A DNA stretch of 37,790 bases, taken from positions 1-37,790 of the forward strand of contig PQAP01000006.1 of NCBI GenBank assembly GCA_003105265.1. The letters run 5' to 3'. Origin of the DNA: a candidate division GN15 bacterium. Lineage in GTDB: Bacteria; Zixibacteria; MSB-5A5; GN15; FEB-12. The notes under the pieces are model-generated. The model had not been told where the DNA came from, did no database searches, and was given only the letters and a program-made list of their open reading frames with translations. The position numbers and the translations under genes are program-made. Of the stretch, positions 1 through 37,790 are shown one piece after another. The first letter of the stretch is position 1. Every line of letters starts with the position of its first letter.

Positions 1-330
1 CGAAAGCTTGAGCTTGGTCATAATATCGGCGGAGTAGAGATTGAGGGCCGAAAAAAGCCAGCAGCGTCCGGAGTTCTGCTGGTTGGTGATGCCCGCATCC
101 TTGAGTTTGAAATTAAACAGCTTGTCACGGTGAATGAGCTTGTCGCGATCAATCGCCAGATACTTTATGGTGTTGGCGGTAAGCAGATTGATGGCGGCAT
201 TACTGTTGCGGTCCTTGGCGAAAGACTGCTGAATCTCTTTAATCATCGGTTCACTGAGGGAGCCGTCATTTTGTGCAAAGACGACAGGCGCGAGCAGGCA
301 GAGAAGAGGAATCAGGTGCCGAAGTGCCAT
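1..330 (-). CDS. Exported aminopeptidase C / bleomycin hydrolase-like cysteine peptidase (N-terminal part)
   Basis: The gene reads leftward and runs off the window, so only the first 110 residues are visible. Residues 1-19 form a clear signal peptide: an Arg/His-containing start, a Leu-rich core and cleavage near VFA-Q. Residues 81-93 read ITNQQNSGRCWLF, which matches the active-site block of peptidase family C1B (PepC, bleomycin hydrolase). In it C90 is the nucleophile and Q84 is the oxyanion-hole glutamine six residues before it. The catalytic His and Asn would lie outside the window. An AAAGGA ribosome binding site sits 8 bases before the ATG. Family members classically are cytoplasmic peptidases, so the signal peptide suggests a periplasmic or secreted form that trims peptides. 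The family call is firm; export is inferred from the N-terminus. Confidence 0.85.
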   Translation of the reverse strand, partial: MALRHLIPLLCLLAPVVFAQNDGSLSEPMIKEIQQSFAKDRNSNAAINLLTANTIKYLAIDRDKLIHRDKLFNFKLKDAGITNQQNSGRCWLFSALNLYSADIMTKLKLS

Positions 331-470
331 GGCGAGGGTCCTTTCAATATTCACTTCACTATTACACCGGGCGGGCCGGACATGGGCCGGAATCTAATCA
401 ATTCGAAGACGCAAGGGAACGAATTTTCGCTGAATCCGCTGTTCCTGATCCGATGCTTCGGAAGCTCGAC

Positions 471-499
471 TTGACGAATGGCGTCAGGTGCCTGATAAT
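471..499 (+). promoter_or_regulatory. Sigma70-type promoter for the GNAT gene
   Basis: TTGACG (471-476), a 17-base spacer and GATAAT (494-499). The predicted transcription start is near 506, one base before the ATG at 507. There is no Shine-Dalgarno, so the transcript would be leaderless. The -10 overlaps another ATG at 498, which makes that ATG an unlikely start. Confidence 0.55.
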
Positions 500-506
500 G
501 GAGCGT

Positions 507-1262
507 ATGCACTTTGAGCAATTGACTATAGTAAAGGCCTCGGATCGACCGGGGTTCAATGACTGGGTTTGGTCATTTAACCGCGGGAATTGGCCGGAGT
601 TCATGTACAAGGACAAGGTCGCCGCCGAATGCTGGCCCGCGTTGGAGCGAGCATTCGGGGAATACCAATTCGCCATCACCGAGAAGGCGACCGGGGCGAT
701 AGTGGCGCAGGTGAATAGTATTCCGCTGGCGTGGGACCGACCGCTCGATGATTTGCCCGACACCGGGTGGGATTGGGCGCTTTGTCAAGGAGTGGATGAT
801 CACAGGGGCGGGAAGCCGCCGCGTATTCAGTGCGCTTTGCAGATAGCCATTGGCCCCGAGTGGCGGGGACAGGGGATCAGCGCCCATGCGCTTGAGGTCA
901 TGAAGCAGATCGGCCGAGCCATGGGGCTGAACTGCCTGGTCGCGCCGGTCAGGCCTAATCGGAAGGCGGAGTTTCCATTGATGTCAATGGATGCTTACTG
1001 TCAACGGACAGGTGAGGACGGCCTGCCGTTCGATCCGTGGCTGCGGGTGCATATTCGAGCGGGTGGGAAGATTTTGAGAGTGTGCCATCAGTCGATGCTC
1101 ATTGTCGGCAGTGTGAAAGAATGGGAGGAATGGACCGGCATGAAGTTTGAGACGTCCGGATCACATATAGTCCCCGGCGCTCTGGTGCCGTTGATGATCG
1201 ATCACCGTGCCGACATCGGGCGCTACATCGAACCCAATGTGTGGGTTCGGCATGATCTCTGA
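507..1262 (+). CDS. GNAT-family N-acetyltransferase-like protein
   Basis: This 251-residue protein has a recognisable GNAT acetyl-CoA binding region. A beta strand (QCALQIAIG) is followed by IGPEWRGQGIS at residues 115-125, which fits the Q/R-x-x-G-x-G/A pyrophosphate loop, and then by a helix. The N-terminal third is rich in Trp and aromatic residues and probably contributes to the acceptor site. The acceptor cannot be read from sequence. The gene lies divergent from the PepC-like gene and convergent with the wlbA-like gene, with only 8 bases between their ends. I chose the ATG at 507 because a good promoter ends 7 bases before it. The ATG at 498 would add three residues but lies inside the predicted -10. 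The fold call is fairly sure; the specific function is unknown. Confidence 0.7.
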   Translation: MHFEQLTIVKASDRPGFNDWVWSFNRGNWPEFMYKDKVAAECWPALERAFGEYQFAITEKATGAIVAQVNSIPLAWDRPLDDLPDTGWDWALCQGVDDHRGGKPPRIQCALQIAIGPEWRGQGISAHALEVMKQIGRAMGLNCLVAPVRPNRKAEFPLMSMDAYCQRTGEDGLPFDPWLRVHIRAGGKILRVCHQSMLIVGSVKEWEEWTGMKFETSGSHIVPGALVPLMIDHRADIGRYIEPNVWVRHDL

Positions 1263-1270
1263 TGAACCGG

Positions 1271-2221
1271 TTACTTCCCGAGCAGGTTCGGGTGCGAATA
1301 CGGGACAACCCCGATTGCCTGCGCCTCACGAATGTCATGCGCGAGGCAGACCGATGGCCGGGCATCCTCAAGACCGAACCCCTTGCCTTCGAGCGTGCGA
1401 CGGTACACCTCGGTATGCAATTCGGTGAATCCCTCGGAGAATTCGACTTCGTGGCCATCGATCGTGATATGGCGGTAGGTTGTCTGCTCCTTCTGCACGC
1501 ATTCGGCCGGGAGATCATCGCGGTCGATCGAGAGGAACCATTTCACGCTGGCGCGCTCCAGATCCAGATAGCCGCCCGTGCGCTTGGGTGTGGCGACATG
1601 AACCTCGTTATGCTGGACCGGACCGAAGAGCCAAATGAGCAGGTCGAAGAAATGAATGCCGATATTGGTCGCCAGGCCGCCGGAGCGTTCGAGTTGTCCC
1701 TTCCATGAGACCAGATACCACGCCCCTCGCGAAGTGATATAGGTCAGTACTACCTCATGCTTGGCGCTGCGCTTTTCGGCCAGCAGTTTCTCGCGTAGCG
1801 CGATGAGCGCGGGATGGACACGAAGCTGAAGAATCGTACTCACTTTATGGCCGCTTTCGTGCTCGAGCTCGGCAAGGGCATCGATATTCCACGGATTCAG
1901 TACCAGCGGTTTCTCGCAGATGGCGTCGGCGCCGATGCGGAGTGCGAACCGGACGTGAGCATCGTGCAGATAATTGGGCGAACAGATCGACACATAGTGT
2001 ATCCGACTGTCGTGGTCCTGGCGGCGGAGCTTTTCGAGATGGCGATCGAAGCGTTCGAATTCGGTGAAGAATTTGACGTCGGTGAAAAAACGATCCAGTA
2101 TACCGACCGAATCACTCGGGTCACAAGCCGCCACGAGGCGGTTGCCGGTATCCTTGATAGCTTTCAGATGGCGGGGGGCGATATAGCCGCCGACGCCCGT
2201 TATAGCGAAGTTTTTGTTCAT
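1271..2221 (-). CDS. wlbA: WlbA/WbpB-like UDP-GlcNAcA 3-dehydrogenase (Gfo/Idh/MocA family)
   Basis: The 316-residue product is an NAD-dependent oxidoreductase of the Gfo/Idh/MocA family. It closely resembles WlbA/WbpB, which oxidises the C3 hydroxyl of UDP-N-acetylglucosaminuronic acid on the way to 2,3-diacetamido uronic acids in O-antigen. The N-terminal Rossmann segment includes GVGGYIAPRHLKAIKDTGN. Other characteristic blocks are SICSPNYLH, CEKPL with the catalytic Lys, LTYITSRGAWY, SWKG and TNIGIHFFDLL with the conserved His region, and FSEGFTELH near the end. The ATG at 2221 follows GGAGACACG, a good ribosome binding site, and matches the family N-terminus; longer upstream readings do not. 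None of the partner genes (wbpA, wbpE, wbpD, wbpI) is adjacent, so the pathway must be completed elsewhere if it operates. Confidence 0.88.
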   Translation of the reverse strand: MNKNFAITGVGGYIAPRHLKAIKDTGNRLVAACDPSDSVGILDRFFTDVKFFTEFERFDRHLEKLRRQDHDSRIHYVSICSPNYLHDAHVRFALRIGADAICEKPLVLNPWNIDALAELEHESGHKVSTILQLRVHPALIALREKLLAEKRSAKHEVVLTYITSRGAWYLVSWKGQLERSGGLATNIGIHFFDLLIWLFGPVQHNEVHVATPKRTGGYLDLERASVKWFLSIDRDDLPAECVQKEQTTYRHITIDGHEVEFSEGFTELHTEVYRRTLEGKGFGLEDARPSVCLAHDIREAQAIGVVPYSHPNLLGK

Positions 2222-2348
2222 CGTGTCTCCATGACTGTTGGCACTGCGAGAAGGGAACTGTCCCGTTTCCCGCGGACAATCAATAAACGACCGCGCTCTG
2301 ATTCCTACAACTGCTTTTTTGGCCGGTTCCATCGGGCGGAAAAACTAA

Positions 2349-2377
2349 TTGACCGGCGGCGAGACCGGTTCTATCAT
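2349..2377 (+). promoter_or_regulatory. Sigma70-type promoter for hisS
   Basis: TTGACC (2349-2354), an exact 17-base spacer and TATCAT (2372-2377). The predicted transcription start is near 2384, leaving a leader of about 43 bases before the hisS ATG. The rest of the 2222-2426 gap separates divergent genes; I see no other clear element in it and no convincing promoter for the leftward wlbA-like gene. Confidence 0.6.
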
Positions 2378-2426
2378 GGCGCAACGAGATCTGAAAGGTA
2401 TCAACTGAGATTGCTTCGCAAGATTG

Positions 2427-3857
2427 ATGGGTAAGGAAAAGGTACAGAGAGTCAGGCCGCAACTCCTGAAGGGGTTCCGGGATTATTCGCCATCGGAGCA
2501 GATTGCCCGCGAAGCGATGCTGGGAAAAGTCCGCTCGGCCGTGGAATTGATGGGGTTCCTGCCGCTGCAGACGGCTTCGCTGGAATTCGCCGAGACGCTG
2601 CTGGGGCCGCATTACAGTTCCGATTCCCTGGCCGAACTGTTCGGTTTTACTGGTCCTGATGACATCAATATGGCGCTGCGATATGAGTTCACGGTGTCGC
2701 TGGCGCGGTATGTCGCAAGCCAGCCGGACCTCGCGCTGCCGTTCCGCCGGTATCAATACGGCAATGTCTGGCGGGTGGACAAACCAGGTCCGGGAAGATT
2801 CCGCGAATTCATGCAGTTCGATATCGATATCGTCGGCACCCAGAATCTACTGGCGGATGCCGAGATTATCGCCGCGATGGTGACAATATTTGAGCATCTC
2901 GGCGTCAGGCGATTCGCGGTACGCTATTCGAGTCGAAAACTACTCAACGGGGTGGTAGAGTGGGCGGGAATCGCACCGGAACGCGGCCCGGAAGTGATGC
3001 GGGTAATCGACAAGCTCGAGAAGCAGGGCAAAGACGCGGTACTGCTGGAGCTCGGTCCCGGTCGCGAGGACAAATCGGGCGACAAGATACCGGGTCTTAA
3101 TCTTGGCCGGACGGAAATCGCCAAGCTGGAGGAATTCCTGACGCTGGCAGGGACACAGGACAGTGACCCACTGGCGCACGCTCAGGCGCTGGTCGGGAAG
3201 GTTGAAGCTGCACGGGTCGGGATTGAAGAACTTCGCGAGATTGAAAGGCACTTGCGGGGGATGTCAATCGAGCCGTCGGAAGCCAGAATTGACTTAACAA
3301 TTGTCCGGGGGCTCGGCTATTACACTGGCGCCGTGTTCGAAACGACGCTATTGGACCTGCCGGAATTCGGCTCCGTCTTCTCGGGCGGAAGATACGACAA
3401 CCTGGTCGAGCGATTTATCAACAAGCCGTGCCCGGGAGTGGGGTCCTCCATCGGGATTGACCGACTTCTGGCGGCGCTCATCGAGTTGAAGGCGGTAGAG
3501 CTTACGACGTCGACATCCCAGGTCATCGTTACCACCATGGACCGGGAGCGAATTGGTGATTACCTGAATATCCTTCACGAACTGCGACAGGTGGGAATCC
3601 GGGCTGAGATTTACTCGGGCGACACCAGGAATCTGACCAAGCAGATCAAGTATGCGGACAAAGTCGGAATCCCGTTTGCGGTGATAGCCGGAAGCGACGA
3701 GTTCGAAGCGGGCCGCGTGACGGTGAAGAACCTGGTCGCGGGGAGAGTCAAAGGGTCGGAGACTGCCGATCGGGAGACCTGGTTGGCCGCTGAGGGGATT
3801 CAGGAGACTATTCCCCGGTCGCAGCTGATTCAGTATTTGAGGTCGCGACTGGGCTGA
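2427..3857 (+). CDS. hisS: Histidyl-tRNA synthetase
   Basis: HisS charges tRNA-His with histidine in the cytoplasm. The 476-residue protein has the class II aminoacyl-tRNA synthetase core. Motif 1 lies in the N-terminal 60 residues. Motif 2 spans about 108-136 (RRYQYGNVWRVD, then FREFMQFDIDIVG). The histidine-specific block RGLGYYTGAVFE is at 294-305 and motif 3 (GSSIGIDRLLA) at 339-349. The remaining C-terminal 110 residues form the anticodon-binding domain (VIVTTMD, GIRAEIYSGD, QIKYADKVGIPFAVIAG). The intact histidine-binding block and anticodon domain argue against the paralogue HisZ. The start is the ATG at 2427; a TTG lies one codon upstream. No strong ribosome binding site is visible. 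It appears to be transcribed alone from the promoter at 2349. Confidence 0.96.
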   Translation: MGKEKVQRVRPQLLKGFRDYSPSEQIAREAMLGKVRSAVELMGFLPLQTASLEFAETLLGPHYSSDSLAELFGFTGPDDINMALRYEFTVSLARYVASQPDLALPFRRYQYGNVWRVDKPGPGRFREFMQFDIDIVGTQNLLADAEIIAAMVTIFEHLGVRRFAVRYSSRKLLNGVVEWAGIAPERGPEVMRVIDKLEKQGKDAVLLELGPGREDKSGDKIPGLNLGRTEIAKLEEFLTLAGTQDSDPLAHAQALVGKVEAARVGIEELREIERHLRGMSIEPSEARIDLTIVRGLGYYTGAVFETTLLDLPEFGSVFSGGRYDNLVERFINKPCPGVGSSIGIDRLLAALIELKAVELTTSTSQVIVTTMDRERIGDYLNILHELRQVGIRAEIYSGDTRNLTKQIKYADKVGIPFAVIAGSDEFEAGRVTVKNLVAGRVKGSETADRETWLAAEGIQETIPRSQLIQYLRSRLG

Positions 3858-3882
3858 CGGCCTCCCAAAAATCCCCCTATTC

Positions 3883-3896
3883 TTGACCTTAATCAA
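3883..3896 (+). promoter_or_regulatory. FNR/CRP-family operator, class II position
   Basis: TTGACCTTAATCAA matches the FNR consensus TTGAT-N4-ATCAA at 9 of 10 defined bases. Its centre lies between 3889 and 3890, exactly 41.5 bases upstream of the A of the NapH-like ATG at 3931. Known class II FNR and CRP activator sites sit at -41.5 from the transcription start. This implies a start at or next to 3931; a weak -10-like GATGTT sits at 3919-3924. The inference is activation of the downstream gene under low oxygen. Confidence 0.6.
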
Positions 3897-3930
3897 GGAT
3901 TCTCAGCCGGCCTGAGTCGATGTTTGTCGC

Positions 3931-4995
3931 ATGAACAGGACTATGGAAGCCGCGACACTTAAGAACATATCGATTCGCCGGAAATCGGAACGAAAAGGTG
4001 TCCAGACTCTCCGTCTGTGGGCGCAGCTAATCTCGCTCGGTGTGAATGTCTGGATCGGGGTGCAGTTCTATCTCTGGGTGAAGTACATCCAGAACGGTGC
4101 CGTGGGGACCGAGATATCACGGCCACCGGGGGTTGAGGGCTGGCTGCCGATCGGCTCACTGGTATCGCTCAGGCACTTTCTCGGGACCGGCACTATCAGC
4201 ATGATCCATCCGGCCGGGCTGATCATACTGGTCACGATCATTTTCGTTTCCTTCATTTTCAAGAAGGGATTTTGTGCGTGGGTGTGCCCGATCGGATTCA
4301 TATCGGAGATGCTGGGGGATATTTCGGACCGGCTGTTCGGGAGACGCATCAAGCCGCCGAAATGGCTCGATTACCCGCTTCGATCGCTCAAGTATCTGCT
4401 GTTGGCTTTCTTCATCTGGGCGATCCTGATCATGATGTCGCCGCGGGCGATTGAATCATTCCTGAACACGGACTATAATGTCATTTCCGACGTTTTGATG
4501 CTCCGATTCTTCACGCACATCTCGATGTTCGCGCTGGCGGTTATCGCGGCGCTCTTTCTTTTGTCGCTGGTGGTGCGCGGTTTCTGGTGCCGGTATCTCT
4601 GTCCGTACGGCGCGCTGCTCGGGATATTCAGTTTGATTTCGCCGACCCGTATACGCCGGAACGCCGCATCCTGCATTGACTGCAATGCCTGTGCGAAAGT
4701 CTGCCCGGCGTTTATCAAAGTCGACAAGGTAAAGGAAGTGGTTTCGGACGAATGCCTCGGCTGCATGGCTTGCGTCGATTCCTGCCCGGTCAAGAATACG
4801 CTGCTGATCCATCCGGTTCGCAGGAAATTCGCGGTCTCGAGCCGGGCGTGGGCGGCGGCCCTGCTCATTGTCTTCTGGGGGACGCTGCTGGGCGTCAAAT
4901 TTTTCGGACCGTGGCAGAACTCCATCTCCAAAGAGCGGTATATACAGTACATGCCCGGCGTAGAAACCGGTCAGTATCAACATCCGATGCCTTAA
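3931..4995 (+). CDS. NapH/CcoG-like membrane-bound 4Fe-4S ferredoxin
   Basis: The 354-residue integral membrane protein has about five membrane segments (near 29-50, 94-110, 154-169, 197-215 and 306-324) and two bacterial ferredoxin motifs. C248, C251, C254 and C258 form one CxxCxxCxxxC set with Pro following; C275, C278, C281 and C285 form the second. Two CxxxCP motifs (C115/C119 and C220/C224) follow the cytoplasmic ends of membrane segments, as in NapH, CcoG/RdxA and NosR-type proteins. Such proteins pass electrons between the quinone pool and periplasmic or cytoplasmic partners, or help assemble redox enzymes. No nap, cco or nos genes are adjacent, so the partner is unknown. Upstream lies an FNR-type site, consistent with a role in anaerobic or microaerobic electron transfer. 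No ribosome binding site precedes the ATG. Confidence 0.85.
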   Translation: MNRTMEAATLKNISIRRKSERKGVQTLRLWAQLISLGVNVWIGVQFYLWVKYIQNGAVGTEISRPPGVEGWLPIGSLVSLRHFLGTGTISMIHPAGLIILVTIIFVSFIFKKGFCAWVCPIGFISEMLGDISDRLFGRRIKPPKWLDYPLRSLKYLLLAFFIWAILIMMSPRAIESFLNTDYNVISDVLMLRFFTHISMFALAVIAALFLLSLVVRGFWCRYLCPYGALLGIFSLISPTRIRRNAASCIDCNACAKVCPAFIKVDKVKEVVSDECLGCMACVDSCPVKNTLLIHPVRRKFAVSSRAWAAALLIVFWGTLLGVKFFGPWQNSISKERYIQYMPGVETGQYQHPMP

Positions 4996-5012
4996 TGGTG
5001 ATGGAGGAGTAG

Positions 5013-5768
5013 ATGAAACCTGTTTCATTCTTTGACAAATACGCTTCGGAATACGATTGGCTGACCAACGCTCACGCCCGCGTTGCCGGACACACTAAGG
5101 AAGTAGAAGCGCTGATTGAAAGGTTTTCGCCGAAACGGGTGCTTGATGCGGGCTGCGCGACCGGACTGACGGCATCTTTGTTTGCGTCAAATGGGATAGA
5201 TGCGGTCGGACTGGACCGATCCCGCGACATGTTGATCGCGGCGGAGGGAAAATACGGTTCATCAGGTTTGCCGCTCCAGTTCCGAGAGGGACATTTCGAG
5301 TCCCTGCCCAAAAGTATGGACAGCTCATTTGACCTGATCGTCTGCCTCGCCAACGCCATAGCGGGGGTGGAATCGAAAGGGAACCTGAAGAAGAGCGTCG
5401 ATGGGTTTCGGAGAGTGCTGAAGCCGGGCGGGTATCTTGTGCTTCAGGCGCTGAATATCGCAGCGCTCAAAGACCGGCAGATCATGCCCGTGAAAACGAC
5501 GGAGCATGACGGCATAATGTACTCGCGGTTTCTCGAACGGTTGGGAAATACGTCAGTTCTCTATGTCATCCGGATTGACACGCGGATATCGCCCGCGCAG
5601 GCGGAACTGTTTCGGCACGAGACAGTGTGCTTTACGCCGGATCTGCTCGTACAGGCGATCCTCGGCGCCGGTTTCGCCGGTGTCCGCAAGTACGCCGACC
5701 TGACCATGTCGAAACGGTTCTCGGGCAAAGCGCGCGATATCGTTATCGTTGCGCAGCGGCCGCGATAG
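5013..5768 (+). CDS. Class I SAM-dependent methyltransferase
   Basis: This 251-residue protein has a standard Rossmann methyltransferase core. Motif I is VLDAGCATG at about 43-51. An acidic residue ends strand 2 (AVGLDRSRDML), motif post-II is FDLIVCLANAI, and motif post-III is VLKPGGYLVLQ. The C-terminal part is beta-rich and probably caps the substrate. The sequence resembles ubiquinone/menaquinone-type and small-molecule methyltransferases, but no acceptor can be assigned. A perfect GGAGGAG ribosome binding site precedes the ATG, 17 bases after the NapH-like stop. The two genes are therefore probably co-transcribed, which would place this enzyme under the same FNR-type control. Confidence 0.88.
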   Translation: MKPVSFFDKYASEYDWLTNAHARVAGHTKEVEALIERFSPKRVLDAGCATGLTASLFASNGIDAVGLDRSRDMLIAAEGKYGSSGLPLQFREGHFESLPKSMDSSFDLIVCLANAIAGVESKGNLKKSVDGFRRVLKPGGYLVLQALNIAALKDRQIMPVKTTEHDGIMYSRFLERLGNTSVLYVIRIDTRISPAQAELFRHETVCFTPDLLVQAILGAGFAGVRKYADLTMSKRFSGKARDIVIVAQRPR

Positions 5769-5773
5769 GTCAG

Positions 5774-5792
5774 GCCCCGCAGCGGGCTTTTT
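5774..5792 (+). terminator. Short intrinsic terminator after the methyltransferase
   Basis: GCCC (5774-5777) pairs with GGGC (5784-5787) around a 6-base loop and is followed by TTTTT (5788-5792). A shifted CCCG/CGGG pairing is also possible. The stem is only 4 bp, so termination may be incomplete. The T-run overlaps the -35 box of the next promoter. Confidence 0.4.
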
Positions 5793-5818
5793 GACTTGGC
5801 GTGTCGACGTTCTATCAT
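5791..5818 (+). promoter_or_regulatory. Promoter for the exported membrane protein gene
   Basis: TTGACT (5791-5796), a 16-base spacer and TATCAT (5813-5818). The predicted transcription start is near 5825, giving a leader of only about 11 bases with no Shine-Dalgarno before the ATG at 5836. Confidence 0.5.
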
Positions 5819-5835
5819 TATCTTCCGGGTCAACG

Positions 5836-7314
5836 ATGCGTAAATCCGTAGTCACTCTAATGCTATGTGCTATCGCGATTGGTGTCGCGGCGCAGGATCA
5901 GCGGGCACTGGCGCCGGCACAATCGTTCCTGCAGTACCGTCCTATGGGGGAGAAGCGGCTCTGGACATTCGTGGCGAAAGATTCGACGATTGGCCAGTTG
6001 ACATCGATCGTCGAGGGCGAGACGACGATCAACGGCATCGCAGGGTTAACGATTTCTGAAGATCTGAATCTTGATTTTCGTAAGCTCGGTACGGCGTCGA
6101 TCCAACACTATACCGCACAGCATTTCGTCACGCTGACCGGGCAATATCTGGGGGATGAACTTACCGCGACCGTCAACGAGCAGACCGGATCGCTGAGTCT
6201 GCGCCGCAACGGGGATGTCATATCGGGCTACAGCGAGCGTGGCGGGGAAAAGACGTCCCAACAGGTTTCGCTGCCGCCGGACCGGTTTGCGTGGGACAAT
6301 TTCTTTGTAGATCAACTGGAGGCGTATCTGGCGATGAGGGGAGTGCACGTAGGGGATGTCATTGACGACAGCGTCTTCGCTCCCCTGCCGCTTCTGGTAT
6401 CGAGAATCAGGGGAGAAGTGGTGTCGTACGGGTGGATACGACTCTACAATCAGAAATTCGACTCGGCGTTTATCATCGATATCCATGAACCGCAGACGCT
6501 GCGGCTTTACTACTCGAAGGATCGACGGTTGCAGAAGATTGAAGCGCCCCTTCAAGAGATGAAGATCTATCTTGATCTGGTTGCCCCGAAGCAGGTGGCG
6601 CAGCCGCAGAGCGCAAGCTTCTCGCTTACACAGTGGCTGCAACTACTGCCGCTATACGGACTGTACCTGCTGGTAGCGGTGCTGGTAGCATGGTTCTATC
6701 TGCGCGGGCGCATGCGATTCGGCGAACATTATCTCGGCGTGGTTCTCGGAATGCTCGTGATGTGGCTGATACCAGTGACTCAGGTGCCGCTCCAGGAATG
6801 GGTGATCCGGCAATGGCTGCTGCCGGGATTGAAGTCAGGGCAATCGATCTTCGTCCTTGGCCTCCTTCCGGCGATCATTGCAGGACTGGTCCAGGGATTG
6901 CTGTTGACGATCTCGATTTTCTTCCTCCTGTCATGGCGCGGATTCCAGCATTTGCGCGCGCTGTCGACGGGAGCCCTGTGCGGTGCGGGCTTCGGCTTCA
7001 TGCTCGCCTGCTATCTTTCCTCGCAAGGGGGAGCGTCGTGGGATATCGACACCGCTTTTATGGAAAGAGTCTTTCAGATCGCATTTCATATCGCCTCCGG
7101 AGTGATCATCGCGGTGCTGTATTGCCGCGGATTGATGTCTGCAATCCGGGGCGCAGCCATTCTTTCAGGCATCAATACGCTCTTCTACTATTTTGTCGTG
7201 TTCGCTCAACAGCGCATGGTCGACGCCGGCATGCTCGCCTTTCTGCTCGCCTTTACGGTACTCGGGACCTCCGTATGGGCGGTCACACTTCAGAGCAAAG
7301 CTTCACGCAAGTAG
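5836..7314 (+). CDS. Unknown protein: exported domain plus seven-helix membrane domain
   Basis: I do not recognise a family for this 492-residue protein. Residues 1-20 are a signal peptide (MRKSVVTLMLCAIAIGVAA, then Q). Residues about 21-260 form a soluble, beta-rich domain that would face the periplasm; it contains repeated short strands and resembles lipoprotein-like or LolA-like folds only in general character. Residues from about 270 to the end hold roughly seven hydrophobic segments, including a Gly-rich one (GALCGAGFGFMLA) and one with a His (FQIAFHIASGVIIAVLY). That arrangement recalls polytopic intramembrane protease families such as PrsW, but I cannot identify their catalytic motifs. 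The start at 5836 is fixed by the signal peptide. The gene appears to be transcribed alone. Confidence 0.75.
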   Translation: MRKSVVTLMLCAIAIGVAAQDQRALAPAQSFLQYRPMGEKRLWTFVAKDSTIGQLTSIVEGETTINGIAGLTISEDLNLDFRKLGTASIQHYTAQHFVTLTGQYLGDELTATVNEQTGSLSLRRNGDVISGYSERGGEKTSQQVSLPPDRFAWDNFFVDQLEAYLAMRGVHVGDVIDDSVFAPLPLLVSRIRGEVVSYGWIRLYNQKFDSAFIIDIHEPQTLRLYYSKDRRLQKIEAPLQEMKIYLDLVAPKQVAQPQSASFSLTQWLQLLPLYGLYLLVAVLVAWFYLRGRMRFGEHYLGVVLGMLVMWLIPVTQVPLQEWVIRQWLLPGLKSGQSIFVLGLLPAIIAGLVQGLLLTISIFFLLSWRGFQHLRALSTGALCGAGFGFMLACYLSSQGGASWDIDTAFMERVFQIAFHIASGVIIAVLYCRGLMSAIRGAAILSGINTLFYYFVVFAQQRMVDAGMLAFLLAFTVLGTSVWAVTLQSKASRK

Positions 7315-7349
7315 CACGGCGCTGCTGGCGCCGCCTGCCGGTTTAATGG

Positions 7350-7378
7350 TTGACACCCCCAGCCAGAGCGGCTATTTT
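7350..7378 (+). promoter_or_regulatory. Sigma70-type promoter for the ROK kinase
   Basis: TTGACA (7350-7355), an exact 17-base spacer and TATTTT (7373-7378). The predicted transcription start is near 7385, giving a leader of about 66 bases that contains an AGGA-type ribosome binding site before the ATG at 7451. Confidence 0.6.
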
Positions 7379-7450
7379 CGCCGGTCGAATAAGAGGGCCT
7401 GTGTAAGGACTTCGACCGAGGTTGCGTTGAACTTGTAGGACGACGGAAGA

Positions 7451-8422
7451 ATGGCTCAGGATACGGTGTACGCCGGCATAGATATCGGCGGCACGAATAT
7501 CAAGTACGGACTGGTCGATGCCAGGGGGAAGGTGCTGTTCAAAGAGCAGCGACCGACGATGGTGGAAAAAGGGGCGGAGCCGCTCATGCACCTGGTTGCG
7601 AATATAGCGGAGCGCCTTTTATACCACGCCGCCGAAGATGACTACGATGTCAAATGGCTCGGAGTTGGCACGCCAGGGGCGGTGGACGGTCGCACGGGGA
7701 AGGTGATCAGTCTCAGTCCGAATATCGACGGCTGGCAGGGGATGGAGATCGGCCAGATACTCCGCGAGCGCGTGAACCTGCCGGTGTATGTGGACAATGA
7801 CGTCAATGCCATGGCGCTGGCGGAGTCGCGATTCGGCGCCGCCGTCGGATACAAAATGGTAGTTTGCGTGGCCGTGGGAACGGGAGTCGGTGGCGGCATC
7901 GTGGTCGACGGCAAGCTGTGGCGGGGGGCCAATCACACGGCCGGTGAAATCGGGCACATGTCAATCAACGTGAACGGACCGGCCTGCCGGTGCGGCAACA
8001 AGGGGTGTATGGAGGTATATTGTTCATCGGCAGCGATGCTGACCCTCGCGAAGGCGAAATGGCATAACGAGATACCGCCGACCATTAACGATGTGCTTGA
8101 TGGGTCGCTGGACAATCTGTCCATCAAAAAGTTGTTTGCCGCGGCAAAAAAGGAAGACGAGACGGCGCTGTCGGTTATAAACGAAACCGCGCAGTTGCTT
8201 GGCCTCGGATTGGCCGGAGTGGTGAACCTTCTCAACCCGGATATCGTAGTGATAGGTGGCGGTGTGGCGGACGGCGGTGCCGGCTATGTTGAAACGGTCG
8301 CAGCGGAAATCCGCAAGCGTTCGTTCAGCACAGCTACGGAGAACTTGAGAATTGCGCGGGCATCGCTTGGCAATGATGCCGGGTTTATCGGCGCCGGGAT
8401 ACTGGGTGAGTCCAGAAGCTGA
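7451..8422 (+). CDS. ROK-family sugar kinase (glucokinase-like)
   Basis: The 323-residue protein is an ATP-dependent sugar kinase of the ROK family, most like bacterial glucokinases. The phosphate-binding DIGGTNIKYG is at residues 11-20 and the sugar-binding NDVNA contains the catalytic base D117. AVGTGVGGGI is at 141-150. The ROK zinc site is intact: H169 (GEIGHM) with C179, C181 and C186 in CRCGNKGCME. The adenosine-binding region LLNPDIVVIGGG lies near the C-terminus. There is no N-terminal helix-turn-helix, so it is a kinase and not a ROK repressor. Expected activity is phosphorylation of glucose or an N-acetylhexosamine in the cytoplasm; the exact sugar cannot be told from sequence. A small membrane protein follows 22 bases later. 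Confidence 0.9.
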   Translation: MAQDTVYAGIDIGGTNIKYGLVDARGKVLFKEQRPTMVEKGAEPLMHLVANIAERLLYHAAEDDYDVKWLGVGTPGAVDGRTGKVISLSPNIDGWQGMEIGQILRERVNLPVYVDNDVNAMALAESRFGAAVGYKMVVCVAVGTGVGGGIVVDGKLWRGANHTAGEIGHMSINVNGPACRCGNKGCMEVYCSSAAMLTLAKAKWHNEIPPTINDVLDGSLDNLSIKKLFAAAKKEDETALSVINETAQLLGLGLAGVVNLLNPDIVVIGGGVADGGAGYVETVAAEIRKRSFSTATENLRIARASLGNDAGFIGAGILGESRS

Positions 8423-8444
8423 TCGAAGGAAGAAAGAGGTTTCG

Positions 8445-8816
8445 ATGACAGACAAGCAGCATCGTCCGCTTACCTACTTACTGGTCCTGTGGTATTCGTA
8501 CATCTTTGCCGCGACCTACGTATTGTACGGCGCGGTCAGTCTGATTCTTGCGGTGCTTGACCGAAATTACACTGATCTCATGACGCCGCTCGTCATGCTC
8601 ATGATCGGAATCGTGCTGGTAGTGGCGGCGCTGGGATTCCGCGACCTCAAAGCGTGGGGCTGGTATTCCCTGGTGGTGGTGCACGGACTGGTGATCCTTC
8701 GCGCCATCTTCAGTCTCGCGCAGATCGATTCGGTCGTCCTGGCCATTCTCTCTCTGGCGGCACTCGTCTGCCTTTTTGTCCCGCCGACGCGCCTCTACCT
8801 GTTCGGCGAGCGGTAG
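8445..8816 (+). CDS. Small four-helix membrane protein of unknown function
   Basis: The 123-residue protein is almost entirely hydrophobic with about four membrane segments (near 10-36, 43-62, 70-88 and 92-112) and short polar ends. I recognise no family. A purine-rich ribosome binding site (AGAAAGAGG) precedes the ATG, and the gene starts 22 bases after the ROK kinase stop, so co-transcription is likely. Nothing in the sequence links it to sugar uptake directly. Confidence 0.75.
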   Translation: MTDKQHRPLTYLLVLWYSYIFAATYVLYGAVSLILAVLDRNYTDLMTPLVMLMIGIVLVVAALGFRDLKAWGWYSLVVVHGLVILRAIFSLAQIDSVVLAILSLAALVCLFVPPTRLYLFGER

Positions 8817-8823
8817 ATTTTCG

Positions 8824-8851
8824 TTGACTTCCCGACAAAAGCAGGTAGCTT
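8824..8851 (+). promoter_or_regulatory. Promoter for tRNA-Phe
   Basis: TTGACT (8824-8829), a 16-base spacer and TAGCTT (8846-8851). The predicted transcription start near 8858 gives a 19-base leader before the mature tRNA. The -35 begins only 7 bases after the preceding stop codon. Confidence 0.5.
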
Positions 8852-8876
8852 AGCCACTCTCAAACGCGTTTCTGTT

Positions 8877-8949
<73 letters not shown>

Positions 8950-8962
8950 CTTTCTTTTGAGG

Positions 8963-9382
8963 TCATTTGTCACCGCGGCAGCAATTGCCGCAGGCCGCGA
9001 TCTCAGTGGTGATTAAATCAATCCGCATCAGAGCCAGCAGCGTAATCCCGCGCTCATCGGTTTCGATCGTCTGCACCGCGCAGACATCGTCCGGTCCGCT
9101 GCGGCTGAAACCAAGCATCGCGCGAAGGCCGTGCTGCACGGCGGTGAGATGCTTGAGAGTCAGAAACTCCCATGTCTGGCTACGAGTGGGAAGGACAGTG
9201 AGGACATCTTCGAGAGTGGCTGAAAGGACGTCGACTGCGGGGCGCCGGTCGATCCATTTTCGAAGTAGTGACGGATTACCGACTGCGGCGCCACAAGTGA
9301 GTTTCGCCAAGCTATAATGAATAATGCAGTCCTGATGATCGATCGTCAAACTGAGGATTTCTGTGACATCTGTGCACGGCAT
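8963..9382 (-). CDS. IscU/NifU-like iron-sulfur scaffold homologue with altered ligands
   Basis: This 139-residue protein looks like a divergent member of the IscU/NifU N-terminal family, which builds Fe-S clusters on three Cys and an Asp. PCTD at residues 2-5 aligns with the family CGD, keeping Cys and Asp. Exactly 26 residues later comes LTCGAAVG, matching FGCGAAIA with the second ligand Cys. WIDRRP then parallels the EWVKGK region. The third ligand should fall in a KxHCS motif, but here it reads LKHLT, so that Cys appears lost. A C-terminal extension of about 50 residues ends in ACGNCC and adds four further Cys, which could supply ligands. The gene is convergent with tRNA-Phe, 13 bases apart. 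The start is ATG 9382; a GTG at 9400 is possible. The homology is from motif reading and is moderately sure. Confidence 0.6.
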   Translation of the reverse strand: MPCTDVTEILSLTIDHQDCIIHYSLAKLTCGAAVGNPSLLRKWIDRRPAVDVLSATLEDVLTVLPTRSQTWEFLTLKHLTAVQHGLRAMLGFSRSGPDDVCAVQTIETDERGITLLALMRIDLITTEIAACGNCCRGDK

Positions 9383-9387
9383 AATAC

Positions 9388-9417
9388 AGGATAGCTCCAC
9401 TCCTGTTTGGCTGTCAA
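9388..9417 (-). promoter_or_regulatory. Promoter for the IscU-like gene
   Basis: Reading leftward: TTGACA (9417-9412), an 18-base spacer and TATCCT (9393-9388). The predicted transcription start is 9381-9382, coinciding with the ATG at 9382. The transcript would be leaderless. If so, the alternative GTG at 9400 lies upstream of the mRNA start. Confidence 0.5.
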
Positions 9418-9461
9418 GAGGCGGGCCTATCAGCAGATCGGATAAAAGATGCGGACGGCGT

Positions 9462-9478
9462 TTGTCTCAATGTGACAA
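9462..9478. promoter_or_regulatory. Possible operator palindrome in a divergent promoter region
   Basis: TTGTC and GACAA form a perfect 5-base inverted repeat separated by 7 bases. It lies between the leftward promoter of the IscU-like gene and the rightward promoter of the aminotransferase. The binding protein is unknown and the repeat is short enough to be chance. Confidence 0.25.
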
Positions 9479-9506
9479 TCATGTTGAAAGCCAGTACCGT
9501 CGCGTA

Positions 9507-9536
9507 TTGAGATTGTTCTTATATTCACAATATGAT
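9507..9536 (+). promoter_or_regulatory. Promoter for the aminotransferase transcript
   Basis: TTGAGA (9507-9512), an 18-base spacer and TATGAT (9531-9536), in a locally AT-rich stretch. The predicted transcription start near 9543 gives a leader of about 86 bases, long enough to hold the small upstream ORF. Confidence 0.5.
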
Positions 9537-9588
9537 ATATTTCGTACAAGATCACGTGACTGACTAAAAGCGGTCCGTGAAGGATAAA

Positions 9589-9639
9589 ATGAAGAAGAGA
9601 GCACTTAACGTGCTCGAAAGGATAAAGGCATGGCGATAA
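9589..9639 (+). CDS. Putative 16-residue leader peptide
   Basis: ATG at 9589 opens a 16-codon frame encoding MKKRALNVLERIKAWR, ending in TAA at 9637-9639. A GAAGGA ribosome binding site lies 4 bases upstream. The frame overlaps the first 10 bases of the aminotransferase in another reading frame, so ribosomes ending here would release on top of the aminotransferase start. Six of 16 residues are basic. Its coding for a real peptide is inferred from the ribosome binding site and overlap only. Confidence 0.4.
   Translation: MKKRALNVLERIKAWR
9599..9615 (+). repeat. Hairpin inside the leader ORF
   Basis: GAGCAC (9599-9604) and GTGCTC (9610-9615) form a perfect 6-bp stem around TTAAC. It ends 2 bases before the GAAAGGA ribosome binding site region of the aminotransferase. 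It has no T-run, so it is not a terminator. Confidence 0.5.
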
Positions 9640-10838
9640 GCGTTAATCATCAGGTGCAACCGGAGAAGTGGCTGATTGCGCCGCATGTGATCCGATTAGA
9701 GACTTCGATTATCCGTGAAATTCTCAAGATTTCGTCGCAACCGGGGGTGATTTCGTTCGCCGGCGGCCTCCCCGCGCCGGAACTGTTTCCGCTCGAGGAT
9801 CTGAAGAGAATATGCGGTGAAGTGATCGAGAAATACGGTCCGGCGGGATTCCAGTACGCGCTGTCACGCGGGGTACCGGTATTTGTCAAACTCCTGGCTG
9901 AGCGAGCGACCGTGTCGGGCTGTCCGACCGAGCCGGAGAACGTGCTCGTGACGGCGGGCGCCCAGCAGGCGATCGAGCTGGTCGCGCGGGCGTTCATTGA
10001 TCCGGGGGATTATGTCATCGTCGAAAATCCTACGTACGTCGGTGCGCTGCAGGCCTTCAATTATTACCAGGCCCGCTATGTGCCGATCGAAATGGACAAA
10101 GAGGGAATGCGGGTTGAGCAGGTGGAAACGAGCATCCGCAAATACAATCCCAAGCTGATTTACACGGTCTCAAATTTCCAGAACCCGACCGGAATCACGA
10201 TGAGCGAGGAGCGGCGACAGGCGCTGGTGGACGTGGCGGTGAAATACAATATTCCGCTGGTCGATGACAATCCGTATCGGGAAATTCGGTTTGCCGGCAC
10301 TCCGGCGACCCAATTGAAAGCCATCGGCGGCGACGCCGTAATCGAGCTGCACACCTTCTCCAAGACGGTAGCACCGGGATTGAGAATCGGCTGGATCAAT
10401 GGACCCAAGCCGATCCTGAGCCAATTCGAGAAAGTGAAGCAGTGCACAGACCTTCACACCAATTCCTTCAGCCAGTATGTGATCTATGAATTCGTCAAGC
10501 AGGGGCTGATGGATCCTCAGATCGAAAAGATCAAAGCCAATTACCTGGAGAAGCGCAACACCATGCTGCACTCGCTGGAGAAGTACTTCCCGGCCGGTGT
10601 GACCTGGACCAACCCCGAAGGGGGATTGTTCCTTTGGCTGGAATTACCCAAGGGAATTTCGGCTAAGGAGATGCTGCCGCGGGCAATCGAACGGGGCGTG
10701 GCGTATGTGTACGGCTCGCCGTTCTTCGCGGGCGGCGGCGGCGAGAATACGATGCGGCTTGGATTCTCCAATCCGTCTGTTTCAGACATTGTCGAGGGTG
10801 TCAAACGGCTCGGCACGCTGCTCAAAGAGAAGGTCTGA
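9630..10838 (+). CDS. PLP-dependent aminotransferase (class I/II, LysN/2-aminoadipate type)
   Basis: This 402-residue fold-type I aminotransferase keeps FAGGLPAPELFP at 43-54, typical of the LysN/Aro8/MocR-like subgroup. TAGAQQAIEL lies at 108-117 at the cofactor phosphate site. QNPTG is at 184-188, DDNPY at 212-216, and the Schiff-base lysine K245 is in FSKTVAPGLRIGW. There is no GntR-type DNA-binding domain, so it is an enzyme and not a MocR regulator. Members transaminate 2-aminoadipate, branched-chain, aromatic or other amino acids with 2-oxoglutarate; the substrate cannot be fixed here. An AAAGGA ribosome binding site precedes the ATG at 9630. A leader ORF overlaps the start, and a strong terminator follows. 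The next gene is the DapF-like protein, which hints at amino-acid metabolism but has its own promoter. Confidence 0.88.
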   Translation: MAISVNHQVQPEKWLIAPHVIRLETSIIREILKISSQPGVISFAGGLPAPELFPLEDLKRICGEVIEKYGPAGFQYALSRGVPVFVKLLAERATVSGCPTEPENVLVTAGAQQAIELVARAFIDPGDYVIVENPTYVGALQAFNYYQARYVPIEMDKEGMRVEQVETSIRKYNPKLIYTVSNFQNPTGITMSEERRQALVDVAVKYNIPLVDDNPYREIRFAGTPATQLKAIGGDAVIELHTFSKTVAPGLRIGWINGPKPILSQFEKVKQCTDLHTNSFSQYVIYEFVKQGLMDPQIEKIKANYLEKRNTMLHSLEKYFPAGVTWTNPEGGLFLWLELPKGISAKEMLPRAIERGVAYVYGSPFFAGGGGENTMRLGFSNPSVSDIVEGVKRLGTLLKEKV

Positions 10839-10858
10839 GCGTATAGATCTATTCGCAG

Positions 10859-10883
10859 AACCCGCCTTCGGGCGGGTTTTTTT
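10859..10883 (+). terminator. Strong intrinsic terminator after the aminotransferase
   Basis: AACCCGCC pairs perfectly with GGCGGGTT around a TTCG tetraloop, and seven T follow from 10877. It sits 21 bases after the stop codon. It separates the aminotransferase transcript from the DapF-like gene. Confidence 0.93.
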
Positions 10884-10884
10884 A

Positions 10885-10913
10885 TTGCTGTTTGGACAAT
10901 CCGGCGTTAGATA
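10885..10913 (+). promoter_or_regulatory. Promoter for the DapF-like gene
   Basis: TTGCTG (10885-10890), a 17-base spacer and TAGATA (10908-10913). The predicted transcription start is near 10920, two bases before the ATG at 10922. No Shine-Dalgarno is present (the bases before ATG are GTCCCCT). Confidence 0.4.
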
Positions 10914-10921
10914 CGTCCCCT

Positions 10922-11764
10922 ATGAAAATCCAATTCAGCAAGTATCAGGCGCTGGGAAATGACTTTCTGGTAGTCGACCGCACGGGTATTCGGTTCAGCA
11001 GAGCGCGCCTTGGTCGTCTGGCCCTCGACATGTGCAACCGGCGGACCGGGGTCGGGGCGGACGGCATACTGCTACTCACGAAGGCCGGGACAGCTAATAG
11101 CAAAGTAGATGTGTTCAACGCTGACGGCGGTTGGGCAGAAAAATCGGGAAATGGTCTGAGGATCACGGCGGCGCACCTGCGGATGAACGGTGAGAAGTCG
11201 TCGACTTTCCGCATCCTCATGGGCGGAGAGGAATCGCTGGTCGCGCTCAAGAAGACTATTCCGGGCGGATACCTTGTGACAGCGGAATTGGGACAGCCGG
11301 ACTTTCGGTCATCCCATGTGCCGGTCAAGAGCCGGAACACGTATTTGATAAACGGCGCCGTTCGAATTGCCGGGAAGCCGGTAACGGCGACCTGCCTGTC
11401 AATCGGCAATCCGCATACGGTGATCTTCGTCGATGACTTCGATTTTGACTGGCATGCACTGGGTCGCGCTCTGGAACATGCTCCGATTTTTCCGCGAGCG
11501 ACCAATGTCGAATTCGTGAAGGTAATGAGTCGATCAAAGCTGCGGGTGAACGACTGGGAGCGCGGCGCCGGCGCGACGGGATCTTCGGGGACGGGCGCGG
11601 CGGCGGCGGTCTGTGCGGCCGTGATGCTGGGGAAGGCCGAGCGGGAATGCGAAGTGCGATTCGACACCGGTTCGTTGTTTATTCACTGGCGGGCGTCGGA
11701 TGACGTCATCGAACTTACCGGACCGGTGCAGTGCGTGATGTCCGGCATGTACGAATGGCGGTGA
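10922..11764 (+). CDS. DapF-like diaminopimelate epimerase homologue with both catalytic Cys replaced by Ser
   Basis: The 280-residue protein has the length and two-domain layout of diaminopimelate epimerase, which interconverts LL- and meso-diaminopimelate for lysine and peptidoglycan. Substrate-contacting motifs are kept: LGNDFLVVD (11-19), RTGVGADG (41-48), NADGG with N66, GNPHTVIFVDD with N163, TNVEF with N195, and ERGAG with E213 and R214. The two proton-transfer cysteines are not. The motif CGNGxR reads SGNGLR with S75, and the motif ACGTG reads SSGTG with S222. Both are TCG codons, each two bases away from any Cys codon, so single sequencing errors do not explain them. Canonical DapF needs both thiols. 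The protein may be a different isomerase, an inactive homologue, or an epimerase with unusual chemistry. A catalytic dapF may exist elsewhere in the genome. Confidence 0.85.
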   Translation: MKIQFSKYQALGNDFLVVDRTGIRFSRARLGRLALDMCNRRTGVGADGILLLTKAGTANSKVDVFNADGGWAEKSGNGLRITAAHLRMNGEKSSTFRILMGGEESLVALKKTIPGGYLVTAELGQPDFRSSHVPVKSRNTYLINGAVRIAGKPVTATCLSIGNPHTVIFVDDFDFDWHALGRALEHAPIFPRATNVEFVKVMSRSKLRVNDWERGAGATGSSGTGAAAAVCAAVMLGKAERECEVRFDTGSLFIHWRASDDVIELTGPVQCVMSGMYEWR

Positions 11765-11852
11765 AGCAGCGGCCGGACTGTCGCCTGTTTGACTCACAAG
11801 ACTTGGTGCAAACACCGCGAAAACCCGGCTGCCGGATGACCGCGATTGGCCG

Positions 11853-11881
11853 TTGCGGTTTGCGGCCTGATTCCCCATATT
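11853..11881 (+). promoter_or_regulatory. Possible promoter for argS
   Basis: TTGCGG (11853-11858), a 17-base spacer and CATATT (11876-11881). The predicted transcription start near 11888 leaves a 26-base leader without a clear Shine-Dalgarno. Both boxes are only fair matches. I see nothing else in the 149-base gap before argS. Confidence 0.3.
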
Positions 11882-11913
11882 CGACACACGCTTAGCAGAA
11901 TTTGACGGACATT

Positions 11914-13722
11914 ATGAGTCTTGAACAGGATAAAGATCGATTTGCCGATGCCGTAGCCGAAGCATTTCGGCAAAGCTATCCGGAGCAATTCGAAACCGTC
12001 GGGGAAACGGGCGCATTTTCGGCAGGTGAAGTGCGCGCGAAGCTCGAAAAGCCGAAAGATGCACGGATGGGGCGGTTTGCCCTGCCGGTGTTTCCGTATC
12101 TCAAGTTGCTCAGGGCCAAGCCCGACGACGTGGCATCGCGTGTAGCGGCCGCTGCGAACAGCTTGCTTGAGGAGGACGGTGATTCGGGACTGTCAATCTC
12201 TGCGGATGGCGGCTACTTGAATGCGAAGATCGATCAGGTTGCGCAGATGCGCGCCACCCTTGCGGAAATACTTCGGAAGCAGGCGGCGTTTGGCAACTCG
12301 AATGACGGCGCGGGAAAGACGATACTCGTCGAATACTCGGCCCCGAACATTGCCAAGCCGTTTGGTGTCGGGCACCTTAGGTCGACCATTATCGGCAATT
12401 CGTTGCGCCTCATTTTCAAAAAACTGGGCTACCACTCGGTCGGGCTCAATTACCCCGGCGACTGGGGAACGCAGTTTGGCAAGATGATAGTTGCGTTCCG
12501 GAAATGGGGAAGCGAAGAGTCTTTGCAAGGAAACGCCGTCCGCAACCTCCTCGATCTTTATGTGCGGTTTCACAAGGAAGCTGAGCGGGATGCGGCACTC
12601 GAGGACGAAGCGCGGCTGGCGTTCAAGAATCTCGAGGACGGTGAGCCGGAAGCGACCAAGCTGTGGGAACGGTTCAAGACTATTTCATACGCTGAATTCG
12701 ATCGCATCTACACGCTGCTCGGGGTGGAATTCGATGTCGTTTACGGGGAATCGTTTCTGAATGACAAGATGAATGCTGTGATTGATCGCCTGAAACGGGA
12801 TGGCCTGGTGACTGTCTCTGATGGCGCGCTCATTGTCGATCTAAAGGACCCGCAGCTTCCACCTTCGCTGCTGCGCCGCTCGGACGGCGCAACCCTGTAT
12901 CAGACGCGTGATCTGGCGGGGATGGTGTACCGCTGGGAAAGATGGCACTTTCACGAGTGCCTTTATGTGGTAGGTTCATCGCAGGCCGACCATTTCAAAC
13001 AGGCGCTGAAAGTGATCGAGATGATGGAAACGGCCGAGCAGCTGCCGGAAGCGCAACGGATGGCTCAGCGGCTGCGCCATATCGGTTTCGGATGGGTGAA
13101 GTTCGGCGGTAAGGCGATGAAGACGCGCGAAGGAACGTTAATCTTTCTCGAAGAGGTTATCGACGAGGCGGTCAAACTGGTGCGCGAGAAGATCGAAGAG
13201 AAGAACCCGGACTTGAAGGCAATAGACGAGACGGCGCTGATGATTGGGGTGGGCGCGGTGGTCTTTTCTCAGTTGTCGGTGCGGCGCCACAAGGACGTCA
13301 ACTTCGACTGGGACGAGGTCCTGAGCTTTGAAGGTGAGACGGGGCCATACCTGCAGTACACACATGCGCGTCTATGCTCACTGCTCAGAAACTATGGCCG
13401 GGAGGTCGGCGCCGGCGTCGACTTTTCGCTGCTGGACCATGAAGAGGAACATCGGGTAGTTGAACTCCTGGCCGATTTTCCCGATGCGATTCGCGATGCG
13501 GCCGCGAACTACGACTCCTATTACCTCGCCACCTATCTGCTGCGACTGGCCGGTGCATTCAACAAAGTGTATCAGCGCAAAGACAGTCAGGGTCGGATTG
13601 ACAAGATCATATCCGAAAACCGGGCGCTGACGGAGGCGCGCATGGCGCTGGTCATATCGGTGGTGACGGTGCTGCGCGAGGGGCTTCGACTGCTCGGTCT
13701 GAAGGCACCGGAGGAAATGTGA
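11914..13722 (+). CDS. argS: Arginyl-tRNA synthetase
   Basis: ArgS charges tRNA-Arg in the cytoplasm and is a class I synthetase. The 602-residue protein begins with the N-terminal Add1 domain (about 1-110). The HIGH-type signature lies in NIAKPFGVGHLRST near residues 145-158, and GDWGTQFGK follows. The KMSK equivalent is GKAMKTREG at about 399-407. The C-terminal DALR anticodon-binding domain carries YTHARLCSL and ends with the typical LRLLGLKAPEEM. The chosen start is the ATG at 11914; a TTG four codons upstream is also in frame. No convincing Shine-Dalgarno is present. The shikimate operon begins 40 bases after its stop and may share its transcript. Confidence 0.95.
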   Translation: MSLEQDKDRFADAVAEAFRQSYPEQFETVGETGAFSAGEVRAKLEKPKDARMGRFALPVFPYLKLLRAKPDDVASRVAAAANSLLEEDGDSGLSISADGGYLNAKIDQVAQMRATLAEILRKQAAFGNSNDGAGKTILVEYSAPNIAKPFGVGHLRSTIIGNSLRLIFKKLGYHSVGLNYPGDWGTQFGKMIVAFRKWGSEESLQGNAVRNLLDLYVRFHKEAERDAALEDEARLAFKNLEDGEPEATKLWERFKTISYAEFDRIYTLLGVEFDVVYGESFLNDKMNAVIDRLKRDGLVTVSDGALIVDLKDPQLPPSLLRRSDGATLYQTRDLAGMVYRWERWHFHECLYVVGSSQADHFKQALKVIEMMETAEQLPEAQRMAQRLRHIGFGWVKFGGKAMKTREGTLIFLEEVIDEAVKLVREKIEEKNPDLKAIDETALMIGVGAVVFSQLSVRRHKDVNFDWDEVLSFEGETGPYLQYTHARLCSLLRNYGREVGAGVDFSLLDHEEEHRVVELLADFPDAIRDAAANYDSYYLATYLLRLAGAFNKVYQRKDSQGRIDKIISENRALTEARMALVISVVTVLREGLRLLGLKAPEEM

Positions 13723-13762
13723 TGAGGTCGGCGAGCCGGCGCACTCGGGATTGGGAGAATAA

Positions 13763-14779
13763 GTGTTTATCGTAATGTCACCGGGGGCGACCCGGGAACA
13801 GATCGCGGCCGTTTGTGATGAGATTTCCCGGATGGGACTGAAAGCGCATCCCATAAACGGCACCACCCGTACGGCCATTGGCGTGACCGGCAACAAGACG
13901 CAGGTGGCCGCGGACCATTTGCTGGTACTCTCCGGAGTGGAAGATGTCGTGCACGTATCATCGCCGTACCGATTGGCCAGTCGCGAGTCGCATCCCGATA
14001 GCACCGTAATCAATGTTGGCGGAGTGAAATTCGGAGGTTCCGAGTTCAGCGTGATCGCCGGACCATGCGCGGTGGAGAGCCGAGAACAATTGATGACCGC
14101 AGCGAACCGGGTCGCGCGCGCCGGAGTGAAGTTGTTTCGGGGCGGAGCGTACAAGCCGAGAACATCGCCGTACAGTTTTCAGGGCTTGGGAAAGCCGGGT
14201 CTGGAATTGCTGGCGGAAGTGCGCGCGAAGTACGGGCTTCGTATCGTGACTGAAGCAATCGACACCGAAACGATCGAGATGGTGGCGGAATATTCGGACA
14301 TCATCCAGCTCGGTGCCCGGAATATGCAAAACTTCTCGCTATTGAAGAAAGCCGGGCGGATGCGGAAGCCGGTGTTGCTGAAACGCGGGATGGCGGCGAC
14401 TGTCGAGGAGTTCCTGCTGGCGGCCGAGTATATTTTGTCGGAGGGGAATGAACAGGTGATTCTTTGCGAGCGGGGGATTCGCACAATGGCGGAACCGGCT
14501 CGCAATGTCCTGGACTTAGCGGTTATCCCTCAGATCAAGCTACTCAGTCACCTGCCGATCATCGCCGATCCGAGCCACGGCACCGGCCGGCAGGCGCGCA
14601 TATTGCCGATGTCACGCGCCTCATTGGCTGCCGGAGCCGACGGGTTGCTGATCGAAGTGCATCACGCTCCGGAGGCGGCGCTCTCCGATGGCCCGCAGGC
14701 GATTACGCTCGACGAATTTGACACGCTGATGGCGGAACTGCGGAAGCTGGGGCCCGCTGTGGGCAGGATTGTGCACTGA
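13763..14779 (+). CDS. aroF: 3-deoxy-7-phosphoheptulonate (DAHP) synthase, type I-beta
   Basis: This enzyme condenses phosphoenolpyruvate and erythrose 4-phosphate, the first step of the shikimate pathway. The 338-residue protein has an N-terminal ferredoxin-like regulatory domain (about 1-75), as in Thermotoga-type enzymes. The TIM barrel carries AGPCAVES (99-106), FRGGAYKPRTSPYSFQGLG (125-143), GARNMQNF, LLKRG, ERGIRT and IADPSHGTG. Together these form the PEP, metal and E4P sites. In characterised relatives the N-terminal domain gives feedback inhibition by Tyr or Phe; that is likely but unproved here. The start is GTG at 13763, supported by GGGAG 6 bases upstream and the family N-terminus. 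Its stop overlaps the aroA start by one base (TGATG). Confidence 0.95.
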   Translation: MFIVMSPGATREQIAAVCDEISRMGLKAHPINGTTRTAIGVTGNKTQVAADHLLVLSGVEDVVHVSSPYRLASRESHPDSTVINVGGVKFGGSEFSVIAGPCAVESREQLMTAANRVARAGVKLFRGGAYKPRTSPYSFQGLGKPGLELLAEVRAKYGLRIVTEAIDTETIEMVAEYSDIIQLGARNMQNFSLLKKAGRMRKPVLLKRGMAATVEEFLLAAEYILSEGNEQVILCERGIRTMAEPARNVLDLAVIPQIKLLSHLPIIADPSHGTGRQARILPMSRASLAAGADGLLIEVHHAPEAALSDGPQAITLDEFDTLMAELRKLGPAVGRIVH

Positions 14780-16119
14780 TGCTTAAGCTCAGGAAGGCCA
14801 AAAGAATCGGCGGCAATGTCGTTGTGCCGGGGGACAAGTCGATAGCGCACCGGGCGGCCCTGCTATCCATCCTATCACGTGGCCCGATTACGATCAAGAA
14901 CTGGCCCGGCAACGATGACTGCAACCGCTCGCTGGCGGCAGCCCGTCAGCTTGGTGTCACGGTAACGAGAGATGAAAACGTCCTGATTCTCACGCCTCCG
15001 GAGCAGCCGATGATCGCCCCAGAGTCGATTATCGACTGCGGCAATTCCGGCACCACCGCCCGATTGCTGGCGGGGTTGCTGGCAGGTTCGAACGTCAGTG
15101 CGATTTTAAGCGGGGATGAATCGCTGTCTTCACGGCCGATGGCGCGGGTTATTGAACCGTTGACGGCGATGGGAGCCGATATCTTTGCGACGAACAACCG
15201 GCTGCCGATCAAGATCGCGGGGAAGAAGTTGCTGCCATTTGAATACCGGCTGCAGGTCTCATCGGCGCAGGTAAAATCGGCGCTGCTGCTCGCCGGACTG
15301 TCGTCGCACTGCACGGTCACCGTGCGCGAGGACACGGTTACTCGCGATCACACCGAGAATATGATTGCAGCGCTGGGGGACGGTCTGGTGGTCCGCGAAG
15401 TGAAGGCGCAGTACGTGCCCGACCCGGATGATCCACGCAAGAAGAAGTCAGTCGTTTCGGAGCCGTTCAAGAAAGAGATTACGCTGACCGGCCAGGCGCA
15501 TATTGACGGAGGGGAAGTCGATATACCGGGTGACATTTCGACAGCCGCTTTCTTTTTCGCTCTGGCCGCGATGTCGGAGAAGACAATCGCGGTGCCGCGA
15601 GTCGGTCTCAATTCTACCCGGACCGGAATTCTTGAGCATCTGAGAGCGATCGGTTGTCAGGTGGAGGTCGAAGATCGAAAGGTAATTTCGGGTGAACCGC
15701 GCGGAAATGTGATTGTAACCGGCGGGAAGCTCAAACCACGTCGGTTACACGGAGAAACCGTAGTCGATCTGATCGACGAAATTCCGATTGTAGCGGTCAT
15801 GGCGGCGCTGGCCGACGGCACGACTATTATCCGGGATGCGGGAGAGCTGAGACATAAGGAATCGGATCGGCTGGCGACGGTGGCAGAGAACCTGCAGCGG
15901 ATGGGAATTAAATGCGGTCTGCTCGAGGATGGCCTTGCCATCGAAGGGGGGAAGGAGCTTCAGGGCGCCGACCTCAAAACCTACGGTGACCATCGAATTG
16001 CCATGGCCTTCGCGATTGCAGCACAATTTGCGGTGGGGCCATCGACCCTGGATGATGAGTCCGTAGTCGGCATTTCCTGTCCGACGTTCTTCGAATTGCT
16101 TCACACCGTAGCGTCATGA
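14779..16119 (+). CDS. aroA: EPSP synthase (3-phosphoshikimate 1-carboxyvinyltransferase)
   Basis: AroA joins phosphoenolpyruvate to shikimate 3-phosphate, the sixth step of the pathway. The 446-residue protein has the two inside-out alpha/beta lobes. Key blocks are GDKSIAHRAALL (18-29) with the phosphate-binding Lys/Ser, CGNSGTTARLLAG (87-99) and SSAQVKSALLLAG. DHTENMIAALG, PGDISTAAFFFA, KESDRLATVAENL and YGDHRIAMAFA follow. NSGTTARLLAG differs from the common NAGTAxR form of plant-type enzymes at the Gly-Thr turn, placing it among the diverse bacterial variants. A charged segment around 210-228 (DPDDPRKKKS) looks like a surface insertion. It overlaps aroF by one base and aroE by four, so translation is probably coupled. 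Confidence 0.96.
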   Translation: MLKLRKAKRIGGNVVVPGDKSIAHRAALLSILSRGPITIKNWPGNDDCNRSLAAARQLGVTVTRDENVLILTPPEQPMIAPESIIDCGNSGTTARLLAGLLAGSNVSAILSGDESLSSRPMARVIEPLTAMGADIFATNNRLPIKIAGKKLLPFEYRLQVSSAQVKSALLLAGLSSHCTVTVREDTVTRDHTENMIAALGDGLVVREVKAQYVPDPDDPRKKKSVVSEPFKKEITLTGQAHIDGGEVDIPGDISTAAFFFALAAMSEKTIAVPRVGLNSTRTGILEHLRAIGCQVEVEDRKVISGEPRGNVIVTGGKLKPRRLHGETVVDLIDEIPIVAVMAALADGTTIIRDAGELRHKESDRLATVAENLQRMGIKCGLLEDGLAIEGGKELQGADLKTYGDHRIAMAFAIAAQFAVGPSTLDDESVVGISCPTFFELLHTVAS

Positions 16120-16961
16120 AAACTTCCTGGCGTTTTGGACTGCTGGGGGAGAATATCAGTTACTCCAAGTCGCCGGCGATCTTCGCCGCTATCGGTGAAT
16201 ACCTGAAACAGGAAATCCGGTTTGAGCCATACGATGTCCCGCTACTGCAAGTGTGGGCGGTAGTCGACCGGATGAAGAGTGGCGAGACAGACGGACTGGC
16301 GGCCACTATTCCCTACAAGAAGTTGTTGAGCACCTACGTTGATCGCTGCAGTTCCGAGGCGGAGGCAATTGGCGCAGTGAACTGTATTACAACGCTGGGC
16401 ACGGAATTGGTGGGACACAATACCGATTGGAAAGGGTTTCTGCAGCCCTTACAGTCCTGCAGAGGCAAACTGGATGGCGCGCCCGTGATGATAGTGGGCA
16501 GAGGGGGAGCGGCGCGGGCGGCGATATACGCTCTGCGCAACCTTGGATCGATGGGGGAATTCACGGTGGTGTCGCGTGAGCGCGGCGAGCCGAATACGTT
16601 GAGGCGAGCTGCCGGGGACGTGCCAATTCAGGAACTAACATTTGACGAGGGTCAGCAGGTGAAAGCGGTAACGCGAGACTGTGCGCTGATTGTGAACGCA
16701 ACGCCGCTGGGCGGTGGCAATTATCCCGATGGCGGCAATCTCACCGAGATTCTCGATTTCGGCCCCAAGGCCATATACTATGACCTGAACTATAATGATA
16801 ATAACGGGCTGATAAAGAAGGCCCGCCAGTCGGGCGTTACGGTGATCGACGGCAAGCGCATGCTGGTAGGACAGGCACTGATCTCGTTCAATCTCTGGAC
16901 CGCGATAAGTGTTCCGTTTGAACCGATATACGAAAGGGTCTTTGGATCATCCGGCGGATAA
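16116..16961 (+). CDS. aroE: Shikimate dehydrogenase
   Basis: AroE reduces 3-dehydroshikimate to shikimate with NADPH. The 281-residue protein has the substrate-binding SYSKSPAIF (15-23) and TIPYKK with catalytic K68. GAVNC (86-90) is followed by NTDWKGF (102-108), which supplies the catalytic Asp. The nucleotide-binding GRGGAARAAIYAL starts near 128. NATPLG, YYDLNY and GKRMLVGQAL complete the set. The ATG overlaps the aroA stop by four bases. Confidence 0.95.
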   Translation: MKTSWRFGLLGENISYSKSPAIFAAIGEYLKQEIRFEPYDVPLLQVWAVVDRMKSGETDGLAATIPYKKLLSTYVDRCSSEAEAIGAVNCITTLGTELVGHNTDWKGFLQPLQSCRGKLDGAPVMIVGRGGAARAAIYALRNLGSMGEFTVVSRERGEPNTLRRAAGDVPIQELTFDEGQQVKAVTRDCALIVNATPLGGGNYPDGGNLTEILDFGPKAIYYDLNYNDNNGLIKKARQSGVTVIDGKRMLVGQALISFNLWTAISVPFEPIYERVFGSSGG

Positions 16962-16966
16962 GCACG

Positions 16967-17515
16967 ATGCGGCGAACCTCCAAACGAAAACATATCTACC
17001 TAATCGGGTTCTCGGGGTCGGGGAAGAGCACGGTCGGAAAACGGCTAGCCGTGCGAAGGGAATGCCGTTTTGTCGACACCGATAAAGAGATTGCCGACCG
17101 GTTTGATGCAACGGTATCTTCCATCTTCGCAGAGTTCGGCGAACCGCGGTTTCGCTGCGAAGAAACGGCGGTGCTGAATAGAGTCGCCGGACTTGCGTCC
17201 CCCGTTGTGGTGGCAGTCGGAGGCGGTGGATTCGAACGAGCCGCAAACCGCCGCATGATGCGCGAATCCGGCATCGTTGTCTATCTCAAGTGTTCCATTC
17301 GGGAACTGTACCGACGTTTGCGGGATATTGATGATCGGCCGCTAATCAGAGCCGGGGAATCGCGGCTGGCGGCGATGAAGAGGATGCTTGCGCAGCGGAG
17401 GCCGCGCTATGAAGAAGCCGACATAACCGTGTCCGTGACAAGTGGCACGCTGCAGACCGTAGTAGACCGAATCACAAAGCGATTGACTGAATATGAGCGT
17501 AAGAATCGAAGTTGA
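16967..17515 (+). CDS. aroK: Shikimate kinase
   Basis: AroK phosphorylates shikimate at O3 using ATP. The 182-residue P-loop kinase has Walker A GFSGSGKSTVGK (14-25). DTDKEI carries the substrate-binding Asp, and FRCEET carries the shikimate-binding Arg. VVAVGGGG forms the Walker B-like Gly stretch, DDRPLI is the lid, and QRRPRYEEAD is the C-terminal adenine-site motif. It begins 5 bases after the aroE stop. Its last 23 bases overlap the start of aroB in another frame. Confidence 0.94.
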   Translation: MRRTSKRKHIYLIGFSGSGKSTVGKRLAVRRECRFVDTDKEIADRFDATVSSIFAEFGEPRFRCEETAVLNRVAGLASPVVVAVGGGGFERAANRRMMRESGIVVYLKCSIRELYRRLRDIDDRPLIRAGESRLAAMKRMLAQRRPRYEEADITVSVTSGTLQTVVDRITKRLTEYERKNRS

Positions 17516-18623
17516 CCTTGGCGAACGATCCTACCCTATCATAATCGATGGTGCAAAACGCCCCGAAGTGCACCGGCAGATACGTGCGGTGCGGCCGGAT
17601 CGCGTATTCGCGGTTTTCGATGCTCAGGTATTTGCACTTCATGGCAGAGCGCTAATCGACGATCTTAAGAAGTCCGGCGAACCGGCATGCTCGCTCACAT
17701 TGCCGATCGACGAAAGGGCCAAGAACCGCAGCACGGTGAATGAGATTCACGATTGGTTGCTGGCAGAAGGGGTGAGTCGGTCGGATCTGATACTTGCAGT
17801 GGGAGGCGGTGTCACCACAGATCTGATCGGATACGCGGCGGCGACGGTACTTCGCGGGGTGTCATGGGGGGCGATTCCCACAACGCTGGTGGGAATGATC
17901 GACGCGGCTATTGGCGGCAAGACCGGCATTAATCACCCATTGGCCAAGAATGCAATCGGTGTATTCTGGCAGCCACAATTCGTATATAGCTATACGCCGT
18001 ACTTGAACACGCTTGATGAGAGACAGGTGTATGCCGGCATCGGAGAACTCATTAAGTATGCCGGACTGGCGGGTGAGTCGCTTATCGCTATGACAAGTGA
18101 ACTGGTTGATGTGGCTGGAATCGGGAGCGGCAGAAAGTTGGAGAAGGCGATCGCAGTGGCGGCCGCGTACAAGGCGGCGCTGGTGAGCGAAGATGAGCGC
18201 GATGTGGGCATAAGACAGTTTCTGAATCTTGGCCACACGTTCGCGCACGGGCTTGAGCAGTCGCTGGGTTACGGCAAGCTGTTGCACGGCGAAGCGGTCT
18301 CTGTTGGGCTGCTGGCGGCCGTCTATTTGAGCGAAATGACAATTGCGGGAGCGCGAACAAATCTGGCCGGATATCGTCAGGTGGTTGAAGAGAATATCGC
18401 GCGTGTTCCGCGCCGTACGATAGAGGTGGACAGGGTGCTCAAAGCGATGGAGTTCGATAAAAAGCGGGCCGGCCGGAGCATTCGTCTGATCTTGCTCAAG
18501 CGGCCGGGAAGACCGGTCATTCGATCGGGCATCGATTCACAGCGGATACGACAGGCCTTGGAAAGAGCAGTTCAATTCTATAGAGAGAATGGAGGCAAAC
18601 GTGGCGCGGATTCTCATCATTAA
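17493..18623 (+). CDS. aroB: 3-dehydroquinate synthase
   Basis: AroB converts DAHP to 3-dehydroquinate with a bound NAD and zinc. The 376-residue protein shows the NAD-binding GGGVTTD (104-110), PTTLVGMIDAAIGGKTGIN (129-147) and NAIGVFWQP. Zinc ligands are E185 in GELIKYA, H248 in NLGHTFAHG and H265 in LLHGEAVSVG. The N-terminal domain is shortened but standard for small AroB forms. The ATG lies 23 bases inside aroK, and the stop lies 23 bases inside aroQ. The two overlaps have equal length. Confidence 0.95.
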   Translation: MSVRIEVDLGERSYPIIIDGAKRPEVHRQIRAVRPDRVFAVFDAQVFALHGRALIDDLKKSGEPACSLTLPIDERAKNRSTVNEIHDWLLAEGVSRSDLILAVGGGVTTDLIGYAAATVLRGVSWGAIPTTLVGMIDAAIGGKTGINHPLAKNAIGVFWQPQFVYSYTPYLNTLDERQVYAGIGELIKYAGLAGESLIAMTSELVDVAGIGSGRKLEKAIAVAAAYKAALVSEDERDVGIRQFLNLGHTFAHGLEQSLGYGKLLHGEAVSVGLLAAVYLSEMTIAGARTNLAGYRQVVEENIARVPRRTIEVDRVLKAMEFDKKRAGRSIRLILLKRPGRPVIRSGIDSQRIRQALERAVQFYRENGGKRGADSHH

Positions 18624-19038
18624 CGGACCGAACCTGAATTTGCTCGGGACGCGTGAGCCCGAAATATATGGAACCGAAACGCTGGAGGAAATGAACGGCC
18701 GACTGAGCGACCTGGCCAAGGAGATCAACCTGCAGATCGATTTCTTCCAGTCAAACCACGAAGGGGAAATCATCGACATCCTCCAGCGGGAGAGCAAAAA
18801 GGCGGATGGTATAATCATCAATCCGGGAGCGCTCACGCATTACAGTTACGCGATCAGGGACGCTATCGCCGCCATCAACGTGGAGACGATAGAGGTACAC
18901 CTTTCGAATTTGTTTGCCCGGGACGACTTCCGACAGAAGTCGGTTATCGCTCCGGTGTGCCGTGGGCAGGTATGCGGTTTCGGATTCTATGGATATGCCA
19001 TGGCACTTTCGTACTTCTCGGACATGCTTGAGGATTAG
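18601..19038 (+). CDS. aroQ: Type II 3-dehydroquinate dehydratase
   Basis: AroQ dehydrates 3-dehydroquinate to 3-dehydroshikimate. The 145-residue protein has the type II fold signatures: NGPNLNLLGTREPEIYG (8-24) with catalytic Tyr Y23, SNHEGEIID (51-59), NPGALTHYSYA (74-84), and EVHLSN with H100. The GTG at 18601 is preferred because GGAGG lies 5 bases upstream and the product then begins MARILIINGP, like the family. The ATG at 18589 would add four residues. It is the last shikimate gene; a MATE gene follows 26 bases later. Confidence 0.95.
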   Translation: MARILIINGPNLNLLGTREPEIYGTETLEEMNGRLSDLAKEINLQIDFFQSNHEGEIIDILQRESKKADGIIINPGALTHYSYAIRDAIAAINVETIEVHLSNLFARDDFRQKSVIAPVCRGQVCGFGFYGYAMALSYFSDMLED

Positions 19039-19064
19039 TCCCGGCACTCACACCCGTTAGCTCC

Positions 19065-20414
19065 ATGAAAGCGACAGAGGACATAACCTCGGGGCCGATT
19101 GCGAAGACCATCATGTCGCTGGCTATTCCGGTGGTGATGGGCTCGTTCATGGAGATTGCCCTCACGGTTGTCAACTTCTTCTGGGTGGGCAAACTCGGCA
19201 AAGTCGCACAGGATGCGATCACCAGTTCGATGGTGGTCAACTGGACGGTGTTCTCGTCGATCGCTATCGTCACGATCGGCCTTTCGGCGGTGGTATCACG
19301 ACGAATTGGTGAAAAAGAACCGAGGCAGGCATCCGAGGCGTCGCAACAGGGGATGTGGCTCGCACTGATTCTGGGCCTGGTGATCACGGTTGCTGGCTTC
19401 ATATTGACGCCGCATTTGCTTACCTTCATGGAGGCCGGACCGGAAACCCAGAAGCATGCAATACCTTATCTGAAGATATTCTTCGTGTCGGCCACCCTTT
19501 TTGCCCTGTACGACTCAGGGTGTGCCACCTTCCGAGCGGCCGGGAACACTAGGACGCCGCTGTTGGTCGGGTCATCGATGATCGCGCTCAATCTCGTTCT
19601 TGATCCGCTGCTCATATTCGGCATTGGACCGTTTCCCAAGCTGGGTGTACCGGGGGCAAGTGTGGCCACGACCATCTCCATTTTCCTGGCGTGCTGTATC
19701 CTGCTTTATCTGCTGCGAAGGGGAAGGGCCGGTTTTCCGGTGGAGCGAATCTTCGCATTGAGACCGAAAATCGAGGAGATGCTGAAGATTGCGCGCATCG
19801 GGCTGCCCATCACGATTCAGGCGCTCACGTTTATCGTCGTTTACTGGTTTCTTATTCGCATCGTGCATCAATATGGTGAGGCGGCGGGGGCGGCAATGGG
19901 GATCGGCAATCGAATGGAATCGATATCATATCTCACCTGCTCCGGTTTCGCGATAGCGGCGTCGACCATGGTGGGTCAGAATCTCGGGGCACGTCAGCCG
20001 GATCGCGCGGCGCGCTGTGCCTGGGGGGCGGCAGGATTTGCCGTCGCCATTACCTGTGTGATCGGCGCGATCTTCATCGTCGCACCTCACTGGATAACGG
20101 GAATCTTCACGTCGGACTATGAGGTCCACAAGATTGCGTCGGATTATCTTATCATTCTCGGATTGTCCCAGTTCACTATGGCGATTGAGATCGTACTGGA
20201 GGGGTCGTTCAGCGGAGCCGGGGACACCATCGCACCGATGGTTGTGCTTATCCCGGGAGCGGTGATGCGGGTACCGCTGGCGTACTGGCTCTGCTTTCAC
20301 TTGAACTGGGGAATCAACGGTGTGTGGTGGACGCTCACGATCACGACGACCATCAAGGCAAGCGTACTGGCGTTCTGGTTCAGTCGCGGGCGGTGGAAAC
20401 ACAAGAAGATTTGA
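19065..20414 (+). CDS. MATE-family efflux transporter
   Basis: The 449-residue protein has about twelve membrane segments in two similar halves, the hallmark of MATE antiporters that expel organic cations or drugs using Na+ or H+. Characteristic stretches are IAKTIMSLAIPVVMGSFMEI at the start, AISRRIG-like VVSRRIGEKEPRQA after helix 2, the mid-protein ATTISIFLACCILLYLL, and GAAMGIGNRMESISYL in the second half. NLGARQPDRA aligns with the NxGAxxxxxA motif. No substrate can be inferred. It starts 26 bases after aroQ with no terminator between, so some read-through from the shikimate operon is plausible. No clear ribosome binding site or promoter is seen in the short gap. Confidence 0.92.
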   Translation: MKATEDITSGPIAKTIMSLAIPVVMGSFMEIALTVVNFFWVGKLGKVAQDAITSSMVVNWTVFSSIAIVTIGLSAVVSRRIGEKEPRQASEASQQGMWLALILGLVITVAGFILTPHLLTFMEAGPETQKHAIPYLKIFFVSATLFALYDSGCATFRAAGNTRTPLLVGSSMIALNLVLDPLLIFGIGPFPKLGVPGASVATTISIFLACCILLYLLRRGRAGFPVERIFALRPKIEEMLKIARIGLPITIQALTFIVVYWFLIRIVHQYGEAAGAAMGIGNRMESISYLTCSGFAIAASTMVGQNLGARQPDRAARCAWGAAGFAVAITCVIGAIFIVAPHWITGIFTSDYEVHKIASDYLIILGLSQFTMAIEIVLEGSFSGAGDTIAPMVVLIPGAVMRVPLAYWLCFHLNWGINGVWWTLTITTTIKASVLAFWFSRGRWKHKKI

Positions 20415-20420
20415 ATTTAA

Positions 20421-20449
20421 TTGACGCGTTGTCCGGCAATGAGTTAATT
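20421..20449 (+). promoter_or_regulatory. Promoter for the HDAC-like to lptD gene chain
   Basis: TTGACG (20421-20426), an exact 17-base spacer and TTAATT (20444-20449). The predicted transcription start is 20456-20457, coinciding with the ATG at 20457. There is no Shine-Dalgarno, so the first gene would be leaderless. Confidence 0.5.
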
Positions 20450-20456
20450 CACAGCT

Positions 20457-21398
20457 ATGGCCGGACTTTCCATAGCTGTGCTACTTGCCGAGAAGCGTCA
20501 CGCAGCCCCTCTCGGGCATCCCGAAAACGCGGCACGTCTGAACAGCATAGCCACGCAACTGGAGTCGCTAATGGCAACCGGAAAGGCCCATCCGCTGAAC
20601 TGCAGAGAGCACGGCATTGAATCGATTACCCATATACACGATGAATCGTACATTGCGAATCTACGAGAGATCTGCAAGCGGGGAGCAGGATATCTCGACG
20701 CAGACACCTATGTGTCGTCGGGCAGTTTCGAGGCGGCGTTGGCTATGGCAGACGCGGCGCTTTCCGGCGTTGACGAGGTATTCGGAGGAAGAAACCGGCG
20801 GGTCTTTGTCCTCGGTCGACCACCGGGACACCATGCCGAACGCGACCACGCGATGGGGTTTTGCCTGATCAACAATGTCGCAGTGGCAGCTCAGTACGCA
20901 ATCGATCATTACGGTGCCAAGCGAGTGGCAATTGTCGATTTCGATGTGCATCACGGCAACGGCACACAGCATGCGTTCTATGATCGGCAGGATGTCTTCT
21001 TCGTATCGTCGCATCGATACCCATTTTATCCCGGTACGGGAGGCGCCGATGAAACCGGGGTCAGGGATGGCAAAGGGTATACGATCAATCTGCCGCTGTC
21101 GGCGGGTTCAGGTGATGAAGCGTTACTGAATGGGTTTGAATCAAGCGTGATTCCCGCACTGGAGCGTTATCGGCCGGATATGGTGCTGGTTTCCGCCGGA
21201 TTCGACGCCGCTGTCGGCGATCCGCTTGGCGGTATGACGGTGACCGGTGAGGGGTTTCTTCACATCGGGAAACTGATCCGCAAGCTCGCCGACCGAACAT
21301 GCGGCGGCCGCATCGTGTCGGTGCTGGAGGGAGGATACGACAACCGGGGGAATCGCGAGTCAATAATGAGTTATCTTGACGGAATAGGATTCGATTGA
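20457..21398 (+). CDS. Histone deacetylase/AcuC-family zinc amidohydrolase
   Basis: The 313-residue protein belongs to the arginase-deacetylase fold family that removes acetyl groups from lysines, polyamines or other amines. GHPENAARLNSI (20-31) is the usual opening. RPPGHHAERDHAMGFC contains the catalytic His pair H125/H126. DFDVHHGNGTQ supplies zinc ligands D163 and H165, and SAGFDAAVGDPLGG supplies D250. The region LEGGYDNRG carries the Gly-Gly-Tyr of the active site. All metal and catalytic residues are present. It could act on acetylated proteins such as acetyl-CoA synthetase or on acetylpolyamines; the context does not choose. It heads a chain of overlapping genes ending at lptD. Confidence 0.92.
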   Translation: MAGLSIAVLLAEKRHAAPLGHPENAARLNSIATQLESLMATGKAHPLNCREHGIESITHIHDESYIANLREICKRGAGYLDADTYVSSGSFEAALAMADAALSGVDEVFGGRNRRVFVLGRPPGHHAERDHAMGFCLINNVAVAAQYAIDHYGAKRVAIVDFDVHHGNGTQHAFYDRQDVFFVSSHRYPFYPGTGGADETGVRDGKGYTINLPLSAGSGDEALLNGFESSVIPALERYRPDMVLVSAGFDAAVGDPLGGMTVTGEGFLHIGKLIRKLADRTCGGRIVSVLEGGYDNRGNRESIMSYLDGIGFD

Positions 21399-22165
21399 TG
21401 AGTGAAAGATTTGTACGCTGCCGGACAGCCGGACACGAGCCGTTCTATGGTGTGGTGGCCGGAACGAAAGTGGTCAAGTTGGCGAACGCGCCGTGGTTGA
21501 GCCGGCGAACCTCGGACGAGGAATTTGATCTGGACAAGGTGCACTTGCTGGCGCCAGTAGAGCCATCGAAAATTGTCTGTATCGGGCTGAATTATCACGC
21601 CCATGTAACGGCATCGTTTTCGGCCGACAAGCCGCCGGAGTACCCGCTGATTTTTCTCAAGCCGCCGTCGTCAATAATCGGCCCGCACGACAAAATTGTA
21701 CATCCACCTCAGTCGGAGCGCGTGGATTACGAAGCTGAACTGGGCGTGGTGATCGGCAAGACTGCGAGAAATGTGTCTGAACACAATGCGGAGAGCCACA
21801 TCTTCGGCTTCACCTGTGTCAACGACGTAACCGCGCGGGATCTCCAGAAGAAGGATGGTCAGTGGTCGCGGGCCAAGGGGTTTGACACTTTCTGCCCGGT
21901 AGGACCGTGGATTGTAACGGAATTGAATTGGCGTGACGTTCTGGTCGAGGGTATTCACAACGGCAAGATCATGCAGTCGGGGCGGACAGCACAGATGATT
22001 TTCAATATTCCGTACTTGATCAGCTACATATCTTCGGCCATGACGTTGTTCCCCGGAGACCTGATTTCCACCGGGACACCGTCCGGTATCGCCCCGATGA
22101 AGTCGGGCGACACCATACACGTGCGCGTTGAAGGGATCGGCACGCTTGAAAACAGCATGGCATAG
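21398..22165 (+). CDS. Fumarylacetoacetate hydrolase (FAH)-family protein
   Basis: The 255-residue protein has a short N-terminal domain and the FAH catalytic fold. CIGLNYHAH lies at 61-69, FLKPPSSIIGP at 87-96, and DYEAELGVVIG at 110-120 carries metal ligands E112 and E114. CVNDVTARDLQ (140-150) supplies the metal ligand D143, and GFDTFCPVGPWIV and TGTPSGIAP complete the site. Family members hydrolyse or decarboxylate acylpyruvates such as fumarylpyruvate, acetylpyruvate or oxaloacetate. No aromatic-degradation genes are nearby, so a housekeeping acylpyruvase or oxaloacetate decarboxylase role is as likely as catabolism. The ATG at 21398 shares one base with the preceding stop. Confidence 0.9.
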   Translation: MSERFVRCRTAGHEPFYGVVAGTKVVKLANAPWLSRRTSDEEFDLDKVHLLAPVEPSKIVCIGLNYHAHVTASFSADKPPEYPLIFLKPPSSIIGPHDKIVHPPQSERVDYEAELGVVIGKTARNVSEHNAESHIFGFTCVNDVTARDLQKKDGQWSRAKGFDTFCPVGPWIVTELNWRDVLVEGIHNGKIMQSGRTAQMIFNIPYLISYISSAMTLFPGDLISTGTPSGIAPMKSGDTIHVRVEGIGTLENSMA

Positions 22166-23957
22166 TCTTCTTTTGGCGCTGCTATGGGCGACGGGTTCGG
22201 CTGCCGCAGACCGTATCTCCATATCGGCGGAGCTGGATACGACGTGCCGTACCATTGCGGGCTGGGTGACCGTGACTTGGCCATCGCTCAATAGGCCTTT
22301 CAGCGATGTGGAGTTTCGGCTGTACGCCAATATGAGGACGAACAAATTCGGGCCGGCGGGTCCGGGGCAGTTGTCGGACTCGACCTACACGCTGGTGGAT
22401 ACGCTGCTCTGCGGTGAGGTCGACGTTACGAACAAATCCAGAGCCGAAGGGACGGATCTCTATTGTCCGACCGATCGAACGTACGCGATGGGAGAGGCGC
22501 TCACCGTGCGGCTGCACTTCACGACGCACGTGGGAACGCTTTCGCGAGGGGTCGATCGACTCTTTCAAGCGGGCGGCGAGTATCTGCTGGATGGCTGGTT
22601 TCCGATGCCGGCGCCGCACCGCGACGGCCAATGGATAAATGTCAAGTATGAAGGTCTGACCGAACTGGTGGCGGATTTCTTTGATTTCGATGTTCGGCTG
22701 ACGGTGCCGGAATCGCTGCGGGCGATCGGAGCTGGCTTGACTGCCGCCGACACCACCGGCGGCAAAGTGACCTATTCATATTCTCTTCCCGAAGCGCACG
22801 ACTTTGCGCTCTACCTGTCACCGGCGATGGAGATGAAACGATACCCGCACGGCTCAACCGCCATCAGCATATACACGTCGCGACACAACGCTTACCTTGC
22901 CGACGCGATAGCGGACGTGTGCGGAAAGACTCTTGATCATATCGGCGGGTGGGTGGCGCCATATCCGTTTCCGGAATTGCAAGTGGTGGTGTGCGAAATC
23001 GGATTTGTAGGCGGAATTGAATTGCCGCGCATGATCATCCTTTCTGAACCTCCGGCCGGACAGTTTCTTGGGTTCAAGGATGTCGTGGCTATCCACGAAG
23101 TGGCACACCAGTGGTTCTACGGCATTATCGCCAGCGATCAGGCCAGAACGCCGTGGATGGATGAAGCGGTCTCTGACTATTTCACCGAACGGGTGGCGCG
23201 GACGCTGTATGGCGAGAACAACTTTCTGGACTGGTGGGGAATCACGCTGGATTACAGCGGGCTTCAGCGATTGCAGGGCCTTCCGGCCTTTGACCGACTC
23301 CCGATAACGATGCCGGCCGAACAATACTACTCGATGAGTCAGTACGCAGCGACCGTATATAACAAGGGGGCGGTAACGCTCCGCACACTTTTCAATCAGC
23401 TCAAGCCTGGAGATGAAGAATCGTTTTGGCACCGCTATTACGAGCTTTATCACTTCGCGACGCCGGGCGAATCGGATTTCCTGCGACTGATTTCGGAGTA
23501 TGAGCCGTTTGTCGGCAACGATATTGCCTCGCGCGTCCTGCACAATTCGCAGGCGGTCGACTATGTGATAGAGCGCATCGCCAATGAACCGTTCCCGACG
23601 ATGGCCGGATCAGCCGATTCGGTCCCTGAAGCAGGCAAGAGTGGCCGGCGCTATCGGATTACGGTCGAGTATGCGATGTATCATCCGATCGACCTGCCGG
23701 TTACGCTGCGCCTGTCATTTGCCGATGGGAAGATACGCGACACGACTCTTGCGCCGGTGTCGGGGCAGGGGAAGCTTGCGCTCGAGGAAGATGAGCCGAT
23801 CATTTCCGCCACGCTTGACCCGGAGTGGCGGATTGGACTCGACAAGGATCTCCTGAATAATTCTTTGTCGCTAAACGGCAACGGCTCCGGATTACGGCTC
23901 TTTTCGGGCATTACGTTTCTGGTGGAATCGCTCTTCAGCTATCTGTGGGGGATGTGA
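22146..23957 (+). CDS. Exported M1-family zinc metallopeptidase
   Basis: The product, about 603 residues, is an aminopeptidase N-like M1 peptidase with a signal peptide (MKTAWHSLLLALLWATGSAAA), so it acts in the periplasm or outside. GGIELP stands in for the exopeptidase GAMEN motif and helps bind the substrate N-terminus. HEVAHQW at 317-323 and E340 give the HExxH-x18-E zinc site with catalytic E318. An N-terminal beta domain occupies about 25-240. A hydrophobic tail at the extreme C-terminus could contact the membrane. The start is judged to be TTG at 22146, because AAGGGA lies 9 bases upstream and the signal peptide begins there; TTG at 22128 is the alternative. It overlaps the FAH gene by 20 bases. 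Confidence 0.9.
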   Translation: MKTAWHSLLLALLWATGSAAADRISISAELDTTCRTIAGWVTVTWPSLNRPFSDVEFRLYANMRTNKFGPAGPGQLSDSTYTLVDTLLCGEVDVTNKSRAEGTDLYCPTDRTYAMGEALTVRLHFTTHVGTLSRGVDRLFQAGGEYLLDGWFPMPAPHRDGQWINVKYEGLTELVADFFDFDVRLTVPESLRAIGAGLTAADTTGGKVTYSYSLPEAHDFALYLSPAMEMKRYPHGSTAISIYTSRHNAYLADAIADVCGKTLDHIGGWVAPYPFPELQVVVCEIGFVGGIELPRMIILSEPPAGQFLGFKDVVAIHEVAHQWFYGIIASDQARTPWMDEAVSDYFTERVARTLYGENNFLDWWGITLDYSGLQRLQGLPAFDRLPITMPAEQYYSMSQYAATVYNKGAVTLRTLFNQLKPGDEESFWHRYYELYHFATPGESDFLRLISEYEPFVGNDIASRVLHNSQAVDYVIERIANEPFPTMAGSADSVPEAGKSGRRYRITVEYAMYHPIDLPVTLRLSFADGKIRDTTLAPVSGQGKLALEEDEPIISATLDPEWRIGLDKDLLNNSLSLNGNGSGLRLFSGITFLVESLFSYLWGM

Positions 23958-24856
23958 TGCGGGCGTTGATCGGTCACGGCTGGAGGGCGTTCTATTCAAA
24001 TCGGAAGCTCTGGTTGTACCTGTATCTGGTCAAACTCGGTCTGGCGCTGGTGGTGACAATCCCTGTGTTGATTACCGTGCAGTCGGCGCTGGAGAACACT
24101 TTGTACTCCACACCGCTGCTGAAAGAGTGGTCATTGAAGGTCATTGGCGAACTCATCTTTCAGCGGCCTTTTGTGCTGGGCTACGCAGTAGTTGCGACGG
24201 TTATTTTCGCGCTGCTGGTTGTGTTGATACGTCAATTTCTGAACGGCGGAATCTATCGGGCCTACGCGTCCGGCGCGAGAGTGACGGCGCGCGAGTTCTT
24301 TGTGGCAGCGGGGACGCGGTTTGGCGTCCATCTGCGCATCACCGGACTGATGACGATCGCTTATCTATTGCTTCTCGGAATCGGTATCTGGTTCGGATCA
24401 TTTGCGGGCCGCATAATCACGTCGACGGCGCCCGAGTCAGGCGGTGTTGCGTTTGGCGTCTGGCTGGGAGTAATTGGGCTGTTTCTGACCCCGGCAATAG
24501 CGTTCTCGGATACGATCCGGGCGGCTTCAGTGCGAGCCGGGGACACAACCTTGCGCCCACTGATGATGGAAGCATTCGCCTTTTATCGGTCACGCTGGGT
24601 ACAACTGATAGGTACTTATCTCCTGCTGTTTGTACCGTTCGTATTGCTTTGGGCATTGGTGGAGAAGTCCGCGCTGCTCGTGACCGGCGCACTGGCGAGT
24701 AAGGCGGGCGTTTTTGTCGAGTTGCTGTTGTTTCAGATATGTTCGTTGCTAAGGACCGGGCAATCACTTCTCTTCACAGCGTCAGTAGCGAACAGCTATC
24801 AATCCCCGGTAACGCTGAGGTCGGAACGCGTATCCGGAGAGGTGTCCGGTGACTGA
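23957..24856 (+). CDS. Polytopic membrane protein of unknown function
   Basis: The 299-residue protein has about six membrane segments (near 18-40, 73-96, 122-145, 165-185, 215-235 and 245-268) joined by short loops. The layout resembles broad families of uncharacterised six-helix membrane proteins, but I find no diagnostic motif. A GGGGGAT ribosome binding site precedes the ATG, which shares one base with the M1 stop. Its end overlaps the tRNA-editing gene by 8 bases. It sits inside a gene chain ending in lptD, so a role in the envelope is a guess only. Confidence 0.75.
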   Translation: MRALIGHGWRAFYSNRKLWLYLYLVKLGLALVVTIPVLITVQSALENTLYSTPLLKEWSLKVIGELIFQRPFVLGYAVVATVIFALLVVLIRQFLNGGIYRAYASGARVTAREFFVAAGTRFGVHLRITGLMTIAYLLLLGIGIWFGSFAGRIITSTAPESGGVAFGVWLGVIGLFLTPAIAFSDTIRAASVRAGDTTLRPLMMEAFAFYRSRWVQLIGTYLLLFVPFVLLWALVEKSALLVTGALASKAGVFVELLLFQICSLLRTGQSLLFTASVANSYQSPVTLRSERVSGEVSGD

Positions 24857-26039
24857 ACGCTTGTATTACCGGGATCCGGCGCTGCTGGTTTTCGACGCCG
24901 TAGTCACTCGCGTTGAGTCGGCGGAGGAACGACTGCTGGTCTACCTGAACCGCTCGGCGTTTTATCCGACTTCGGGGGGGCAATCGCACGATCTCGGCAA
25001 CTTGAACGAGCACGCGGTCGTGGACGTAATCGAAGATTCGGACGGCGATATCGCACACGCGCTGGTGGGGGCGTCATTCGCGATCGGTGATGAAGTCCAT
25101 GGCGAGGTTGAAGCGCGGCGTCGCCTAAAGAACCGCCGGCAGCATACCGCCCAGCACATCCTGAGTCAATTGTTTGTGCAGAAGTTTGGTGCTGAGACGG
25201 TGTCCGTGCATCTGGGCGAAGATTACGGTGCAATCGAACTCGAGGTCGGTACCGTGGGCGAGGAAGCGCTCCGTGAGATAGAGCGTGAGGCAAATACGAT
25301 CGTAGCCACAAACCTTCCGATCAAGATCGTGTTTGCGACCGGTGATGAGATATCCCGATTGCCACTGCGCAAGCCGCCACAGCGCGAAGGGATGATCCGC
25401 GTTATTCAGATAGGAGACCTGGACTGGTCGGCGTGTGGCGGGACACACTGCAATTCGACGGCCGAAGTGGGAATTGTAAAGATTATCGGCACCGAGAAGA
25501 TACGCGGTCACGCGCTGGTCAGGTTTCTCGTCGGCGAACAGGCGCTGGAAGATTATGGCATGCGCCTCGAAGTCACCGATACACTGGCTAAAGCGCTGAC
25601 CTGCCATCCCACAGATCTTCCGACAAAAGTCGAGAAGCTGATGAGCGAGAACAAGAACCTTCGCCGCGAACTGTCGCTGCTTCAGAAAGAGCAGCTGCCT
25701 GCCCGGGCTCGAGAACTGGCGGCCAAACGGTTGACCGCCGGAAAGACTATGCTCGTGTCGGAAGAAGTTGCCGAGATCGATCCCGGCCTGCTCGGCATGC
25801 TGGCCTCGCAGACGGCTGAAGAGATAAATGGAGTAGCTTTTCTGATGAATGGTCAGCGGGTGGTGATTGCGACGGCCGCTTCAGCCGGAGTTGCAGCGGA
25901 TCAGTTGGCTCGTTCGTTGAGCCAGAAGGTCGGACTCAAGGGAGGAGGGAACGCGCGCATGGCGCAGTTAGGCGGCGCCGATCCGCAACAATTCAGAGAG
26001 TATCGGGATGCCCTGATCGCGTTGGTGGAAAATGCCTGA
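24849..26039 (+). CDS. AlaX-type alanyl-tRNA editing protein with DHHA1 domain
   Basis: This 396-residue protein resembles the editing half of alanyl-tRNA synthetase without the aminoacylation core. It would hydrolyse mischarged Ser- or Gly-tRNA-Ala in trans. The editing domain has HTAQH (H99, H103) and CGGTHC (C196, H200), which make the zinc site. FYPTSGGQ at 38-45 is the usual N-terminal strand-turn. A coiled-coil linker at about 250-285 leads to a C-terminal DHHA1 domain ending GLKGGGNARMAQLGG. This layout matches the long AlaX-L form. The GTG start is backed by GAGAGG 6 bases upstream. It overlaps both neighbours by 8 bases. Confidence 0.92.
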   Translation: MTERLYYRDPALLVFDAVVTRVESAEERLLVYLNRSAFYPTSGGQSHDLGNLNEHAVVDVIEDSDGDIAHALVGASFAIGDEVHGEVEARRRLKNRRQHTAQHILSQLFVQKFGAETVSVHLGEDYGAIELEVGTVGEEALREIEREANTIVATNLPIKIVFATGDEISRLPLRKPPQREGMIRVIQIGDLDWSACGGTHCNSTAEVGIVKIIGTEKIRGHALVRFLVGEQALEDYGMRLEVTDTLAKALTCHPTDLPTKVEKLMSENKNLRRELSLLQKEQLPARARELAAKRLTAGKTMLVSEEVAEIDPGLLGMLASQTAEEINGVAFLMNGQRVVIATAASAGVAADQLARSLSQKVGLKGGGNARMAQLGGADPQQFREYRDALIALVENA

Positions 26040-29000
26040 GGTCCGAAGATTCATCGCGGTGATTGCTGCGTTCCTGCTCTTGGCGGCGACGGCATCTTCC
26101 GATGAAACCAAGGTTCTTCGGTACCAGCATTCTGACGAATACGAAGTCGTTCTCGCGCCTGACGGGAAGACGATCGACACGATGTTCGCCAGCGGCAATG
26201 TGATCTTTCAAACCGACAGCGGCACGATCTACTGCGATTCTGCGATCTGGGCCGTGGGGCGGGACCTTGTTCTGCGGGGAAAGGTGGTGATCGATGATGC
26301 CTCATATCATCTGGTGGCTGACTCCGTTCGATATGATGAAAAGACAAGAGTAGCCGTCGCGCGCGGCTCGTATGTCGAAGTGCTTACCCGACAGGATTCC
26401 ATTTTTGCGGTCGGCAGGCACGTGCAGTATGAACGGGCGCCGAGGAAGTTCCGCATGGAGGAGCGCCCAACCGTCTACCTCAAATACCCGGACAGCGCGA
26501 AGATGATTGAGGTGACTGCGGACCGGGTCGATTTCGACTCGGAGAACGGCCTGGCCGAGGCGGAGGGGGATGTAAAGATCGACTCCAGGGACCTGTCAGC
26601 GTCTTCTGGGTGCGCAGTGCTGCAGCTGCGCAAGAATGTGCTTGACCTGTTTGACAATCCGGCGGCGCAGCGGGGACGGTCGGTCATTCGCGGCGGCCTG
26701 ATCACGGTGTACAGCGCCAATGACGTGTTGAGCAGGATTGACGTTCTTGATTCTGCACGGGGGGACTTCATCGAACCGATCGGGAAAGACACCACCCACT
26801 TCGACAATTCCAAGCTGACCGGGAAGAAGATCATCATGAATTTCGAGCAGGGGAACCTGATCGGGGTGACCTCGGTCGGACAGGCGTATTCGTGGTACTA
26901 CCCGTCGTCACAAGGGAAACCGGAAGAGCAGCAGAACAGCGTATCGGGCGATACGATCAGATTTGCGATAAAGGATGAGAGGCTGCAGTCGGTCACGGTG
27001 ATCGGCGGCGGAATTGGCCGTTATCTCGATTCAAAAATGGTCGCGACATCGGACTCGACCAAATCCCGGCAGGTGGACACGGTCGACTATACGGGCGCCA
27101 GGATCGTCTATGACCTGACCGACTCGACGATCACACTCAACAATCACGCGACTGTCAATTCGGGCACCATGGCGCTCAGCGCCGAAGAGATTGAATTCCA
27201 GACCCGTCACCGGCTGGTCAAAGCATACTCGGCGAATATCACGAAGCCGTCGGAGCACGTGGACTCGACGCTGCTGGCGCGCTTTCAACCCAACCCCATT
27301 CCGGTGATTCTCAAGGACAAAGAAGAAGAGCTGTACGGTGATTTTCTCGAGTACTCGATGGAGACGCAGAAGGGCAGAATCGTGCAGTCGAAGTCGAGTT
27401 ATGAAACAGGTTTGTATTATGGCCGGAAGGTGGCGCGCGCTACCAAGGATATCTACTATGTCGATGACGGCCGTTACACGACCTGCAATGCCGAAGAGCC
27501 GCACTTTCATTTCCATTCGCCGCACATGAAGCTGATCAACAACGACAAGCTGCTGGCGAAGCCGGTGGTGCTCTATATCGGCCGGCTGCCGATTTTAGCG
27601 CTGCCGTACTACGTCTTTCCGATGAAGAAAGGGAGGCACTCCGGAATCTTGCCGTTTCGGGTAGGCAATCTCAGCCAGGGGGACAAGTATATCGAAAATG
27701 TCGGTTACTACTGGGCGGCCTCGGACTATTGGGATTGGCAGAATGCGCTGAGTTATCGCGAGTTCAACACCTCGCTGACCTGGACGACCGCGGTGAATTA
27801 TGTGATCCTGTACAAATTGAGTGGCAGTGTGACGGCTAATATCAGTCGGGAGACATCGTTCGACCGATATCTGGGCACCGAGCGTAAGCGCACGCGCTGG
27901 ACAATCGCGGGCTCGCATCGTCAAGAGTTCTCCGGCGGGTGGAAGATCGACGCCAGCGGCAGCTACCAGTCCGACGCTAGCTACTATCAGGATTATTCAG
28001 CCGATCTCGCGGATCGAACCAATCGCAACTTGCGTTCGGTAGTAAATTTCTCGAAACGGTTCAGCAAGACGGTCGCTCTGTCCGGATCGTTTTCGCACGA
28101 ACAAAATCTTGATGCCCAGACCAAGACCGACCGGTTGCCGACGATGGGGATCTCGCTGCCGGTGATCAAGCCGTTCGGCAGCGGGCGAATCGATGACCAG
28201 GGGAAACTGGTGCCGCGCTGGTATAACAACCTGACTGTGGCGTATCGTCCGAGTATGACCAATTTCGCTTACAGTGCGGTGAAGGATTCAGTTATCGTTG
28301 ATACGATCGGCACCGACACGCTGGGGGCGCCGGTGATCGTATATGACACGCTGTCGCGCGGCACGCGGAAGAAATACACTCGACTGGATCACGCGGTCTC
28401 GATGAATTTCCCGATGACGGTGGCGAAGTATTTCGTCTTCAATCCGAATTTCAACTACACCGAAAACTGGTTCAAGATTCATCGGACAGACCAATCGGAT
28501 GCTGCCGGGATTAACGCGTCCAGACTGTACCGGACATACATATACACCACGGGAGTCTCGCTTTCAACCACCGTATACGGGACGGTGCGCCCGAATGTGT
28601 TTGGCCTTAAGGGCTTGCGGCAGGTGCTGATGCCGTCCGTCTCCTACGGCTATACGCCGAAGATCAACCGGTTCCCGATCCAGCGCGGCTTTGCGGGCGG
28701 CGGCGCCGGCAGCACCGCCAAGGTGTCAAGCTTGTCGGCATCGCTGGGTCAGATTTATCAAGCAAAGATCAAACAGGGGGAGTCGGAACGCAACCTTGAC
28801 CTCTTCTCGCTGCAGTCGGGATTGTCGTATGATTTTGAGGATACGGTTAGGCACTTCTCCGACCTGACCACGATATTTCAATCACAAGTCCTGCCCCGAA
28901 TTTCCATCAGCGGATCGATGGTTCATTCGCTGTACAAACCCGGCACCAACACGCTCAATCTACGCTCGCCGTACCTCGCGAGCTTTTCGATACTCTCGAG

Positions 29001-29460
29001 TATTACCATTGCCGGCAACCAGTTTCTATTCGATGAGCCGGTGCGAATCGAGCGTGGCGCCGACTCGGCAACACAGGTGGCCGCCGCCGGTCAGTCACAG
29101 GTGCGCCCCGGCGGGCAGCAGGGCTGGAGCATTCGCGTGGATTACGCTTATAGCGAGTCGGGCCGGGACCAATACTTCCAAAAGCAGAGTTCACTCAATC
29201 TGGCGGTCTTTTTCAACCTGACCCCGAATACCACAGTCACCTTCCGCCAGGCCTACGACCCGGTTTCGGGGCAGACGATCAACAGCCAGGTCGGCATCGT
29301 CCGACAGCTCCACTGCTGGACTGGCGAGTTCAGCTGGGTACCGGTTGGCTCCAACCGCGGTTATTCGTTCCGCCTGTATGTGACGGCAATTCCAGCGCTC
29401 AAGATTGACAACTCCAATACACTGGTTAACGGATCGCTGCTGCAGAACGCCATGCCTTAG
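26032..29460 (+). CDS. lptD: LPS-assembly outer-membrane protein LptD (OstA)
   Basis: LptD inserts lipopolysaccharide into the outer leaflet of the outer membrane. The 1142-residue protein is long for the family. A signal peptide covers about 1-22. The region 25-230 is an LptA/OstA-like beta-jellyroll domain with repeated short strands (IFQTDSGTIYCDSAIW, AEGDVKIDS). More OstA-type repeats follow to about 450. CNAEEPHFHFHSP, YIGRLPILALPYYVFPMKKGR and SGILPFRVG near 485-550 match the LptD junction before the barrel. The remainder is a large C-terminal beta-barrel of alternating strands. The E. coli disulfide cysteine pattern is not evident. It overlaps the AlaX gene by 8 bases. Its presence is the best evidence that the host makes LPS. 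Confidence 0.92.
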   Translation: MPEVRRFIAVIAAFLLLAATASSDETKVLRYQHSDEYEVVLAPDGKTIDTMFASGNVIFQTDSGTIYCDSAIWAVGRDLVLRGKVVIDDASYHLVADSVRYDEKTRVAVARGSYVEVLTRQDSIFAVGRHVQYERAPRKFRMEERPTVYLKYPDSAKMIEVTADRVDFDSENGLAEAEGDVKIDSRDLSASSGCAVLQLRKNVLDLFDNPAAQRGRSVIRGGLITVYSANDVLSRIDVLDSARGDFIEPIGKDTTHFDNSKLTGKKIIMNFEQGNLIGVTSVGQAYSWYYPSSQGKPEEQQNSVSGDTIRFAIKDERLQSVTVIGGGIGRYLDSKMVATSDSTKSRQVDTVDYTGARIVYDLTDSTITLNNHATVNSGTMALSAEEIEFQTRHRLVKAYSANITKPSEHVDSTLLARFQPNPIPVILKDKEEELYGDFLEYSMETQKGRIVQSKSSYETGLYYGRKVARATKDIYYVDDGRYTTCNAEEPHFHFHSPHMKLINNDKLLAKPVVLYIGRLPILALPYYVFPMKKGRHSGILPFRVGNLSQGDKYIENVGYYWAASDYWDWQNALSYREFNTSLTWTTAVNYVILYKLSGSVTANISRETSFDRYLGTERKRTRWTIAGSHRQEFSGGWKIDASGSYQSDASYYQDYSADLADRTNRNLRSVVNFSKRFSKTVALSGSFSHEQNLDAQTKTDRLPTMGISLPVIKPFGSGRIDDQGKLVPRWYNNLTVAYRPSMTNFAYSAVKDSVIVDTIGTDTLGAPVIVYDTLSRGTRKKYTRLDHAVSMNFPMTVAKYFVFNPNFNYTENWFKIHRTDQSDAAGINASRLYRTYIYTTGVSLSTTVYGTVRPNVFGLKGLRQVLMPSVSYGYTPKINRFPIQRGFAGGGAGSTAKVSSLSASLGQIYQAKIKQGESERNLDLFSLQSGLSYDFEDTVRHFSDLTTIFQSQVLPRISISGSMVHSLYKPGTNTLNLRSPYLASFSILSSITIAGNQFLFDEPVRIERGADSATQVAAAGQSQVRPGGQQGWSIRVDYAYSESGRDQYFQKQSSLNLAVFFNLTPNTTVTFRQAYDPVSGQTINSQVGIVRQLHCWTGEFSWVPVGSNRGYSFRLYVTAIPALKIDNSNTLVNGSLLQNAMP

Positions 29461-29473
29461 GCCACGCCGAGAT

Positions 29474-29527
29474 ACTATTTTCGAATAGTTTATAATTGCA
29501 TTTTTCAGTCGGTACCCCGACTATACT
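29474..29527 (+). promoter_or_regulatory. ftsK promoter region with two perfect inverted repeats
   Basis: The 73-base gap before ftsK holds two perfect 6-bp inverted repeats: ACTATT-TTCG-AATAGT (29474-29489) and AGTCGG-TACC-CCGACT (29507-29522). TATAAT at 29491-29496 lies between them, and TATACT at 29522-29527 ends 6 bases before the ATG. Neither -10 has a good -35 at 16-18 bases. With TATACT the transcript would start at the ftsK ATG itself. The first hairpin could also act as a weak terminator for lptD, though its T-run is interrupted. Confidence 0.45.
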
Positions 29528-29533
29528 GACATC

Positions 29534-31840
29534 ATGGCATCGCGAAAGAACAATCGGGGGCGGCAGACGGTTGGAGCTATTTTGCTCCTGCTGGCTCTGT
29601 TCGTGCTGGTGTCGCTCGTCACTCACAGGGCAATGGATGACCTGCGCATACAGGGGCAAGCCGACGGGGAAACGAACCCTTTTCAGGTGCACTTTGGCAA
29701 TCAGGGCGGGATGATCGGCTCGTATCTGTCGTTCCTGCTGCTGTTTCTGATGGGTTGGCTCGCCTTTTTTGTGCCGTTCGGCCTGGCCTCGCTGGCGTTG
29801 GGCATGATTTCACGGGATTTTGCCCAGAAAATCCATCCCCGACTTTTCATGCTGTTTTTTGTCGGTATAGCCGTCAGCGTCATACTGAACGTCCAGCCGC
29901 TGGTGAACGAGAGCTTGGTGGAGCACTCGGATGCGATCGGGGGCTACCTCGGCTGGCTATTGACGCGGTTGTCATTAACGGTGATGGGAGAGAGCGGGAC
30001 ATATATCGCTTTCGGTGGTTTGGTACTTATCCTGTTGACACTCTATACGTTCATTACGCCGTTCCTGCTTGGCCGCCTGCGCAAAGCAGAGATACTTTCG
30101 CCTCTAAAGAGCATTTACCGGGTACCGTGGTCGTGGATCAAGGCCTTCTTCTCCTTCGGTTGGGCAAAGGGAATGTTCCGTCGCGAGAGGAAACCAAAAG
30201 ATGTGGCCGTCTCTGAGACGGCAGTGCAGGTAGTTTCCAAACGTAAGGAAAAGGACTTGGCATCTGTGGCGGCCGGTGATGAGGAGCAGGAGGACCTGTT
30301 CGAGGAGTCGGAGCCGGACAAGAGTGGGCGCCGCAGGACAGTACTGAAGAAGCCCGCGCCGGTTCAAGTGCCATCGTTCAACTACACCTATCCAGGGCTT
30401 GACCTGCTTGACGCGAACCCGGATCAGGGACCATCGGTGTCGACCGAGGAACTGAATAACACCTCCAAGATGCTTAAAGAGACGCTTGAGACATTCGGCG
30501 TAAGCATTGAAGGCGCAATCGATAGATATCCCGGACCGATCATCACCCGGTACGAGTTCAAGCCGGGGGTGGGGGTGAAGGTCAACCAGATCGTGAATCT
30601 GGCTGACGATCTCGCTCTTGCTCTCAAAGCCAAAAGGATTCGAATTATCGCCCCGATTCCTGGCAAGGCGGCGGTCGGTATCGAAATCCCGAACCGAACT
30701 CCGCAACAAGTGTATCTGCGCGAAATTCTGGCATCGGAGGAGTTTAGCGATCCGAAACCGAGATTGCCGCTGGCACTGGGCAAGACGACGGCGGGCAAGC
30801 CGTTTGTCGCCGACCTCGCCAAGATGCCGCATCTTCTGATTGCGGGCGCCACCGGCTCCGGCAAGTCGGTCTGCATGAACGCGCTGATCACTTCGCTCAT
30901 CTATCGCATGCACCCGATGCAAATTCGTTTTGTGTTTGTCGATCCGAAGATGCTCGAGCTGTCAGTCTACTCCGGTCTGCCTCAACTGGGGCGTCCGGTG
31001 GTGACGACCCCACGGCAGGCGGAGAAAGTGTTCGCCGATGCGGTAGTTGAGATGGAGAACCGGTATCGCCGTCTGGCGACGGCCTCGGTGCGGAATATTG
31101 AAGATTTCAACCGCAAGCAGCAGAAGGAAGAGGACAAGCTTCCGTATATCGTGCTGTTTGTCGATGAGCTGGCTGATCTGATGATGTCATCGACTTCATC
31201 AAAGACTGAAATGCTCATTACGCGGCTGGCACAGATGGCCCGTGCGGTCGGAATCCATCTGATTCTGGCTACGCAGAGGCCGTCGGTTGACGTCATAACC
31301 GGATTGATCAAGGCGAACTTTCCCGCCCGCATCGCGTTCCAGGTCGCCACAAAAGTCGATTCACGCACTATTATCGACGCCAATGGCGCGGAGAAATTGC
31401 TTGGCAACGGCGACATGCTCTTCCTGAGCACCGGGCAGCCGGAACCGACGCGCGTTCATGGGGCCTATATTTCCGGTACGGAGACGGATCGTCTCGTGGC
31501 CTTTATCAAGGAGCAGAATCTTCCCGCACTCACTCTGCAGGGGATCAGCCAAAATACGAGCGAAACTCAGGAGGCGGATGTCGACCTCGGCGACCCGCTG
31601 TTCCGGGAAGCGTGCGAGGTGGTGGTTCGTCACAAGCAGGGGTCCGTTTCATTATTACAGCGGCGCTTGGGAATCGGGTATCAGCGGGCGGCGCGGTTGA
31701 TCGACAAACTGGAAGAGGCGGGAGTGGTTTCGCCTTTTGACGGCTCCAAGGCCCGTGAGGTAATTGTGGACAAGAGCTATCTCGATACCGTCTTTGGCCC
31801 GGCTGCGGCCGCTACCAGAGGGGAAGCCGAGAAGAACTAA
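29534..31840 (+). CDS. ftsK: DNA translocase FtsK
   Basis: FtsK pumps DNA through the division septum and activates dimer resolution. The 768-residue protein begins with about four membrane segments (near 12-31, 62-90, 104-124 and 155-180). A short charged linker (about 210-290) follows, compact compared with E. coli FtsK. The motor has Walker A GATGSGKS at 438-445, Walker B IVLFVDELADLMM, and the sequence LATQRPSVDVITGLIKANFPARIAF typical of FtsK/SpoIIIE. The C-terminal winged-helix gamma domain (REACEVVVRHKQGSVSLLQRR through GVVSPFDGSKAREV) recognises polar DNA motifs. The ATG has no Shine-Dalgarno; a TATACT lies just upstream. Confidence 0.96.
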   Translation: MASRKNNRGRQTVGAILLLLALFVLVSLVTHRAMDDLRIQGQADGETNPFQVHFGNQGGMIGSYLSFLLLFLMGWLAFFVPFGLASLALGMISRDFAQKIHPRLFMLFFVGIAVSVILNVQPLVNESLVEHSDAIGGYLGWLLTRLSLTVMGESGTYIAFGGLVLILLTLYTFITPFLLGRLRKAEILSPLKSIYRVPWSWIKAFFSFGWAKGMFRRERKPKDVAVSETAVQVVSKRKEKDLASVAAGDEEQEDLFEESEPDKSGRRRTVLKKPAPVQVPSFNYTYPGLDLLDANPDQGPSVSTEELNNTSKMLKETLETFGVSIEGAIDRYPGPIITRYEFKPGVGVKVNQIVNLADDLALALKAKRIRIIAPIPGKAAVGIEIPNRTPQQVYLREILASEEFSDPKPRLPLALGKTTAGKPFVADLAKMPHLLIAGATGSGKSVCMNALITSLIYRMHPMQIRFVFVDPKMLELSVYSGLPQLGRPVVTTPRQAEKVFADAVVEMENRYRRLATASVRNIEDFNRKQQKEEDKLPYIVLFVDELADLMMSSTSSKTEMLITRLAQMARAVGIHLILATQRPSVDVITGLIKANFPARIAFQVATKVDSRTIIDANGAEKLLGNGDMLFLSTGQPEPTRVHGAYISGTETDRLVAFIKEQNLPALTLQGISQNTSETQEADVDLGDPLFREACEVVVRHKQGSVSLLQRRLGIGYQRAARLIDKLEEAGVVSPFDGSKAREVIVDKSYLDTVFGPAAAATRGEAEKN

Positions 31841-31867
31841 CTCCGGCATTTCCCCGTATAAGGTATC

Positions 31868-32476
31868 ATGAGCTTGATTCTAAAATTAATCATTCCAGTT
31901 GCACTTATTTGCTCCAATTCAATCGCGGCCGACCGATTCGACGCGATCAAGAAAAAACTGGCCGATGCCGACTGCAGTTCATTCAAGTTTGTCAGCATTC
32001 TGTCTTCGAGCGTGTTCGATACCAAAGACTCGAGCCGGGGCACCGCCCAGATAGCGCACGATGGCCGGTACCGGATCAGTCTGGGTGCGGATATCTACGT
32101 GTGTGACGGCAAGTCGACATACAGCTACTCTCCTTCGACCAATCAGCTGGTGATCCAGCGGCTGGATTCGGGAAGCGCAGTCAACAAAGAGATATCGTTT
32201 CTTACGCGGCTGGACGAGTACTACACTACACAACCGGTCAAACCGAATCAGCAGTACAAATTGACGAGGAGGGCGGGACTCACGGCGGGCAATATACCCG
32301 ACTCAATGCTGATTGTACTCGATGCCGGGAGGCAGCACATCGAGCGGATCGATTACGTCGATGTCAATGATGAACCGGTCAGCATTGTGCTGACCGATCA
32401 GAAGCTGAATATCAAGTGCGATGACCGCACGTTCGAGCCCGCTTTTCCCGACTCTGCCGAAACCGTGAAGCTCTAA
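31868..32476 (+). CDS. LolA-like periplasmic lipoprotein carrier
   Basis: The 202-residue protein has a signal peptide (about 1-21, ending SIAA) followed by an all-beta domain with the LolA pattern. It opens with a helix (DRFDAIKKKLADADCSSFKF) that leads into strands such as GTAQIAHDGRYRIS. DGKSTYSYSPSTNQLVIQ follows, and a final pair is IERIDYVDVNDEPVSIVLTD. LolA carries outer-membrane lipoproteins across the periplasm. Here two Cys remain in the mature part (near residues 36 and 99), which is unusual but not disqualifying. It lies between ftsK and rimO, a common lolA neighbourhood in many bacteria (ftsK-lolA). Either AAGG or a -10-like TATAAG lies just before the ATG. Confidence 0.8.
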   Translation: MSLILKLIIPVALICSNSIAADRFDAIKKKLADADCSSFKFVSILSSSVFDTKDSSRGTAQIAHDGRYRISLGADIYVCDGKSTYSYSPSTNQLVIQRLDSGSAVNKEISFLTRLDEYYTTQPVKPNQQYKLTRRAGLTAGNIPDSMLIVLDAGRQHIERIDYVDVNDEPVSIVLTDQKLNIKCDDRTFEPAFPDSAETVKL

Positions 32477-32480
32477 AGCG

Positions 32481-33809
32481 ATGCGCGTTTACATACAGAA
32501 GTTGGGCTGTCCCAAGAACGATGTGGACGCGGAATATATTGCGGGGCGCCTCGTCGACGACGGGCACGAAGTGGTTGCTTCGGCGGAACTCGCCGATGCG
32601 GTTATCGTCAACACCTGCGGCTTCATCCTGCCCGCGAAAGAGGAGTCCATCAACGAAATCCTGAGATTGGGACAGTTGAAGAAGGCCGGTGTCTTTCAGC
32701 GGCTGTACGCGACCGGCTGTCTTTCGCAGAAGCATGGCGATGAAATGCTCAAGGGGATGCCGGAGTTGGACGGCGCGTTCGGGCTCGGCGCGCTCGACGC
32801 GCTGGCCAAAACCATTGGGTCCGGGGCCGTCAACAAAAAGACGTTCAAGACCGAGTCGCGGCATCTCGGCTACATGGAGTGGCGGGACCGGTTCTTATTT
32901 GACTCGTTGCCTTATGCGTATGTGAAGATATCGGACGGATGCGACCGGGCGTGCAGTTACTGCACTATTCCGTCGATACGGGGCCGCTACCGGAGCCGTC
33001 CGCTGGCATCGATTGTCCGGGAAGCGGCGCATCTGGCAGCCAACGGGAAGAGGGAACTGATTCTTGTGTCGCAGGAGGCGACGATGTGGGGGACGGAGTT
33101 GCCGGGATCCGCGACTGTCATCGATCTGTTGCAGGCGCTCGATCGAGTGTCCGGTATCGAATGGATCAGATTGATGTACCTTCACCCCGCTGCTCTCACC
33201 GACGAACTGATAGACTACATGGCTGCGCCGGGGAACAAAACTCTGGCGTATTTTGATCTTCCTTTGCAGCATGTCAATGATGATATTCTCAAGCGCATGC
33301 GCCGCACGGTCGGCCGGGCCGGTATCGAACGGATGCTGGATCGAATCCGGATGGCAGCGCCGCACGGGACTTTGAGAACGACCTTTATAGTCGGTCTCCC
33401 TGGTGAGACCGAAAGACGATTCGGCGAACTGGTGGAGTTCATGGAAAGGTGGAAATTTGACCGGCTGGGTGTATTTCCGTATTCGGCTGAAGCGGGGACA
33501 CCGGCCCAACGGATGCCGGGTCAGGTGCCGGAGCGTGTCAAGAACGAGCGGGTTGATATCGTCATGTCGCGGCAAAGAGAGTACGCGTTGGCTCAGAATG
33601 AACGGTTGACTGGGACAACGGTGGAAGTGTTGATAGATTCGGTTTCGGAAGGTGAGGCAATCGGACGCACGCGCGCCGACTGCCCGGAAATCGATCAGGA
33701 AGTTCATATCACCGGCGACGGGCTCGCGGTCGGCAGCATCTGCCGAGTGCGCGTCGAGGCGGCCGACGGGTATGATCTTCGCGGGACACCGGCAAAGGAG
33801 CAGCCATGA
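32481..33809 (+). CDS. rimO: Ribosomal protein S12 methylthiotransferase RimO
   Basis: RimO is a radical-SAM enzyme that adds a methylthio group to an Asp of ribosomal protein S12. The 442-residue protein has the N-terminal UPF0004 domain with cluster ligands C10 (KLGCPKND), C46 (NTCGF) and C80 (ATGC). The radical-SAM motif is C154, C158, C161 in DGCDRACSYCTIP. The C-terminal TRAM domain covers about the last 65 residues (TVEVLIDSVSEGEAIGRTRADCPEID). The KLGCPKNDVDAE opening and SIRGRYRSRP separate it from the tRNA enzyme MiaB. It begins 4 bases after the lolA-like stop and overlaps the next gene by 4 bases. Confidence 0.95.
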   Translation: MRVYIQKLGCPKNDVDAEYIAGRLVDDGHEVVASAELADAVIVNTCGFILPAKEESINEILRLGQLKKAGVFQRLYATGCLSQKHGDEMLKGMPELDGAFGLGALDALAKTIGSGAVNKKTFKTESRHLGYMEWRDRFLFDSLPYAYVKISDGCDRACSYCTIPSIRGRYRSRPLASIVREAAHLAANGKRELILVSQEATMWGTELPGSATVIDLLQALDRVSGIEWIRLMYLHPAALTDELIDYMAAPGNKTLAYFDLPLQHVNDDILKRMRRTVGRAGIERMLDRIRMAAPHGTLRTTFIVGLPGETERRFGELVEFMERWKFDRLGVFPYSAEAGTPAQRMPGQVPERVKNERVDIVMSRQREYALAQNERLTGTTVEVLIDSVSEGEAIGRTRADCPEIDQEVHITGDGLAVGSICRVRVEAADGYDLRGTPAKEQP

Positions 33810-34456
33810 TCCATATTGAAAAACTGGGAGTATATCTGTCGCGTCCGGTTGCGTTCATCGTGGTCGTCATCTATCTTCTCCAGTCGGCGTTACTGGTCTA
33901 TCTGGTCAACGAGAAATTCGACCTCGAAAAGCAGGTGAATTTTCAGCAGAAGCGAATCGCGGAACTTGAGGAAAAGCTTCAGCTGTACAAGGTGATCGAG
34001 GATTTCCAGATCGGGTTCACGCAGGAAGAGACCGGCCAGCTAACGAGCGTCATATACGAAGAGAGCAAGAAATATCATTACGACCCGCTGTTTCTCGTGG
34101 CTGTGATTGTCACCGAATCATCGTTCAAGAAGCATGAAGTGTCCGACAGCGGGGCGGTCGGGCTGATGCAGTTGCGATCGCTGGCGGGTTCGTCGGTGGC
34201 GGATGTCGCCGGCGTGCCGTGGAAAGGCAAGCAGACGCTCATGCAGCCGGAGGCGAATATCAAGCTCGGCTGCGCGTACCTGTTCGGTCAGATACTGAAG
34301 TTCAAAGACGTCAAGAAAGCGCTGGTGGCGTATAACGTGGGAGAGACGAAACTCCGCGGGCTCATGAAGGAAAATAAGCCAATGCCCCGTGCCTATCTCA
34401 ACAAGATTGCGGAGTTGTACAAGAGCTTGAAGGAGACCTATACGCTTGACTCGTAA
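33806..34456 (+). CDS. Membrane-anchored lytic transglycosylase (SLT domain)
   Basis: The 216-residue protein has one N-terminal membrane helix (about 15-34), a coiled-coil stretch (about 36-64) and an SLT lysozyme-like domain. The catalytic Glu is E104 in VIVTESSFKKHEVS. SGAVGLMQL, the ANIKLGCAYL block and ALVAYNVGE match the remaining SLT motifs. It would cleave peptidoglycan glycan strands on the periplasmic side while tethered to the inner membrane. It overlaps rimO by 4 bases (ATGA) and the next gene by 11. Confidence 0.9.
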   Translation: MIHIEKLGVYLSRPVAFIVVVIYLLQSALLVYLVNEKFDLEKQVNFQQKRIAELEEKLQLYKVIEDFQIGFTQEETGQLTSVIYEESKKYHYDPLFLVAVIVTESSFKKHEVSDSGAVGLMQLRSLAGSSVADVAGVPWKGKQTLMQPEANIKLGCAYLFGQILKFKDVKKALVAYNVGETKLRGLMKENKPMPRAYLNKIAELYKSLKETYTLDS

Positions 34457-35381
34457 ACAATTGGGATTGACCGTACTTATCGTGGCGCTCGGTTCGCTGG
34501 CGCTGGTTGCCGGATGCGGCGGCAGCAAGACCAAAGCGGTTCTTTCAGCGCAGGAGGGCTTTCGTGTCGGCAAAGATCGCTATGATCACAAGAAGTACCT
34601 TCGTGCGATCGAGGCATTTCAACAGGTGATCTACAATAATCCGGGCGATCCGATTGTCGATACGGCCCAGTACTATCTGGCGCTCTCATACTTCGGTGAG
34701 AAGGATTATGCGCTCGCGTCGGTTGAGTTTAATCGCCTCGTACTGAACTATCCGGGCTCGGTATATGCCGCCCAGTCACAATTCATGCGGGCGGTGTGCA
34801 CGTTCGAAAATACACCAAGGAATTCCGGGCTTGATCAATCGGAACTGGGGGAGGCGATCAGCCAGCTCGAGGATTTTATTGTCGAGCATCCCGAATCCGA
34901 ACTGGTCCCCGACGCAAACAAATACCTGCTGCGCGCACGTAACCGCGAGGCCAGGCGCTTCTATCAGGCGGCAGTCGTCTACACAAGGATTGGCGCACCG
35001 GCGGCAGCCAAGATCTACTATCAAAAGGTGGTCGATGACTATACCGGTAGCGAATACGCGCCGATGGCGACTTTCGGCATAGCGGAAGAGGATATGAAAC
35101 TCAAGGCCTACGACGAAGCCCGCCGCCGGTTTGAGAATTTTGTGACGGTCTATCCCGATCACCGGCTGGCGCCGAAGGCAAAGAAGCGGGCTGCCGACGC
35201 GGCCTTTGATGCCGCGAAGCTGGCGATGAAGAAGGCGGATTATGCAGGAGCCAGCGGCAAGTTTGAAACGTTCAAAAAGGACTTCCCGAACGACAGCCGG
35301 GTGAAGAAAGCAGATCAGTACCTGCAGGAGATTGCCGGCAAAACAACGTCGGCAGCACCCAAAGCCGATGCCAATTCCTGA
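34446..35381 (+). CDS. BamD-like outer-membrane assembly lipoprotein
   Basis: The 311-residue lipoprotein has a lipobox LVAGC with acylated C24. Several tetratricopeptide-like repeats follow (for example YDHKKYLRAIEAFQQVIYNNPGDP, then ASVEFNRLVLNYPGS, and later ARRRFENFVTVYPDH). This is the layout of BamD/YfiO, which helps BamA fold outer-membrane proteins. It is longer than E. coli BamD, and the repeat-rich end could also fit other TPR lipoproteins such as YbgF/CpoB, so the name is provisional. The start is TTG at 34446, chosen because AAGGAG lies 10 bases upstream and the signal peptide starts there. It overlaps both neighbours. Confidence 0.85.
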   Translation: MTRKQLGLTVLIVALGSLALVAGCGGSKTKAVLSAQEGFRVGKDRYDHKKYLRAIEAFQQVIYNNPGDPIVDTAQYYLALSYFGEKDYALASVEFNRLVLNYPGSVYAAQSQFMRAVCTFENTPRNSGLDQSELGEAISQLEDFIVEHPESELVPDANKYLLRARNREARRFYQAAVVYTRIGAPAAAKIYYQKVVDDYTGSEYAPMATFGIAEEDMKLKAYDEARRRFENFVTVYPDHRLAPKAKKRAADAAFDAAKLAMKKADYAGASGKFETFKKDFPNDSRVKKADQYLQEIAGKTTSAAPKADANS

Positions 35382-35976
35382 TAACGGCGAGAAGTGGGGG
35401 ATTTTCGGCGGGGCTTTCGATCCCGTGCACAACGGCCATCTGACACTGGCCCGGGAGATTCGGCTCAACGCGCATCTTGACGGCATTCTGTTTGTGCCGT
35501 CCTTTGTTCCTCCACGCAAGGTTCAGGGATGTGTGGCGTCGTTTCAGCACAGATTCGCGATGCTGGGGCTGGCAACGGCGGATGACAAGCGCTTCGGCGT
35601 GACCGATATTGAGTCCGAGCGTGACGAGCCGGGGTACACCCTGCACACTGTTCGCGCCCTCAAAAAGAGATTCCCGGGCACGGCCCTTTCATTCATTATT
35701 GGGGCGGACCTGTTGACGGAAATTGAGACCTGGTTTGAGGCAATGGAGATAATTAAGGAAGTCCCGATTATTGCCGGGACGAGACCGGGCGCGGCCTTGA
35801 AAACGCCGGCCGGTCTTCCCTCGGGTGCTGTCTCGCTGGTGCCGACCTCGCCGGTCGATTTGGCCTCACACGATATCAGAGCGCGAATAGCCGCCGGGAT
35901 CACGCTACAGGAACTGTCACGTATGATGCCGCCGGTGGTTGCGCAATACATTCTGGATGAGGGGCTGTACCGGTGA
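35368..35976 (+). CDS. nadD: Nicotinate-nucleotide adenylyltransferase
   Basis: NadD transfers AMP from ATP to nicotinate mononucleotide in NAD synthesis. The 202-residue protein carries the nucleotidyltransferase motif GGAFDPVHNGHL (14-25) with both catalytic His residues. VPSFVPPRK, FIIGADLLTEIETW and DEPGYTLHTV are family blocks at the substrate site. The usual C-terminal ISSTxIR motif reads LASHDIR, so the Thr is replaced by His. The ATG at 35368 overlaps the BamD-like gene by 14 bases; the family N-terminus begins right after it. The stop overlaps polA by 3 bases. Confidence 0.93.
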   Translation: MPIPDNGEKWGIFGGAFDPVHNGHLTLAREIRLNAHLDGILFVPSFVPPRKVQGCVASFQHRFAMLGLATADDKRFGVTDIESERDEPGYTLHTVRALKKRFPGTALSFIIGADLLTEIETWFEAMEIIKEVPIIAGTRPGAALKTPAGLPSGAVSLVPTSPVDLASHDIRARIAAGITLQELSRMMPPVVAQYILDEGLYR

Positions 35977-37790
35977 GTAAGTCGGGCAACTGCATCTTCC
36001 TGATAGACGGCTCGGCGCTGGTGTACCGGTCCTATTTTGCCTTCATTCGCAACCCGCTGATCAATTCCAAAGGGGAGAATACATCCGCGACGTATGGCGT
36101 AATTAACGCGCTTCTGCGGCTCATCAAGGAAGAAGAACCGGACTATCTGGCGATCGTGTTCGATACCAAGGCGCCGACATTCCGGCACGAAAAGTATGAG
36201 GAATACAAATCGACGCGGGCAAAAATGCCTGACGAACTGGTGGAGCAATTGCCGCGCGTACGGGAAGCCGTGGACGCGCTCAATATCGCCCGATTCGAGA
36301 TGGAGGGGTACGAGGCCGACGACATTATCGGAACGATGGCAAAGCGGGCCGCGGCCGACGGCTACGATGTCTGGTGTGTGACCGGCGATAAAGACTATTT
36401 CCAACTGGTTACGGACAGAATTCACGTCTACATCCCCAGAAAGAGCACGGAGGCGCCGGAGCGTCTGGGGCGGGAAGAGGTCAAGGCAAAGTTCGGGGTC
36501 TACCCGGAGTTAGTTATAGACAAGCTCTCGCTCATGGGGGACAGCTCGGACAACGTACCCGGCGTGCCGGGAGTGGGACCGGTGGCTTCCGACAAGCTGC
36601 TGGCGGAGTTTGGCTCACTTGACGAGATTCTCGCGCACACGGATCGCATCAAGGCGAAGGGTGTGCGGGAGAAGATTGAAGCGAACCGGGAACTGGCTCT
36701 TCTCTCGCGCGAACTTGTCACTCTGCATACCGATGTGCCCCTGGAATTCGATTTGACCAAGCTCAAGCGCCGGCCGGTCAATTACGAGGCGGCAAGAAAG
36801 CTGTTTCTCGAATTGGAGTTCAGGACGCTGCTCTCTCAGCTGGCAGAAGGGAAAGCGGAGCCGGCTCAGACGGAACTCATGCCGCAAGGCAGCCGGGAGT
36901 ACCGTTACACCACGGTCAATTCGATCGTGCAGCTGCAAGAACTGGTCAGGGAGTGGGGCACGCTCAAGGAAATCGCTGTCGATACTGAGACTACTTCGCT
37001 TAATCCGCTGGAAGCAAAATTGGTCGGAGTCTCCATCAGCACCGGGGCAGGGGTCGGCTATTACCTTCCCTTCGGGCACTCTTCGGACGGCACACAGAAT
37101 CTGCCTTGGGGTGAGAGTTTGAAATTGCTGAAGCGGGTCATGGAAGATGCGTCGGTACAGAAAGCCGGTCAGAATATCAAGTACGATTATCAGGTGTTGC
37201 GTAACCTCGGCATAGAGGTGAATCCGATATCGTTCGACACGATGGTGGCATCGTATGTGATCGACCCCTCGAGCCGGCAGCACTCGCTTGATTACATGGC
37301 GCTGAAGTATTTCGACCACCGCATGCAGCCGATCACCGATTTGATAGGCAGCGGCAGGAATCAGCGCACGTTCGACACGGTGTCGGTGAAGGACGCCACC
37401 TACTATTCGTGCGAGGACGCCGACTACACGTACCGTCTTCGCGGGGTTCTGGCCCCCAAGCTCGATGAGTACGGGCTGAACAGTCTCTACTATGATATCG
37501 AATTGCCGCTCATCAAGGTCCTGGCCTCCATGGAGCGGGAAGGGGTGCGAATTGATGTGCCGTTTCTGTCTCAGCTTTCGGACCAGATGCAGGAGAGGTC
37601 CGACCAATTGACGGAAAAGATCTACAAGATCGCCGGCACGGAGTTTAACATCAATTCGACTCAACAGTTGTCCCATATTCTGTTCGAAAAGCTCCGCCTG
37701 CCGACCAAGGGGAAGACGGCCAAGAAGACGGGTTTTTCCACCGATGTCTCGGTGCTTGAAGAATTGTCCAAAGTACATGAATTCCCGCGC
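35973..37790 (+). CDS. polA: DNA polymerase I (N-terminal 606 residues)
   Basis: PolA fills gaps and removes primers in replication and repair. The frame opens at GTG 35973, overlapping the nadD stop, and runs off the window end without a stop. Residues 1-290 form the 5'-3' nuclease (IFLIDGSALVYRSYFAF, VTGDKDYFQLV, GDSSDNVPGVPGVG with the helix-hairpin region). The 3'-5' exonuclease domain starts near 325. DTETTS supplies D337 and E339, NIKYD and FDTMVASY follow, and YYSCEDADYT has the ExoIII Tyr and Asp, so proofreading looks intact. The polymerase domain begins around 500 (YYDIELPLIKVLASMEREGVRID). The catalytic palm lies outside the window. Confidence 0.96.
   Translation, partial: MSKSGNCIFLIDGSALVYRSYFAFIRNPLINSKGENTSATYGVINALLRLIKEEEPDYLAIVFDTKAPTFRHEKYEEYKSTRAKMPDELVEQLPRVREAVDALNIARFEMEGYEADDIIGTMAKRAAADGYDVWCVTGDKDYFQLVTDRIHVYIPRKSTEAPERLGREEVKAKFGVYPELVIDKLSLMGDSSDNVPGVPGVGPVASDKLLAEFGSLDEILAHTDRIKAKGVREKIEANRELALLSRELVTLHTDVPLEFDLTKLKRRPVNYEAARKLFLELEFRTLLSQLAEGKAEPAQTELMPQGSREYRYTTVNSIVQLQELVREWGTLKEIAVDTETTSLNPLEAKLVGVSISTGAGVGYYLPFGHSSDGTQNLPWGESLKLLKRVMEDASVQKAGQNIKYDYQVLRNLGIEVNPISFDTMVASYVIDPSSRQHSLDYMALKYFDHRMQPITDLIGSGRNQRTFDTVSVKDATYYSCEDADYTYRLRGVLAPKLDEYGLNSLYYDIELPLIKVLASMEREGVRIDVPFLSQLSDQMQERSDQLTEKIYKIAGTEFNINSTQQLSHILFEKLRLPTKGKTAKKTGFSTDVSVLEELSKVHEFPR

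Follow-up and report, generated by a model that had tools for sequence, protein, structure and literature searches.

Diaminopimelate (DAP) epimerase, DapF, is the textbook example of a thiolate/thiol two-base epimerase and is also an antibacterial target. To our knowledge, all characterised members of the family have two catalytic cysteines. In the DapF fold the catalytic pair sits before helices (PMC11602996), and the contact residues that hold DAP have been described (PMC12039745, PMC8225329). Among related racemases, Cys-to-Ser mutants of the Dab racemase PddB, which lacks the distal-carboxylate contacts N64, N157, N190 and R209, keep less than 0.1% of activity (PMC8225329), and those of HisR are greatly slowed (PMC11602996). 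For the proline racemase superfamily, the part of PMC4113996 drawn on here describes a natural Ser/Cys 4-hydroxyproline 2-epimerase that still epimerises and a Ser/Thr trans-3-hydroxyproline relative that is a dehydratase. In the open-licence literature we found no paper on a natural DapF with serine at both positions (Ser/Ser) and none reporting an assayed one, and annotation models name such proteins plain DapF, leaving the residue change unflagged.

A DapF homologue with serine at both catalytic positions

The gene lies in the window, the 37,790-nucleotide stretch of contig PQAP01000006.1 that was analysed, from a Zixibacteria metagenome-assembled genome (MAG) that is 91% complete and comprises 2.97 Mb on 237 contigs.

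10922–11764, + strand: dapF, serine-type diaminopimelate epimerase homologue, 280 aa (TIGR00652, PF01678, AlphaFold model)
11144–11146, + strand: S75, codon TCG, at the position of E. coli C73, directly before helix 76–88
11585–11587, + strand: S222, codon TCG, at the position of E. coli C217, directly before helix 223–235

A first-pass annotation had called this gene a DapF homologue in which both catalytic cysteines are serine, and both parts of that description hold. The protein scores 203 bits against the equivalog model TIGR00652 (curated cut-off 114.65) and 144 bits against PF01678, and it is the sole PF01678 protein of the host MAG, the two matches found there being the two halves of this one open reading frame. 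Alignment with E. coli DapF places S75 on C73 and S222 on C217, and the register is confirmed by a phmmer comparison with the cyanobacterial structure 9mro, in which SGNG falls on CGNG and SSGTG on ACGTG with both motifs free of gaps. Because S75 and S222 replace the catalytic cysteines, we class the protein as a probably working DapF variant and not as a standard member. A pseudogene is ruled out by pairwise dN/dS values of approximately 0.15–0.25 (Ks saturated), well below 1 and indicative of purifying selection, and by the intact gene in relatives.

Both serines are indeed encoded by TCG, from which it had been argued that a simple error is unlikely, as TCG lies two base changes from any Cys codon. 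The conclusion stands on the serines seen in relatives (see below), whereas the codon argument adds nothing to it: among the serine codons of the surrounding genes TCG is used most often (149 of 356), relatives use TCC, TCG, TCA, TCT and AGC at the two sites, and the change from TGC to TCC or AGC takes a single step.

DAP-binding residues and predicted structure

The substrate-binding framework listed in the first-pass annotation (N66, N163, N195, E213 and R214) aligns with its E. coli equivalents.

11117–11119, + strand: N66, distal DAP contact (E. coli N64), invariant in 56 of 56 serine-clade sequences
11408–11410, + strand: N163, distal DAP contact (E. coli N157), invariant in 56 of 56
11504–11506, + strand: N195, distal DAP contact (E. 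coli N190), invariant in 56 of 56
11558–11563, + strand: E213-R214, distal amine and carboxylate contacts (E. coli E208-R209), invariant in 56 of 56

With N13, which aligns with E. coli N11, the set of six residues in contact with the two ends of DAP, distal and proximal, is complete, and it is invariant across the same 56 sequences. The only clear differences of the serine clade from the Cys forms are W177 and S221, and no compensating acid/base residue was apparent in the alignment of these sequences.

An AlphaFold model of the protein (pLDDT 95.6) has the two-domain DapF fold and is closest to the DapF structures with DAP analogues 9mro and 3ejx (TM 0.91). It also matches the engineered H. 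influenzae DapF mutants C73S and C217S (2q9h and 2q9j; TM 0.82 and 0.81). Like the catalytic pair described for this fold, S75 and S222 each directly precede a helix.

Distribution and phylogeny of serine-type DapF

The serine pair is conserved across the order, as a survey of the window protein and 49 relatives found Ser/Ser in 48 of the 50 DapFs, the remaining two being Ser/Cys (L024) and Cys/Ser (L034). The MAG Gpa_37 (G005/G083) that holds L024 has a second dapF copy, L069, which is 79% identical to it and likewise Ser/Cys; on the DNA examined, an aminotransferase gene lies upstream of only one of the two.

A wider scan of 84,980 species genomes, using two patterns of which one contained the first serine and one neither serine, returned Ser/Ser proteins from Acidobacteriota, from Myxococcota (labelled Deltaproteobacteria) and from one Thermoproteota MAG, so that Ser/Ser DapF is conserved across at least four phyla. 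It recurs as the only DapF in genomes of Acidobacteriota and of some Myxococcota. The Acidobacteriota sample gave a match in 145 of 149 genomes, nearly always as a single copy, and 24 of the best 30 loci by score were Ser/Ser, a proportion that, being biased to high scores, does not measure how common the form is in the phylum; among the remaining six, the fully read ones were Cys/Cys, with one Cys/Ser. One Myxococcota MAG carries a Cys-type DapF beside lysA together with a separate Ser/Ser copy.

The same scan returned Cys/Ser DapF proteins from Alphaproteobacteria, and these are a separate, independent departure from the Cys pair. Five such genomes (L107, L110, L120, L129 and L131) have a single Cys/Ser DapF, a strong LysA and no Ddh, and one of the five is a cultured strain, Aquibaculum arenosum. 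A further Cys/Ser protein, L094, is labelled Zixiibacteriota, groups among Cys/Cys proteins of other phyla and has no aminotransferase neighbour; it may represent a deep branch, a gene transfer or a misbinned contig.

A maximum-likelihood tree built without the two catalytic-residue columns joins 53 Ser/Ser, two Ser/Cys and one Cys/Ser sequence in one group (SH-aLRT 94), which excludes the Cys/Cys proteins and the remaining Cys/Ser ones. When long branches were removed the same group returned with weak support (52/79) and appeared in 48% of bootstrap trees. On the best tree the sequences thus suggest a single ancient origin of the serine clade, the alternative being a few origins. Ser/Ser DapF is a real and ancient natural variant.

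Gene neighbourhood

The first-pass annotation had also noted an aminotransferase as neighbour of dapF, an observation that extends well beyond this genome.

9630–10838, + strand: class I aminotransferase, LysN/kynurenine-aminoadipate type (Thermus LysN 2egy, 301 bits; PH0207, 357 bits)
10857–10880, + strand: terminator-like hairpin in the aminotransferase–dapF intergenic region (1 found, 1.3 expected by chance)

The aminotransferase gene lies directly upstream of dapF throughout Zixibacteria, and the pair is conserved across the phylum. In some genomes it heads a trpE-trpG-trpD-like cluster (trp names assigned by eye), and in others it is followed by argS-aroF-aroA in an argS-shikimate cluster. 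The suggestion that dapF has its own promoter found no support, as a search upstream of the gene gave no sigma-70-like site and the hairpin at 10857–10880 is no more than chance would provide. In the window, the region downstream of argS (13763–19038) holds shikimate genes for DAHP synthase, EPSP synthase and shikimate dehydrogenase and, by eye, for shikimate kinase, 3-dehydroquinate synthase and dehydroquinase. Farther along, a gene for a histone-deacetylase-family protein (20457–21398; PF00850, 315 bits) adjoins one for a fumarylacetoacetase-family protein.

Lysine and DAP pathway genes

LysA acts on meso-DAP. Acidobacteriota genomes with a single Ser/Ser DapF have LysA above cut-off, so meso-DAP must be made in them, and a search for Ddh (meso-DAP dehydrogenase) found none in these, in the Myxococcota genomes where Ser/Ser is the sole DapF or in the Thermoproteota MAG. 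A search of the open-licence literature gave no direct evidence for meso-DAP in Acidobacteriota cell walls. The Thermoproteota MAG (L125), a long branch on the tree, has its Ser/Ser gene in an operon of dapA (3144–4040), dapB (4040–4795), an aminotransferase gene (4826–6010), dapF (6001–6810) and lysA (6812–8101), in which dapA, dapB, dapF and lysA each score above their NCBIfam cut-offs and the best matches of the aminotransferase are LL-DAP aminotransferase models, below cut-off.

The picture in Zixibacteria is different. DapA (TIGR00674) was not detected in 58 of 61 genomes, the host included, with 14 of 14 control genomes positive; DapB_C was found in 0 of 31 genomes, Ddh in 0 of 61 (again including the host), LysA above cut-off in 0 of 61 and DapL (TIGR03540) above cut-off in 0 of 31. 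The search of the host genome for a second dapF or for ddh, which the first-pass annotation had proposed, thus turned up neither, and dapL as an alternative route gave no match above cut-off. For DapA and DapB most Zixibacteria genomes have no match of any strength, and a weak match to E. coli DapB in the relative G010 (C11:23085–23837) was rejected, as it runs antisense to a longer open reading frame. Matches below cut-off do exist for LysA-like proteins and aminotransferases, so a divergent LysA or DapL is still possible. As for the alpha-aminoadipate route to lysine, 1.85 of the 2.99 Mb of G010 contained no convincing LysW-like peptide and no match to E. coli argB, argC, argE or leuA queries.

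MurE, by comparison, is above cut-off in 57 of 61 Zixibacteria genomes. The equivalents of E. coli R389, N414, R416, G464 and E468, which we take to be the meso-DAP recognition residues, are kept in the 30 Zixibacteria MurEs examined, with one Lys in place of R389. Since the upstream DAP enzymes appear to be missing and yet DapF and a DAP-type MurE are kept, Zixibacteria have either an unusual DAP supply, through an undescribed route or uptake, or a DapF that serves a DAP-like acid.

Discussion

We propose that the window protein is probably a DAP epimerase belonging to a distinct, serine-type DapF clade that uses a Ser/Ser acid-base pair. The observed basis for this is the fold, the register of the serines, the invariant DAP contacts, the deep conservation, the sole copy and the operon context in a relative. 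This reading is favoured because Acidobacteriota genomes with a strong LysA and no Ddh rely on Ser/Ser as their single DapF, and because of the dap operon of L125. It also draws on the single group in the best tree, on purifying selection and on the natural Ser/Cys epimerase of the related proline racemase superfamily. In the proposed mechanism N66, N163, N195, E213 and R214 would hold the distal L-centre of bound LL-DAP, S75 and S222 would carry out the proton transfers, and the reaction would be LL-DAP to meso-DAP, presumably the same in Zixibacteria. Several observations speak against it: in related enzymes the engineered change from Cys to Ser removes nearly all activity, and no new acid/base residue is apparent; the host lacks DapA, DapB and Ddh as well as above-cut-off LysA and DapL; a Myxococcota MAG has both types of DapF; the support for a single origin is weak (52/79); and L125 is a long branch.

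More tentatively, Zixibacteria might make DAP, or an isostere accepted by MurE, by an undescribed route in which the LysN-like aminotransferase is possibly involved, with the Ser/Ser protein acting as a cofactor-independent, thiol-free epimerase that employs two serine hydroxyls. Taken in full, this scenario is doubtful.

Of the three meanings that the first-pass annotation had offered, the best fit is an epimerase with different acid/base chemistry; the invariance of all DAP contacts, the distal-carboxylate ones included, makes a new substrate or a regulatory homologue less likely. The idea of another substrate in Zixibacteria, be it a DAP-like diamino-dicarboxylic acid (lanthionine, for example) destined for a DAP-type MurE or a different amino acid, with the serines tuned to it, stays alive because the upstream DAP enzymes are missing there. 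It draws further on the absence of an above-cut-off LysA or DapL alongside the kept MurE recognition residues, on the location of the aminotransferase-dapF pair in aromatic amino-acid clusters, and on earlier substrate changes in the DapF homologues HisR, PddB and O-ureidoserine racemase. We nonetheless consider it unlikely, as the protein keeps every DAP contact and groups with serine-type DapFs from genomes that have LysA or a dap operon.

It is also conceivable, and in our judgement improbable, that the enzyme is a DAP epimerase that transfers protons through another group (a serine-held water or another side chain) or by a one-base mechanism. In favour of this, serine makes a weak base and the Cys-to-Ser mutants retain hardly any activity (PMC8225329), but the clade offers no new conserved acid/base candidate, W177 and S221 being its only clear differences from the Cys forms, and its reciprocal Ser/Cys and Cys/Ser members suggest that both positions still do chemistry. 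A non-catalytic homologue with a regulatory or binding role could be imagined from the absence of both thiols and from the second role of E. coli DapF in binding RppH (PDB 6d13 and 6vck); we regard this as very improbable given the invariant active-site residues and the genomes in which the protein is the sole DapF and LysA needs meso-DAP. Finally, an error of sequencing, assembly or alignment that conceals true cysteines, for which one could cite only the origin of the sequence from a MAG of 237 contigs, is refuted by the serines of independent MAGs and isolate genomes and by the gap-free alignment of the motifs.

If whole phyla do use the serine pair, the thiol requirement would not be general, and thiol-directed inhibitor design would miss serine-type bacteria. 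The natural series Cys/Cys, Cys/Ser, Ser/Cys and Ser/Ser provides ready material for testing proton transfer by hydroxyls. A separate question of pathway, that of the third peptidoglycan amino acid and the lysine source, arises in Zixibacteria from the missing upstream DAP enzymes.

Comparison with known enzymes

The Chlamydia bifunctional DapF/glutamate racemase (NF038284, PMC5885031) belongs to the same superfamily and is a DapF with a widened role; the window protein falls outside that model, at 71 bits against a cut-off of 350. HisR, CntK and PddB share a DapF-like fold and no longer act on DAP, and they use a Cys pair (PMC11602996, PMC8225329), whereas the window protein has no catalytic cysteine and, unlike PddB, keeps all of the distal-carboxylate residues. 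In the proline racemase superfamily, too, one or both thiols have been lost naturally with catalysis retained, in a different family and on a different substrate; the part of PMC4113996 drawn on here describes no Ser/Ser form. The standard DapFs of H. influenzae, E. coli and Anabaena (9mro) have the same length, fold, DAP contacts and loop register and differ in having two proton-transfer cysteines where the window protein has serines. The H. influenzae C73S and C217S proteins (2q9h and 2q9j) carry the same substitutions, but as laboratory single mutants, whereas in the window protein both serines occur naturally, in a pairing that persists across phyla.
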